DNA of 43,233 nt, taken from assembly GCA_009777835.1 (NCBI GenBank), contig WRKZ01000008.1, positions 1-43,233 on the forward strand, written 5' to 3'. Shown in pieces: positions 1-43,233 of this stretch. Position 1 is the stretch's first letter. Every line of letters starts with the position of its first letter. A program made the position numbers and the translations under genes. The notes under the pieces are model-generated. The model was given only the letters and a program-made list of their open reading frames with translations. It made no database searches and had not been told where the DNA came from. The DNA is from Oscillospiraceae bacterium (lineage in GTDB: Bacteria; Bacillota; Clostridia; Oscillospirales; Ruminococcaceae).

Positions 1-2
1 GG

Positions 3-374
3 TTAGGACTGTGGGGGGATGATGACGGAAAAAGCTTCCTGACCGAACAGACCGGCGATGCTATTCGGTTGCAGTTATACATTGCGGAGAAACTGAAAGA
101 AGGCGATGAACTCACCGTCGAGAAAAGCCCGGACGGAGGATACTGGTTCTTCCACGAAAAAAATATGCTGGGGGCTTTTCCGGAGGCGATTATGCGGGAA
201 ATTCAATCAATTGAGGGATTTCCTGAAGACTTTTCGGGGTTTGAGGGGATTTATATCAAAAATATAGTCACCTGTATCGCCGAAAAGAATGATTCCAGCA
301 TACCTTCACGATTCAGGGAATCGCGGTTTTGGTTGGGGTTAGACATAACGGGTTATGCAAAAGTACTAATTTAA
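3..374 (+). CDS. C-terminal part of an unidentified protein (cut by the left edge)
   Basis: The reading frame is open from base 3, so the true start lies outside the window; a TTG at 69 has no SD site and is probably internal. The visible 123 residues are acidic and soluble, with no signal peptide or membrane segment. They hold alternating short beta-strand-like stretches (residues such as GFEGIYIKNIVTCIAEK) and end with FWLGLDITGYAKVLI. I do not recognise the family. The next gene starts 95 bp downstream behind its own promoter, so the two are probably not co-transcribed. Confidence 0.6.
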   Translation, partial: LGLWGDDDGKSFLTEQTGDAIRLQLYIAEKLKEGDELTVEKSPDGGYWFFHEKNMLGAFPEAIMREIQSIEGFPEDFSGFEGIYIKNIVTCIAEKNDSSIPSRFRESRFWLGLDITGYAKVLI

Positions 375-404
375 GGGCAACTTTAATATTATTTTCTGTA
401 GGTA

Positions 405-433
405 TTGACAAACCTACGGACGTATGATATACT
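405..433 (+). promoter_or_regulatory. Sigma-A promoter of the eight-gene carbohydrate operon
   Basis: TTGACA (405-410) and TATACT (428-433) are separated by 17 bp, and a TG at 425-426 makes an extended -10. This is the only strong promoter I see upstream of the block that runs to 13227. The predicted leader is about 30 nt, too short for a riboswitch. An SD site (TAGGAGA, 453-459) precedes the ATG at 470. Confidence 0.85.
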
Positions 434-469
434 TGTATTCAATTTACTGTGGTAGGAGATTTATAAGAA

Positions 470-3400
470 ATGAAAAATCTGTTTAGCAGGATGAGTTTCA
501 AAAGGCGATTCAAGAGAGGACTTGCCGCGATTTTAGCGGTCACGGTCTCGTTAGGGGCGGGCTATACCACCGAATCGGAAGCAAACGCCACCGAAAGGAC
601 GATAGAAGATGTCCTGGAGCAAGCGCGTGAATCGAAATCTACCGGCATAATGGGCGGTTCGGTCAGAACCGACCTGTACATGTATTATTTTGAGGAACAC
701 GGCGGCAAAAACAAGCCCGACCGTGAAATCGTCATACCCATGAGCGAATTTTCAGAGGTTTCCGCCGATGAAGAGTTGCACGAAGAGCCCGACTATAAAA
801 TCGAAGACTATCAAGGGGAAAGCAACAGTCTCATCTGGGAAAACGACCTGGGCAGATTCGACTACGTGTTCGAGGTTGCCGAGAGCGGGATTTATAATCT
901 TGAGTTTCTGTATTACCCGCGGGGCGGGAACAATAACGCAGTCGAGCTTTCGGTTAAAATCGACGGAGAGCATCCGTTTTCCGCTACCCGTAATATAGAG
1001 CTTGATAAGTATTGGACTAACGACGGCGAAATCGAGCAAGATGCGCGGGATAATCAACTGTTGCCCATGCAGGTCTTGCATAAGCAGTGGATTACCTACA
1101 GCGTGAAGGATAAAGAAGGTTTGTTTAACGAACCGTACTTCTTCTATCTGGAGAAAGGCGAACACATCATCACGGTTGAAGGGATTAAAATCAACGGGGT
1201 TGCATTTTCGTCCATGACGTTCCGTAATTATCCCGAATTAAAACCTTATTCCGATATAAAGCCGACAGAGCAACAACTCAACGACACCCGCGCTATGACG
1301 AACAAGAACGAAATCGGCTCAAATTCTATCCTTCTTCAAGGGGAAAATCCGTACTGGCGTTCCTCGTCGGAGCTTGTGCCTACATACGACAGGAGCACCT
1401 ACCAGGTCAGTCCGAGCCATCCGGTAAAAATGCGCTACAATACCGTCGGAAACAGCGGTGCATGGTCTAAAGCGGGGCAGTCACTCACCTGGGAATTTAA
1501 AACGCCGGCTGCGGGGTATTACCGATTCTCGGCGAAGGTCAAGCAGAACACTCTTCGCGGATTCAATGCGAATCGGCGGGTTCTGGTCAACGGCGAAGTC
1601 CCGGTGGAAGAATTCAACACGGTGCAGTTCCCTTACAGTACCCGTTGGTATCAGCAGAGTTTCACCGACGCTTCGGGCGATGACATTTACATTTATCTGG
1701 AAGAAGGTCTCAACTACATCACGCTTGAGGCTGTTCCCGGCGATATCGGCGCAATCATGCAACGGCTTGAAGCCGACCTGTTTACCCTTAACTACTTCAA
1801 CCGCAGAATTCTTATGGTGACCGGGCCGAATCCCGACCCGTACAACCCTTATCACCTCGACGACCAAATCCCCGAATTACTGGGCGAGTTCACCCGGATT
1901 GCCGAAAACCTCCGCCGTGAAAAAGCCCTTATCGAAACGCAGTCATCCGGCTCGGAAGCGGCTACCCTTGAGACGATGGCGGTAATTTTGGAGCGTTGCG
2001 TAAAAAATCCCGACAGAATCCCGCTTATGCAGCAGTCACTGAAGGATAACATCGGTTCGTTGTCGGCGTGGATTCGCGAAGCAAGTCGCCAACCGCTTGA
2101 ACTTGATTATATCGAAATCGCTACTGTTCATGAGAATTTCGGAAGTGCGAAGGTAAACTTCTTCCTGCAACTGCTCTTCCTGTGGAACGGATTCATCGGT
2201 TCTTTCTTTGAAGATTACACAAGACTCGATGACAGAGAAGGTCTGAACGTCTGGGTCGGACTCGGTCGCGACCAGGCATTGGCACTCAAACAGCTCGTAG
2301 ACTCTGAGTATAACAGTAAACCCGAAAATAAGCCGGTGACAATCAACCTTGTCCAAGGCTCGATTCTGGAAGCGACGTTAGCCGGGAAAGGGCCGGAAGT
2401 GGCATTGTTTATAGGGGGGGACTTTCCCGTTCAGCTTGCCGCCCGAAACCTAACGGTGGATTTATCGCAGTTCCCGGACTATAACGATATTGTTTCGTCA
2501 CGGTTCACGGAAAATCTGCCGACCTTCTTCTCCTATATGGGCGGGGTATACGGATTGCCGTTGACCCAAAACTTCCCGATGATGTTCTATCGTACCGACA
2601 TTCTTGAGGATTTAGAGCTTGAGCCGCCCGAAAGCTGGGATGAGTTCATTGATGCAATTGCTATTCTCAACCGTCAATACCTTGAAATAGGGCTTCTCCC
2701 GCCGACCTCCAACCTGTCGAGTACTATTTTTGAACCGGGTGAAACCTTCACGATGTTGCAACTTCAAACCGGACAAAATTTCTATGTTGAAGACAAATCA
2801 CGAACGACCTTCGACACCGAGGCAAGCGTGGAAGCCTTCACCAAATGGACACGGTTCTATACCGTTTATCAGTTCAATCAGTCGTTCGACCCTTTCACAC
2901 GATTCAGAACCGGCGAAATGCCGATTGTGATTATGCCGTACACTTTCTATAACCAGGTGAGTGCGGCAGCACCGGAAATCCGCGGATTATGGGATTTCCG
3001 TCACGTTCCCGGCACATGGCACACCGACGAAAACGGTGAAGATTATCTCAACATAGCAGCATCTTCCGGCGCGACCGGCGGGATTATCTTCAACAAAACC
3101 GCCGATAAAGATGCAGCATGGGATTTCTTGAAATGGTTGACTTCCGATGACGTGCAGGTGCGTTTCGGCGGAATTATGGAATCGATGTTGGGGCCGCTCG
3201 GTCGTTACGACACAGCGAACATCAACGCACTTGAAGACCTGGCATGGTCTGCACGTGAAGTTCGCAGACTTACCGAGCAAAGGGACGCACTGGTAGAAAT
3301 TCCGATGATTCCCGCTAACTATTCGGCGACCCGCCACATCAAGAACGCATTCAGGGCGGTGGTAAACGAAAATCAGTTCCCGCGCTTTTCGTTGAACAGT

Positions 3401-3481
3401 TATAATCGCGATATTAATGCCGAAATCACACGTAAAAACAGAGAATTGGCGAGTCATCAGCGGGACCGTGAAAACTCTTGA
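470..3481 (+). CDS. Multidomain extracellular solute-binding protein of a CUT1-type sugar ABC importer
   Basis: This 1003-residue secreted protein probably captures a carbohydrate for the permeases encoded directly downstream. Residues 1-40 form a signal peptide (basic FKRR, hydrophobic LAAILAVTVSLGAG, likely cleavage after ANA). There is no lipobox Cys, which is unusual for a Gram-positive binding protein. Two beta-sandwich-like, CBM-like regions follow at about 110-255 and 285-445, then a helical linker. The classical SBP fold occupies about 590-1000, with the typical stretches GVYGLPLTQNFPMMFYRTDIL, ESWDEFIDAI and DAAWDFLKWLTSDD. Ordinary SBPs are 400-550 residues, so this one is about twice the usual size. 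A TAGGAGA SD site supports the start. The substrate cannot be read from the sequence; binding of a complex glycan by the extra domains is an inference. Confidence 0.88.
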   Translation: MKNLFSRMSFKRRFKRGLAAILAVTVSLGAGYTTESEANATERTIEDVLEQARESKSTGIMGGSVRTDLYMYYFEEHGGKNKPDREIVIPMSEFSEVSADEELHEEPDYKIEDYQGESNSLIWENDLGRFDYVFEVAESGIYNLEFLYYPRGGNNNAVELSVKIDGEHPFSATRNIELDKYWTNDGEIEQDARDNQLLPMQVLHKQWITYSVKDKEGLFNEPYFFYLEKGEHIITVEGIKINGVAFSSMTFRNYPELKPYSDIKPTEQQLNDTRAMTNKNEIGSNSILLQGENPYWRSSSELVPTYDRSTYQVSPSHPVKMRYNTVGNSGAWSKAGQSLTWEFKTPAAGYYRFSAKVKQNTLRGFNANRRVLVNGEVPVEEFNTVQFPYSTRWYQQSFTDASGDDIYIYLEEGLNYITLEAVPGDIGAIMQRLEADLFTLNYFNRRILMVTGPNPDPYNPYHLDDQIPELLGEFTRIAENLRREKALIETQSSGSEAATLETMAVILERCVKNPDRIPLMQQSLKDNIGSLSAWIREASRQPLELDYIEIATVHENFGSAKVNFFLQLLFLWNGFIGSFFEDYTRLDDREGLNVWVGLGRDQALALKQLVDSEYNSKPENKPVTINLVQGSILEATLAGKGPEVALFIGGDFPVQLAARNLTVDLSQFPDYNDIVSSRFTENLPTFFSYMGGVYGLPLTQNFPMMFYRTDILEDLELEPPESWDEFIDAIAILNRQYLEIGLLPPTSNLSSTIFEPGETFTMLQLQTGQNFYVEDKSRTTFDTEASVEAFTKWTRFYTVYQFNQSFDPFTRFRTGEMPIVIMPYTFYNQVSAAAPEIRGLWDFRHVPGTWHTDENGEDYLNIAASSGATGGIIFNKTADKDAAWDFLKWLTSDDVQVRFGGIMESMLGPLGRYDTANINALEDLAWSAREVRRLTEQRDALVEIPMIPANYSATRHIKNAFRAVVNENQFPRFSLNSYNRDINAEITRKNRELASHQRDRENS

Positions 3482-3520
3482 AAAATCTTAAGAAAAAGCC
3501 GTTATTAGGAGGTTATTGTT

Positions 3521-4471
3521 TTGGAAAAAGTCACTCCTGTTCAGACACGACGGAAATTACGCCCGGGTGAAAGCAGGCTTTCATACAACCTGGGGTTGAT
3601 GAAACGTAACAGACACGCCTACATCATGCTTGTTCCGTATTTCGCACTATTCTTTATGATGACGGCGATTCCCGTTATAATGGCTTTGCCTATGGGATTC
3701 ACCAACTTCAACATGGTAAACTTCCCGGACTGGGTGGGGTTCTCGAACTTCGAGACGCTGTTCATGGAAGACGAGGTATTCTTGATTTCAATCCAGAACA
3801 CGCTTGTTTTCGCGGCGGTCACGGGGCCGTTGAGTTACGCACTGTGCTTCTTGTTAGCATGGTTCATTAACCAGCTTCCCGGGCAACTGAAGACGATTTT
3901 CACCTTCATCTTCTACGCACCGACCCTCTCGGGTAACATCTACACCACCTGGCAGCTCATCTTCTCGGGTGACACCCACGGACTGGCTAACTCTTATTTG
4001 ATGGAGTTGGGGATTATCAATCGAAATTATGAGTGGCTTACCGACGGTAATCTAATCATGGGGGTAGTCATAATCGTGCAGTTGTGGATTTCGCTTGGTG
4101 CGGGATTCCTGGCGATTCGTGCGGGATTCCAGGGGATTCCCGCAGACCGATACGAAGCCGGCGCGATTGAAGGGATTAAGAATCGTGCGCAGGAACTGTT
4201 GTACATCACGATTCCCGCAATGGGGCCGCAGTTGCTCTTCGCGGCGATTATGCAAATTACCGCTTCATTTGCAGCGGGGGACGTTTCAAGATTCTTGACT
4301 GCATTCCCGACCACCGACTATCGAGCCCACTCAATTATGAACCACGCCTTCGACTATGGGTCGGTCAGGTTTGAGATGGGGTACGCCTCGGCAATATGTT
4401 TCATATTGTTCTTCTCGATGTTACTCGCCAACTGGGGGATTAAGAAAGTCCTCGGCAAGTACTTGGATTAG
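3521..4471 (+). CDS. Sugar ABC transporter permease, MalF/UgpA type (pair 1)
   Basis: This 316-residue integral membrane protein should form one half of the importer channel. Six hydrophobic segments are visible from about residue 35. The ATPase-contacting EAA loop reads EAGAIEGIKNRAQELLYITI followed by P. Start is TTG with a strong TAGGAGG SD site at 3506-3512. It lies 39 bp after the solute-binding protein and is followed by the partner permease. No ABC ATPase is encoded anywhere in this operon, so energy is probably supplied by a shared MsmX-like ATPase from another locus; that is known for CUT1 systems in Firmicutes but inferred here. Confidence 0.93.
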   Translation: MEKVTPVQTRRKLRPGESRLSYNLGLMKRNRHAYIMLVPYFALFFMMTAIPVIMALPMGFTNFNMVNFPDWVGFSNFETLFMEDEVFLISIQNTLVFAAVTGPLSYALCFLLAWFINQLPGQLKTIFTFIFYAPTLSGNIYTTWQLIFSGDTHGLANSYLMELGIINRNYEWLTDGNLIMGVVIIVQLWISLGAGFLAIRAGFQGIPADRYEAGAIEGIKNRAQELLYITIPAMGPQLLFAAIMQITASFAAGDVSRFLTAFPTTDYRAHSIMNHAFDYGSVRFEMGYASAICFILFFSMLLANWGIKKVLGKYLD

Positions 4472-4537
4472 ACCGGAGAAAACTCGCAAACCTGCGAAAA
4501 CATCGGCAAATTATAAAGTTAATCATGGAGTGAAACT

Positions 4538-5401
4538 ATGAAGTTAGTTATAAAAAAGCGGAAAAAGTATTCGGGTTCCGTTGGCGGTGATATAGCGATT
4601 TTCGTCATGTTGGCGATTCTCGGCTGTTTCATGCTTTTTCCGATTTATTTGTCTGTAATCCAGTCAATCAAACCGATTGAGGAGTTCTTCTTGTTCCCGC
4701 CCCGGTTGTATGCGATTAATCCCACGTTCCAGAACTTTGTTGAGCTTTTTGAGGCGGCGGGGAATATGTGGGTTCCGTTTACGAGATACCTCTTCAACTC
4801 GATTTTTGTCACGCTGACGGTAACGGTTTCACAGGTACTGTTTGCGTCGTCGGCGGCGTACGTCCTTTCGAAGGTCAATACGCCGGGGGTAAAATTCCTG
4901 AACAAAATGGTTGAAATCGCGCTGTTGTTCCAGTCTACCGTTACCTACATAATGGTTTACATGGTCATGGCTCAACTCAACATGATTGATACCTATTTCG
5001 CGATTACTCTCCCGTTTATAGCGACTCCGCTGTCGTTGTTCTTTATGAGACAGTTTATGGGACAGATTCCCGATTCTATGATAGAAGCAGCGCAGATTGA
5101 CGGCGCAGGTCACTTCAGGACTTGCTGGCAAATCGTCATGCCGAACTGTAAACCGGCATGGATTACGCTGATTATCTTTGCGTTTACTGCGGCATGGCAG
5201 ATTACCGGTTGGTCGTACATTTTCACCGAAGCACTTAAACCGTTACCGACTGTTCTCGACCAGATTCGTATGTCCGGTATAGCGAGAATGGGGGTCGGTG
5301 CGGCAGCATCGGTATTTATCATGACCCCGCCGATGGTGATTTTCGTGTTCTGTCAAAGTAACGTACTCGAAACCATGGCACATTCGGGATTGAAAGAGTA
5401 A
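4538..5401 (+). CDS. Sugar ABC transporter permease, MalG type (pair 1)
   Basis: This 287-residue membrane protein is the second channel subunit. It has six predicted membrane segments and the EAA loop EAAQIDGAGHFRTCWQIVMP in its usual place between TM4 and TM5. The MalG-like N-terminus (DIAIFVMLAILGCFMLFPIY) starts close to the first residue, unlike the second permease pair in this operon. The ATG at 4538 follows a short leader (GGAGTGAAACT). After the stop a repeat element (5407-5460) separates this gene from the beta-propeller gene. Confidence 0.93.
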   Translation: MKLVIKKRKKYSGSVGGDIAIFVMLAILGCFMLFPIYLSVIQSIKPIEEFFLFPPRLYAINPTFQNFVELFEAAGNMWVPFTRYLFNSIFVTLTVTVSQVLFASSAAYVLSKVNTPGVKFLNKMVEIALLFQSTVTYIMVYMVMAQLNMIDTYFAITLPFIATPLSLFFMRQFMGQIPDSMIEAAQIDGAGHFRTCWQIVMPNCKPAWITLIIFAFTAAWQITGWSYIFTEALKPLPTVLDQIRMSGIARMGVGAAASVFIMTPPMVIFVFCQSNVLETMAHSGLKE

Positions 5402-5406
5402 GCAAG

Positions 5407-5460
5407 AGCAAAACAAGAGCAACGGTGCGGCCGGCTTCGCCGGACGGCAGGCTGCTTGAC
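5407..5460 (+). repeat. 54-nt palindromic element, copy 1
   Basis: The copy begins AGCAAAACAAGAGC and ends GCTTGAC, with a central hairpin CCGGC-ttc-GCCGG. Aligned without gaps over 54 nt, it matches the reverse complement of 24811-24864 inside purL at 43 of 54 positions by hand count. It shares the same head, hairpin position and tail with 35144-35197 and 41959-42013. An extra partial head (GCAAGAGC) precedes it. Confidence 0.8.
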
Positions 5461-5519
5461 GGTACAGAGCATGAGCAGTTTAACAGAAACCGGATAACGA
5501 ATAATTGAGGAGAAGCGAT

Positions 5520-7121
5520 ATGTTTTTTCAAAAGAAATCAACTAAAATCATAGCGACACTCGTTGTAATTGCGATTGTTTTCGGTATGCTTCCTGCGGTA
5601 ATCGCACAGGAACCGTATATTTCTTATGGGTATGACTGGTTTTTCGATACCCACCCGAGTCAGAGTGCGTATATCGTTGACCGTGTGATTACCTCTAACG
5701 AAATGAACCTGGCGATTCCGATGAACAAACCGGAAGACCTGTTCGTTTATGAAGATGAGGAATCGGGTGAAATCATCGTGATTATCGTTGATACCGGTAA
5801 CAATCGACTGATTATCACAGACGAAAACTTCGACAGTGTCCGTATAAGAGACGAGTTTTACTATTCTGCTGATTATCAAGCGCAGAACTTCCTTTTAGAA
5901 GACACCCCCGAGTATGAGGCGAGAGTTCGGGAAGAATTTGCAAAAATCGGTAAAGTTTCTAACTTAAAAAACCCGACAGGGATTTTCGTGAACAAATCCG
6001 ATGACGGAATCAGATTGTTCATAGCCGACCAAGGTAACGAACGTGTAATCATGACCGATTTAAGCGGCGGAATTTTGATGGAGTACACGAAACCCGAAAC
6101 CACGACCTACGCGGCGGAGTCGTTCAGTCCAAGCAAGGTTTTGGTCGATAACGGCGGAAACGTCTACGTTTGTGTGAAGAATATCACCAGCGGCTCTGTA
6201 AAGTTCAGCGCGACGGGTAACTTCCTGGGATTCTTCGGGGCGAACCGGGTTACAAGGACGAGCGATGCGATTCTCAACTACTTTTTACGGTTTGTTTTGA
6301 CCAAAGAACAGATGCTCGACAGAACCCGCCCTACTCCGGTGGAATTCTCTAACTTTACGATTGATAACGACCAGTTCATTTACACCGTCACCGAAAAAGG
6401 CACAACCATTGACATAGTCAAGAAAATCAGTCCGGCAGGACGGAACATCTTCGCAAATCAAGGGATTGACGACAGCTTCATCTGGGGGGACTACAACTCT
6501 CCGCGGGTGGGAAACAAGGTTTACACCTCACTGATTATCGATATTTCGATTGACCATAATGGGGACATCTACATTTTCGACAGGGAATCGGGGAAAATCT
6601 TCCAATACGACCAAGAAGGTCATTTGATGTTCATTTTTGGCGGAAAGGGTGAACAAAAAGGGCTTTTCGTTGACCCGAAAGCACTCGAAACTCTTAACGG
6701 AAGGGTCTATGCACTTGATGCGACCAAGAATTCCGTTACGGTGTTCAAACTTACCGAATTCGGCGGTCTCGTCACGGATGCGATGGCGATGTTCAACCGT
6801 GGACTGTATACCGAGTCGTTACAACCATGGGAGGAAGTCCTCCGCAGAGACGCTAACTACTACATGGCATACGTCGGAATGGGCAACGCTAAGTTGAGTG
6901 TAGGTGAGTTTGAGGAGTCTCTCAAGTACTTTTACATGCACTCCCGCGGGGGATACGGTCGTGCGTTCAAAGACTTCAGGATTGACTTTATACGTAACAA
7001 CTTCGACAGAATGTTGGCGATAGCGTTGATTGCAATCGGTGTTGCGATTGCCGGGGCTACCGGAATTGACGTTCTCCGCAAGAAGAAAAAAGCGAAAGAG
7101 CTTTACGCGCTCTACAATTAA
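5520..7121 (+). CDS. Membrane-anchored extracellular beta-propeller (NHL-like) protein with TPR-like segment
   Basis: The protein is 533 residues from the ATG at 5520 (GAGGAGA SD site at 5507-5513); a TTG at 5505 overlaps that SD site and was not used. An N-terminal signal peptide (IIATLVVIAIVFGMLPAVIAQ) is followed by NHL/SMP-30-type blades. Typical pieces are PEDLFVYEDEE..IIVIIVDTGNNRLI, PTGIFVN..IRLFIADQGNERVI and DIYIFDRESGKIFQYD. Residues about 420-478 look like a TPR hairpin pair (YTESLQPWEEVL, EFEESLKYFYMHS). A single membrane helix at about 497-518 is followed by a basic tail (RKKKKAK). The predicted topology is therefore propeller outside and short tail inside. Its partner is unknown; the position between two permease pairs suggests a structural or sensing part of the uptake machine. 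Confidence 0.82.
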   Translation: MFFQKKSTKIIATLVVIAIVFGMLPAVIAQEPYISYGYDWFFDTHPSQSAYIVDRVITSNEMNLAIPMNKPEDLFVYEDEESGEIIVIIVDTGNNRLIITDENFDSVRIRDEFYYSADYQAQNFLLEDTPEYEARVREEFAKIGKVSNLKNPTGIFVNKSDDGIRLFIADQGNERVIMTDLSGGILMEYTKPETTTYAAESFSPSKVLVDNGGNVYVCVKNITSGSVKFSATGNFLGFFGANRVTRTSDAILNYFLRFVLTKEQMLDRTRPTPVEFSNFTIDNDQFIYTVTEKGTTIDIVKKISPAGRNIFANQGIDDSFIWGDYNSPRVGNKVYTSLIIDISIDHNGDIYIFDRESGKIFQYDQEGHLMFIFGGKGEQKGLFVDPKALETLNGRVYALDATKNSVTVFKLTEFGGLVTDAMAMFNRGLYTESLQPWEEVLRRDANYYMAYVGMGNAKLSVGEFEESLKYFYMHSRGGYGRAFKDFRIDFIRNNFDRMLAIALIAIGVAIAGATGIDVLRKKKKAKELYALYN

Positions 7122-7145
7122 CCGGGGGAAGAAAAGGAGTTAGAT

Positions 7146-7781
7146 ATGGTATATGATTTAAAACTGCCTGCTTGGAAATGGCCTTTCTATCTGGTGCGGC
7201 ATCCTTTTGAAGGGTTCGAAGATTTGCGCTGGAAAAAGGGCTATAACACGAAAGTCTCTATGGTGATTGTGTTGGCGTTTTTCGTTTTGACGGTTATCCA
7301 AGCACAAATGACAGGATTCCTATTCAATAATTCGATTACGAAAATCTTTAACATTGTCCCGTACTTTTCATCAACGATTCTGCTGTTCTTCACCTGGGTA
7401 ATAGCCAACTGGTCGCTATGCACCCTCTTCAATGGTGAAGGCACGATGCGCAACATCTGCAGTACGAGCGCGTATGCGTTAATCCCGTACCTGGTTTCGA
7501 TGATTATCACCACCGCCGCCAGTAACGTTTTACTCCGCAGAGAAGCGGGATTCTTGACTTTCATCTCACTTTTGGGGATTGCATGGTCAGTCATAATGAT
7601 GATTTCCGGGATGAAAGCGGTTCACCAGTATTCGGTACCGAAAACGCTTGTATCGTTGGTCTTCACCCTTGTCGCGATGGTTATTATCCTGTTTATTCTC
7701 GTTTTGTTGGTGGCTTTATTCCAACAGGTCTACATCTTCTTTTACACGATATACACCGAGTTGGTCTATCGATTCAGTTGA
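7146..7781 (+). CDS. YIP1 family membrane protein
   Basis: This 211-residue polytopic protein has about five membrane segments. It opens with the sequence that commonly starts bacterial YIP1 proteins, WPFYLVRHPFEGFEDLRWKK: an amphipathic lead-in, then the first helix VSMVIVLAFFVLTVI. The ATG follows an AAGGAG SD site 24 bp after the propeller gene, so translation of the two is probably linked. The biochemical role of bacterial YIP1 proteins is not established. The repeat head GGGCAAAACAAGAGC lies just behind the stop codon. Confidence 0.85.
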   Translation: MVYDLKLPAWKWPFYLVRHPFEGFEDLRWKKGYNTKVSMVIVLAFFVLTVIQAQMTGFLFNNSITKIFNIVPYFSSTILLFFTWVIANWSLCTLFNGEGTMRNICSTSAYALIPYLVSMIITTAASNVLLRREAGFLTFISLLGIAWSVIMMISGMKAVHQYSVPKTLVSLVFTLVAMVIILFILVLLVALFQQVYIFFYTIYTELVYRFS

Positions 7782-7790
7782 GCAAAACGC

Positions 7791-7805
7791 GGGCAAAACA
7801 AGAGC
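7791..7805 (+). repeat. Partial head of the 54-nt palindromic element
   Basis: The 15 bases GGGCAAAACAAGAGC match the conserved head of the element, preceded by a second imperfect AGCAAAACG at 7781-7789. The hairpin and the CTTGAC tail are missing. The following bases (GAAATTTC) resemble those after the partial head at 35261 (AAATAAAATTTC), which may mark a shared truncated form. Confidence 0.5.
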
Positions 7806-7841
7806 GAAATTTCAAATCTTACTCCGTAGGAGGAATAGGTA

Positions 7842-10526
7842 ATGTTCAATAAAATCCGAAAGCACAATAAGTTATTGTCATGGCTGATTTTGCTGTCAAT
7901 CATCGTCACGTTGGGGAGTCCGTCGTGGTCCGACGAACCCGAAGACAGCGACGGTGACGGCGTTATCGACGAAACCGATATTGCGGCGGCAGAACCTAAA
8001 GTCGATTATGACGTTCCGCGCAGGGACGAAGAAGAGTTGTGGAACAAGATGGAATCGGTTGCTAAAAACGAACATCTTGAGCTTCGTGTGCTTGAAAAGG
8101 ACGAATACATCGGAATGGTCAAGACTATCGGCGATTTAATCGTCCATGATTCAAAAGGTGAACCCATTGACTACGTCGAAGGTATGTTCGAAGCGAGCGA
8201 TAACATGGTCGAAATCCATGACGAAAACGGTACCCTCGTCGATACGCGGGTGGTCAGCCGTCTCGGTCAAGTCCCCGATAAAGAAGACGAGAGCATCACT
8301 CGATTAACCTACAAGGGTGACGTTTACGAAGAAGTCTCCGGCAAAGAAAAACGTGAAGGAACTTTCGCGGTCAGGGCGGTAAATAACGGAACCGCCAACG
8401 GATTCATCTGGTGGTCGAACCCGATTAACTCTACATTAGACCCCTATGCGAACGGATTGCAGGTGAACAAACTCAACTCGCCGATTATGTTTAGGGCGGG
8501 GAATCACGATTCCGGGACGGCGGCTAACCTTTTTTCGAACACAATCGAAAATGACCGAAGCACCGGCTCACAACGCTTCGTGAATGCCTGTACCGGGATT
8601 GAAAAAATCACCAACGGGGCACGGTTCAACTATAATTTCCCGCAGAGAACCACGAAAATCTCCATGGAAATCACCCTCGAAGGGAAAAGCGTGCTTGTAA
8701 ACATTCCGCAAGAAAGATTGATAGAGGAAGAAATCTCGGGTGAATCCGGAAGCGTTATGCTCACCCTTTCTCTCTTGAACAGCTTTGGTGCGGCACCGGA
8801 ACGCGAAGGCGGCTACATCGTAGTGCCGGACGGTTCGGGCGCGGTTATCGAATTCGATAACAATAAAGTCAACTCGGCGCAGTATTCGGGGCAGGTTTAC
8901 GGCAGGGATTATGCCGTTTCGCAAAGATTAGCCCCTCCGGTTACTCAGCAGGTCTATCTCCCGGTTTTCGGGATTGTACGTAACAAAGGCGAAAACGCAC
9001 TGGTCGCAATTGCCGAAAACGGCGCAGAAAACGCAACGGTTCGTGCGGCGGTTTCACGCCAGGGTTCACGTGCGAGCGGAAACGCACTCGCAAATACCAC
9101 GAGTTATAACCTCGCATGGTTTGACTTCGCTATGCGTACCACCGACACCTTCAGAATCGGTACAAAAAACGTAGAACTCTCCATTTATGAGTCGGAATAC
9201 ATCAAAACCGGTGACATTTCGGTCCGGTACTACCCGTTGTCGGTTTCAGATTCGGTAAACGATGAGTTATCCTACGTCGATATTGCGAACACCTATCGCG
9301 ACTACCTTATTGAAAAGCACGACAGTCTGCAGGAAGGCAGAATGGATTCCAACGCTACACCGTTTTACATGACGCTTAACGGCGGAACCCAGAAGAGACA
9401 TTCGATTATGGGGCTTCCGTTCAATCTGCAGACCGCCGCAACCACATATTCACAGGCGGCTGAAATGGTTGAGTCCCTCAACAGCAACGGTATTGAAGAC
9501 CTGGTAATTACTTTTAACGAATTCAATACGGCGAAAATCAAGGGCGAAATATCCGCTTCGGTACAGTATTCGTCTATACTCGGCGGAAAAAGCGGGTATA
9601 ACAGTCTGTCCTCAACCGTCGGGAAGTATGGTTACTCCCTCTATCCCAGCCTGGGATTCATGGAGTTCCGCAAATCCGGAAACGGATACAACTTCCTGTT
9701 GCACTCATCGAAGGAAATCACTCGTTCAGTCGCGCGGCAACAGAAGTATGAGTTGGCGTTCGGAACCCCCGACCCGTTACAAAGCTCAACCACGATTCTT
9801 TCACCGTATTACTTCCCCGATGCGTTTGACAGCATTATTAAGTCATTCACATCAAACGGCATAAACACGATATCGCTCGACAACGCGACTTCACTGCTGT
9901 ACAGTGACTTTTCACGGAAGAATCCGTTCGGGAACATCTACTTCAACAGAAGAGACACCGTTCAGATTCTGACCGAGGGGTACGCAAAACTCAACAGTGC
10001 GGGGATTTCGATACTTGCCCAGTCGGCGAATTCCTATGCGTTGCCCTATGTCTCGCATATAAGCAACGTTCCGTTATCGTCGTCTAACTATGATATCTTC
10101 GACTATGACATTCCGTTCTATCAGATTGTTATTCACGGTCTTATTCCTTATTCGACCACGCCGTTCAACGCGAGTTCGAATCTGAATGCGTTGACCCTGC
10201 TCGCGATTTCCACGGCGACCCCGGTACATTACCAGTTCATGTACGAGGATGCGGGCGAATTCAACGATTCGGAATACGACAATCTGTATTTCGCGACCTT
10301 CGATGGTTGGGAAAACGATGCCGTCAACACTTACAAGATGTTCGATGAGCTAATCGGAGATGTCTTACACGAGAGAATCGTGAAACATACCCGCCTGGAA
10401 GATGATGAGTTCGAAACGGTATTCGAAAGCGGGAAGACGATTTATATCAATCTCCGAACGAGTGAGCTTGCAATCAATGGGGTGACGGTGGATTTAGAAA
10501 AGTACAATACCGGAATAGGGAGGTAA
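7842..10526 (+). CDS. Secreted DUF5696-domain protein with an EF-hand-like calcium loop
   Basis: This 894-residue protein has a signal peptide (LLSWLILLSIIVTLGSPSWS). Directly after the predicted cleavage, residues 35-46 read DSDGDGVIDETD, a textbook EF-hand/dockerin-type loop with acidic residues at positions 1, 3, 5, 9 and 12. The rest matches my recollection of DUF5696: GGYIVVPDGSGAVIEFDN, QVYGRDYA, LPVFGIV, then a C-terminal half that looks like a TIM-barrel glycosidase (FYMTLNGG, DLVITFNEF, YPSLGFMEF). No catalytic residue is established, so a glycan-active function is inference. The SD site is TAGGAGG (7828-7834). It lies 6 bp before the third permease, tying it to transport. Confidence 0.83.
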   Translation: MFNKIRKHNKLLSWLILLSIIVTLGSPSWSDEPEDSDGDGVIDETDIAAAEPKVDYDVPRRDEEELWNKMESVAKNEHLELRVLEKDEYIGMVKTIGDLIVHDSKGEPIDYVEGMFEASDNMVEIHDENGTLVDTRVVSRLGQVPDKEDESITRLTYKGDVYEEVSGKEKREGTFAVRAVNNGTANGFIWWSNPINSTLDPYANGLQVNKLNSPIMFRAGNHDSGTAANLFSNTIENDRSTGSQRFVNACTGIEKITNGARFNYNFPQRTTKISMEITLEGKSVLVNIPQERLIEEEISGESGSVMLTLSLLNSFGAAPEREGGYIVVPDGSGAVIEFDNNKVNSAQYSGQVYGRDYAVSQRLAPPVTQQVYLPVFGIVRNKGENALVAIAENGAENATVRAAVSRQGSRASGNALANTTSYNLAWFDFAMRTTDTFRIGTKNVELSIYESEYIKTGDISVRYYPLSVSDSVNDELSYVDIANTYRDYLIEKHDSLQEGRMDSNATPFYMTLNGGTQKRHSIMGLPFNLQTAATTYSQAAEMVESLNSNGIEDLVITFNEFNTAKIKGEISASVQYSSILGGKSGYNSLSSTVGKYGYSLYPSLGFMEFRKSGNGYNFLLHSSKEITRSVARQQKYELAFGTPDPLQSSTTILSPYYFPDAFDSIIKSFTSNGINTISLDNATSLLYSDFSRKNPFGNIYFNRRDTVQILTEGYAKLNSAGISILAQSANSYALPYVSHISNVPLSSSNYDIFDYDIPFYQIVIHGLIPYSTTPFNASSNLNALTLLAISTATPVHYQFMYEDAGEFNDSEYDNLYFATFDGWENDAVNTYKMFDELIGDVLHERIVKHTRLEDDEFETVFESGKTIYINLRTSELAINGVTVDLEKYNTGIGR

Positions 10527-10532
10527 ATCAGG

Positions 10533-11864
10533 ATGAAGTTAAACGAAGACAATAACAATGATTTTGGCTTTGAGTTTGAAGAGGCTTCTTCTGAAGAGAA
10601 AATTCCTGAAATAACGCCGCCTAAATCGGTCGAACCTAAACCGGTTGAACCGGAAAGGGTGTCAAAGCCGCCGGTTCAAATGAGCGAGAAGGAACGCCGT
10701 CAACAGGAAAAATTCGCAAAACGGCGCGACAGGATTCGTACAGCGAAACTAAAACAGTTCGAAGTGCGCAAGAACAAATTCTTCTCCGACCTGGACAAAG
10801 CGGAAGCAAAAGAGAAGTCTAAGACGAAAGATGACACGAAAATCCGTGAAATCGAATTAGCGGCGGAAAAAAACCGCCGTGAAGCCGAAGCGAGATTCGT
10901 GCAAGAGAAACGCATAATCGAAACTGCGTCGGGTTCACGCATTTCGTATGAACGCAGAAAGTCGCTCTACGGTTACGGATTCATCGCAATTTGGGTTATC
11001 GGCGTATTCCTCATATTCCTCGGGCCGCTAATCACATCTATGTCGTATTCGCTGAATAAAACCACACTGGTAGACGGAAACAGAATCGAAGAGTTCGGGA
11101 TGAGCCGTGCGGGAATCTACCTGGAATGGAACAGTTTCCATCACTATTACCGGGCATTCCGATTAGACGGGGAATTCACGGTCGACCTGGTCACTTCACT
11201 GGGTGAGTTAGTTCCGCAGGTCTTGATGATTTTGGTGTTCAGCTTGTTCGTAGCAGTGTTACTTAACCAAAAGTTCAAGGGGCGAACGCTTATGCGTGCG
11301 ATTTTCTTCTTCCCGGTTTTAATTTCAACCGGGCCGGTAATCGCAATTATAAACGGTGAGATTATGGCATCGGGGGCAACGGGTGATGCTGCACAGTTCT
11401 CGAATATGTTCCAAGCCGATTTGGTGGATGAGTTTCTGCAGTTTTTGGGGCTTTACAATGTAAGCCACGACTTCGCAAACTTCATAGGGACTCTTACCAG
11501 CGATATATTCAACCTGCTATGGAAGTCGGGAATACAAATCTTGATTTTCCTGTCGGCATTACAACAGATACCGACCTCGGCAAAAGAAGCTGCGTCAATG
11601 GAAGGGGCAACCGCATGGGAATTCTTCTGGAAAATCACCTTCCCGACAATCAGCCCGATGATACTGGCGAATCTGATTTACACCATAATAGACAACTTCA
11701 GCGATTCGCAAAACGTGGTCATGGGTCACGTATTGACTCAGGTACGTCTGCCCGACTATGGGTATGCCTCAGCAATTGCATGGATTTACTTCGGAATAAT
11801 TGCGTTGTCACTGGCGGTCGTAGTGGGAATAGTGTCGCGATTCGTGTTCTACCAAGTAGACTAA
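10533..11864 (+). CDS. Sugar ABC transporter permease with a long charged N-terminal extension (pair 2, MalF type)
   Basis: The protein is 443 residues. The first membrane helix starts only at about residue 146 (YGFIAIWVIGVFLIFLGPLI); before it lies a cytoplasmic extension. The extension is first acidic and proline-rich (EEASSEEKIPEITPPKSVEP), then strongly basic and probably coiled coil (residues about 50-140, many KRR and KAEAKEK runs). The transport part carries the EAA loop EAASMEGATAWEFFWKITFP. The start MKLNEDNNNDFGF resembles that of the next permease (MDNNKDFGV). Normal MalF-like subunits in this subfamily are about 300 residues, so the extension explains the extra length. Confidence 0.9.
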   Translation: MKLNEDNNNDFGFEFEEASSEEKIPEITPPKSVEPKPVEPERVSKPPVQMSEKERRQQEKFAKRRDRIRTAKLKQFEVRKNKFFSDLDKAEAKEKSKTKDDTKIREIELAAEKNRREAEARFVQEKRIIETASGSRISYERRKSLYGYGFIAIWVIGVFLIFLGPLITSMSYSLNKTTLVDGNRIEEFGMSRAGIYLEWNSFHHYYRAFRLDGEFTVDLVTSLGELVPQVLMILVFSLFVAVLLNQKFKGRTLMRAIFFFPVLISTGPVIAIINGEIMASGATGDAAQFSNMFQADLVDEFLQFLGLYNVSHDFANFIGTLTSDIFNLLWKSGIQILIFLSALQQIPTSAKEAASMEGATAWEFFWKITFPTISPMILANLIYTIIDNFSDSQNVVMGHVLTQVRLPDYGYASAIAWIYFGIIALSLAVVVGIVSRFVFYQVD

Positions 11865-11892
11865 TCAAGAGAAGAAAGGGGGAGTCGATTAA

Positions 11893-13227
11893 ATGGATAA
11901 CAACAAGGATTTCGGGGTGAACCCGGAAGAACTCGAAGAGATTCATCGGGCGTTCGCCCAACCGAGTGAACCGGTTCAAGAAGAAACTCAAGCAGAGAAC
12001 CGCGAAGCTTCTTTCCAAGAAGCAACTCAAGAAGCATACAGCAGAAACGAAGAAGCATACGGCGAATACGAAGATTATCAAGACGATGAAGAGTATTACG
12101 TGCCGGAGTCGTTTAGGACAACGATTTTCAAGCCGGTTGTCGGGACCCAGAATCTGACTAAAAAACAAATCAAAGAAATCGATAAGAAGAACAAGGAAAT
12201 TCGTAAGCAGTATCACGTTTCAACCTGGGCGATTTTGAAGAATTTCCGAAAATACAGCGATTCCGAGAAGGAGCGTTATCGTTACCTGGTCGGGAAGCGG
12301 GTTGCGTCAACGGTGTGGCCGTTCTTCCATTACGTGATTTTAATCGGACTGGCGTTCGTAATCATGTACCCGATTCTCTTTATGGCAACTAACGCGATTC
12401 GTCCGCAAATCGAAACGTCCGACCCGTCAACCATGTGGATACCCAAATCATTACGGTTCGAAAACTTTGCGGATACCTTCAACGCAATCAGGATTCAATA
12501 CCCGAACGTGATTTTCAGCACCCTACTCGTAAACGTAGGCTGCTCCATCGTTCAAGTAGCGACCTGTGCGATTGTCGGTTACGGATTCGCACGATTCAAG
12601 TTCAAGGGGCGCAACCTCCTGTTCGGAATCGTTATTCTGCAAATGATAGTCCCGATTCAAGTGGTCATGATTCCGCTGTATATGCAGTTCAGATACTTTG
12701 ACTTCTTCGGACTCCTCCGCATTTTCGGGATGGATATAAACCTAATCGGCAACCCGCTGACTATGTTTATAATGGCGTTTTTCACCAACGGAATACGTGC
12801 GGGATTGTTTATTCTGCTGTTTAGACAGTTCTTCAGGGGACTGCCTAAAGAACTCGAAGACGCGGCATACCTCGATGGTTGCGGCCCGCTTAAGACGTTT
12901 GTGAAGGTCATGGTACCGAATGCGTTAGTGTCCTTCTTGACCGTGTTCATATTCTCGGTGGTTTGGTACTGGAACGACAGCTACATCACGGGAATGTTGT
13001 TGGGACAGGAATCAGCGACAATTTCGACGGCTATTCAAGGAGAGAACCTATGGCGAACGGTTGCGTTCTACTTCCACCGCACGACCGAAGGTGTGGGCGG
13101 CTCTACCGATTACCTCGTGTACCTTCAAGCAGGCTGTCTCATGGCGATTGCCCCAATCTTGATTATGTACATCTTCCTCCAGAAACACTTCGTTGAAGGG
13201 GTTGAACGTTCGGGTATAGTGGGTTAA
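11893..13227 (+). CDS. Sugar ABC transporter permease with a long acidic N-terminal extension (pair 2, MalG type)
   Basis: The protein is 444 residues. The first membrane helix begins at about residue 146 (YVILIGLAFVIMYPILFMA). The extension before it is very acidic at residues 10-75 (many E, Q, Y; EEAYGEYEDYQDDEEYYVPE) and then basic (LTKKQIKEIDKKNKEIRKQY). The channel part has a MalG-type EAA loop, DAAYLDGCGPLKTFVKVMVP. The SD site GAAAGGGGGAG precedes the ATG. The gene ends the operon at the terminator 13243-13275. The extension could dock on its basic counterpart in the preceding permease; that is inference from charge only. Confidence 0.9.
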   Translation: MDNNKDFGVNPEELEEIHRAFAQPSEPVQEETQAENREASFQEATQEAYSRNEEAYGEYEDYQDDEEYYVPESFRTTIFKPVVGTQNLTKKQIKEIDKKNKEIRKQYHVSTWAILKNFRKYSDSEKERYRYLVGKRVASTVWPFFHYVILIGLAFVIMYPILFMATNAIRPQIETSDPSTMWIPKSLRFENFADTFNAIRIQYPNVIFSTLLVNVGCSIVQVATCAIVGYGFARFKFKGRNLLFGIVILQMIVPIQVVMIPLYMQFRYFDFFGLLRIFGMDINLIGNPLTMFIMAFFTNGIRAGLFILLFRQFFRGLPKELEDAAYLDGCGPLKTFVKVMVPNALVSFLTVFIFSVVWYWNDSYITGMLLGQESATISTAIQGENLWRTVAFYFHRTTEGVGGSTDYLVYLQAGCLMAIAPILIMYIFLQKHFVEGVERSGIVG

Positions 13228-13242
13228 CAACGAAATTTAAAA

Positions 13243-13275
13243 AGCAACGGCATTTCGAAAGCCGTTGCTTTTTTG
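13243..13275. terminator. Intrinsic terminator, probably bidirectional
   Basis: A 9-bp stem AGCAACGGC / GCCGTTGCT encloses ATTTCGAAA and is followed by a run of T. On the other strand the same stem is followed by TTTTTAAATTT, so it can also end the convergent exporter operon, whose last stop codon is at 13300. Confidence 0.88.
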
Positions 13276-13299
13276 CGTATTTTCTCAAATCATATTTTC

Positions 13300-15081
13300 T
13301 CAAAGATTCTGGGTTGTGTAAAGGGTGTAATAGTCACCCTTTTTCGCCATGAGTTCGTCGTGCGAACCGGATTCGGTAATACCTTGAGCGTTGACGTACA
13401 TGATTCGGTCACAGCCGCGAACAGTCGAAAGCCGGTGGGCGATAATGAACGAGGTTCTGCCTTTCAGCAGATAATCGAGACTTTTCTGCATATTCCGTTC
13501 TGTTTTGGCATCGATTGAGCTGGTAGCTTCATCCAAAACCAGAATCCGCGGATTAGCCAGTATAGTACGTGCAAAAGCGATAAGCTGTTTCTGCCCGGTG
13601 GAGAGTCCTGCGCCGCGCTCCTTGATTTCGGTGTTGTACCCGTCTTTGAGGGAACGTATGAACTCATCAATCCCGACGATTTTGCACGCTGCAAACGCTT
13701 CTTCATCGGTTGCATCCCGATTCCCATACTTGATGTTGAACATCATCGTCCCTGAAAAAATGAAGCTGTCCTGCAACATGATTCCCATTTGACTTCTCAG
13801 CGAACTCAACGTCACCCCGGAGATGTCATTACCGTCAATCAAGATTCTTCCGCCATTTAAATCGTAGAACCGCGAAATCAGATTCACAATCGTGGTCTTC
13901 CCTGCCCCGGTCGGCCCGACAAGTGCGATGTTTTCACCCGGCTTCACCTTAAACGAAAGGTTTTCGAGAATGTTTGTACTTTTCTCGTATGCGAACGTCA
14001 CGTTCTCGAAGGTGACTTCGCCCTGCAAGGTCGGCAACGCAACCGCACCGGGACTGTCTTTGACCGTAACCGGTTCATCCAACGTCTCGAAAATCCGCTC
14101 GAGATAAGCCACCGCCGTGATAAACGTGTTCATTAAGTTGGAAAGGTTAATCAGCGGTTGCCAGAATCGCCACGAATACATTGACATAGCCGAGACTGTC
14201 CCCAATGTTGCCGCGCCTACCCCTGCCGCCCCCGTGAAGACCACCAGTCCGACTATGAAAATCGCGCCGCGGACTATATTTGCGATATTGTCAACCGTCG
14301 GCCAAACAAGGAGAGAATACTTCACCGCCTTCATCCAATCTTTACGGTATGAGCCCGAAAGCCTGTCGAAAATTTCGGCGTTCTGCTCTTCCCGCGTGAA
14401 GGTCTGGGTGACTTTCACCCCGACTATGCTCTCATGCAGGTATGCGTTCATGTTGGCGGTCTTGTTGGAAACTGCCTGCCATGCCTTACGCTGTTTATTC
14501 TTGATAAAAACAAGAAAAACCACGAAAATCGGCAAACCTGCAAGAACCACCAACGCCAACTTCCACGAGACAAAGAACATCACTACCGCTATGAAAAGCA
14601 GGTTAAGACATTCCATTACGAAGTTGATAATCCCGTTAGTCATAAGCTCGGAAATGTTATTGATGTAGTTGATTAGCCGAACAATGATTTTTCCGTGGGG
14701 GCGGCTGTCGTAATATTCGAACGAGAGTTTCTGCAAATGCGCAAACAAGTCTTCGCGAATGTCGTAGATTATATCCTGACCGACTTTGGTCATGACCATC
14801 GAACGTCTCTGCGCAAAGAAAATGCTCAAAAAGGTCGTGAACAACATTCCCCCGCCTAAAAGAATCACCAATCGCGAGTCCCCGGCGGGAATCGCACGGT
14901 CAATCGATGCCTGTGCGAACAGCGGGCCTGCCACTCCACACAAAATCGAGACCAGACTCAAAAAAAGCCCCAACGCTATTCTTTTCTTGTGCTTCCCCGC
15001 ATAGATGAGTGCGCGCTTCAAGTGACGTATGTCAAAGGGGGAATCTAATTCTTCGTCTATATCGAATTTATTTCTTGCCAT
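13300..15081 (-). CDS. ABC exporter half-transporter, catalytically competent NBD subunit
   Basis: The protein is 593 residues from the ATG at 15081 (MARNKFDIDEE; AAAGGA SD site upstream). A GTG start at 15117 would overlap the previous gene's stop and lacks an SD site. Six membrane helices (ABC transmembrane domain type 1) are followed by a nucleotide-binding domain. That domain has Walker A GPTGAGKTT, ABC signature LSTGQKQ, Walker B ILVLDEATSSID and the switch histidine in IIAHRLST. The catalytic Glu and the His are present, but the signature is non-canonical (LSTGQ). This is the pattern expected of the partner that supplies the defective signature to a degenerate site. It forms a pair with the gene at 15117-16883. 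The exported substrate is unknown. Confidence 0.92.
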   Translation of the reverse strand: MARNKFDIDEELDSPFDIRHLKRALIYAGKHKKRIALGLFLSLVSILCGVAGPLFAQASIDRAIPAGDSRLVILLGGGMLFTTFLSIFFAQRRSMVMTKVGQDIIYDIREDLFAHLQKLSFEYYDSRPHGKIIVRLINYINNISELMTNGIINFVMECLNLLFIAVVMFFVSWKLALVVLAGLPIFVVFLVFIKNKQRKAWQAVSNKTANMNAYLHESIVGVKVTQTFTREEQNAEIFDRLSGSYRKDWMKAVKYSLLVWPTVDNIANIVRGAIFIVGLVVFTGAAGVGAATLGTVSAMSMYSWRFWQPLINLSNLMNTFITAVAYLERIFETLDEPVTVKDSPGAVALPTLQGEVTFENVTFAYEKSTNILENLSFKVKPGENIALVGPTGAGKTTIVNLISRFYDLNGGRILIDGNDISGVTLSSLRSQMGIMLQDSFIFSGTMMFNIKYGNRDATDEEAFAACKIVGIDEFIRSLKDGYNTEIKERGAGLSTGQKQLIAFARTILANPRILVLDEATSSIDAKTERNMQKSLDYLLKGRTSFIIAHRLSTVRGCDRIMYVNAQGITESGSHDELMAKKGDYYTLYTTQNL

Positions 15082-15116
15082 TATGCCATGTCCTTTCTGA
15101 CAGAATTTGTATTGCA

Positions 15117-16883
15117 CTAACTCTGAAGTTCATACACTTCCCGATAATACCCGTTCGCCTGAATAAGACTGTCATGTGTACCCGTTTCGGCGATTTTTCC
15201 GTCTTTAAGCACGATAATCTTGTCGGCATCTTTAGCCGAAGAAATCCGTGCCGCTATTATAATTTTCGTGCAGGGGAAATCCAAATTCCGCAGACTGTCT
15301 TGAATATGCTTCTCGGTTTCAGAGTCTACGGCTGAAGTCGTATCGTCGAGAATAAGAATCGACGGACGAACAGCTAACGCCCGCGCTAACGCAATCCGCT
15401 GTTTTTGACCGCCCGAAAGCCCCACCCCGCGTTCTCCGACGATTGTCTCATACCCGTCGGAAGTCTTTTCGATAAATTCATGCGCATCCGCCATCTTTGC
15501 ATAGGTCTGAACGCTCTCAAAATCCAACTTCGAATTACCGAACGCAATGTTCCCGTCAATCGTATCGGAATAAAGCAAGACTTCCTGGGTTGCCATTCCC
15601 ACCGAGGAACGCAGTTGCCGCAATTTCAACATACGAATGTTAATGCCGTCAATCAGGATTTCACCGCTTGTCACGTCGTGGATTCGCGGGATTAGATTCA
15701 CCAACGTAGTCTTGCCTGAACCTGTTTCCCCCATTAACGCCACCGTTTCACCGGCTTTGATTTGAAATGAAATATCACTCAAGGTCTCTGTCTTTGAATT
15801 TGATGACGAATCACTTGATTTGCCGGAATATTTGAAACACACATTCTTAAATTCAATATCGCCGTTAATTCGCTCAATCTCGAACGCATCTTCCCTTTCA
15901 ATGATTTTCGGTCGGCTGTAATAAACCTCAATAATCTTATTAGCCGAAGCCGTAAATCGCTTCAAATCACTGATTACATATCCCAGCGTACTCATCGGCT
16001 GAGAAACTGCCCATGCAAGCATCGAAAATGCCATGTAATCCGACATGGAAATCACACCGTTAATCGCGAACAGCCCCCCGGAAATCAAATGCACGGTGAA
16101 AACCGCCTGTGAGACCACTTCCATCGGCAAGAAGAATTTCCACCACGTGATTGAGGTTTTTTTGCCTTGTTCGGCATAATCCAGATTAGATTTGCGGAAG
16201 CGTTCAATCTCATAATCTTCCGCAGCGAACGCCTTCACCACCCTGTTACCGGAAACGTTTTCTTCCGCCGCCGTGTTCAGCCCGGAAAGTCTCTCCCGCA
16301 AATCCCCGAACATCGGGCCGACTTTCTTGTTAAACCGAATCGAGACCGCGAGAATCACCGGGGTCAGCCCAATCATACAAAGTGCCATGTACGGGTTTAT
16401 GGTGAAGTAAAAGATACTCACCACGAAAAAGCAGATTATGCTTTCGAACAATGTCCTGAACGACCACGCCGTAGTATGACGGAGCATTTCCACGTCACCG
16501 GAAAGCCGCGTCATTATGTCGCCGGTACGATATAAATCGTAGAAATCGGCATCCTGTGTCTGCATATTGCGGAACAAATGTGAGCGGATTCGAAAAACCG
16601 CCCCCTGCGAACAGACCTCGCACAGCATATGAACAAGGTAAGAAATTCCTGTCCTGGCGAACCCGAAAACGATAGTCAACCCAATCAGCCAAAACAGATA
16701 GCCTTGACGGGTGACTATGTTTTCGGCGGCGTTCTCGCCGGAAATAAACGTCTCCACCACAATCCGCATAATGAACGGGTTGAGCACAATCATAATCTGT
16801 GCAATAAAGGTCAGCACGAACGCAGTTATGTACCTTCCCCTATACCCTTGAAGGTTTTTCCAAAGCCAACGAAATAAAAACAT
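15117..16883 (-). CDS. ABC exporter half-transporter, degenerate NBD subunit
   Basis: The protein is 588 residues with a six-helix membrane domain. Its nucleotide-binding domain has Walker A GETGSGKTT and a canonical signature LSGGQKQ. The Walker B ends LDDTTSAVD, with Asp where the catalytic Glu belongs, and the switch region reads IIAARISSA, with Ala instead of His. Such losses are known for one half of heterodimeric exporters (BmrCD, TM287/288 type), where one ATP site binds but hardly hydrolyses. The SD site AAAGGATTG precedes the ATG at 16883. It is the first gene of a two-gene operon; the partner starts 36 bp after this stop. Confidence 0.92.
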   Translation of the reverse strand: MFLFRWLWKNLQGYRGRYITAFVLTFIAQIMIVLNPFIMRIVVETFISGENAAENIVTRQGYLFWLIGLTIVFGFARTGISYLVHMLCEVCSQGAVFRIRSHLFRNMQTQDADFYDLYRTGDIMTRLSGDVEMLRHTTAWSFRTLFESIICFFVVSIFYFTINPYMALCMIGLTPVILAVSIRFNKKVGPMFGDLRERLSGLNTAAEENVSGNRVVKAFAAEDYEIERFRKSNLDYAEQGKKTSITWWKFFLPMEVVSQAVFTVHLISGGLFAINGVISMSDYMAFSMLAWAVSQPMSTLGYVISDLKRFTASANKIIEVYYSRPKIIEREDAFEIERINGDIEFKNVCFKYSGKSSDSSSNSKTETLSDISFQIKAGETVALMGETGSGKTTLVNLIPRIHDVTSGEILIDGINIRMLKLRQLRSSVGMATQEVLLYSDTIDGNIAFGNSKLDFESVQTYAKMADAHEFIEKTSDGYETIVGERGVGLSGGQKQRIALARALAVRPSILILDDTTSAVDSETEKHIQDSLRNLDFPCTKIIIAARISSAKDADKIIVLKDGKIAETGTHDSLIQANGYYREVYELQS

Positions 16884-16986
16884 ATAGAATCAATCCTTTA
16901 AATGAGTCTTAAAACGAATAATAAGCAGCAAACAACGAATAATAAATAAAACCGAAAAAATCAAAAAGTAAGGGCGGCGTGGAAAT

Positions 16987-17529
16987 ATGGGAATTGTTTG
17001 CATAATCGGTAAATCTACCGATAGGGTGTTGGAAGAGATTATACTCTCCCGGTTATCGAAAACCTACAGGGTTACTTATATCAAGAATAAGAGCCTTGTT
17101 CAAGCGGGGAAAGGTTACGAAATTATCGTAAGCGACTTCACCGAGCTGAAATCACTGTACCTGCCCGAATGTATCATAATCATGAAGAATGATGGGGTAG
17201 TCCCTGCTATTCCACTGCCGGAGAAGAGTATAATCATCGTAAACTCCGACAACACCGACCAGTTGATTCGTCTCAAGAACACTAATCTCAACGTAATCAC
17301 ATGTGGTGTCAACGATAAAGACACGCTGAGTTACTCCAGTTCGGGGGCAGATTGTATCGTGACTTCACTCAACCGTGAAATCACGGCTTTTTCCGGGCGT
17401 AAAATCCAACCGCTGGAAATCCCGCTGAAACTCGAAAAAATGCCTAAAGATATCTATTACCCGATTGCCTTTACCGCTTTGCGCTTGATTCTCGACGATT
17501 TCAACTCGGAATTAGGCGGATTGATTTAA
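16987..17529 (+). CDS. Hypothetical protein, alpha/beta, 180 residues
   Basis: I do not recognise a named family. The protein is soluble, with a pattern of hydrophobic strands and helices beginning MGIVCIIGKSTDRVLEEIIL. A middle section reads NVITCGVNDKDTLSYSSSG, then IVTSLNREITAFSGRKIQP. The latter faintly recalls Mur-ligase-like proteins (the LQR.I....G..I.P pattern) but has no P-loop. The SD site AAGGGCGG precedes the ATG. It diverges from the exporter operon and is followed by the repeat region 17532-17695. Confidence 0.75.
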   Translation: MGIVCIIGKSTDRVLEEIILSRLSKTYRVTYIKNKSLVQAGKGYEIIVSDFTELKSLYLPECIIIMKNDGVVPAIPLPEKSIIIVNSDNTDQLIRLKNTNLNVITCGVNDKDTLSYSSSGADCIVTSLNREITAFSGRKIQPLEIPLKLEKMPKDIYYPIAFTALRLILDDFNSELGGLI

Positions 17530-17533
17530 AGCT

Positions 17534-17694
17534 AAACAAGGGTTCTGCGGCTAGCGGGCCAAGCTTGACGATTTAAGCGAAGTCCCACTTCTTTAACGAA
17601 CCAAGGCGGGTTTCCCGCCACAGGTGAGGGGGTTGGGGAGCCAAACAAGGGTTCTGCGGCTATCGGGCGAGCTTGACGATTTAAGCGAAGCCCC
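17534..17694 (+). repeat. Pair of direct repeats with a hairpin between them
   Basis: Unit 1 (17534-17587) and unit 2 (17643-17694) both read AAACAAGGGTTCTGCGGCTA, then a variable stretch, then GCTTGACGATTTAAGCGAAG and CCCA. They differ at only a few positions plus a small indel. Between them lies a perfect hairpin GGCGGG-ttt-CCCGCC (17605-17619). The heads (AAACAAGG) and tails (GCTTGACGA) match those of the 54-nt element, so these look like diverged relatives. They fill the gap between two convergent genes. Confidence 0.7.
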
Positions 17695-17695
17695 A

Positions 17696-19051
17696 TTACA
17701 TAAGATGCCCCAGAAGTATTTTCGCGATTGAGAAAAAGACAATGAGTGAGCTTGTATCCACGATTGTCGTAATAAGCGGTGCCGCCATTACGGCAGGGTC
17801 GATTTTGAGCCTTTTCGCGAGAATCGGCAACATTGAACCCGCTAACTTCGCCATAAAAACGGTGAAAATCAAACTTAAACTGATTACGAGCGATTTCGCG
17901 AGCAAATCAGGTTCGCCGTAGTTGAGCAGATAAACCCGCAAGAATGCAACTATCGAAAGCACAACCCCTGCAAGCGCACTGATTCTTGCTTCTTTCCATG
18001 CGATTTTCAGGAAATCTTTCGGGGAAATCTCCGATACCGCCATACCGCGTATAATCAACGTAGCACTTTGACTGCCGGCATTCCCCCCCGTATCGGTCAA
18101 CATGGGAATAAAAGTCACCAACAGAGGAACCGCCAGAAACGCTTCTTCATATCCCTGCAGAATAAATCCTGTACCCATCCCGGTAATCATCAGCAGAACA
18201 AGCCAGCCTATTCTGTTTTTGAACAGTTTGAACACACTCGTCTTGAGGTACGGTTTTTCCGATGGGGTCATCGCCGCCATGATTTCAAAGTCTTCCGTCG
18301 CCTCTTCTTGAACAACGTCAACGATATCGTCAATCGTGATAATCCCGACAATCCGCCGCTCAGAATCCACCACCGGCAAACTCAAAAAGTCATACTTCTC
18401 GAAAAGCCGTGCGACTTCTTCCCTATCGGTGTCGGTGTGAACCAGTATGAGGTTGGTGTCCATTATATCGCCTAGTGCTTGTTCAGGCTCTGACAGAAGC
18501 AACGTCTTGACCGAAATAACACCCTCGATTCGACGTTCCGGGTCGGTGACGTAGCAGGTGTAAATGGTCTCTTTGTCCGGCCCGATTTTCCTGATTTTAG
18601 TAAATGCGTCCTGAACGCTCATACTCCGTTTCAGATGAACATACTCCACCGTCATAATTGAACCTGCCGAGTCTTCCGGATATTTCAGCAGTCGATTAAT
18701 CTGTTCCCGGGTTTCCCGGGTTGCGTGGGAAAGGACTTTTTGTGCAACCGATGCAGGCATTTCCTCAATGAAGTCAACCGCGTCATCAAGAAACAACTCT
18801 TCTATAACATGGGAGATTTCCTTGTCGGAAAGCCGACGAATCAGCGTTTCCTGCGTATCGGCTTCGAGATTTGCAAACACCTCCGCCTCGGAATCTTTCG
18901 GCAGTATACGAAAAAGCAATACCGCTTTCTCGATTGACAGCTTTTCAATCAAAGCGGCTATGTCGGCAGGTTCTATTTCTGAAATACCCTTACGTAAAAG
19001 ATTAAAATGTTTTTCTTCAAGCAGATTCTCAAGTTCGGTGTGATTGTTCAT
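17696..19051 (-). CDS. mgtE: Magnesium transporter MgtE
   Basis: This 451-residue inner-membrane Mg2+ channel has the full MgtE order. An N-terminal superhelical domain occupies about 1-130 (EPADIAALIEKL, LPKDSEAEVFANL). A tandem CBS domain follows (about 135-255; PEDSAGSIMTVEYVHLKRSM, VVDSERRIVGIITIDDIVDV). Five membrane helices make up the C-terminal part, with the conserved pore motif TDTGGNAGSQSATLIIRG. Length is normal for the family (about 450). The cytosolic domains sense Mg2+ and gate the pore. The promoter 19104-19132 gives a leader of only about 50 nt, so no M-box riboswitch is present. Confidence 0.97.
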   Translation of the reverse strand: MNNHTELENLLEEKHFNLLRKGISEIEPADIAALIEKLSIEKAVLLFRILPKDSEAEVFANLEADTQETLIRRLSDKEISHVIEELFLDDAVDFIEEMPASVAQKVLSHATRETREQINRLLKYPEDSAGSIMTVEYVHLKRSMSVQDAFTKIRKIGPDKETIYTCYVTDPERRIEGVISVKTLLLSEPEQALGDIMDTNLILVHTDTDREEVARLFEKYDFLSLPVVDSERRIVGIITIDDIVDVVQEEATEDFEIMAAMTPSEKPYLKTSVFKLFKNRIGWLVLLMITGMGTGFILQGYEEAFLAVPLLVTFIPMLTDTGGNAGSQSATLIIRGMAVSEISPKDFLKIAWKEARISALAGVVLSIVAFLRVYLLNYGEPDLLAKSLVISLSLIFTVFMAKLAGSMLPILAKRLKIDPAVMAAPLITTIVDTSSLIVFFSIAKILLGHLM

Positions 19052-19103
19052 GGCGAGCCCTCCGTGGCGGCAGAAAATTTTTTACTTTTTTACAACGCTT
19101 AAA

Positions 19104-19132
19104 ATTATAGCACATTTTCGGACGATTGTCTA
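19104..19132 (-). promoter_or_regulatory. Sigma-A promoter of mgtE
   Basis: On the minus strand TAGACA (19132-19127) and TATAAT (19109-19104) are 17 bp apart. Its -35 lies only 6 bp from the -35 of the divergent RNHCP promoter, so the two polymerases would compete for the same stretch. Confidence 0.75.
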
Positions 19133-19138
19133 CCGGTA

Positions 19139-19167
19139 TTGACAAATTCCTTGCAATCGGATATAAT
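19139..19167 (+). promoter_or_regulatory. Consensus sigma-A promoter giving a nearly leaderless RNHCP transcript
   Basis: TTGACA (19139-19144) and TATAAT (19162-19167) are 17 bp apart, a perfect consensus. The ATG at 19178 is only 10 bp beyond the -10, so transcription should begin about 4 nt before the start codon and an SD site cannot be part of the mRNA. Confidence 0.85.
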
Positions 19168-19177
19168 CGAAGGCATT

Positions 19178-19498
19178 ATGAGAAAATTCACTGTTATAGA
19201 CGAGGGGTTCACCTGCCGTATCTGCGGCAGAATAATCACCCCGTTGGGTTCCGGTTGCCGAAACCATTGTAATCACTGCTTGTCTTCGCTCCATCTCGAC
19301 AACAATCCCGGTGACAGGGCGAGCGATTGCGGCGGAATCCTGCGCCCGGTCGGAATCGAGACGGGTAAAGGCAAGAAGGCACTGCAAATCGTACACAAGT
19401 GCGAGAAATGCGGCGAAATCAAAAAAAACATCGCGGCGGGCGATGATAATTACGATTTGATTGTTGAGCTTTCGGCGATTGCAGTCAAGCAGGTATAG
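19178..19498 (+). CDS. RNHCP domain protein (zinc-binding, function unknown)
   Basis: This is a 106-residue protein with the hallmark of the RNHCP family. CRICG..ITPLGSGCRNHCNHCLSSLHLD is followed by NPGDRASDCGG and a final CEKCG. The cysteines occur as CxxC pairs, fitting a compact zinc-binding fold. The family is widespread and uncharacterised. The start was taken at the ATG at 19178 (MRKFTVIDEG). The in-frame TTG at 19139 is the promoter -35 itself and cannot be translated. It converges on rpmF across a 12-bp-stem hairpin. Confidence 0.88.
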   Translation: MRKFTVIDEGFTCRICGRIITPLGSGCRNHCNHCLSSLHLDNNPGDRASDCGGILRPVGIETGKGKKALQIVHKCEKCGEIKKNIAAGDDNYDLIVELSAIAVKQV

Positions 19499-19541
19499 CA
19501 TAATTTTCGGAATCTCGGAATCAACGAGCATAAAAAGGAGT

Positions 19542-19576
19542 GGCGTTACCTCGCTCGTACACAACGAGGTAACGCC
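19542..19576. terminator. Long hairpin between convergent genes
   Basis: A perfect 12-bp stem GGCGTTACCTCG / CGAGGTAACGCC encloses 11 nt. No T-run follows directly on the plus strand. On the minus strand CTTTTT follows about 4 nt after the stem, so it fits best as the rpmF terminator. Confidence 0.6.
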
Positions 19577-19626
19577 GGGTCACTATGAAAAATAGAATCT
19601 TTCGAAATGTTGTTTTAAGCTTTCCC

Positions 19627-19812
19627 TTAAGCTTCTTTCACTGCAATGATTTCTCTGCCTTTGTAGAACCCACAAGCCTTGCAGATTCTGTGCGGGACTT
19701 TCAGTTCACCGCAGCTTTCGCAGGTGGAAAAAGCAGGTGCAGACAACTTATCTACCTCTGAACGTCTTTTATCCCTTCTCGCACGCGAGACCTTCCTCTT
19801 TGGAACCGCCAT
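19627..19812 (-). CDS. rpmF: 50S ribosomal protein L32
   Basis: The protein is 61 residues from the ATG at 19812 (MAVPKRKVSRARRDKRR), preceded by an AAGGGGG SD site. It has the basic L32 N-terminus and the zinc-ribbon cysteines CESCGELKVPHRICKACG, so it is the four-Cys (zinc-binding, C+) form. It is a component of the large ribosomal subunit. It is transcribed from its own consensus promoter, separate from the upstream P-loop gene. The yceD gene often found next to rpmF is not here. Confidence 0.97.
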   Translation of the reverse strand: MAVPKRKVSRARRDKRRSEVDKLSAPAFSTCESCGELKVPHRICKACGFYKGREIIAVKEA

Positions 19813-19868
19813 TATTTGCACCCCCTTAATTATAGGTAATTGAATTTGTATTTGACAACACGACTAGC

Positions 19869-19897
19869 ATTATAACACAGATTTTTCATGTTGTCAA
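19869..19897 (-). promoter_or_regulatory. Consensus sigma-A promoter of rpmF
   Basis: On the minus strand TTGACA (19897-19892), 17 bp spacer and TATAAT (19874-19869) form a perfect consensus promoter, as expected for a highly expressed ribosomal protein gene. The predicted leader is about 50 nt. Confidence 0.88.
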
Positions 19898-19904
19898 TAG
19901 CTTT

Positions 19905-20321
19905 TTACAAATATTTTTTAATTTTTTCGCTAAGTTCACCCACATCTGCCGAAAAAGTAAGCGTGACCACGACATCGTCTCCGGAAATCTTGTGGATTTT
20001 ATCCAACATTGCCGCGACCTTATCCATATCTTGACGGTCACTCTCACCGACAATCCGCAGAACTCCGTCCACGAAAATGTGGGTACAGTCATAGTCGGAT
20101 GCCATGATTCCGCCGGCAAAGCCGCTGAACGCTTCACAGCCGCAGACCGCATAATCCTCAACATTGACCAGTCTGACATCATGCTTAACGTGGGAATTAA
20201 GCGAACGACCTATCTGCACTGTCACGACGTTTCCTTTGCTCTCGTTTTTCGCCTGTTTAATCGCCTCGATTAACAATTTCGTTTTACCCGAACCCCTTGT
20301 TCCCGGAATTAATTTAACCAT
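19905..20321 (-). CDS. Small P-loop ATP-binding protein, unknown role
   Basis: The protein is 138 residues. A Walker A motif sits at the very N-terminus (IPGTRGSGKTKLLIEAI), and a hydrophobic strand ending in Asp may serve as Walker B (DCTHIFVDGVLRI). The C-terminus (DDVVVTLTFSADVGELSEKI) is also alpha/beta. Similar short proteins in Clostridia are often labelled PilT-like or twitching-motility ATPase, but none of the PilT hexamer motifs is visible, so I do not use that name. A perfect AGGAGG SD site precedes the ATG. A triple-hairpin element lies immediately upstream. Confidence 0.8.
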   Translation of the reverse strand: MVKLIPGTRGSGKTKLLIEAIKQAKNESKGNVVTVQIGRSLNSHVKHDVRLVNVEDYAVCGCEAFSGFAGGIMASDYDCTHIFVDGVLRIVGESDRQDMDKVAAMLDKIHKISGDDVVVTLTFSADVGELSEKIKKYL

Positions 20322-20357
20322 TTTTACAACCTCCTGTTTTTTATAGTTTTATTGAAA

Positions 20358-20443
20358 GTAAGGGTGTAATACCCCGCCCCTTGGGGCGGCTCACTCGCCC
20401 GCAGGGCGAGGGGTGCAGGGCTTGCCCTGCGGTGTTACCTTAC
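20358..20443. repeat. Triple-hairpin element with imperfect inverted ends
   Basis: Three consecutive GC-rich hairpins are present: CCGCCCC-tt-GGGGCGG (20374-20389), CTCGCCC-gca-GGGCGAG (20394-20410) and GCAGGGC-tt-GCCCTGC (20415-20430). They are bracketed by GTAAGGGTGTAATACC on the left and GGTGTTACCTTAC on the right, which are imperfect inverted repeats. It lies between pgi and the P-loop gene, both on the minus strand. It resembles a REP- or MITE-like element; a terminator role for pgi is possible, but there is no T-run. Confidence 0.7.
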
Positions 20444-20462
20444 ATTCTCATGAGTAGCAATA

Positions 20463-21818
20463 CTATCCCAATTTCGCTAACAATTCCGCTTTTTCCGCTT
20501 CGAAACCGGGTTTGCCGAGCAGCGCGAACATATTCTTCTTGTAGGATTCCACGCCGGGCTGGTCGAATGGGTTCACACCTAACAGATAGCCGGAGATAGC
20601 ACACGATTTCTCGAAAAAGTAGATTAAATGCCCCAACTCAAACTCATCCAATTTAGGAAGTTCGAGGATTATATTCGGCGTACGACCTTCGGTATGCGCT
20701 AACAGCGTCCCCTGGAATGCCTTTTCGCAGACCGCCGACATATTCTGCCCCGAAAGGAAGTTCAACCCGTCAAGATTTTCGGGTTCGTCTTTCAAGAACA
20801 AGTCGGAATCAGTTTCTTTAAACCACAAAACCGTCTCGAACAACATTCTCGCCCCGTCTTGAATATACTGACCCAATGAGTGTAAATCAGTCGAGAAGGT
20901 AGCCGACGCAGGGAAAAGCCCTTTACCGTCTTTGCCTTCGCTCTCACCGAACAACTGCTTAAACCATTCATTCATCATGGCAAACGAGTTTTCGTAACTT
21001 ACCAACATTTCGATTTTATAGCCTTTTCGCAAAAGCAAATTGCGGATTGCCGCATACTTGTAACAATCATTCTCGAACAGGTCGGGATTTGCCGCCGCCC
21101 ACATTCCCGCTTCAGAGCCTGCCATGAGTGCATCTACATCGCATCCTGCAATGGCAATCGGAAGAAGCCCTACCGCAGTCAACACCGAGAATCTGCCGCC
21201 GACATCATCGGGAATCACGAAGGTCTCGTAGCCTTTCTTATCAGCGAGTTCCTTGAGGGTTCCGCGGGCTTTATCGGTAATGGCGATTATACGTTCCTTC
21301 GCACCGTCTTGACCGTATTTCTTCTCGATTAATTCCTTGAAAATCCTAAACGCCAACGCCGTTTCGGTAGTTGTCCCGGATTTAGAGACCACCACAACCG
21401 AATAGTCCCTGTCGGTGATTAAAGACAGGATTTCGTTCATATACGCGGGAGACAGGCTGTTCCCTGCGAAATACAGTTCCGGTGTCCCCTGTTGCGGACG
21501 ACTGTTGTACAGGCTGCCTTTAATCGCCTCAATTACTGCACGTGCGCCCAGATACGAACCGCCGATTCCGAGGACTATCACAACTTCACTGTTAGCCCGG
21601 ATTCTTGCAGCGGCATCTTTGATTCGTGTGAGTTCGGCTTTACCTTCCGGATTCATTCCGTAATATTCGGGAAGATTGAGCCAGCCCAAAAAATCGCTCC
21701 CCGCTCCATCGCCCGAGTGAAGCGCGTTGTGCGCTAATTCACAAAACGGTGCAATGAGAGGAAGCTCATTCTCTTGTATAAAGCCTTTTAAAAAAGCGGT
21801 ATTGATTTTCACAGCCAT
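20463..21818 (-). CDS. pgi: Glucose-6-phosphate isomerase
   Basis: This cytosolic enzyme interconverts glucose-6-phosphate and fructose-6-phosphate. It has 451 residues from the ATG at 21818 (MAVKINTAFL; GAGGTG SD site); a GTG three codons earlier overlaps the SD site. Family signatures are visible: GIGGSYLGARAVIEA, VVSKSGTTTETALAFRIFKEL and, near the C-terminus, GVNPFDQPGVESYKKNMFALLG. Length fits the short bacterial (Bacillus/Clostridium) type, about 450 residues. It can link sugar imported and released by the local uptake and MalQ/GlgA functions to glycolysis. Its leader carries two tandem hairpins (21838-21894). Confidence 0.97.
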   Translation of the reverse strand: MAVKINTAFLKGFIQENELPLIAPFCELAHNALHSGDGAGSDFLGWLNLPEYYGMNPEGKAELTRIKDAAARIRANSEVVIVLGIGGSYLGARAVIEAIKGSLYNSRPQQGTPELYFAGNSLSPAYMNEILSLITDRDYSVVVVSKSGTTTETALAFRIFKELIEKKYGQDGAKERIIAITDKARGTLKELADKKGYETFVIPDDVGGRFSVLTAVGLLPIAIAGCDVDALMAGSEAGMWAAANPDLFENDCYKYAAIRNLLLRKGYKIEMLVSYENSFAMMNEWFKQLFGESEGKDGKGLFPASATFSTDLHSLGQYIQDGARMLFETVLWFKETDSDLFLKDEPENLDGLNFLSGQNMSAVCEKAFQGTLLAHTEGRTPNIILELPKLDEFELGHLIYFFEKSCAISGYLLGVNPFDQPGVESYKKNMFALLGKPGFEAEKAELLAKLG

Positions 21819-21837
21819 GATTTTCACCTCGTTTTTT

Positions 21838-21894
21838 TATAAATGGGGGGATTCTCCCCCAAATTCCTTATAAATGGGGGGGATTCTCCCTAAA
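21838..21894. repeat. Two tandem hairpin repeats in the pgi leader
   Basis: TTATAAATGGGGGGATTCTCCCCC (21838-21861) is followed by TTATAAATGGGGGGGATTCTCCC (21868-21890), in tandem at a 30-bp period. Each can fold as GGGGG-att-CTCCCC-type hairpins. In the pgi mRNA they lie between the predicted start of transcription (about 21905) and the SD site. They could be a regulatory leader or a simple duplication. Confidence 0.65.
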
Positions 21895-21911
21895 AATAAT
21901 TTGCTGATACT

Positions 21912-21940
21912 ATTATATACGAAACGGGAAAAATTTGCAA
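21912..21940 (-). promoter_or_regulatory. Sigma-A promoter of pgi
   Basis: On the minus strand TTGCAA (21940-21935), 17 bp spacer and TATAAT (21917-21912). The leader to the ATG at 21818 is about 85 nt and includes the tandem hairpins. Confidence 0.75.
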
Positions 21941-22010
21941 GGGGTTTTGAAAAAAACTTTTTTACCTCCCTTTTACTTAAAACGTGATTTATTCAGCCGC
22001 AAAAAAATCA

Positions 22011-22040
22011 TTGACGAACGGTCTTGTTTTATGGTATAAT
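22011..22040 (+). promoter_or_regulatory. Sigma-A promoter of purL (extended -10)
   Basis: TTGACG (22011-22016), 18 bp spacer, TATAAT (22035-22040) with an upstream TG at 22032-22033. The predicted leader is about 43 nt, too short for a purine riboswitch. Confidence 0.8.
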
Positions 22041-22089
22041 AAACCGTAATAAATTGAAAAAAGCGCGCACGAAAGGAAGTGTTACATTT

Positions 22090-25000
22090 ATGACGAAACC
22101 ATTTCGTTATTATGCGGAAAAGAAGACCGGGTTCGATTTCTCCGCAAAAGCCGTAGAATCCGAATTGACAAAGGCGTTAGGCTTGTCGAATCTCAGCGTA
22201 AGGCTGTTCGACTGCTATGATTTGACGTTCGCCGACGATTTAACTGACGAAAAGCGTTCGCAACTCGAACAAACCGTACTGCATAATCCTACAACCGACA
22301 TTCTTTATTCCGACAAGTTACCGGATTTGCCCGACACGTTTCATCTGTTCGGGATTGAACCCGTTACGGGTCAATTCGATGCAATCGCAGACTCACTCGA
22401 GCAGAATATCCAAATGCTCACTTTAGGGGAAAGACCCACCGTCAAGACAGGAATGTTCTACGCAATCGACGGATTGAACGACAGCGATTTCACACGGGCG
22501 AAAGCCTATCTCGTTAATCCGCTGGAATATCGATTCACCGAATTAAATCAGAATCCCGACACGCCATCTCAAAATCAACAAACAGACATCGCCGACATTC
22601 CGGAAGTGGATTTCGCGGAACTTTCTCAAATGGGATTAGCCATGTCGGAAGATGATATAACGGTCGTGAAGGAGTACTTCGAGTCGGAGGGGAGAAAACC
22701 CACCCTTACCGAAATCCTCGCGTTAGACACCTACTGGTCCGACCATTGCAGACACACCACCTTCAATACTATTATAAATGATGACTCGCTCAAAATCGAA
22801 GACCAACGGGTCAAATCGGCATATGAGCTGTTTAAATCGCTCAACTCACAAAAGGGTAAACGTCCGACCACCCTCATGAATATCGCTACCGCCGCTATGC
22901 GTCACTTCAAGAACAGCGGAGAATTACCCATGTTGGATGAATCGGACGAGGTCAATGCCTGCACGATTAAACTCGAAAAAGGCGAAGCCGCGGGAAAATA
23001 TCTCTTCTTCAAGAACGAAACGCATAATCATCCCACCGAAATCGAACCGTTCGGCGGTGCTTCCACCTGTATCGGCGGGGGAATCCGTGACCCTCTTTCG
23101 GGTAGAGCGCAGGTGTATCAAGGAATGAGAATCACCGGTGCGGGCGACCCACGTCAGCCGGTTGAAGAGACTTTATCGGGAAAACTCCCGCAGCGCAGAC
23201 TCACCCGCACAGCAGCGGAAGGCTTCAGTTCTTACTCAAATCAAGTTGGGTTATCGTCGGGCTTCTCGAAAGAAATCTATCACCCGGGATACGTCGCTAA
23301 ACGTATGGAAGCGGGGGGACTCGTTGCGTCGGCGGATATGAAGAACGTTCGCCGCGAAAAGCCGCTCCCGGGAGATTTAGTCCTGCTCCTCGGCGACAGA
23401 ACCGGACGAGACGGAGTCGGCGGGGCAACCGGCTCATCGGTATCACATGATGTCAATACCGTAACGGTTGCCGCGTGTGAAGTTCAAAAAGGGAATCCGC
23501 AGGCGGGCAGAAAACTGGGCAGACTGTTCAGGAAACCCGAAGCAACCCTTCTTATAAAGAAGTGTAACGACTTCGGGGCGGGCGGGGTTTCGGTTGCAGT
23601 GGGCGAATTAGCCGACGGTCTCGAAATCAATCTAGACAAAGTCCCGCTGAAATACGAAGGATTAAACGGCACCGAAATCGCAATATCGGAATCGCAGGAG
23701 CGTATGGCAGTAGTCATAGCCGAATCAGATTTGTCGGCAATGCTGAAGCTCTGTGATGCCGAAAACGTCGAAGCGACGGTCATAGCACAAGTCACCGAAC
23801 AGCCCCGTCTCGTCATGTATTGGCGGGGAAAGAAAATCGTTGACATTGCCCGCTCGTTCCTGGATTCTTCCGGCGCGAAACGGTATACCTCCGTGCGTGT
23901 TCCGACTGTTCCCCCCTCCGAACACAAAAAAACTGTTCCCGACTTGTCGGTATGCTCTCAAAAAGGCTTGACCGAGATATTCGACAGCTCGGTCGGCGGT
24001 CTGAACGTGTTCGCCCCCCTCGGCGGCAAATACGCATTATCGGAAATTCAAGTTATGGCGGCAATCATCCCGGGGACGAAATCTGCCGCGAGCATTATGT
24101 CATACGGCTTCGACCCGTACGCGCTTGAATCCGACCCGTTCGGCGGTGCGGTGAGTGCAATTGTGACTTCGGTAGCGAAATTAGTCGCGGTCGGTGTTGA
24201 TTTGGACACGGTTCATCTATCACTGCAGGAATTCTTCCCGCGGTGTGACTCTCCCGAAAAGTGGGGACTGCCTTTCGCGGCGATGTTGGGGGCGTTTTCG
24301 GCACAGGTCGGACTGAAAATCGCGGCAATCGGCGGAAAAGATTCCATGTCGGGTTCATTCGGCGATTTAGATGTTCCGCCCACTTTGATTTCATTTGCAG
24401 TGGGGGTCGGCGATGCCAAAACCCTGCTCAGTCCCGAATTCAAGAAAGCGGGAAGCCCGGTCTATGTGCTTCCGCTTGAGCCGGACTGCGATTCATTGCC
24501 TGACTATTCCTCAATAAAGACAAACTGGACAAAATACGGCGAATTGGTTCAAAGCGGAAAAGTTCTGTCGGCGTGCGTGTGTGAACACAACACCTTCATC
24601 ACCATAAGAAACATGGCAGTCGGAAACAAAATCGGTTTTATCGGGGAAGAGACTAGCTATCCTGTAGGCTCGATTATATTCGAAGCTAGCGAACAACTCG
24701 ATGGCTATACACTAATCGGAAACACGCAGGAAGCCCCGGAAATCAACGGAGATTCTATAGATGAGATTATCCGCGAATGGGAATCGCCACTGGAAAGCGT
24801 TTTCCCTATCGTCAAGTCGCCTGCCGACCGGCAGAGCCGGTCGCACTGCGACTCTTGTTCTGCTTCCAACGCTACAACAACGAATAAGCCTGTAATCGTC
24901 GGCAACAAAAAGGCGAAAGCCGTCATTCCGGTTTTTCCCGGCACTAACGGCGAATACGATGTTTCCTTTGCCCTCGAACAAGCGGGCGGCGTAGCCGAAA

Positions 25001-25590
25001 CGGTTCTAATCCGCAACCTCACGCCGACTATGCTGAATGAATCGCTTGCGGCACTGCAAAAATCCATTTCGGATTCGCAGATGTTAGTTTTCCCCGGCGG
25101 TGATTTCGGCGGAATAGTCGCACTTTTCCAAAATCCCGAACTTTTAGAATCCTTACAGGAACTTTTACGTCGCAACGGTCTAATCCTCGGAATTAACGAG
25201 GGATTCAAGGCTTTGTTACGGTTGGGATTATTCGGGGCGGATTTATCGGCGACATTCACCTCCGACAGTGGCGGTAAACACCTCCACCGATATGTACCCG
25301 TCCGCGTGGATTCGAACGCTTCACCGTGGCTGTCATGTTGTGAAGTCGGTGAAATATACGTTCAGCCTGTTTCTGCGTCGGAAAAATTGCTTGTCCCGAC
25401 TTCCGACATTCCGCAGGCGCAGATTGCGTTCAGATATGCAGATTCAAACGAGATTGAAGCAATCACAAGCCCTGACGGCAGGGTGTTGGGGAAAATCGCT
25501 CACTTTGAGCGGTATCGTGAATTCACTGCGAAGAACCTGCCGGGGAATAAGTTCCTGCCGTTGTTTGAAGGCGGAATCAAGAGTCTGTAA
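22090..25590 (+). CDS. purL: Phosphoribosylformylglycinamidine synthase, single-chain, with a degenerate glutaminase domain
   Basis: The protein is 1166 residues from the ATG at 22090 (MTKPFRYYAEKK, AAAGGAA SD site). It makes FGAM from FGAR, ATP and nitrogen in purine synthesis. The synthetase part is intact: YWSDHCRHTTF (His near residue 219), FKNETHNHPTEIEPFGGAST, GGGIRDPLSGRAQVYQGMRI, CNDFGAGGVSVAVGELADG and IGGKDSMSGSF. The C-terminal class I glutaminase domain starts near residue 943 (AVIPVFPGTNGEYD). The nucleophile motif normally GICNGFQ reads GINEGFK, so Cys is Asn at residue 1036, and PVSHGEGRF is replaced by PVSASEKLL. His1138 and Glu1140 (AHFER) remain. Residues 908-925 are encoded by an in-frame copy of the 54-nt palindromic element. 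FGAM synthesis from free ammonia or a separate glutaminase is inferred. Confidence 0.95.
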   Translation: MTKPFRYYAEKKTGFDFSAKAVESELTKALGLSNLSVRLFDCYDLTFADDLTDEKRSQLEQTVLHNPTTDILYSDKLPDLPDTFHLFGIEPVTGQFDAIADSLEQNIQMLTLGERPTVKTGMFYAIDGLNDSDFTRAKAYLVNPLEYRFTELNQNPDTPSQNQQTDIADIPEVDFAELSQMGLAMSEDDITVVKEYFESEGRKPTLTEILALDTYWSDHCRHTTFNTIINDDSLKIEDQRVKSAYELFKSLNSQKGKRPTTLMNIATAAMRHFKNSGELPMLDESDEVNACTIKLEKGEAAGKYLFFKNETHNHPTEIEPFGGASTCIGGGIRDPLSGRAQVYQGMRITGAGDPRQPVEETLSGKLPQRRLTRTAAEGFSSYSNQVGLSSGFSKEIYHPGYVAKRMEAGGLVASADMKNVRREKPLPGDLVLLLGDRTGRDGVGGATGSSVSHDVNTVTVAACEVQKGNPQAGRKLGRLFRKPEATLLIKKCNDFGAGGVSVAVGELADGLEINLDKVPLKYEGLNGTEIAISESQERMAVVIAESDLSAMLKLCDAENVEATVIAQVTEQPRLVMYWRGKKIVDIARSFLDSSGAKRYTSVRVPTVPPSEHKKTVPDLSVCSQKGLTEIFDSSVGGLNVFAPLGGKYALSEIQVMAAIIPGTKSAASIMSYGFDPYALESDPFGGAVSAIVTSVAKLVAVGVDLDTVHLSLQEFFPRCDSPEKWGLPFAAMLGAFSAQVGLKIAAIGGKDSMSGSFGDLDVPPTLISFAVGVGDAKTLLSPEFKKAGSPVYVLPLEPDCDSLPDYSSIKTNWTKYGELVQSGKVLSACVCEHNTFITIRNMAVGNKIGFIGEETSYPVGSIIFEASEQLDGYTLIGNTQEAPEINGDSIDEIIREWESPLESVFPIVKSPADRQSRSHCDSCSASNATTTNKPVIVGNKKAKAVIPVFPGTNGEYDVSFALEQAGGVAETVLIRNLTPTMLNESLAALQKSISDSQMLVFPGGDFGGIVALFQNPELLESLQELLRRNGLILGINEGFKALLRLGLFGADLSATFTSDSGGKHLHRYVPVRVDSNASPWLSCCEVGEIYVQPVSASEKLLVPTSDIPQAQIAFRYADSNEIEAITSPDGRVLGKIAHFERYREFTAKNLPGNKFLPLFEGGIKSL
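24811..24864 (-). repeat. 54-nt palindromic element inserted in frame in purL
   Basis: Read on the minus strand it starts AGCAGAACAAGAG and ends CGACTTGAC. Its central hairpin GACCGGC-tct-GCCGGTC has a 7-bp stem. Length is exactly 54 nt, as in the intergenic copies at 5407 and 35144, and it starts at the first base of codon 908, so purL stays in frame and gains 18 codons. The encoded peptide is VKSPADRQSRSHCDSCSA in the interdomain linker. Confidence 0.8.
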
Positions 25591-25604
25591 TTAGAAACTA
25601 CACC

Positions 25605-26282
25605 TCAAGAATACTTCTTATAACCCGGATGTCTTCCGGTAAGTCGGTACTGTTTCCGTAACTCGATTAGCTTTTCGATGTTTTCACGCGGGATTTCCTT
25701 TGCACCCCCGAGTAAATGTACGTTCAAGCTGATTTTGGCAAACTGTTCAAGGGTTTCCATTCGGTGAAACGCCGTGAGCAAATCCGTTCCGACGGTGAGT
25801 GCGCCGTGATTCTTCAAGAGCATTGCATCATGTTCTTGAAGATACGGCGTAATCACTTCCGGGACTTCGTCGGTAGAAGGGTTCGCGTATGGTACTACCG
25901 GAACCGAACCGATTGACATCACAGCCTCGATTACCGTATACTCGTCGAGAGGTTTGTTCGCGACGGCATAAGCGGTCGCGGCAGGGGGGTGGGCATGAAC
26001 AACCGCCCCGACATCGTCACGATTTTCGTAACAACGCAGATGCATTCGGGTCTCACCGGAGGGCTTGCAACCGGGATTAGCTTCAATAATTTTGCCGTTC
26101 AGGTCGATTTTGACGAGTTTTTCCGGGGTGATGAAGGCTTTGCTTATCCCCGACGGAGTCACGAGGATATATCGGTCATTCAATTTGACCGAGACGTTGC
26201 CGTCGTTAGACGCAACCCAACCGAGTTGCCACATTTTCATGCAAATGTCGCAGATTTGTTCTTTTATTAAGGTTTCATTCAT
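25605..26282 (-). CDS. Class II aldolase/epimerase (L-ribulose-5-phosphate 4-epimerase or L-fuculose-phosphate aldolase type)
   Basis: The protein is 225 residues from the ATG at 26282 (MNETLIKEQICD). Class II aldolase features are clear: SNDGNVSVKL near the N-terminus, TPSGISKAFITPEKL, zinc-binding HAHPP in the middle and a second zinc site at LLKNHGAL, with an acidic residue in PSGETRMHLRCYENR. The protein acts on a phosphorylated sugar, but epimerase and aldolase cannot be separated by eye. It ends 14 bp from the convergent purL stop with no terminator between. Its start is only 35 bp from the divergent malQ start. The SD site is weak (ATAGGTC). Confidence 0.85.
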   Translation of the reverse strand: MNETLIKEQICDICMKMWQLGWVASNDGNVSVKLNDRYILVTPSGISKAFITPEKLVKIDLNGKIIEANPGCKPSGETRMHLRCYENRDDVGAVVHAHPPAATAYAVANKPLDEYTVIEAVMSIGSVPVVPYANPSTDEVPEVITPYLQEHDAMLLKNHGALTVGTDLLTAFHRMETLEQFAKISLNVHLLGGAKEIPRENIEKLIELRKQYRLTGRHPGYKKYS

Positions 26283-26317
26283 ATGACCTATTATAAGTTT
26301 TTTTGGAGAGAAAGTCA

Positions 26318-27826
26318 ATGCCTAACTTAAAACGCGGAAGCGGTGTACTGCTTCACATAACGTCACTGCCTTCACCTTACGGAATAGGAACTCTCGGCAA
26401 ATCAGCCGAAGAGTTCGTAAATACCCTGCGAGATTCCGCACAAAAGTACTGGCAAGTACTCCCGCTGAATCCGGTCGGCTACGGAAATTCCCCCTATCAA
26501 AGTTTCTCGGCGTTTGCGGGTGAGCCGTTGTTAATCGACCTCGATGATTTAGTAGCCAACGGACTGCTTTCCAAAAGCAAATGCGAAGATGCCGATTTCG
26601 GTGCAGACCCGACCTTCGTCGATTTTGAAAAGGTAGTCCGGGTAAAAATGCGACTGCTTAATGAAGCGTTCACCGCATTCAGTGAAGATGTAGCGTACCT
26701 GGCATTCATCAAGGAAGAAGAGGCATGGTTGGACGATTACGCACTGTTCATGGCATTGAAAGAGGCTAACGGAAACACCGCCTTCACCAATTGGGACGCA
26801 CCAATCCGTTATAAGAACGAAGCGGCGGTGAATAAAGAGCTGGAGAACCCCGAAATAATCAAACGGGTAAAATTCTGGAAGTTTACGCAGTACTTCTTCA
26901 GGCGGCAATGGTCGCAGCTTCGCCGTTACGCTAACAAAAACGGCGTGAAAATCATAGGCGATATTCCTATTTATGCCAGCCCCGACTCTGCCGATGTATG
27001 GACGAATCCCGAGCTGTTCGTATTGGATTCTTCCCGCAAACCCGTGAAAGTCGCAGGGGTTCCGCCGGATTATTTCTCGAAAACCGGTCAGTTATGGGGG
27101 AATCCCCTTTACGACTGGGCGGAGATGAAAAAAGACGGCTATCTCTGGTGGCGCGAGCGGGTGAAAAAATCCGCGGAGTTATACGATACAATCAGAATCG
27201 ACCATTTCCGTGCATTCGACACCTATTACGCTATTCCCTACGGTGAGAAGACGGCGATTAACGGCAAATGGCTCACCGGGCCGGGCATGGACTTGTTCAA
27301 CGCAATTAAAAAAGAAAAGACGTTAGCCGACTATCCAATCATAGCCGAAGACCTGGGCGAACTCTTCGACAGTGTAAAGGTTCTGCTCACACAAACAGGA
27401 TTCCCGGGGATGAAAATCCTGCAATTCGGCTTCAACGGGGCAAACCATGACAACGAACATCTTCCGCATAATTACGAAAACAACATGGTGGTCTACACCG
27501 GAACGCATGATAATTCCACCATTGGCGGATTCCTCGACCATGCCGTCAAGAAAGACAAACCCACCCTCAAAATGGCGAAAAACTATGTCAAACCGAGCCT
27601 GTTTGAACCTCTTCACCGTGCCTGTGTGAGGAGTCTCTACGCTTCCAATGCGGGAATGGTAATCGTCCCTATGCAGGACTTGTTAGGGCTGGGTGATTCG
27701 GCGAGAATGAATCTGCCGGGTACAATCAGGACTTCCAACTGGATTTGGCGAATGAAACCGAACGCATTTAACAAATCCACCGTGAAATGGCTGAAATCGC
27801 TGAGTGAAACCTATTTTAGGAATTAG
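26318..27826 (+). CDS. malQ: 4-alpha-glucanotransferase (amylomaltase, GH77)
   Basis: The protein is 502 residues from the ATG at 26318 (GGAGAG SD site at 26305-26310; an upstream TTG overlaps that site). It transfers alpha-1,4-glucan segments between maltodextrins and releases glucose, in the cytosol. The N-terminus RGSGVLLHITSLPSPYGIGTLG and the GH77 catalytic motifs are visible: nucleophile Asp in RIDHFRAFD, acid/base Glu in IIAEDLGELF and the transition-state stabiliser Asp in GTHDNST (family usually GTHDND). Length is normal. With glgA at 29051 and pgi it suggests active alpha-glucan metabolism. Confidence 0.96.
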   Translation: MPNLKRGSGVLLHITSLPSPYGIGTLGKSAEEFVNTLRDSAQKYWQVLPLNPVGYGNSPYQSFSAFAGEPLLIDLDDLVANGLLSKSKCEDADFGADPTFVDFEKVVRVKMRLLNEAFTAFSEDVAYLAFIKEEEAWLDDYALFMALKEANGNTAFTNWDAPIRYKNEAAVNKELENPEIIKRVKFWKFTQYFFRRQWSQLRRYANKNGVKIIGDIPIYASPDSADVWTNPELFVLDSSRKPVKVAGVPPDYFSKTGQLWGNPLYDWAEMKKDGYLWWRERVKKSAELYDTIRIDHFRAFDTYYAIPYGEKTAINGKWLTGPGMDLFNAIKKEKTLADYPIIAEDLGELFDSVKVLLTQTGFPGMKILQFGFNGANHDNEHLPHNYENNMVVYTGTHDNSTIGGFLDHAVKKDKPTLKMAKNYVKPSLFEPLHRACVRSLYASNAGMVIVPMQDLLGLGDSARMNLPGTIRTSNWIWRMKPNAFNKSTVKWLKSLSETYFRN

Positions 27827-27846
27827 AGGGGTAATTGGAATCAATC

Positions 27847-27951
27847 ATGAATATACAGATATTCGGGAAGCCAACCCATTTCGATTTAATCCAAAGTTTG
27901 CGGGGAACAGAAAGGGGTAGTCATGAATATACAAATATTCGGGAAGCTTAA
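27847..27951 (+). pseudogene. Duplicated, degenerate 5' end of the ArsC-like gene (34-codon remnant)
   Basis: The bases ATGAATATACAGATATTCGG and onward repeat the start of the intact gene at 27923, with one mismatch over 27 bases (27845-27871 against 27921-27947). Similarity then decays (CATTTCGAT against TGTTTCGAT). The remnant reads MNIQIFGKPTHFDLIQ and so on, and stops inside the intact gene. It looks like the left-over of a tandem duplication. Because it keeps an ATG and overlaps the start of the real gene, it might still act as an upstream ORF. Confidence 0.6.
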
Positions 27952-28258
27952 ATGTTTCGATACGAAGAAAGCCGAACGATATTTTAAGGAGCGTGGGGTA
28001 AAGTTTCAGTCGGTAGATTTGATGCAGAAGGGGTTCAGCAAGGGTGAGTTGGCTTCGGTCATTAAAGCGGTAGGGCTGAACGCGCTTGCAAACGAGAAAT
28101 CGCAGGATTATCATCTGTTCGGCTATTTAACCGATGAAGCAAAACCCGACAAACTCCTCGAATGTCCGGGGTTGCTGAATACACCGATTGTTCGTAACGG
28201 AAGACTTGCTACGGTGGGTTATTGTCCGGAAGTTTGGAAGAAATGGGGGGAAGATTAA
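27923..28258 (+). CDS. ArsC/Spx family thioredoxin-fold protein
   Basis: This is a 111-residue protein of the ArsC/YffB/Spx superfamily, starting MNIQIFGKLKCFDTKKAERYFKERGV with a single Cys at residue 11. It also has the cis-Pro region LLNTPIVRNGRLATVGY that is typical before the last helix. Classical arsenate reductases of this fold use one N-terminal Cys, but no arsenic gene is nearby, so a general thiol or unknown role is more likely than arsenate reduction. GAAAGGGG gives the SD site. The following zinc-ribbon gene starts 2 bp after the stop, so the two are translationally linked. Confidence 0.85.
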   Translation: MNIQIFGKLKCFDTKKAERYFKERGVKFQSVDLMQKGFSKGELASVIKAVGLNALANEKSQDYHLFGYLTDEAKPDKLLECPGLLNTPIVRNGRLATVGYCPEVWKKWGED

Positions 28259-28260
28259 AC

Positions 28261-28989
28261 ATGAATTGCAGTCATTGCGGCGCAAAGCTGGAAGGCAGTT
28301 TCTATTGCAGACAATGCCGGAAGATGTCGGACGTTTCTAACGTTGATATAAATTCGGGCGAATTGGGAGAATTTTCGAACGATTCTACGAACGGTTCTAA
28401 AAATGCAATTCCCGAACCAGAATCGAGGGTTAGCTCATGGGGGGCAACGATTGACCGGGACTCGGTTCCGCCGCCCTCTGCGCTCGACCGGGATTCCGAC
28501 TATTCTTTCGGTCTCCCGCCGGAAGCGAATCAAGACGGGCATTTGGATTCAATCGAGCGATTGGGAAAGTTAGCGGTCAAGGACAGGAAAAATCTGCTCA
28601 AACGAGTCTCCGGGTGGATGGCTATCTTCGCCGCCCTGGATTTACTTTCGCAGATTCGTGACTTTCTCACGGGGACTATGCTTGTGGGGGTTCTCGAATC
28701 AATGTTAGGGGAACGGCTTATACATCTGTTTATCGCGCTGTCGGCTCTGGGATTCGCCGCAACGGGATTCCGCTTGTATTCGGGCATAATGGGAATGACC
28801 GGTTATCAAAACGCCGCCGGCACGAAAAAGTGTATAATGTTAGGGCTAATCCTCCTGCCGTTCGGAATATTCGGCTTGTTAATGTCGTTAGACGGAAGCG
28901 TTGACGGCGCGTTAATCGGAATCTTGAGTCTGGTGTTCCCGGCACTGTACTTATTCGCCGCTTGCAAGAATATGAAAGACGTTCAGTAA
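28261..28989 (+). CDS. Zinc-ribbon membrane protein, unknown function
   Basis: The protein is 242 residues from the ATG at 28261. It opens with a zinc ribbon of two CxxC pairs (CSHCGAKLEGSFYCRQCRK). A disordered acidic linker rich in Ser, Asn and Asp runs to about residue 95. About four membrane segments follow (WMAIFAALDLLSQI, LIHLFIALSALGFAATGF, IMLGLILLPFGIFGLLM, LIGILSLVFPALYLFAA). Such zinc-ribbon plus membrane proteins are common in Clostridia and uncharacterised. It is transcribed with the ArsC-like gene and ends at the terminator 28995-29023. Confidence 0.8.
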   Translation: MNCSHCGAKLEGSFYCRQCRKMSDVSNVDINSGELGEFSNDSTNGSKNAIPEPESRVSSWGATIDRDSVPPPSALDRDSDYSFGLPPEANQDGHLDSIERLGKLAVKDRKNLLKRVSGWMAIFAALDLLSQIRDFLTGTMLVGVLESMLGERLIHLFIALSALGFAATGFRLYSGIMGMTGYQNAAGTKKCIMLGLILLPFGIFGLLMSLDGSVDGALIGILSLVFPALYLFAACKNMKDVQ

Positions 28990-28994
28990 TATAA

Positions 28995-29023
28995 AACAGG
29001 AAGCGTATTCGCTTCCTGTTTTT
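28995..29023. terminator. Intrinsic bidirectional terminator
   Basis: An 11-bp stem AACAGGAAGCG / CGCTTCCTGTT with a TATT loop is followed by TTTTT. On the minus strand the same stem is followed by TTATATT, so it can also terminate the convergent glgA transcript (stop at 29051). Confidence 0.88.
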
Positions 29024-29050
29024 GTATTTGCTTTTTTTGGTACTTCACGC

Positions 29051-30478
29051 TTAATCCCAACTGCACAATTCTTTATATAAGCCGATATATAACTGTGCCG
29101 AGCGTTTCCAACTGAAATCTGCTTTCAATGCGCGGGTCACGAGTGCGCCCCACGATTTCTTGTCGTTGTAATGGTGGCGCGCGCGACGAACCGCTTCAAG
29201 CATATCTTCCGCATTGTAACTCTGGAACGTGAACCCGTTCCCCTCATCACCGCAATCGATTATAGAATCCTTGAGTCCTCCCGTAGCGCGAACCACCGGA
29301 ATAGTCCCGTAGCGCAGAGAAATCATCTGGGCGAGTCCGCAGGGTTCGCTCTTACTCGGCATGAGGAACATATCCGAACCGGCGTAAATCATGCGCGCCA
29401 GTTCCGGAACGAATCCGCAGGTAAAGCTGACCCTGTCGGGGTGCTTTTCTTTCATTCCGTAGAAGAATCCCTGGTAGGTCTCTTCCCCCGAACCGAGAAT
29501 GATTACTTTATATCCAAGGTTAATAATTTCATCGAAGACCGCACGCACTAAGTCGAGACCTTTGTGTTCCACCAAGCGCGTAACAATTGAGATTACCGGG
29601 GAATCATCACCGGAAGGCAGACCGACTTTGTCGAGAAGGGCGGTTTTACAGGTGTTCTTGCCCGACTTCTTCTTTAACGAAAACTTTTCCGCGATGGTAC
29701 TGTCGGTTGCGGGATTATACACGTCAACGTCAATCCCATTAAGGAATCCGCAGGTCTTGTACTCTTTGCCTTTGAGGGCGCGGTCAAGTCCGTTAGCGAA
29801 CCACGGCTCAAAAATCTCCTGCGAATAGGTCGGCGAAACGGTGGTGATTTTATCCGCGATTTCAAACGCACCTTTCATGAGGTTTACGTCACCGTCGTAT
29901 TCTACAAGGGTGGAAAGATGCCACGGAACACTCAAAACATCTTCCAGTAAATCGAACCCGTATCTTCCTTGATATGCGATGTTGTGGATTGTAAAGACGT
30001 TGCGAATCCGCCGCATATCATGGTGATAACGATAATATATGTTGAAATAAATCGGGATTAACGCGCACTGCCAATCGTTGGAGTTGATAACGTCGGGAAT
30101 GTCTCCCGTGTTTTTAACGGTTTCGAGTACCGCCCGCGAAAAGAACGCAAACCGCTCGGCTTCATCGTAATACCCATAGATTCCGAAGTCACGCTTGAAA
30201 TAATGCTCATTATCAATCAGATAATAGGTGAGACCCGAGACCTGCACCTTATAAACTCCGCAATACTGCGAACGCCATCCCACCGGAATATAGAACTCGG
30301 TCACGAATTCGGCGTTTTTCACTAAATCGGCAGGAATTTGATTCTTGTAAAAAGGCATTATAACCGAACAGTCCACACCTTCTTCCACTAACGCTTTAGG
30401 AAGCGCGCCGGCTACCTCCGCAAGTCCGCCCGATGCTACAAATGGTTGTGCCTCACTCGCCGCATATAAAATTTTCAT
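29051..30478 (-). CDS. glgA: Glycogen (starch) synthase
   Basis: The protein is 475 residues from the ATG at 30478 (MKILYAASEAQPF; AAAGGCGG SD site). It is a GT5 enzyme that extends alpha-1,4-glucan from ADP-glucose. Visible motifs are the N-terminal SGGLAEVAGALPKAL, NVFTIHNIAYQGRYG, the nucleotide-sugar contact region VTRLVEHKGLDLV and the C-terminal MPSKSEPCGLAQMISLRYGT. The first motif is usually preceded by Lys (KTGGL or KSGGL); here it is Ala (ASGGL), a variant I have seen in other clostridial sequences. No glgC, glgB or glgP is in the window. Confidence 0.96.
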   Translation of the reverse strand: MKILYAASEAQPFVASGGLAEVAGALPKALVEEGVDCSVIMPFYKNQIPADLVKNAEFVTEFYIPVGWRSQYCGVYKVQVSGLTYYLIDNEHYFKRDFGIYGYYDEAERFAFFSRAVLETVKNTGDIPDVINSNDWQCALIPIYFNIYYRYHHDMRRIRNVFTIHNIAYQGRYGFDLLEDVLSVPWHLSTLVEYDGDVNLMKGAFEIADKITTVSPTYSQEIFEPWFANGLDRALKGKEYKTCGFLNGIDVDVYNPATDSTIAEKFSLKKKSGKNTCKTALLDKVGLPSGDDSPVISIVTRLVEHKGLDLVRAVFDEIINLGYKVIILGSGEETYQGFFYGMKEKHPDRVSFTCGFVPELARMIYAGSDMFLMPSKSEPCGLAQMISLRYGTIPVVRATGGLKDSIIDCGDEGNGFTFQSYNAEDMLEAVRRARHHYNDKKSWGALVTRALKADFSWKRSAQLYIGLYKELCSWD

Positions 30479-30533
30479 AATACAACCGCCTTTCACTGCT
30501 TGCTTTTTGCTTGAAATTTTACCGCTTAAAAGC

Positions 30534-30562
30534 AGTATAACACGAATCACCATAAATTGCAA
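30534..30562 (-). promoter_or_regulatory. Sigma-A promoter of glgA
   Basis: On the minus strand TTGCAA (30562-30557), 17 bp spacer and TATACT (30539-30534). The leader to the ATG at 30478 is about 50 nt. Confidence 0.72.
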
Positions 30563-30605
30563 GGTAAATTTTAAAACTTTTTATAGAATTATTCCGAATT
30601 TAATC

Positions 30606-30634
30606 TTGACTTTACGGGATTTATTGTATATAAT
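30606..30634 (+). promoter_or_regulatory. Sigma-A promoter giving a nearly leaderless cyclophilin transcript
   Basis: TTGACT (30606-30611), 17 bp spacer, TATAAT (30629-30634). The ATG at 30644 is only 9 bp downstream of the -10, so the mRNA should have a leader of about 2-4 nt. Confidence 0.82.
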
Positions 30635-30643
30635 AGGTTAGAT

Positions 30644-31465
30644 ATGAAAAAAATAAAACAGTATACTGCATTATCAGCCATTTTAGCTTTAGTTTTGACT
30701 ATCCTGACTACCGGGTGCAGCTTCGCCCGGCAGAAAAGTGCGATAGTCGATTATGATTATTCTGAAATGCAGTTAATCCAACTCGATGCGTTCACACCCG
30801 AATCGGCGAAAGCCCTCGCCGAAAACCGCCCCGTTGTCGTGATTACCACGTCGCTGGGTGAGATTAGACTTGTACTCTTCCCGGAATACGCACCCGACAC
30901 CGTAGCGGAATTCATTGCCGCAGTCGAAGAGGGATTCTATGACGACACCGAAGTCCTGGCGATTAAACATGACGAAGACGACACCACCGATGCAATCGGT
31001 GCGTTCTTCCAGGCGGGAATGGCAAAGATAGATGACGGATTCATGGTGAGAACCGCTTCAGACGGTACGATTATCGAAACCCCGAACGAATATTCGGTGA
31101 ATATGTGGTCTCTGAAAGGCGCAATCGGTGCGTACAGCGGAGATAAGCACGGAGTTAGCGATTCACGGTTCTTTATAGTGAATCAACAACCGTTAGGCGA
31201 AGAAAGGCTCGCAAAAATGCGGGGAGTAGTGGCGGAAGACGGTTCGGCGTTACTACCGGAAGAGTTGGTCGAGGCTTTCGACGAATACGGCGGCGTGTTC
31301 ACACTTTCGGGATTTTACACGATATTCGGGCAGACGATTGAAGGGTTCGACGTGATTGAAGCAATCTGCGACATCGAAGTGAATGAGCGTACCCGCCCGG
31401 TCGAAGATATTAAAATTATTTCCGTAAAGATGGAAGAAATTCAAGAAATAGAGGATGAATCATGA
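30644..31465 (+). CDS. Cyclophilin-like peptidyl-prolyl isomerase lipoprotein, probably inactive
   Basis: The protein is 273 residues, with a signal peptide ending in a lipobox (LTTGC, Cys near residue 25), so it is anchored outside the membrane. The cyclophilin fold is recognisable: VVVITTSLGEIRLVLFPEYA, VAEFIAAVEEGFYDD, GAIGAYSGDKHGVSDSRFFI and YTIFGQTIEGFDVIEAI. The catalytic FHR that follows FYDGT in active cyclophilins is replaced by EVLAIK, and the QGGD segment reads FQAGM, so isomerase activity is doubtful. It overlaps the next cyclophilin gene by 4 bp (ATGA). The pair may act as fold helpers for exported proteins. Confidence 0.85.
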   Translation: MKKIKQYTALSAILALVLTILTTGCSFARQKSAIVDYDYSEMQLIQLDAFTPESAKALAENRPVVVITTSLGEIRLVLFPEYAPDTVAEFIAAVEEGFYDDTEVLAIKHDEDDTTDAIGAFFQAGMAKIDDGFMVRTASDGTIIETPNEYSVNMWSLKGAIGAYSGDKHGVSDSRFFIVNQQPLGEERLAKMRGVVAEDGSALLPEELVEAFDEYGGVFTLSGFYTIFGQTIEGFDVIEAICDIEVNERTRPVEDIKIISVKMEEIQEIEDES

Positions 31466-32307
31466 AGCGAATAAAAAAAATCCTCCCGCTGTTTCTGATT
31501 TGCGTGATTCTGGCAGGTTGCAAGGGCAAGGATTCCGCAACCGGAAACATGGAAGAAATCCGCCCGCCGCAAACCGGTGATGTTTACGCCGAAATCACGT
31601 TCCGTGACTTCGACGGAAAGCTGACCTTTGTTTTGTTTGAAGACATTGCCCCGGTCGGTGTGAAAGAGTTCATTGAATCCGCAGAAAACGGATACTATGA
31701 CGGGAAAACATTTCACCGCGTCTTAAAGGATGCGTTGGTTCAAGGCGGCGCACTCAACATAGACGGAAGCGACCCTGCAACCATCCCCGAAAAGGAGTTG
31801 TTTGAAATCGAAACCCACAAGAATGCACGGAATTTCAACGGTGCGCTTTGCTATGCAACCCATGAAAAATCCGGCATGAATTATAAACAGTTCTACATTG
31901 TGACTGCTTCTAAATCAATTGATATAGATGAAGAAGTCGCGAAAATAGATGAGTTTCTTGAAAATCCGGCATCGGAAATTCTCCCTCAAAACGAAAGACG
32001 AGAATACGAACAACGCCGAAAAGCCCTCTCCGGTATGTCCAAGGCGGCGAAAGAACGCTACTCACAAATCGGAGGAATACCCTCACTCGACGGGAATGTC
32101 ACGGTTTTCGGACAGTTGATTACCGGACAGGAATTACTTGAAGAGATTTCTAAAGTTGAAGTTATCGCGGGTAACAAGCTCGACGATTACAACACCGCAC
32201 TCGGCAACGGAGACGGACAGTTCTCACGTCCGGCAGAAGAAATCTACATCGAGAAAGTCGAAATCATCCGCTATGAAGCTGAATCCACCCGACAATCGAG
32301 ACGGTAA
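31462..32307 (+). CDS. Cyclophilin-type peptidyl-prolyl cis-trans isomerase lipoprotein
   Basis: The protein is 281 residues, with a lipobox ILAGC (Cys near residue 20). The cyclophilin domain keeps the key motif NGYYDGKTFHRVLKDALVQGG (Phe-His-Arg and Gln) and a MNYKQFYIVT strand corresponding to SQFFI. A helical insertion of about 50 residues (DEEVAKIDEFLE to SKAAKERYSQIG) separates the last strands, a common feature of these clostridial lipoproteins. Start codon ATG overlaps the stop of the previous gene (ATGA), indicating translational coupling. The protein should act between membrane and cell wall on exported proteins. Confidence 0.9.
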   Translation: MKRIKKILPLFLICVILAGCKGKDSATGNMEEIRPPQTGDVYAEITFRDFDGKLTFVLFEDIAPVGVKEFIESAENGYYDGKTFHRVLKDALVQGGALNIDGSDPATIPEKELFEIETHKNARNFNGALCYATHEKSGMNYKQFYIVTASKSIDIDEEVAKIDEFLENPASEILPQNERREYEQRRKALSGMSKAAKERYSQIGGIPSLDGNVTVFGQLITGQELLEEISKVEVIAGNKLDDYNTALGNGDGQFSRPAEEIYIEKVEIIRYEAESTRQSRR

Positions 32308-32440
32308 AACAAAACGAGCGTCCGCCGTTCGCAAAATCTAATTAAACAAATCTCCAGATTATACAATTAGTGCGAAACGCATAAAAATCTCTCTGATTCC
32401 TATAATAATATAGTGAAAATGACGATTTTGTAAAAATCCC

Positions 32441-32469
32441 TTTTCTTTTGGGCGGAGTTATGGTATAAT
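32441..32469 (+). promoter_or_regulatory. Extended -10 promoter of murA
   Basis: TATAAT (32464-32469) is preceded by TG (32461-32462), while the -35 at 17 bp distance (TTTTCT, 32441-32446) is poor. An extended -10 can compensate for that. The rest of the 195-bp gap 32308-32502 shows no other feature I can support. Confidence 0.6.
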
Positions 32470-32502
32470 TTATTAATTAATTTTCTTGAGGGAGCCGAAA
32501 AA

Positions 32503-33792
32503 TTGGACAAATTTATAATCAACGGCGGTAGGAAACTCCGCGGAAATGTGAATATCAGCGGCGCGAAGAATGCAGCCGTTGCTATAATTCCTGCGGCGAT
32601 TCTCGCAGGGGGGGTATGCGTTATTGAAAACGTCCCCCAAATCAACGACGTCACGATTGACCTGCAAATCCTACGTCACATAGGCGCGGATATCAGGCTG
32701 TTAGACAAATCTACTATAAGAATCGATACTAAACATATAAGAGATACCGCCATTCCTTACGAAATGGCACGTCATATGCGGGCATCTTATTATTTTTTGG
32801 GTACGATGCTTTCCAAATTCAACCATGCGAAGGTCTCTATGCCGGGCGGGTGCGATTTAGGCGACCGACCGATTGACCAACACACGAAATGTTTCAAGGC
32901 ACTGGGTGCGGATTACACAATCGAACACGGAATGGTGGAAATCGCCGCGGACAAGCTGACCGGCACACAGATTTATTTCGATAAAGTCACCGTAGGGGCA
33001 ACCATTAACGCCATGCTCGCGTCGGTCAAAGCCGAAGGACTGACAATCATCGAAAATGCCGCGAAAGAGCCGCATATAGTCGATTTGGCGAATTTCCTTA
33101 ATACTATAGGTGCCGACATAATGGGGGCAGGAACAGACGTAATCAAAGTCCGCGGGGTGAAAACCTTCAAGGGTGCGGATTACTCGATTATTCCCGACCA
33201 AATCGAGGCGGGGACTTACATGGTTGCCGCCGCCGCCACGAAAGGCGATGTGACCATCAACAACGTAATCCCGAAACATCTTGAACCCATCACCTCGAAG
33301 CTTCGCAAAATCGGGGCGGTTATAGAAGAATTCGATGACAGTATGCGAATTATGGGGGTTGACTCGTACGAGCGCACAAACCTCAAAACCATGCCGCATC
33401 CGGGATTCCCTACCGATATGCAGCCGCAGTTCGCGGCGTTGCTGACCCTGGCGAAAGGAACGAGTATCCTTACAGAAGGAATCTTCGATAACAGATTCAG
33501 ATATGTTGATGAGCTTCGGCGAATGGGTGCGGACATTTCCGTGGACGGGAAAGTTGCCGTTATCGAAGGGGTTGAACGGCTTACCGGTGCGCCGGTGAAG
33601 GTCGCCGATTTACGTGCGGGTGCGTCGTTGATTATTGCGGGGCTCTGCGCCGACGGAATCACCGAGATTGAGGAAATCCAGCATATCGAGCGGGGGTACG
33701 AAAACATGGACTTGAAACTCCGTGCGTTGGGTGCCGATATAGTCAAGCGTAAACTGCCGGATGCGATTGAATCAATTGCTACGGCAATATAA
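32503..33792 (+). CDS. murA: UDP-N-acetylglucosamine 1-carboxyvinyltransferase
   Basis: The protein is 429 residues. It catalyses the first committed step of peptidoglycan synthesis, transferring enolpyruvate from PEP to UDP-GlcNAc in the cytosol. The start is TTG at 32503 behind GAGGGAG. Motifs: FIINGGRKLRGNVNISGAKNAA with the catalytic Lys-Asn pair, the PEP-binding Cys in MPGGCDLGDRPIDQH (fosfomycin target), ADYSIIPDQIEAGTYMVAAA and PTDMQPQFAALLTLAKG. The Cys is intact, so fosfomycin sensitivity is expected. Firmicutes often have two murA paralogues; which one this is cannot be told here. Confidence 0.97.
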   Translation: MDKFIINGGRKLRGNVNISGAKNAAVAIIPAAILAGGVCVIENVPQINDVTIDLQILRHIGADIRLLDKSTIRIDTKHIRDTAIPYEMARHMRASYYFLGTMLSKFNHAKVSMPGGCDLGDRPIDQHTKCFKALGADYTIEHGMVEIAADKLTGTQIYFDKVTVGATINAMLASVKAEGLTIIENAAKEPHIVDLANFLNTIGADIMGAGTDVIKVRGVKTFKGADYSIIPDQIEAGTYMVAAAATKGDVTINNVIPKHLEPITSKLRKIGAVIEEFDDSMRIMGVDSYERTNLKTMPHPGFPTDMQPQFAALLTLAKGTSILTEGIFDNRFRYVDELRRMGADISVDGKVAVIEGVERLTGAPVKVADLRAGASLIIAGLCADGITEIEEIQHIERGYENMDLKLRALGADIVKRKLPDAIESIATAI

Positions 33793-33828
33793 CGGCAATA
33801 TAGTAATAAAGCGAGAGGTATAAATGCA

Positions 33829-34629
33829 GTGATAATCGCGCCGCTTTGCAGTTCCAGTACCGCTAATTCGACTTTTATAGGCAGCCGAAACAACGGTGGG
33901 GTCTTGATTGATGCGGGTTGCAGTTATAAGGCACTCCGAGGGTATCTCGCCAAGTGTGATTTAGGAATCGAGGCGATTCGTGCTGTACTGGTCACGCATG
34001 AACACAGCGACCATATCAGCGGACTTCGTGTTCTTACCAAAAACTGCGATATCCCGGTCTACGCTTCCGAGGGTACACGGCGAGTACTGTTAGAGAAAGG
34101 TCTGGTTCATAATCCCGAACGGCTGTTCGGATTAAACGAGGATGAACTTGACACGGTGGAAGTGGATTTTCGGATTCGTGCGTTCAGCACACCGCATGAT
34201 TCAGCAGAAAGCGTGGGATTCTCCTTCACCTGCAATAACGGGTATAAAATCGCCTACATGACCGATTTAGGCGAAATCACACCGGAAGTCCGAAGTTCGA
34301 CGTTGGGATGCGATTTCGCGGTAATTGAATCCAACTACGATTCGATTATGTTGAGAAATAACACGATTTACCCGGAATTCACCAAGGAACGGATTAAATC
34401 GTCCTGCGGACATCTTTCAAACAGCGATTCTGCGGATTACGTACTGGAACTTGTCGAGAAAGGGGCGACACGGGTGGTTTTGGCGCATCTCTCCAAGCAG
34501 AACAACACCCCCAAAATCGCGTACACAAACACGGTCGAAAGGTTGGCACGCGCAGGACTCACACAGGGGAGAGACTACACCTTGAACGTGGCGAACGTTC
34601 AAACCAACGGTGAATACATAGCGGTATGA
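33829..34629 (+). CDS. Metallo-beta-lactamase-fold hydrolase of the WalJ/YycJ type
   Basis: The protein is 266 residues, start GTG at 33829 (GAGAGGT SD site). The MBL zinc motif THEHSDH is at about residues 59-65. The opening CSSSTANSTFIGSRNNGGVLIDAG matches the YycJ pattern (SGSSGNS.. and LIDAG), with further metal ligands in HDSAES, MTDLG and a final AHLSKQNNTP. YycJ proteins are exonuclease-like MBL enzymes often linked to the WalRK cell-wall regulon. Here it follows murA by 36 bp, which supports co-transcription. No two-component system is in the window. Confidence 0.88.
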   Translation: MIIAPLCSSSTANSTFIGSRNNGGVLIDAGCSYKALRGYLAKCDLGIEAIRAVLVTHEHSDHISGLRVLTKNCDIPVYASEGTRRVLLEKGLVHNPERLFGLNEDELDTVEVDFRIRAFSTPHDSAESVGFSFTCNNGYKIAYMTDLGEITPEVRSSTLGCDFAVIESNYDSIMLRNNTIYPEFTKERIKSSCGHLSNSDSADYVLELVEKGATRVVLAHLSKQNNTPKIAYTNTVERLARAGLTQGRDYTLNVANVQTNGEYIAV

Positions 34630-34690
34630 CTTACTTTCGTTGTGGGATAACACAGAAAAAATCAAAAAAGAATTATAAAGGAGATTCTAC

Positions 34691-35143
34691 ATGAAAAGCA
34701 AACTAAAAATCTTGAAATTTCTGCCACTGCTCACTTTAGGGGCGATTTTAACCGGCTGTCAGTTTACGCCGAACGATGTCGGACGAGGTTATAACGGGGT
34801 TATAATCGGGATTGGGGTTCTGGCAGGGGCGGTCATGCTGTTCTTCGTAATTTTGGGAATTGTCTCGCTCTTATACAAAGGCAAGGATGTCCACGTGAAA
34901 ATCGTCAAGAAGAAAGAGCCGAAAGTCCTTCGCGATAAGACCAACAATCGCGGCGGGGCAACACTGTCCAGAAAAGCACGTCGCGAAAAGGGACGGATTC
35001 GCTACAGCAAAATCACGGTTGAACTTGACGGTGAGACTAAAACCCTCAAATGCAGTGACATCGTAATCTTCGATAAACTGTTGGTAGGACGGATTCAAAA
35101 GATTCGTATTCGTTTCGGCGAAATTATAAAGATTCTGAAATAA
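34691..35143 (+). CDS. Small lipoprotein-like membrane protein, unknown function
   Basis: The protein is 150 residues. The N-terminus KFLPLLTLGAILTGCQFTPN looks like a lipobox (LTGC). A second membrane helix follows at about 36-58 (GVIIGIGVLAGAVMLFFVILGIVSLL), then a basic cytoplasmic-type tail (KIVKKKEPKV, SRKARREKGRIRYSK) ending in a small beta-rich part (ITVELDGETKTLKCSDIVIF). The combination of lipobox and basic tail is hard to reconcile in one topology. The protein may instead be a two-helix membrane protein with both ends inside. A repeat cluster begins at its stop codon. Confidence 0.75.
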   Translation: MKSKLKILKFLPLLTLGAILTGCQFTPNDVGRGYNGVIIGIGVLAGAVMLFFVILGIVSLLYKGKDVHVKIVKKKEPKVLRDKTNNRGGATLSRKARREKGRIRYSKITVELDGETKTLKCSDIVIFDKLLVGRIQKIRIRFGEIIKILK

Positions 35144-35197
35144 AGCAAAACAAGAGCCCGCCGGGTCGTGGCTCTGCCACGAGCAGGGCGGCTTGAC
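35144..35197 (+). repeat. 54-nt palindromic element, copy with 6-bp hairpin
   Basis: AGCAAAACAAGAGC head, central hairpin CGTGGC-tct-GCCACG, tail GGCGGCTTGAC, exactly 54 nt. It starts at the stop codon region of the preceding gene. Confidence 0.8.
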
Positions 35198-35206
35198 GAG
35201 TGGCAA

Positions 35207-35273
35207 AGCAAAACAAGAGCAGCAGTGCGGCCGGCTCTGCCACGAGCAGGGCGGCACGAATCAAAACAAGAGC
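35207..35273 (+). repeat. Second, truncated element copy plus a further head
   Basis: From 35207 the head and middle are near-consensus (AGCAAAACAAGAGCAGCAGT, then GCGGCCGGCTCTGCC) and share CACGAGCAGGGCGGC with the neighbour copy, but the CTTGAC tail is lost at about 35256. A third head TCAAAACAAGAGC lies at 35261-35273. The array fills the 184-bp gap before prfA. Confidence 0.72.
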
Positions 35274-35327
35274 AAATAAAATTTCACCCTCGATTTCACC
35301 GGTCGGGGGTGGTTTATGGAGTATACG

Positions 35328-36401
35328 ATGTTCGACAAGTTAAAACTCGCCGAGGCGCGATATATTGAAATTGAAGGGTTGCTCTCCGACCCGGAAATCA
35401 CCGGCGACCAAAAACGGTTTCGTGATTTAATGAGGGAATATAAATCCCTGACCCCCCTAATTGAGAAATACAGGGAATACTCGGCGGCGCAAAATGCCGT
35501 GGACGAAGCCAAGGAACTCCTGGGCGAGTCGGGGTTGGAACAGGATTTCCGTGAAATGGCACAAATGCAGTTTGACGAAAATCGTGAGGTTATTCAAAAA
35601 GCCGAAGAGGAACTGAAAATCCTGCTTCTCCCGCGTGACCCCGACGATGACCGAAACGTAATCATCGAGATTCGCGGCGGTGCGGGCGGGGATGAGTCGG
35701 CGTTGTTCGTCAATTCTCTTTATCGAATGTACTGTATGTATGCGGCGTTAAAGAACTGGAAAATTGAGGTTAATAACTCTAACCCAACCGAGTTGGGGGG
35801 GTACAAAGAAATCGCTTTCTCGGTGGAGGGAGAGGGCGCCTACGCCAAACTCAAATATGAAAGCGGGGTTCATCGCGTTCAACGCGTTCCCGAGACCGAG
35901 GCTCAGGGAAGAATCCACACCTCCACCGTGACGGTGGCGGTGCTACCTGAAGTCGAAGACGTAGACGTGGAAATCAATCCCGCCGACCTGGAGTTTCAAA
36001 CCTTCAGGGCATCGGGAGCGGGAGGACAACATATTAACAAGACCGAGTCGGCGATTCGAATAATCCACAAACCCAGCGGGGTGATTGTCGAGTGCCAGGA
36101 AGAACGTTCGCAACACAAAAACAAGGATAAAGCCTTGAAAATGCTCTACAGTAAACTGTACGAAGCCAAACTCAACGAACAGACCGCACAAATCGCGGCG
36201 GAACGGCGGATTCAGGTTGGTACGGGCGACCGTTCGGAGCGGATTCGCACCTACAACTTCCCGCAAGGGAGAGTAACCGACCATAGAATCGGGTTGACGC
36301 TGTACAAACTCGAATACGTGATGAACGGCGACTGTGACGAGGTTTTCGAAGCGTTGGCAATTGCCGATAAGTCGGCAAAGCTGACCAATAGCGAAGTATG
36401 A
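35328..36401 (+). CDS. prfA: Peptide chain release factor 1
   Basis: This 357-residue factor ends translation at UAA and UAG. The start was set at the ATG at 35328 (MFDKLKLAEARY) because GGAG lies 6 bp before it; an ATG four codons earlier has poor spacing. The start also gives the usual RF1 length. The codon-recognition tripeptide P-x-T appears as PET in RVQRVPETEAQGRIHTS (PAT in most RF1), and the peptidyl-tRNA hydrolysis motif GGQ is in GAGGQHINKTESA. It heads a compact operon and overlaps sua5 by 4 bp. Confidence 0.96.
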   Translation: MFDKLKLAEARYIEIEGLLSDPEITGDQKRFRDLMREYKSLTPLIEKYREYSAAQNAVDEAKELLGESGLEQDFREMAQMQFDENREVIQKAEEELKILLLPRDPDDDRNVIIEIRGGAGGDESALFVNSLYRMYCMYAALKNWKIEVNNSNPTELGGYKEIAFSVEGEGAYAKLKYESGVHRVQRVPETEAQGRIHTSTVTVAVLPEVEDVDVEINPADLEFQTFRASGAGGQHINKTESAIRIIHKPSGVIVECQEERSQHKNKDKALKMLYSKLYEAKLNEQTAQIAAERRIQVGTGDRSERIRTYNFPQGRVTDHRIGLTLYKLEYVMNGDCDEVFEALAIADKSAKLTNSEV

Positions 36402-37393
36402 AAACAGTCATAAAAAGGGCAGATGAATCCGCAATCGAGGAAGCTGTACACCTCCTCAAATCGGGGGAAATCGTGGCATTGCCCACCGAAACAGTCTATG
36501 GTCTTGCCTGTAACACACTCGACTCTACGGCGATTACCAAAGTCTTCGCGGCGAAGAATCGCCCGCAAGATAATCCGTTAATCGTTCATGTTGCCGATGA
36601 GAATATGCTGCGCGAGTTCGGGCTTTGTCTCGGCGGATTGTTCGAAACGTTTGTTCCGAATTTCTGGCCCGGGCCGCTGACCGCTATCTGCATTAAAACC
36701 CGGGAAATCATTCCGCCGGAAATCAGTTGCGGACTTAAAACGGTCGCGGTACGTGTCCCCGACAGCCCGATTATGCTCGAAATAATCAAGCGTTGCGGTT
36801 TTCCGCTTGCCGCACCGTCGGCGAATCTGTCGGGAAGCCCCAGCCCCACGACAGCGCAACACGTTTTCGATGATTTGCAGGGGCGAATCCCGTTAATTCT
36901 CGATGGCGGGGCGTGTTCGGTAGGACTCGAAAGCACAGTGATTGACTGTGAAACTGTACTCCATGGACCTGAAGTAATCTTGATTCTGCGACCCGGGGCA
37001 GTCACACCGGAAATGCTGTCAAAGTTTGCGGCGGTGGAAGTGGATAACATTGTCCTTGAAAAAGCCGCAGGTATAGAATCCGCAAGAAGCCCCGGTACGA
37101 TTCACAAACACTATTCCCCGAAAGCGGAAGTAGTTGCGGTAATCGCCGAATCGCGAGATACGTTTTGGGATTATGTAAACCGTTCGTTCGGAATATACGG
37201 CAATGACACCTACAGCATAATCGAAAACCCCGAAATGCAGACGTTGTTCGCAAAGTTCCGTGAATGTGACCGTGTCGGCGTTAAACGGATTTTCGTGAGG
37301 CTTCCTCAACCGGAAGGGGTAGGTCTGGCATTATATAACAGAATCATTCGGGCGGCGGAGTTCAATATTGTAAAAGCATTGGACAGGAAGTAA
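36398..37393 (+). CDS. L-threonylcarbamoyladenylate synthase, Sua5 type
   Basis: This 331-residue protein activates threonine, bicarbonate and ATP to threonylcarbamoyl-AMP for the t6A37 modification of tRNA. The N-terminal YrdC domain has LKSGEIVALPTETVYGLACN, KNRPQDNPLIVHV, FWPGPLTAI and APSANLSGSPSPT. The linker SPGTIHKHYSP leads into the C-terminal Sua5 domain (about 230-331), so this is the two-domain form. The ATG overlaps the prfA stop (ATGA). prfA beside sua5 (ywlC) is a common Firmicute arrangement. Confidence 0.94.
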   Translation: MKTVIKRADESAIEEAVHLLKSGEIVALPTETVYGLACNTLDSTAITKVFAAKNRPQDNPLIVHVADENMLREFGLCLGGLFETFVPNFWPGPLTAICIKTREIIPPEISCGLKTVAVRVPDSPIMLEIIKRCGFPLAAPSANLSGSPSPTTAQHVFDDLQGRIPLILDGGACSVGLESTVIDCETVLHGPEVILILRPGAVTPEMLSKFAAVEVDNIVLEKAAGIESARSPGTIHKHYSPKAEVVAVIAESRDTFWDYVNRSFGIYGNDTYSIIENPEMQTLFAKFRECDRVGVKRIFVRLPQPEGVGLALYNRIIRAAEFNIVKALDRK

Positions 37394-37397
37394 CAAG

Positions 37398-37985
37398 ATG
37401 AATATCATAGGATTAACCGGGATTTCCGGGGCAGGGAAAAGTACCGCAGCGGATTTTTTTCGACAGAACGGATTCTTCGTTATAGATTGTGATACCGTCG
37501 CGCGGGAATGTATCGCGCGTTCGCCTTGCGTTGACGAGGTAAAACGCAACTTTCCCGAGATTTTCGATAATTGCGAAATCAGCTCATTCAATCGGGCGAA
37601 GGCGAGAAAACACCTGTTTTCCGCACCGGAAAAACTCGAACTTTACCAGAAAATCGTGTTTCCATACGTGGTTTATTCAATAATGAGGCTCATGCAAAAA
37701 GCTGCTGAGTCGGGCTGTAACGACATTCTGCTTGACGCATCGACGTTGTTCCAAAGCGGTGCCGACGACTTCTGCGGGAGTATAATCGCGGTGGTTGCGG
37801 AAAAAAACCTCTGCATACAACGGATTACGAAAAGAGACCAAATCAGCGCGGAAGAAGGATGGATGAGATTGAACAATCAGCCGAGCATTGAATTCTTTGC
37901 CGAAAATTCCGATGTGATAATCCAAAACAACGGAAGTTTGGAAGAGTTCAAGGCAAAGTTGGAGAAATTTTTCAAAAGAGAGTAA
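37398..37985 (+). CDS. coaE: Dephospho-CoA kinase
   Basis: The 195-residue enzyme phosphorylates the 3'-hydroxyl of dephospho-CoA, the last step of CoA synthesis. It has the P-loop IIGLTGISGAGKSTAADFF at the N-terminus, the substrate-contacting DCDTVAREC, the lid region RITKRDQISAEEGWMRLNNQ (normally R...RD..S..EA..R...Q) and the C-terminal IIQNNGSLEEF. The length is normal (about 200). It starts 4 bp after the sua5 stop and is followed after 8 bp by the transglycosylase gene, so it belongs to the prfA operon. Confidence 0.93.
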   Translation: MNIIGLTGISGAGKSTAADFFRQNGFFVIDCDTVARECIARSPCVDEVKRNFPEIFDNCEISSFNRAKARKHLFSAPEKLELYQKIVFPYVVYSIMRLMQKAAESGCNDILLDASTLFQSGADDFCGSIIAVVAEKNLCIQRITKRDQISAEEGWMRLNNQPSIEFFAENSDVIIQNNGSLEEFKAKLEKFFKRE

Positions 37986-37993
37986 TAAATCAT

Positions 37994-38602
37994 ATGCTCC
38001 GTAAACACAAGCAAAAGCCCGACAAATTAACCGTAGCTATTCGAATCTTGACGGCACTGATTATAATCGCGGTTACGTTCCTTCTGGTGAGGATTGCTAT
38101 CCGCTACATTATGATTGACAGCTATCCGCAACGGTATAATGAGTCGGTTTACAAGTACGCCGAAGAATACGATGTTGACCCATTCTTGATTTTCGCTATA
38201 ATCAAAACCGAGAGCGGATTCAACTCACAGGCAGTCTCAAACGTCGGTGCGAGGGGGCTCATGCAAATCATGCCCGACACGTTTGAGTGGATTCGCTGGA
38301 AGTGGTTTCCCGAGGATATGGAAGACGAAAACGGGCTTGATTTCGATGATATGTTCGTTCCCGACCACAATATCCGATACGGGGTTCGGCTAATCGCGTA
38401 TCACCTTCATTATTACGAAAACATGGAAAATTCGTTAGCGGCGTATCATGCAGGAGACGCTAACGTGGATAAATGGCTCAAAGATGAATCCTTTTCTTCC
38501 GATGGGAAGACGCTGAACAAAATCCCTATTCCCGAAACGGCGCATTATGTACGAAAAGTCACCCGCGCGTATGAAAAGTACCTTGAGTTGTATACTACTT
38601 AA
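37994..38602 (+). CDS. Membrane-anchored lytic murein transglycosylase (SLT domain)
   Basis: The protein is 202 residues. A basic N-terminus and a signal anchor (LTALIIIAVTFLLVRIAIRYI) are followed by an SLT/lysozyme-like domain. The catalytic Glu lies in IFAIIKTESGFNSQAVS, followed by GARGLMQIMPDTF and, later, NIRYGVRLIAYHL and AAYHAGDANVDKWL. It cleaves the glycan strands of peptidoglycan on the outer face of the membrane. coaE next to an SLT gene is frequent in Clostridia. No SD site as strong as its neighbours is present, and coupling to coaE is likely. Confidence 0.93.
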   Translation: MLRKHKQKPDKLTVAIRILTALIIIAVTFLLVRIAIRYIMIDSYPQRYNESVYKYAEEYDVDPFLIFAIIKTESGFNSQAVSNVGARGLMQIMPDTFEWIRWKWFPEDMEDENGLDFDDMFVPDHNIRYGVRLIAYHLHYYENMENSLAAYHAGDANVDKWLKDESFSSDGKTLNKIPIPETAHYVRKVTRAYEKYLELYTT

Positions 38603-38627
38603 TATCGGCAAATTAGGAGGAATCATT

Positions 38628-40064
38628 ATGGCAAAGGAAAATGCAAACAAAAATTCAAGCGAGAAATCGGAAATCAAGAAACTGAAATCGAAACTGCTGA
38701 CGGAGAGAAAAAACATCGGCAAAAATCCCGCAACTAACCAACCGGAACAGGTCGAGCAAGCCGAAAAGTTCTGCGTTGGTTATAAGCGATTCCTCGATAA
38801 CGGAAAGACCGAGAGGGCTGCCTGCAAATCGGCGGTGGAAATGGCACGTGAAGCGGGATTCATCGAGTATAAGCCGGGGGAAAAATATTCTCCCGGGGCG
38901 AAGGTGTATTTTGTCAACCGTTCCCGGGCGGTGATTTTCGCGGTAATCGGGAGTGAACCGTTCCAAAACGGCATGAATATAATCGCCTCCCACATTGATT
39001 CACCGAGAATTGATTTGAAACAGAATCCATTGTTTGAGGAAGGCGAACTCGCGTACTTCAAGACACATTACTACGGAGGAATCAAAAAATATCAATGGCC
39101 GTCGCTACCTCTGGCTTTGCATGGGGTGGTGATTAAAGAAGATGGTACGTCGGTGGATGTGGAAATCGGTGAGGACGATAACGACCCGGTCTTCACCGTG
39201 ACGGATTTACTCCCTCACCTTTCCGACGCGCAGTACAAACGACCCGCTAATGAGCTGATTCGCGGGGAAGAACTGAACCTGTTAATCGGTTCGCGGCCAT
39301 TCGTGTCGGGAGAAGAGTCAGACTCGGTCAAGTTAGCGATTATGAAGCTGCTCAATAATAAATACGGTATAGTCGAGCGGGATTTCGCCACGGCTGAATT
39401 GGAGGCTGTCCCTGCGTTCAAGGCGAGGGATATCGGGTTCGACCGTTCAATTGTAGGCGGATACGGACAAGATGACCGTTCCTGCGCTTACACCTCCCTC
39501 GCGGCGATTCTTGAATTAGCCACCCCCCCAAAACGCACCGCACTGTGCGTTTTAGCCGATAAGGAAGAAGTCGGCAGCCAAGGAAACACCGGATTAGCTT
39601 CACGGTTCCTCGAATACTTCATAGCAGATTTAGTGGGAGATTCATACGAGATGAGACGGTGTCTGGCAAATTCAAAGTGCCTTTCGGCTGATGTTTGCGC
39701 CGCATTCGACCCGACATTTCCGGACGTGTTCGAGAAAAACAACACTCCGTTTATGAATCACGGAACGGTTATAGTCAAATATGTAGGCTCCCGCGGGAAA
39801 TCCGGGACGAATGATGCTTCTGCCGAATTCGTGGGAGAAATCCGCAGAATTTTCGACTCGGCGGGGGTTGTATGGCAAACGGGTGAGCTCGGCAAGGTCG
39901 ATGCGGGCGGCGGCGGAACAGTAGCGATGTTCATATCAAAACTTAATGTAGACACCATCGATGTCGGCGTTCCCGTCCTTTCGATGCACGCACCTATGGA
40001 ATTGACCGCAAAATCAGATTTGTATATGACTTATAAGGGATTCAAGGCTTTTTACTCAGCTTAA
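38628..40064 (+). CDS. M18 family zinc aminopeptidase
   Basis: The protein is 478 residues from the ATG at 38628 (MAKENANKN; TAGGAGG SD site at 38614-38620). M18 metal ligands and motifs are visible: ASHIDSPRIDLKQNP with the first His and Asp, GGYGQDDRSCAYTSL, LADKEEVGSQGNTG with the catalytic Glu pair, DVCAAFDPTFPDVF and the last His in LSMHAPMELTAKSDLY. It is a cytosolic dodecameric aminopeptidase of the aspartyl-aminopeptidase family (Clostridia carry such a gene as apeA). It is the last gene of the prfA operon, followed by a terminator. Confidence 0.94.
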   Translation: MAKENANKNSSEKSEIKKLKSKLLTERKNIGKNPATNQPEQVEQAEKFCVGYKRFLDNGKTERAACKSAVEMAREAGFIEYKPGEKYSPGAKVYFVNRSRAVIFAVIGSEPFQNGMNIIASHIDSPRIDLKQNPLFEEGELAYFKTHYYGGIKKYQWPSLPLALHGVVIKEDGTSVDVEIGEDDNDPVFTVTDLLPHLSDAQYKRPANELIRGEELNLLIGSRPFVSGEESDSVKLAIMKLLNNKYGIVERDFATAELEAVPAFKARDIGFDRSIVGGYGQDDRSCAYTSLAAILELATPPKRTALCVLADKEEVGSQGNTGLASRFLEYFIADLVGDSYEMRRCLANSKCLSADVCAAFDPTFPDVFEKNNTPFMNHGTVIVKYVGSRGKSGTNDASAEFVGEIRRIFDSAGVVWQTGELGKVDAGGGGTVAMFISKLNVDTIDVGVPVLSMHAPMELTAKSDLYMTYKGFKAFYSA

Positions 40065-40070
40065 ACGAAA

Positions 40071-40108
40071 CACACCCTCGATTCACATGAATCGAGGGTG
40101 TGTTTTTT
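40071..40108. terminator. Intrinsic terminator after the M18 aminopeptidase gene
   Basis: A long stem CACACCCTCGATTCA / TGAATCGAGGGTGTG with a CA centre is followed by TTTTTT. The minus-strand gene 40107-40547 ends inside this T-run, so it may share the hairpin. A near-copy of the hairpin recurs at 40667-40699. Confidence 0.9.
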
Positions 40109-40547
40109 ATTCCTTATCAACCGAATAGCCGGATAATTCCATGGTAAAAGTATCTATGATTGTAATGCCGTCTTTTTCATATACGTTCACGACGCGTTTG
40201 GTATCACCGCTCTTTATGCGTTCTTCTTGGATTCTGAGTGCTTCTTCGGGTGAAGAGGGCATTTCTCCCATCAAATCTTCTGTTCGTGCATAGCCGCGAT
40301 TACCGTTATCACCAACTACGGCTGTTAAAACAGGGGAATCTTCCGGGCATACACCCATTGCACTTCCGTAAGTTTCGCCATTTTCGTTGACTTCATAGTC
40401 CGGTTTAACGAATTCGGCAACTTTTTCATGATTTGAGTCATTAAACAGAGGCTTTATTTTCGTGTCAGCAAATGCAACCGCCCCTATTCCGAGAGCCATG
40501 CCGATTGCAACGAATGAAGCCGTTGCAATTTTTTTGTTGATTTTCAT
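40107..40547 (-). CDS. Secreted small protein of unknown function
   Basis: The protein is 146 residues. The signal peptide (KKIATASFVAIGMALGIGAVAFA) is cleaved probably after AFA, so the product is secreted and not lipid-anchored. The mature part has the stretch GETYGSAMGV..SPVLTAVVGDNGNRGYARTEDL, then SPEEALRIQEERI and a final DGITIIDTFTM. I recall similar uncharacterised exported proteins in Bacillus and Paenibacillus with GETYG...GYVR..DL...PEEAL. It is transcribed from a near-perfect promoter. Two near-identical hairpins flank the gene, which hints that it was inserted. Confidence 0.82.
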   Translation of the reverse strand: MKINKKIATASFVAIGMALGIGAVAFADTKIKPLFNDSNHEKVAEFVKPDYEVNENGETYGSAMGVCPEDSPVLTAVVGDNGNRGYARTEDLMGEMPSSPEEALRIQEERIKSGDTKRVVNVYEKDGITIIDTFTMELSGYSVDKE

Positions 40548-40610
40548 AATCGTTTACCTCATTTCTTTCAAGTATAGTCATTTAGATTTACAGATACGTA
40601 ACACATAGTC

Positions 40611-40639
40611 ATTATATCATATTATATTAACCTTGTCAA
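40611..40639 (-). promoter_or_regulatory. Consensus promoter of the secreted-protein gene
   Basis: On the minus strand TTGACA (40639-40634), 17 bp spacer and TATAAT (40616-40611), with a TG one base before the -10 (extended). Predicted leader about 55 nt. Confidence 0.87.
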
Positions 40640-40666
40640 CGATTTTTTGGATTTTTTTGAAATATC

Positions 40667-40699
40667 CGAAACACCCTCAATTCACATGAATCGAGGGTG
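40667..40699. repeat. Near-copy of the 40071 terminator hairpin
   Basis: CGAAACACCCTCAATTCACA and the following TGAATCGAGGGTG repeat the sequence at 40066-40100. The differences are one missing AC pair and one base change in the left arm. No T-run follows on the plus strand. With the original it brackets the 40107-40547 gene and its promoter as direct repeats. Confidence 0.75.
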
Positions 40700-40730
40700 G
40701 TTAAGTTGAAAACCGAAGAAGGTCGGCGAA

Positions 40731-40765
40731 GCCGCCGACCCGTAAGCCCTTCTTGCAATATTGCT
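40731..40765 (-). repeat. Partial copy of the palindromic element
   Basis: On the minus strand it reads AGCAATATTGCAAGAAGGGC, then TTACGGGTCGGCGGCTTCGCCGACC. The hairpin core GGTCGGCGGCTTCGCCG is shared with the copy at 41959-42013; the CTTGAC tail is absent. Confidence 0.6.
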
Positions 40766-40799
40766 CCGCAACAAAAGCCTCAACCCTCACGGCAGAACT

Positions 40800-40970
40800 T
40801 CATGCCTGCATAAGGATAGACATCAGGGAGATGATTAATGCCCGATTGGACTTTTCTTTCATAAGCATAAGGATTAAAACCATAATTAAGACGTTGTCGG
40901 AATCCTTCATCAATCCCGCAACCGATTCAGGCAAATTCAAACGCAGACCGTTCACGCCCGCTTGCCCCCC
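40800..40970 (-). CDS. Hydrophobic tail, probably the -1 frame continuation of the acidic protein gene
   Basis: From the G-run at 40970-40965 the -1 frame of the acidic gene stays open to 40800. It encodes VNGLRLNLPESVAGLMKDSD followed by a hydrophobic helix pair (NVLIMVLILMLMKE, RALIISLMSILMQA). This D-x-x-L-hydrophobic pattern is one I know from small clostridial membrane proteins. An independent start would have to be a TTG at 41018 or an internal ATG, both with poor SD sites. I therefore think it is the missing C-terminus of the 40952-41530 gene, reached by frameshifting or separated by a mutation. Confidence 0.5.
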   Translation of the reverse strand, partial: GGQAGVNGLRLNLPESVAGLMKDSDNVLIMVLILMLMKEKSNRALIISLMSILMQA

Positions 40971-41530
40971 TGACCCTGATTGGTTGAGCGTTTGTGGTGG
41001 GATGCCCCCTGTTCCCAACTGCGATTGCGCCTGCTTATGTAATCGTCGAAGCTCGGCGGCGTAGCGGCCGTTTGTGAACCTTCGCCTTTCCCGTCTTTCT
41101 CCGGCTTCTCGGATTTGTTCGCCGCTTGATTCTCGCCTTTCTCCGGCTTCTCTTCCGGGGTCTCTTCCGGTTCTTCCGTGAACTCTGTATCGAGAAATTC
41201 CGTGTCGAGAAACTCCGTGTCGAGAAAATCCATGTCGGGTTTCGTTTCGGGTTCGTTTGATTCCTCCGACGCTTTCTCCGGCAATACTTCCCCCTGACCT
41301 TCCCCCGATTCATTGCTGAACTCATCGTACATCATGTCTTCAAAACCTTCAAACGAGAATTCTTCTTCGTTCGGAATCATGGGAAGCGATTTCTCCTGCT
41401 TATTTTCGTAAACGGGAACAGGCTCCGGTTCGGGGATTGACAATCCCCCCTCGTAACCCGAACGTTTCGCCATGTTCAAGGCTTCGTTCATGTAATCGGT
41501 GATTGATTTGCTGTTGTTGGTTGGTTTCAT
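40952..41530 (-). CDS. Acidic, disordered low-complexity protein, unknown function
   Basis: The protein is 192 residues, start ATG at 41530 (AGGAGGG SD site). It opens with a short helical region (SKSITDYMNEALNMAKRSGYEGGL). The rest is rich in Glu, Pro, Ser and Lys, with three tandem LDTEF repeats (15-bp units, about 41180-41228). It ends SWEQGASHHKRSTNQGQGGKRA. The C-terminal codons cross a run of six G; the -1 frame beyond it encodes a hydrophobic tail. It follows two other small genes on the same strand (81 and 118 residues) and probably forms an operon with them. Confidence 0.78.
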   Translation of the reverse strand: MKPTNNSKSITDYMNEALNMAKRSGYEGGLSIPEPEPVPVYENKQEKSLPMIPNEEEFSFEGFEDMMYDEFSNESGEGQGEVLPEKASEESNEPETKPDMDFLDTEFLDTEFLDTEFTEEPEETPEEKPEKGENQAANKSEKPEKDGKGEGSQTAATPPSFDDYISRRNRSWEQGASHHKRSTNQGQGGKRA

Positions 41531-41567
41531 AAGAAAACCCTCCTTTTTGGCTTATATAGTTATTCTT

Positions 41568-41924
41568 TCAGAATAAATCATTCAAGATTCCGCTGTCTTT
41601 GATAAAGGGAAACAGCGAAATCATTTTTGACAGTTTGACCGCAGTATCGATTTTATGGCGGTTCTCGTTCTTGAGGTGGGGGCGCAAGGCGAACAACAGC
41701 TCGGCATTCATGTCCGGTTTGTTCATATGTGAAAATAATTCCCCCATTTTTGAAAGCATATCGAAATTGATGTTGTCGAAGCCGGCATTGAATCCGTTGT
41801 CGGAATTTTCACCCGAATCGCCGGCTTCGGCGTTATTCTCAGACGATTCACCGGAATCGCCCGGACTTTGATTGTTACCGCTCATCATCATCTGCATGAG
41901 CATTGCCATGCTTTCCATATCCAT
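41568..41924 (-). CDS. Small Met/Asn-rich protein of a clostridial family, unknown function
   Basis: The protein is 118 residues. A Met-rich start (MDMESMAMLMQMMMSG) and a disordered acidic Ser/Asn segment are followed by a helical C-terminus, NINFDMLSKMGELFSHMN, then NAELLFALRPHLKNENRHKI and KLSKMISLFPFIKDSGI. I recall similar clostridial proteins (LLLALKPHL...K...AIK...L) lying next to genes like its neighbours here, but know of no function. Its start region is duplicated at 42010-42039, with a palindromic element between the two copies, so the SD site and start codon occur twice. Confidence 0.8.
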   Translation of the reverse strand: MDMESMAMLMQMMMSGNNQSPGDSGESSENNAEAGDSGENSDNGFNAGFDNINFDMLSKMGELFSHMNKPDMNAELLFALRPHLKNENRHKIDTAVKLSKMISLFPFIKDSGILNDLF

Positions 41925-42039
41925 AAGGCGAACCTACTCTTTATCAGTGTTTAATTATGTCAAGCTCCCCTGCTCGACGGCGAAGCCGCCGACCCGCGAG
42001 CTCTTCTTTTGCTTTCCATATCCATAAGGCGAACCTACT
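41909..42039 (-). repeat. 30-bp direct repeats flanking a palindromic element
   Basis: The 30 bases at 41909-41938 are repeated without mismatch at 42010-42039. The unit spans the stop codon of the 81-residue gene and the ATG with the first codons of the 118-residue gene. Between the copies lie 71 bp with the element 41959-42013. The upstream copy keeps an ATG and opens a 21-codon decoy ORF that runs through the element. Confidence 0.85.
41959..42013 (-). repeat. 55-nt palindromic element between direct repeats
   Basis: On the minus strand: AGCAAAAGAAGAGC head, hairpin GGCGGC-ttc-GCCG and tail GGAGCTTGAC, 55 nt. It is one base longer than the copies at 5407, 24811 and 35144. Confidence 0.78.
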
Positions 42040-42280
42040 TTTTCTTTTCATTCATGTTCTTCATGAAGTTTGCCATTTCGGGGGAGTTTTTCAGCACGTC
42101 CGCAACATCGGGATTAGACACTGCATCTTTGAACTTCTTCGCCCCTTTCGGGTCCATCTTTGCCATAATCGAATCGAAGTCGCCTTTATTCAGAGCATTT
42201 TTCAACTCTTCGACCGGCATCCCGATTTTCGCACTGACCGTTTCCAGCATTTTTTCCATGTTACCGCTATTCATCTTCAT
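42035..42280 (-). CDS. Small helical protein, unknown function
   Basis: The protein is 81 residues: KMLETVSAKIGMPVEELKNALNKGDFDSIM, then PKGAKKFKDAVSNPDVADVL and NSPEMANFMKNMNEKKK at the end. It is all helical and soluble, with two short repeat-like helix-loop units (..VEELKNAL.., ..PDVADVLKN..). AAAGGG gives the SD site. It is the first gene of the minus-strand cluster that continues with the 118- and 192-residue genes. Confidence 0.8.
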   Translation of the reverse strand: MKMNSGNMEKMLETVSAKIGMPVEELKNALNKGDFDSIMAKMDPKGAKKFKDAVSNPDVADVLKNSPEMANFMKNMNEKKK

Positions 42281-42376
42281 ATCACACGCGCCCTTTCTTG
42301 ATTTGTTTTCAAACTACTCACCTCGTTTGAATTTTCATTCTGTCTCAAGTCTATGACAGATTATTGAAATTTATGA

Positions 42377-42406
42377 TTGACTTTATATATATATCTATGG
42401 TAGAAT
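42377..42406 (+). promoter_or_regulatory. Sigma-A promoter (extended -10) of the ACT gene
   Basis: TTGACT (42377-42382), 18 bp spacer, TAGAAT (42401-42406) with TG at 42398-42399. The ATG follows at 42457. Confidence 0.7.
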
Positions 42407-42456
42407 GTAATCAAGGGTCACAAAACAATCTCAAACAGGAAAGGGATAACTTGATT

Positions 42457-42726
42457 ATGCGTGCAGTGATTACAGTCACCGGAAAAGATGCGGTAGGAAT
42501 TTTAGCGAAAGTCACGGCGGCGTGCGCCGAAGCGAACGTAAACATTCTTGATATGTCGCAGACCATCATGCAGGATTTATTCGTGATGACTATGCTTGCA
42601 GATATTTCGCAGTGTAATACGGAATTCACCGAGCTTTCGGATAAACTGGCGGAATGTGGCAGAAAAATGGCAATGGAAATCCACGTAATGCACGAGGATA
42701 TTTTTAATTCCATGCACAGAATTTAA
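42457..42726 (+). CDS. ACT domain protein, UPF0237 family
   Basis: This is an 89-residue, single ACT-domain protein: MRAVITVTGKDAVGILAKVTAACAEANVNILDMSQTIMQDLFVMTMLADI, with the ligand-binding Gly of the first loop (GKDAVGI). The start was taken at the ATG at 42457 (GGAAAGGG SD site). The family is related to GcvR and presumably binds a small ligand such as an amino acid. It precedes a UPF0210 gene by 34 bp, a pairing conserved in many Firmicutes that suggests the two act together. Confidence 0.93.
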   Translation: MRAVITVTGKDAVGILAKVTAACAEANVNILDMSQTIMQDLFVMTMLADISQCNTEFTELSDKLAECGRKMAMEIHVMHEDIFNSMHRI

Positions 42727-42760
42727 TGGAAAAAGAAACTAAAGAAAAAGGCGATTTATA

Positions 42761-43233
42761 ATGCTCAACAACAATGATATTCTTGAAACTATACAGATGA
42801 TTCGTCGGGAGAATCTCGACATTCGCACCATTACGATGGGGATTTCCCTGCTTGAATGTGCCGATGCCGACGTTGACAAGGCGTGCGCCAAAGTCTACGA
42901 TAAAATCACACGGCTCGCGGAGAAACACGTTCAAACCGGTGAAGAAATCGAAAAACGCTACGGAATTCCTATTATCAACAAACGCATTTCGGTAACTCCG
43001 ATTGCGTTACTCGCCGCTTCAAGCGGGGAGCCTGTGAAATATGCCCGAACTTTGCAGAAAGCCGCCGACACTGTCGGGGTGAATTACATCGGGGGCTATT
43101 CGGCGTTGGTTCATAAGGGATTCGCCAAAGGAGACCGAGAACTGATTGAATCCCTGCCGCAGGCATTGTCCGAGACGACGAAGGTCTGTTCATCGGTCAA
43201 CATCGGTTCGACTAAAGCGGGGATTAATATGGA
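42761..43233 (+). CDS. UPF0210 (DUF711, PFL family) protein, cut by the right edge
   Basis: The first 157 residues are visible: [41 protein letters not shown], then [25 protein letters not shown] and [19 protein letters not shown], which match UPF0210. Members are about 450 residues, so roughly two thirds lie outside the window. The family resembles the glycyl radical enzyme fold by name (PFL-like) but no activity is established. AAAGGCG gives the SD site. Confidence 0.93.

Follow-up and report, generated by a model that had tools for sequence, protein, structure and literature searches.

The window analyzed in this study, a stretch of 43,233 nucleotides, is contig C8 of the 1.74-Mb draft genome of an Oscillospiraceae bacterium (here named G000, 95% complete). 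On its plus strand it carries purL (22090..25590), the gene of phosphoribosylformylglycinamidine synthase, with the Pfam domains AIRS_C, FGAR-AT_linker and GATase_5 on 22024-25587. The open frame extends upstream to 22024, and the ATG at 22090 agrees with an earlier codon count. Within purL, on the minus strand and thus antisense to the gene, lies a palindromic element (24810..24864) with a core at 24810-24859 and the head AGCAG reaching to 24864. It is located in the linker N-terminal to the GATase_5 domain. An earlier note, made from the letters of the window, had described an insertion at 24811-24864 which begins at codon 908. The codon number, counted from the ATG at 22090, and the 18 in-frame codons (encoded peptide VKSPADRQSRSHCDSCSA) were borne out. 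The segment itself is real, but the element extends to 24810.

Further copies are dispersed over the window; those listed in the earlier note are real, but more are present. On the plus strand, one copy is located 5 nt 3' of the ORF 4538-5401 (5407..5461) and another abuts the stop codon of the ORF 34691-35143 (35144..35198), both recognized by sequence and model matches. The latter is followed head to tail by a second copy with a broken right end (35207..35254, nhmmer match) and by an additional head remnant (35260-35272, from the sequence). Two short-hairpin relatives on the same strand were identified by sequence and pattern match, the first abutting the stop codon of the ORF 16987-17529 (17530..17571) and the second 109 nt beyond it (17639..17679). 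The minus strand carries a copy at 41958..42013 (47.4 bits with the model), around which a repeat search found a gene-start sequence of 34 nt in two direct copies (41909..41942 and 42010..42043), as well as a truncated copy at 40723..40751 (nhmmer, 15.5 bits). A near-perfect palindrome, present at 40072-40109 and 40671-40699 and in one of these places followed by a T run, resembles an ordinary terminator. No Rfam match at gathering score was obtained in the whole window.

Read on the minus strand, the segment 24811-24864 is identical to 5407-5460 at 43/54 positions, confirming the count made before. The likeness to 35144-35197 that had also been pointed out amounts to 34/54 identical positions, and 39/54 are shared with 35207-35260. 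The 50-nt core in purL and a copy behind another gene (G000:C2:1920) are identical at 48/50 positions. Both differing bases are partners of the same stem pair 9-45, which is T-A in purL and C-G in the other copy. With the family covariance model R1, which includes the purL copy among its 33 building sequences, the segment scored 55.9 bits (E 1e-12). In an alignment with 11 sequences, one of which ends before this region, the length of the PurL linker before GATase_5 was variable. Since the linker varies among relatives, the insertion in purL rests on the DNA match to other copies, and by this match a convergent coding linker was rejected. A second PurL gene of G000 (C54:6766-10227), 56.6% identical to the PurL of the window, had no model match, and two places matching PurL were found in the related genome G006.

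On the sense strand the element starts with (A)GC(A/T)A-AACAAG, followed by an outer helix and an inner hairpin, each of 7-8 bp, the hairpin closing in a loop of 3 nt. A conserved GCAG(G) marks the internal loop on its 3' side and is followed by CTTGACG. In the 33 distinct copies from which R1 was built, 94.5% of the cells were paired and 11/15 pairs showed changes on both sides. The double-changed cells numbered 105 compared with 30.7 in shuffles, none of 500 shuffles was as high, and shifting the pairing partners abolished the signal. When folding was compared with own shuffles, the purL copy reached a z of -3.80, whereas the copy at 5407 folded no better than its shuffles (z -0.10). Wobble cells were G-T in 23 and A-C in 4 cases, the invariant G6-T48 pair being excluded and the counts not being independent among related copies. 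This excess of G-T over A-C indicates that the sense strand is the strand selected to fold. Its fold begins with G6-T48 and A7-T47; an alternative CAAG/CTTG pairing with two bulged bases was not chosen by the folds.

The length of the element is less uniform than first thought. Among 44 distinct G000 cores with a matching skeleton in the stretches examined, 40 were 47-52 nt and four were 35-42 nt long. An exact length of 54 nt, as the earlier note had it, is not a family property with cores ranging from 35 to 52 nt, and its suggestion of a fixed length divisible by three had to be given up because core lengths and array periods vary. Adaptation for being read as protein found no support either: 178/240 frames were stop-free compared with 189.6 in dinucleotide shuffles. 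Among 131 nhmmer matches from four genomes, neighboring same-strand copies less than 70 nt from each other were arranged head to tail in 29 pairs, at 45-65 nt, and no neighboring inverted pair was found within 200 nt. The arrays on C5 and C17 contain different variants within one array.

The ends were examined in 91 nhmmer matches of G000, all from the stretches examined. Here, 49 type-A matches ended CTTG-ACG (CGT-CAAG on the other strand), the profile having been built from copies with that ending. Another 16 type-A matches ended otherwise (ACA 8, AAG 3, ATG 3, GTA 1, AAA 1), 21 type-B matches ended ACA or GCA and five had no CTTG. The end opposite the CGTC tag reads CTTGTTTTGC on the tag strand, without CCA. 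Type B (L092-L129 and L135-L151; for example G000:C2:19609 and G000:C62:1886) combines the common hairpin with a second hairpin and AGAAAGG.ATGGTCATA. It is mostly located just 5' of gene starts, with exactly three bases to the next ATG in 23/35 listed copies, and near-identical copies were found in G006.

To search the genome for further copies and to count those inside genes had been proposed as a check, and both were carried out. The skeleton AACAAGRGY-N{12,40}-CTTGACG had 47 matches in the genome and none for the reversed control, which is well above chance. With the covariance model at least 107 matches at E 0.01 or better were obtained in G000, where 150 of 707 first-look candidates were scored; the lowest-scoring of the 107 are doubtful. 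Of 39 strict-skeleton sites in G000, six were inside scored ORFs, five in sense and one (purL) in antisense orientation. Frameshifting insertions are not recognized as intragenic by this procedure, so that the in-frame share has no denominator.

The family was found in few genomes. Model matches were present in 4/60 genomes, namely G000 and 3/59 relatives, with at least 97 copies in G000, at least 68 in G006, at least 44 in G003 and two in G020 when up to the best 100 candidates per genome were scored. In an order-wide model search of 394 genomes (1e-4, best 15 candidates per genome, stricter filters) two genomes matched, G000 and, with a single weak match, G072. An exact-pattern scan of one genome per species in 84,980 species yielded eight stretches. 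Five of these were found in three Oscillospiraceae bacterium MAGs, which we take to originate from termite guts, and the other three (27.1, 28.8 and 21.7 bits with the model) are probably chance matches. A viral contig (L091) carried three copies.

The genomic placement was analyzed for the strict-skeleton sites in the stretches examined, 39 in G000 and 15 in G003, with genes taken from ORF scoring and not from annotation. In G000 the upstream neighbor was on the same strand at 26 sites and on the opposite strand at five; two sites had no neighbor and six were inside ORFs. In G003 it was on the same strand at 14 sites and on the opposite strand at one. At sites flanked by genes on both sides, the upstream one on the same strand, a position 3-6 nt behind the stop codon was found for 11/13 sites in G003 (2.0 expected) and for 9/24 in G000 (1.0 expected). 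The expectation assumes uniform placement in the same gaps, and the observed numbers were never reached in 20,000 simulations. The abutted stop codons in G003 included TAA, TAG and TGA. Among 37 upstream genes compared in the stretches examined no homologous pairs were found, and the placements therefore look lineage-specific. On G003:C131 (L215), four head-to-tail copies are located directly 3' of a gene, presumably that of ribosomal protein L10, while its 78%-identical relative on G000:C12 has no copy beside it among the copies listed. This array likely lies within an operon, at a point where a terminator would be detrimental.

At some of the type-A sites the left flank of the element is repeated to its right. 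Such repeats scored 15 or more at 6/66 sites compared with 0.05 expected from shuffled pairing. At a score of 10 or more there were 11/66 sites (0.51 expected), some of which represent A-rich heads like that of the element itself. The other 60/66 sites scored below 15 and lacked a strong target duplication, and none was recognizable at the purL copy. The six strong direct repeats were 45, 47, 34, 32, 24 and 15 nt long. In these cases 0-4 nt separate the end of the left repeat from the profile match, and a filler of 7-16 nt lies between the right end of the element and the second repeat. A copy in the gene of RecJ is flanked by a 14-nt repeat without filler at a period of 60 nt, so that the overall range is 14-47 nt. 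The filler could not be explained as a degenerate remnant of the duplicated target, since its alignment with the left flank was no better than that of shuffles in 6/6 cases (p 0.20-0.94).

In the hisA case, the upstream gene ends in codons supplied by the left repeat (STKGVL, a C-terminus which we take to be typical of HisB), and hisA (Pfam His_biosynth) regains its start from the right repeat. This fixes the direction of the event: the empty site was flank-X-flank, and the element, the filler and a second X were added. The gene names gatA, gatB and proB are presumptive and were taken from translations. In four duplicated gene starts (G000:C12:10762, C19:12370, C9:16323 and 41958-42013 of the window) a truncated upstream frame was observed. 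In 3/4 it traverses the element until an ATGA overlap, shared with the restored gene, terminates it; at the window copy it stops inside the element. Taken together, direct repeats of target DNA around some insertions indicate that the element moves. At 37 further places two repeat matches were found, both at already known sites. Repeats scoring 20 or more were present without an element at 3/600 random places, and at 27845-27961 of the window two copies of a gene start (27-41 nt) lie 76 nt apart and are not separated by an element. Some duplication thus happens without the element.

In-frame insertion of a mobile palindrome, as claimed in the earlier note for purL, received support from orthologues of other genes. 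RecJ (Pfam DHH, DHHA1 and RecJ_OB) carries approximately 22 extra residues inside DHHA1 which were absent in 16/16 orthologues aligned. In AspRS, 38 extra alignment columns correspond to two tandem copies 60 nt apart and were absent in 13/13 sequences aligned; 16 genomes had been searched, and G006, G030 and G037, with partial or more distant matches only, were left out of the alignment. A phage-type portal protein (SPP1_portal) contains an in-frame copy close to the C-terminal end, and a 13-nt repeat recurs there at a distance of 60 nt. On the viral contig an open frame without a Pfam match runs across a copy; we assume that it resembles a distal tail protein. In G003, the AspRS gene (L184 2800-2890) contains, at a separate place, an in-frame insert of another sort whose DNA is palindromic (VKAAGSACPAEGKGQSPSCPEL), perhaps from another element family. 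The palindromic heart of this insert was found at no further place among 204 loci.

The element is a multi-copy family with a selected secondary structure, found in few related species and at different genes, and some of its insertions have the form X - element - 0 to 16 nt filler - X. We consider it likely that the segment in purL arose by insertion of a mobile, non-autonomous hairpin element of the REP or Rickettsia-palindromic-element kind, which would be moved in trans as a folded sense strand with a staggered break. In such a process, machinery supplied in trans would recognize the folded single strand of sense orientation and copy it into a target with a staggered break, the repair of which would yield long target duplications of variable size. 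Most surviving copies would then sit where they are least harmful or helpful to the mRNA, at gene 3' ends, and a few would be maintained in frame in tolerant loops or linkers such as that of purL. The purL copy itself is most likely a tolerated passenger.

Which enzyme might move the element was considered in several ways. A REP/RAYT route, in which a Y1 (HUH) transposase moves the single-stranded hairpin and has since been lost or lies in an unassembled part, appears unlikely to us. The short tagged palindrome, the structure on one strand and the positions behind genes are shared with REPs as far as these are described in the accessible text of a 2013 survey (PMC3733652). Y1_Tnp (PF01797) had one weak match in G020, which would suit this route, but none in the element-rich G000, G003 and G006 (drafts 82-97% complete), and a strong match occurred in G009, a genome in which no copies were detected by the model. 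In addition, insertion of the IS200/IS605 type is not known to duplicate the target, unlike the long target duplications seen here.

Long and variable target duplications are known from insertion sequences of the IS1634/IS1549 kind, and the element could be a MITE of such a DDE insertion sequence. The variable duplications of 14-47 nt and their presence at the six high-scoring sites agree with this, as do the matches to DDE_Tnp_1 (PF01609) in G006 (two, one below the cut-off) and G020 (one). However, DDE_Tnp_1, the sole DDE family searched, had no match in the drafts G000 and G003 and was present in the copy-free G005 and G014. A clean cut-and-paste reaction would also not account for the 7-16 nt of filler at the six high-scoring sites, which bear no relation to the left flank, and we regard this origin as decidedly unlikely. 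A still more doubtful idea is that of a new bacterial mode of transposition, in which a hairpin selected as a sense-strand single strand would insert preferentially at the ends of open reading frames, immediately after the stop codon, and leave long target duplications of variable size and filler at one junction, possibly by way of an RNA intermediate.

Very unlikely, in our view, is an RNA-mediated (target-primed) insertion by a reverse transcriptase, which would make the family a bacterial SINE-like element. The left edge is defined, the right edge carries filler, the target duplications vary and structure is selected on one strand, all of which is compatible with it, and G000 has one RVT_1 gene (L153 1240-2379), whose neighbors are presumably a ThiF-like and a resolvase-like gene. 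Against it, RVT_1 was not found in G003, G006 and G020 (G003 and G006 being 82-86% complete) and occurred in G005 (three) and G014 (one), both without the element. Moreover, the folding strand is the sense strand, but the U-rich end able to prime is on the antisense strand. Since Y1_Tnp, DDE_Tnp_1 and RVT_1 are patchy in the hosts and present in element-free relatives, no enzyme is named here.

We give equally little credence to the view that the element no longer moves and is maintained behind genes as a functional RNA element of their 3'-untranslated regions, the purL copy being a stray. The stop-codon excess, the sense orientation and the sense-strand structure would all suit it, but no homologous upstream pair was found among the 37 genes compared, and the target duplications and in-frame insertions show movement. 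A role in the mRNA at gene ends nevertheless fits the folding of the sense strand and the placement, and it is compatible with mobility. Chance resemblance of an ordinary low-constraint purL linker, which the varying linker length among relatives would suit, can practically be dismissed in view of the near-identity to another copy with a compensatory pair as sole difference and the E value given above.

It is from Rickettsia that palindromes inserted in frame are best known. The likeness to these elements that the earlier note had drawn holds for a dispersed palindrome found in frame in otherwise conserved genes (RecJ and AspRS, and purL by DNA match). That note knew of no such report for Clostridia, in line with one literature collection, in whose titles and abstract beginnings we found neither a clostridial nor a stop-codon-abutting example. 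In-frame RPEs have been reviewed (PMC10969869), and according to the available text of the 2013 survey RPE-4 and RPE-6 of Rickettsia are CGTC-tagged REPs (PMC3733652). As described there, CGTC-tagged REPs are located behind and inside genes and have no dedicated transposase (Di Nocera et al. 2013, PMC3733652). Genes of DNA repair and of tRNA synthetases are among those found REP-tagged in the survey, and a role in the mRNA at gene ends was proposed (PMC3733652). The words Firmicutes and Clostrid are absent from its text (PMC3733652). The present element shares with RPEs the dispersed short palindromes in frame in genes, a reverse strand that starts with CGTC and the repair and synthetase genes hit, here RecJ and AspRS. 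By the descriptions, not by RPE sequences, it differs in its clostridial host, two stacked helices, a conserved 3' internal loop, head-to-tail arrays and long target duplications at some copies.

Families 1-4 of the CGTC-tagged REPs are described with a single stem of 8-9 bp that begins with two A-T pairs, a loop of 4-5 nt and an unpaired tail which is mostly CCA; head-to-head dimers predominate and head-to-tail ones are negligible (PMC3733652). By this partial description, the present element resembles them in the CGTC tag at one end, the location at gene 3' ends, the intragenic copies and the lack of a dedicated transposase. In contrast, it is longer (approximately 50 nt), has two helices of 7-8 bp with an internal loop and a terminal loop of 3 nt, lacks the CCA tail and forms head-to-tail clusters instead of head-to-head dimers. 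With the GTAG REPs mobilized by RAYT/Y1 it has in common small tagged hairpins downstream of genes, but it lacks the GTAG tag and shows target duplications, and no Y1 was found in the element-rich genomes. MITEs duplicate a target of fixed size, whereas the duplications found here are long and variable. As outlined in the accessible parts of two sources, MITEs such as NEMIS, ERIC and RUP are likewise non-autonomous, intergenic as well as intragenic and protein-readable (PMC3733652, PMC10969869), but with 70-300 bp they are given as longer than the present element (PMC3733652). Integron attC sites were set aside, as the copies are dispersed on both strands.

The clostridium analyzed here thus shows in-frame palindromes with orthologue support in housekeeping genes, namely RecJ and, with two tandem copies, AspRS, in addition to copies in genes of phage type. 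The 2013 survey in its available text does not settle the way in which CGTC-tagged palindromes are moved (PMC3733652), and the long target duplications with filler provide a concrete footprint of an insertion reaction for such a palindrome. A testable clue to the choice of targets or to a role in the mRNA comes from how sharply copies are placed behind stop codons.
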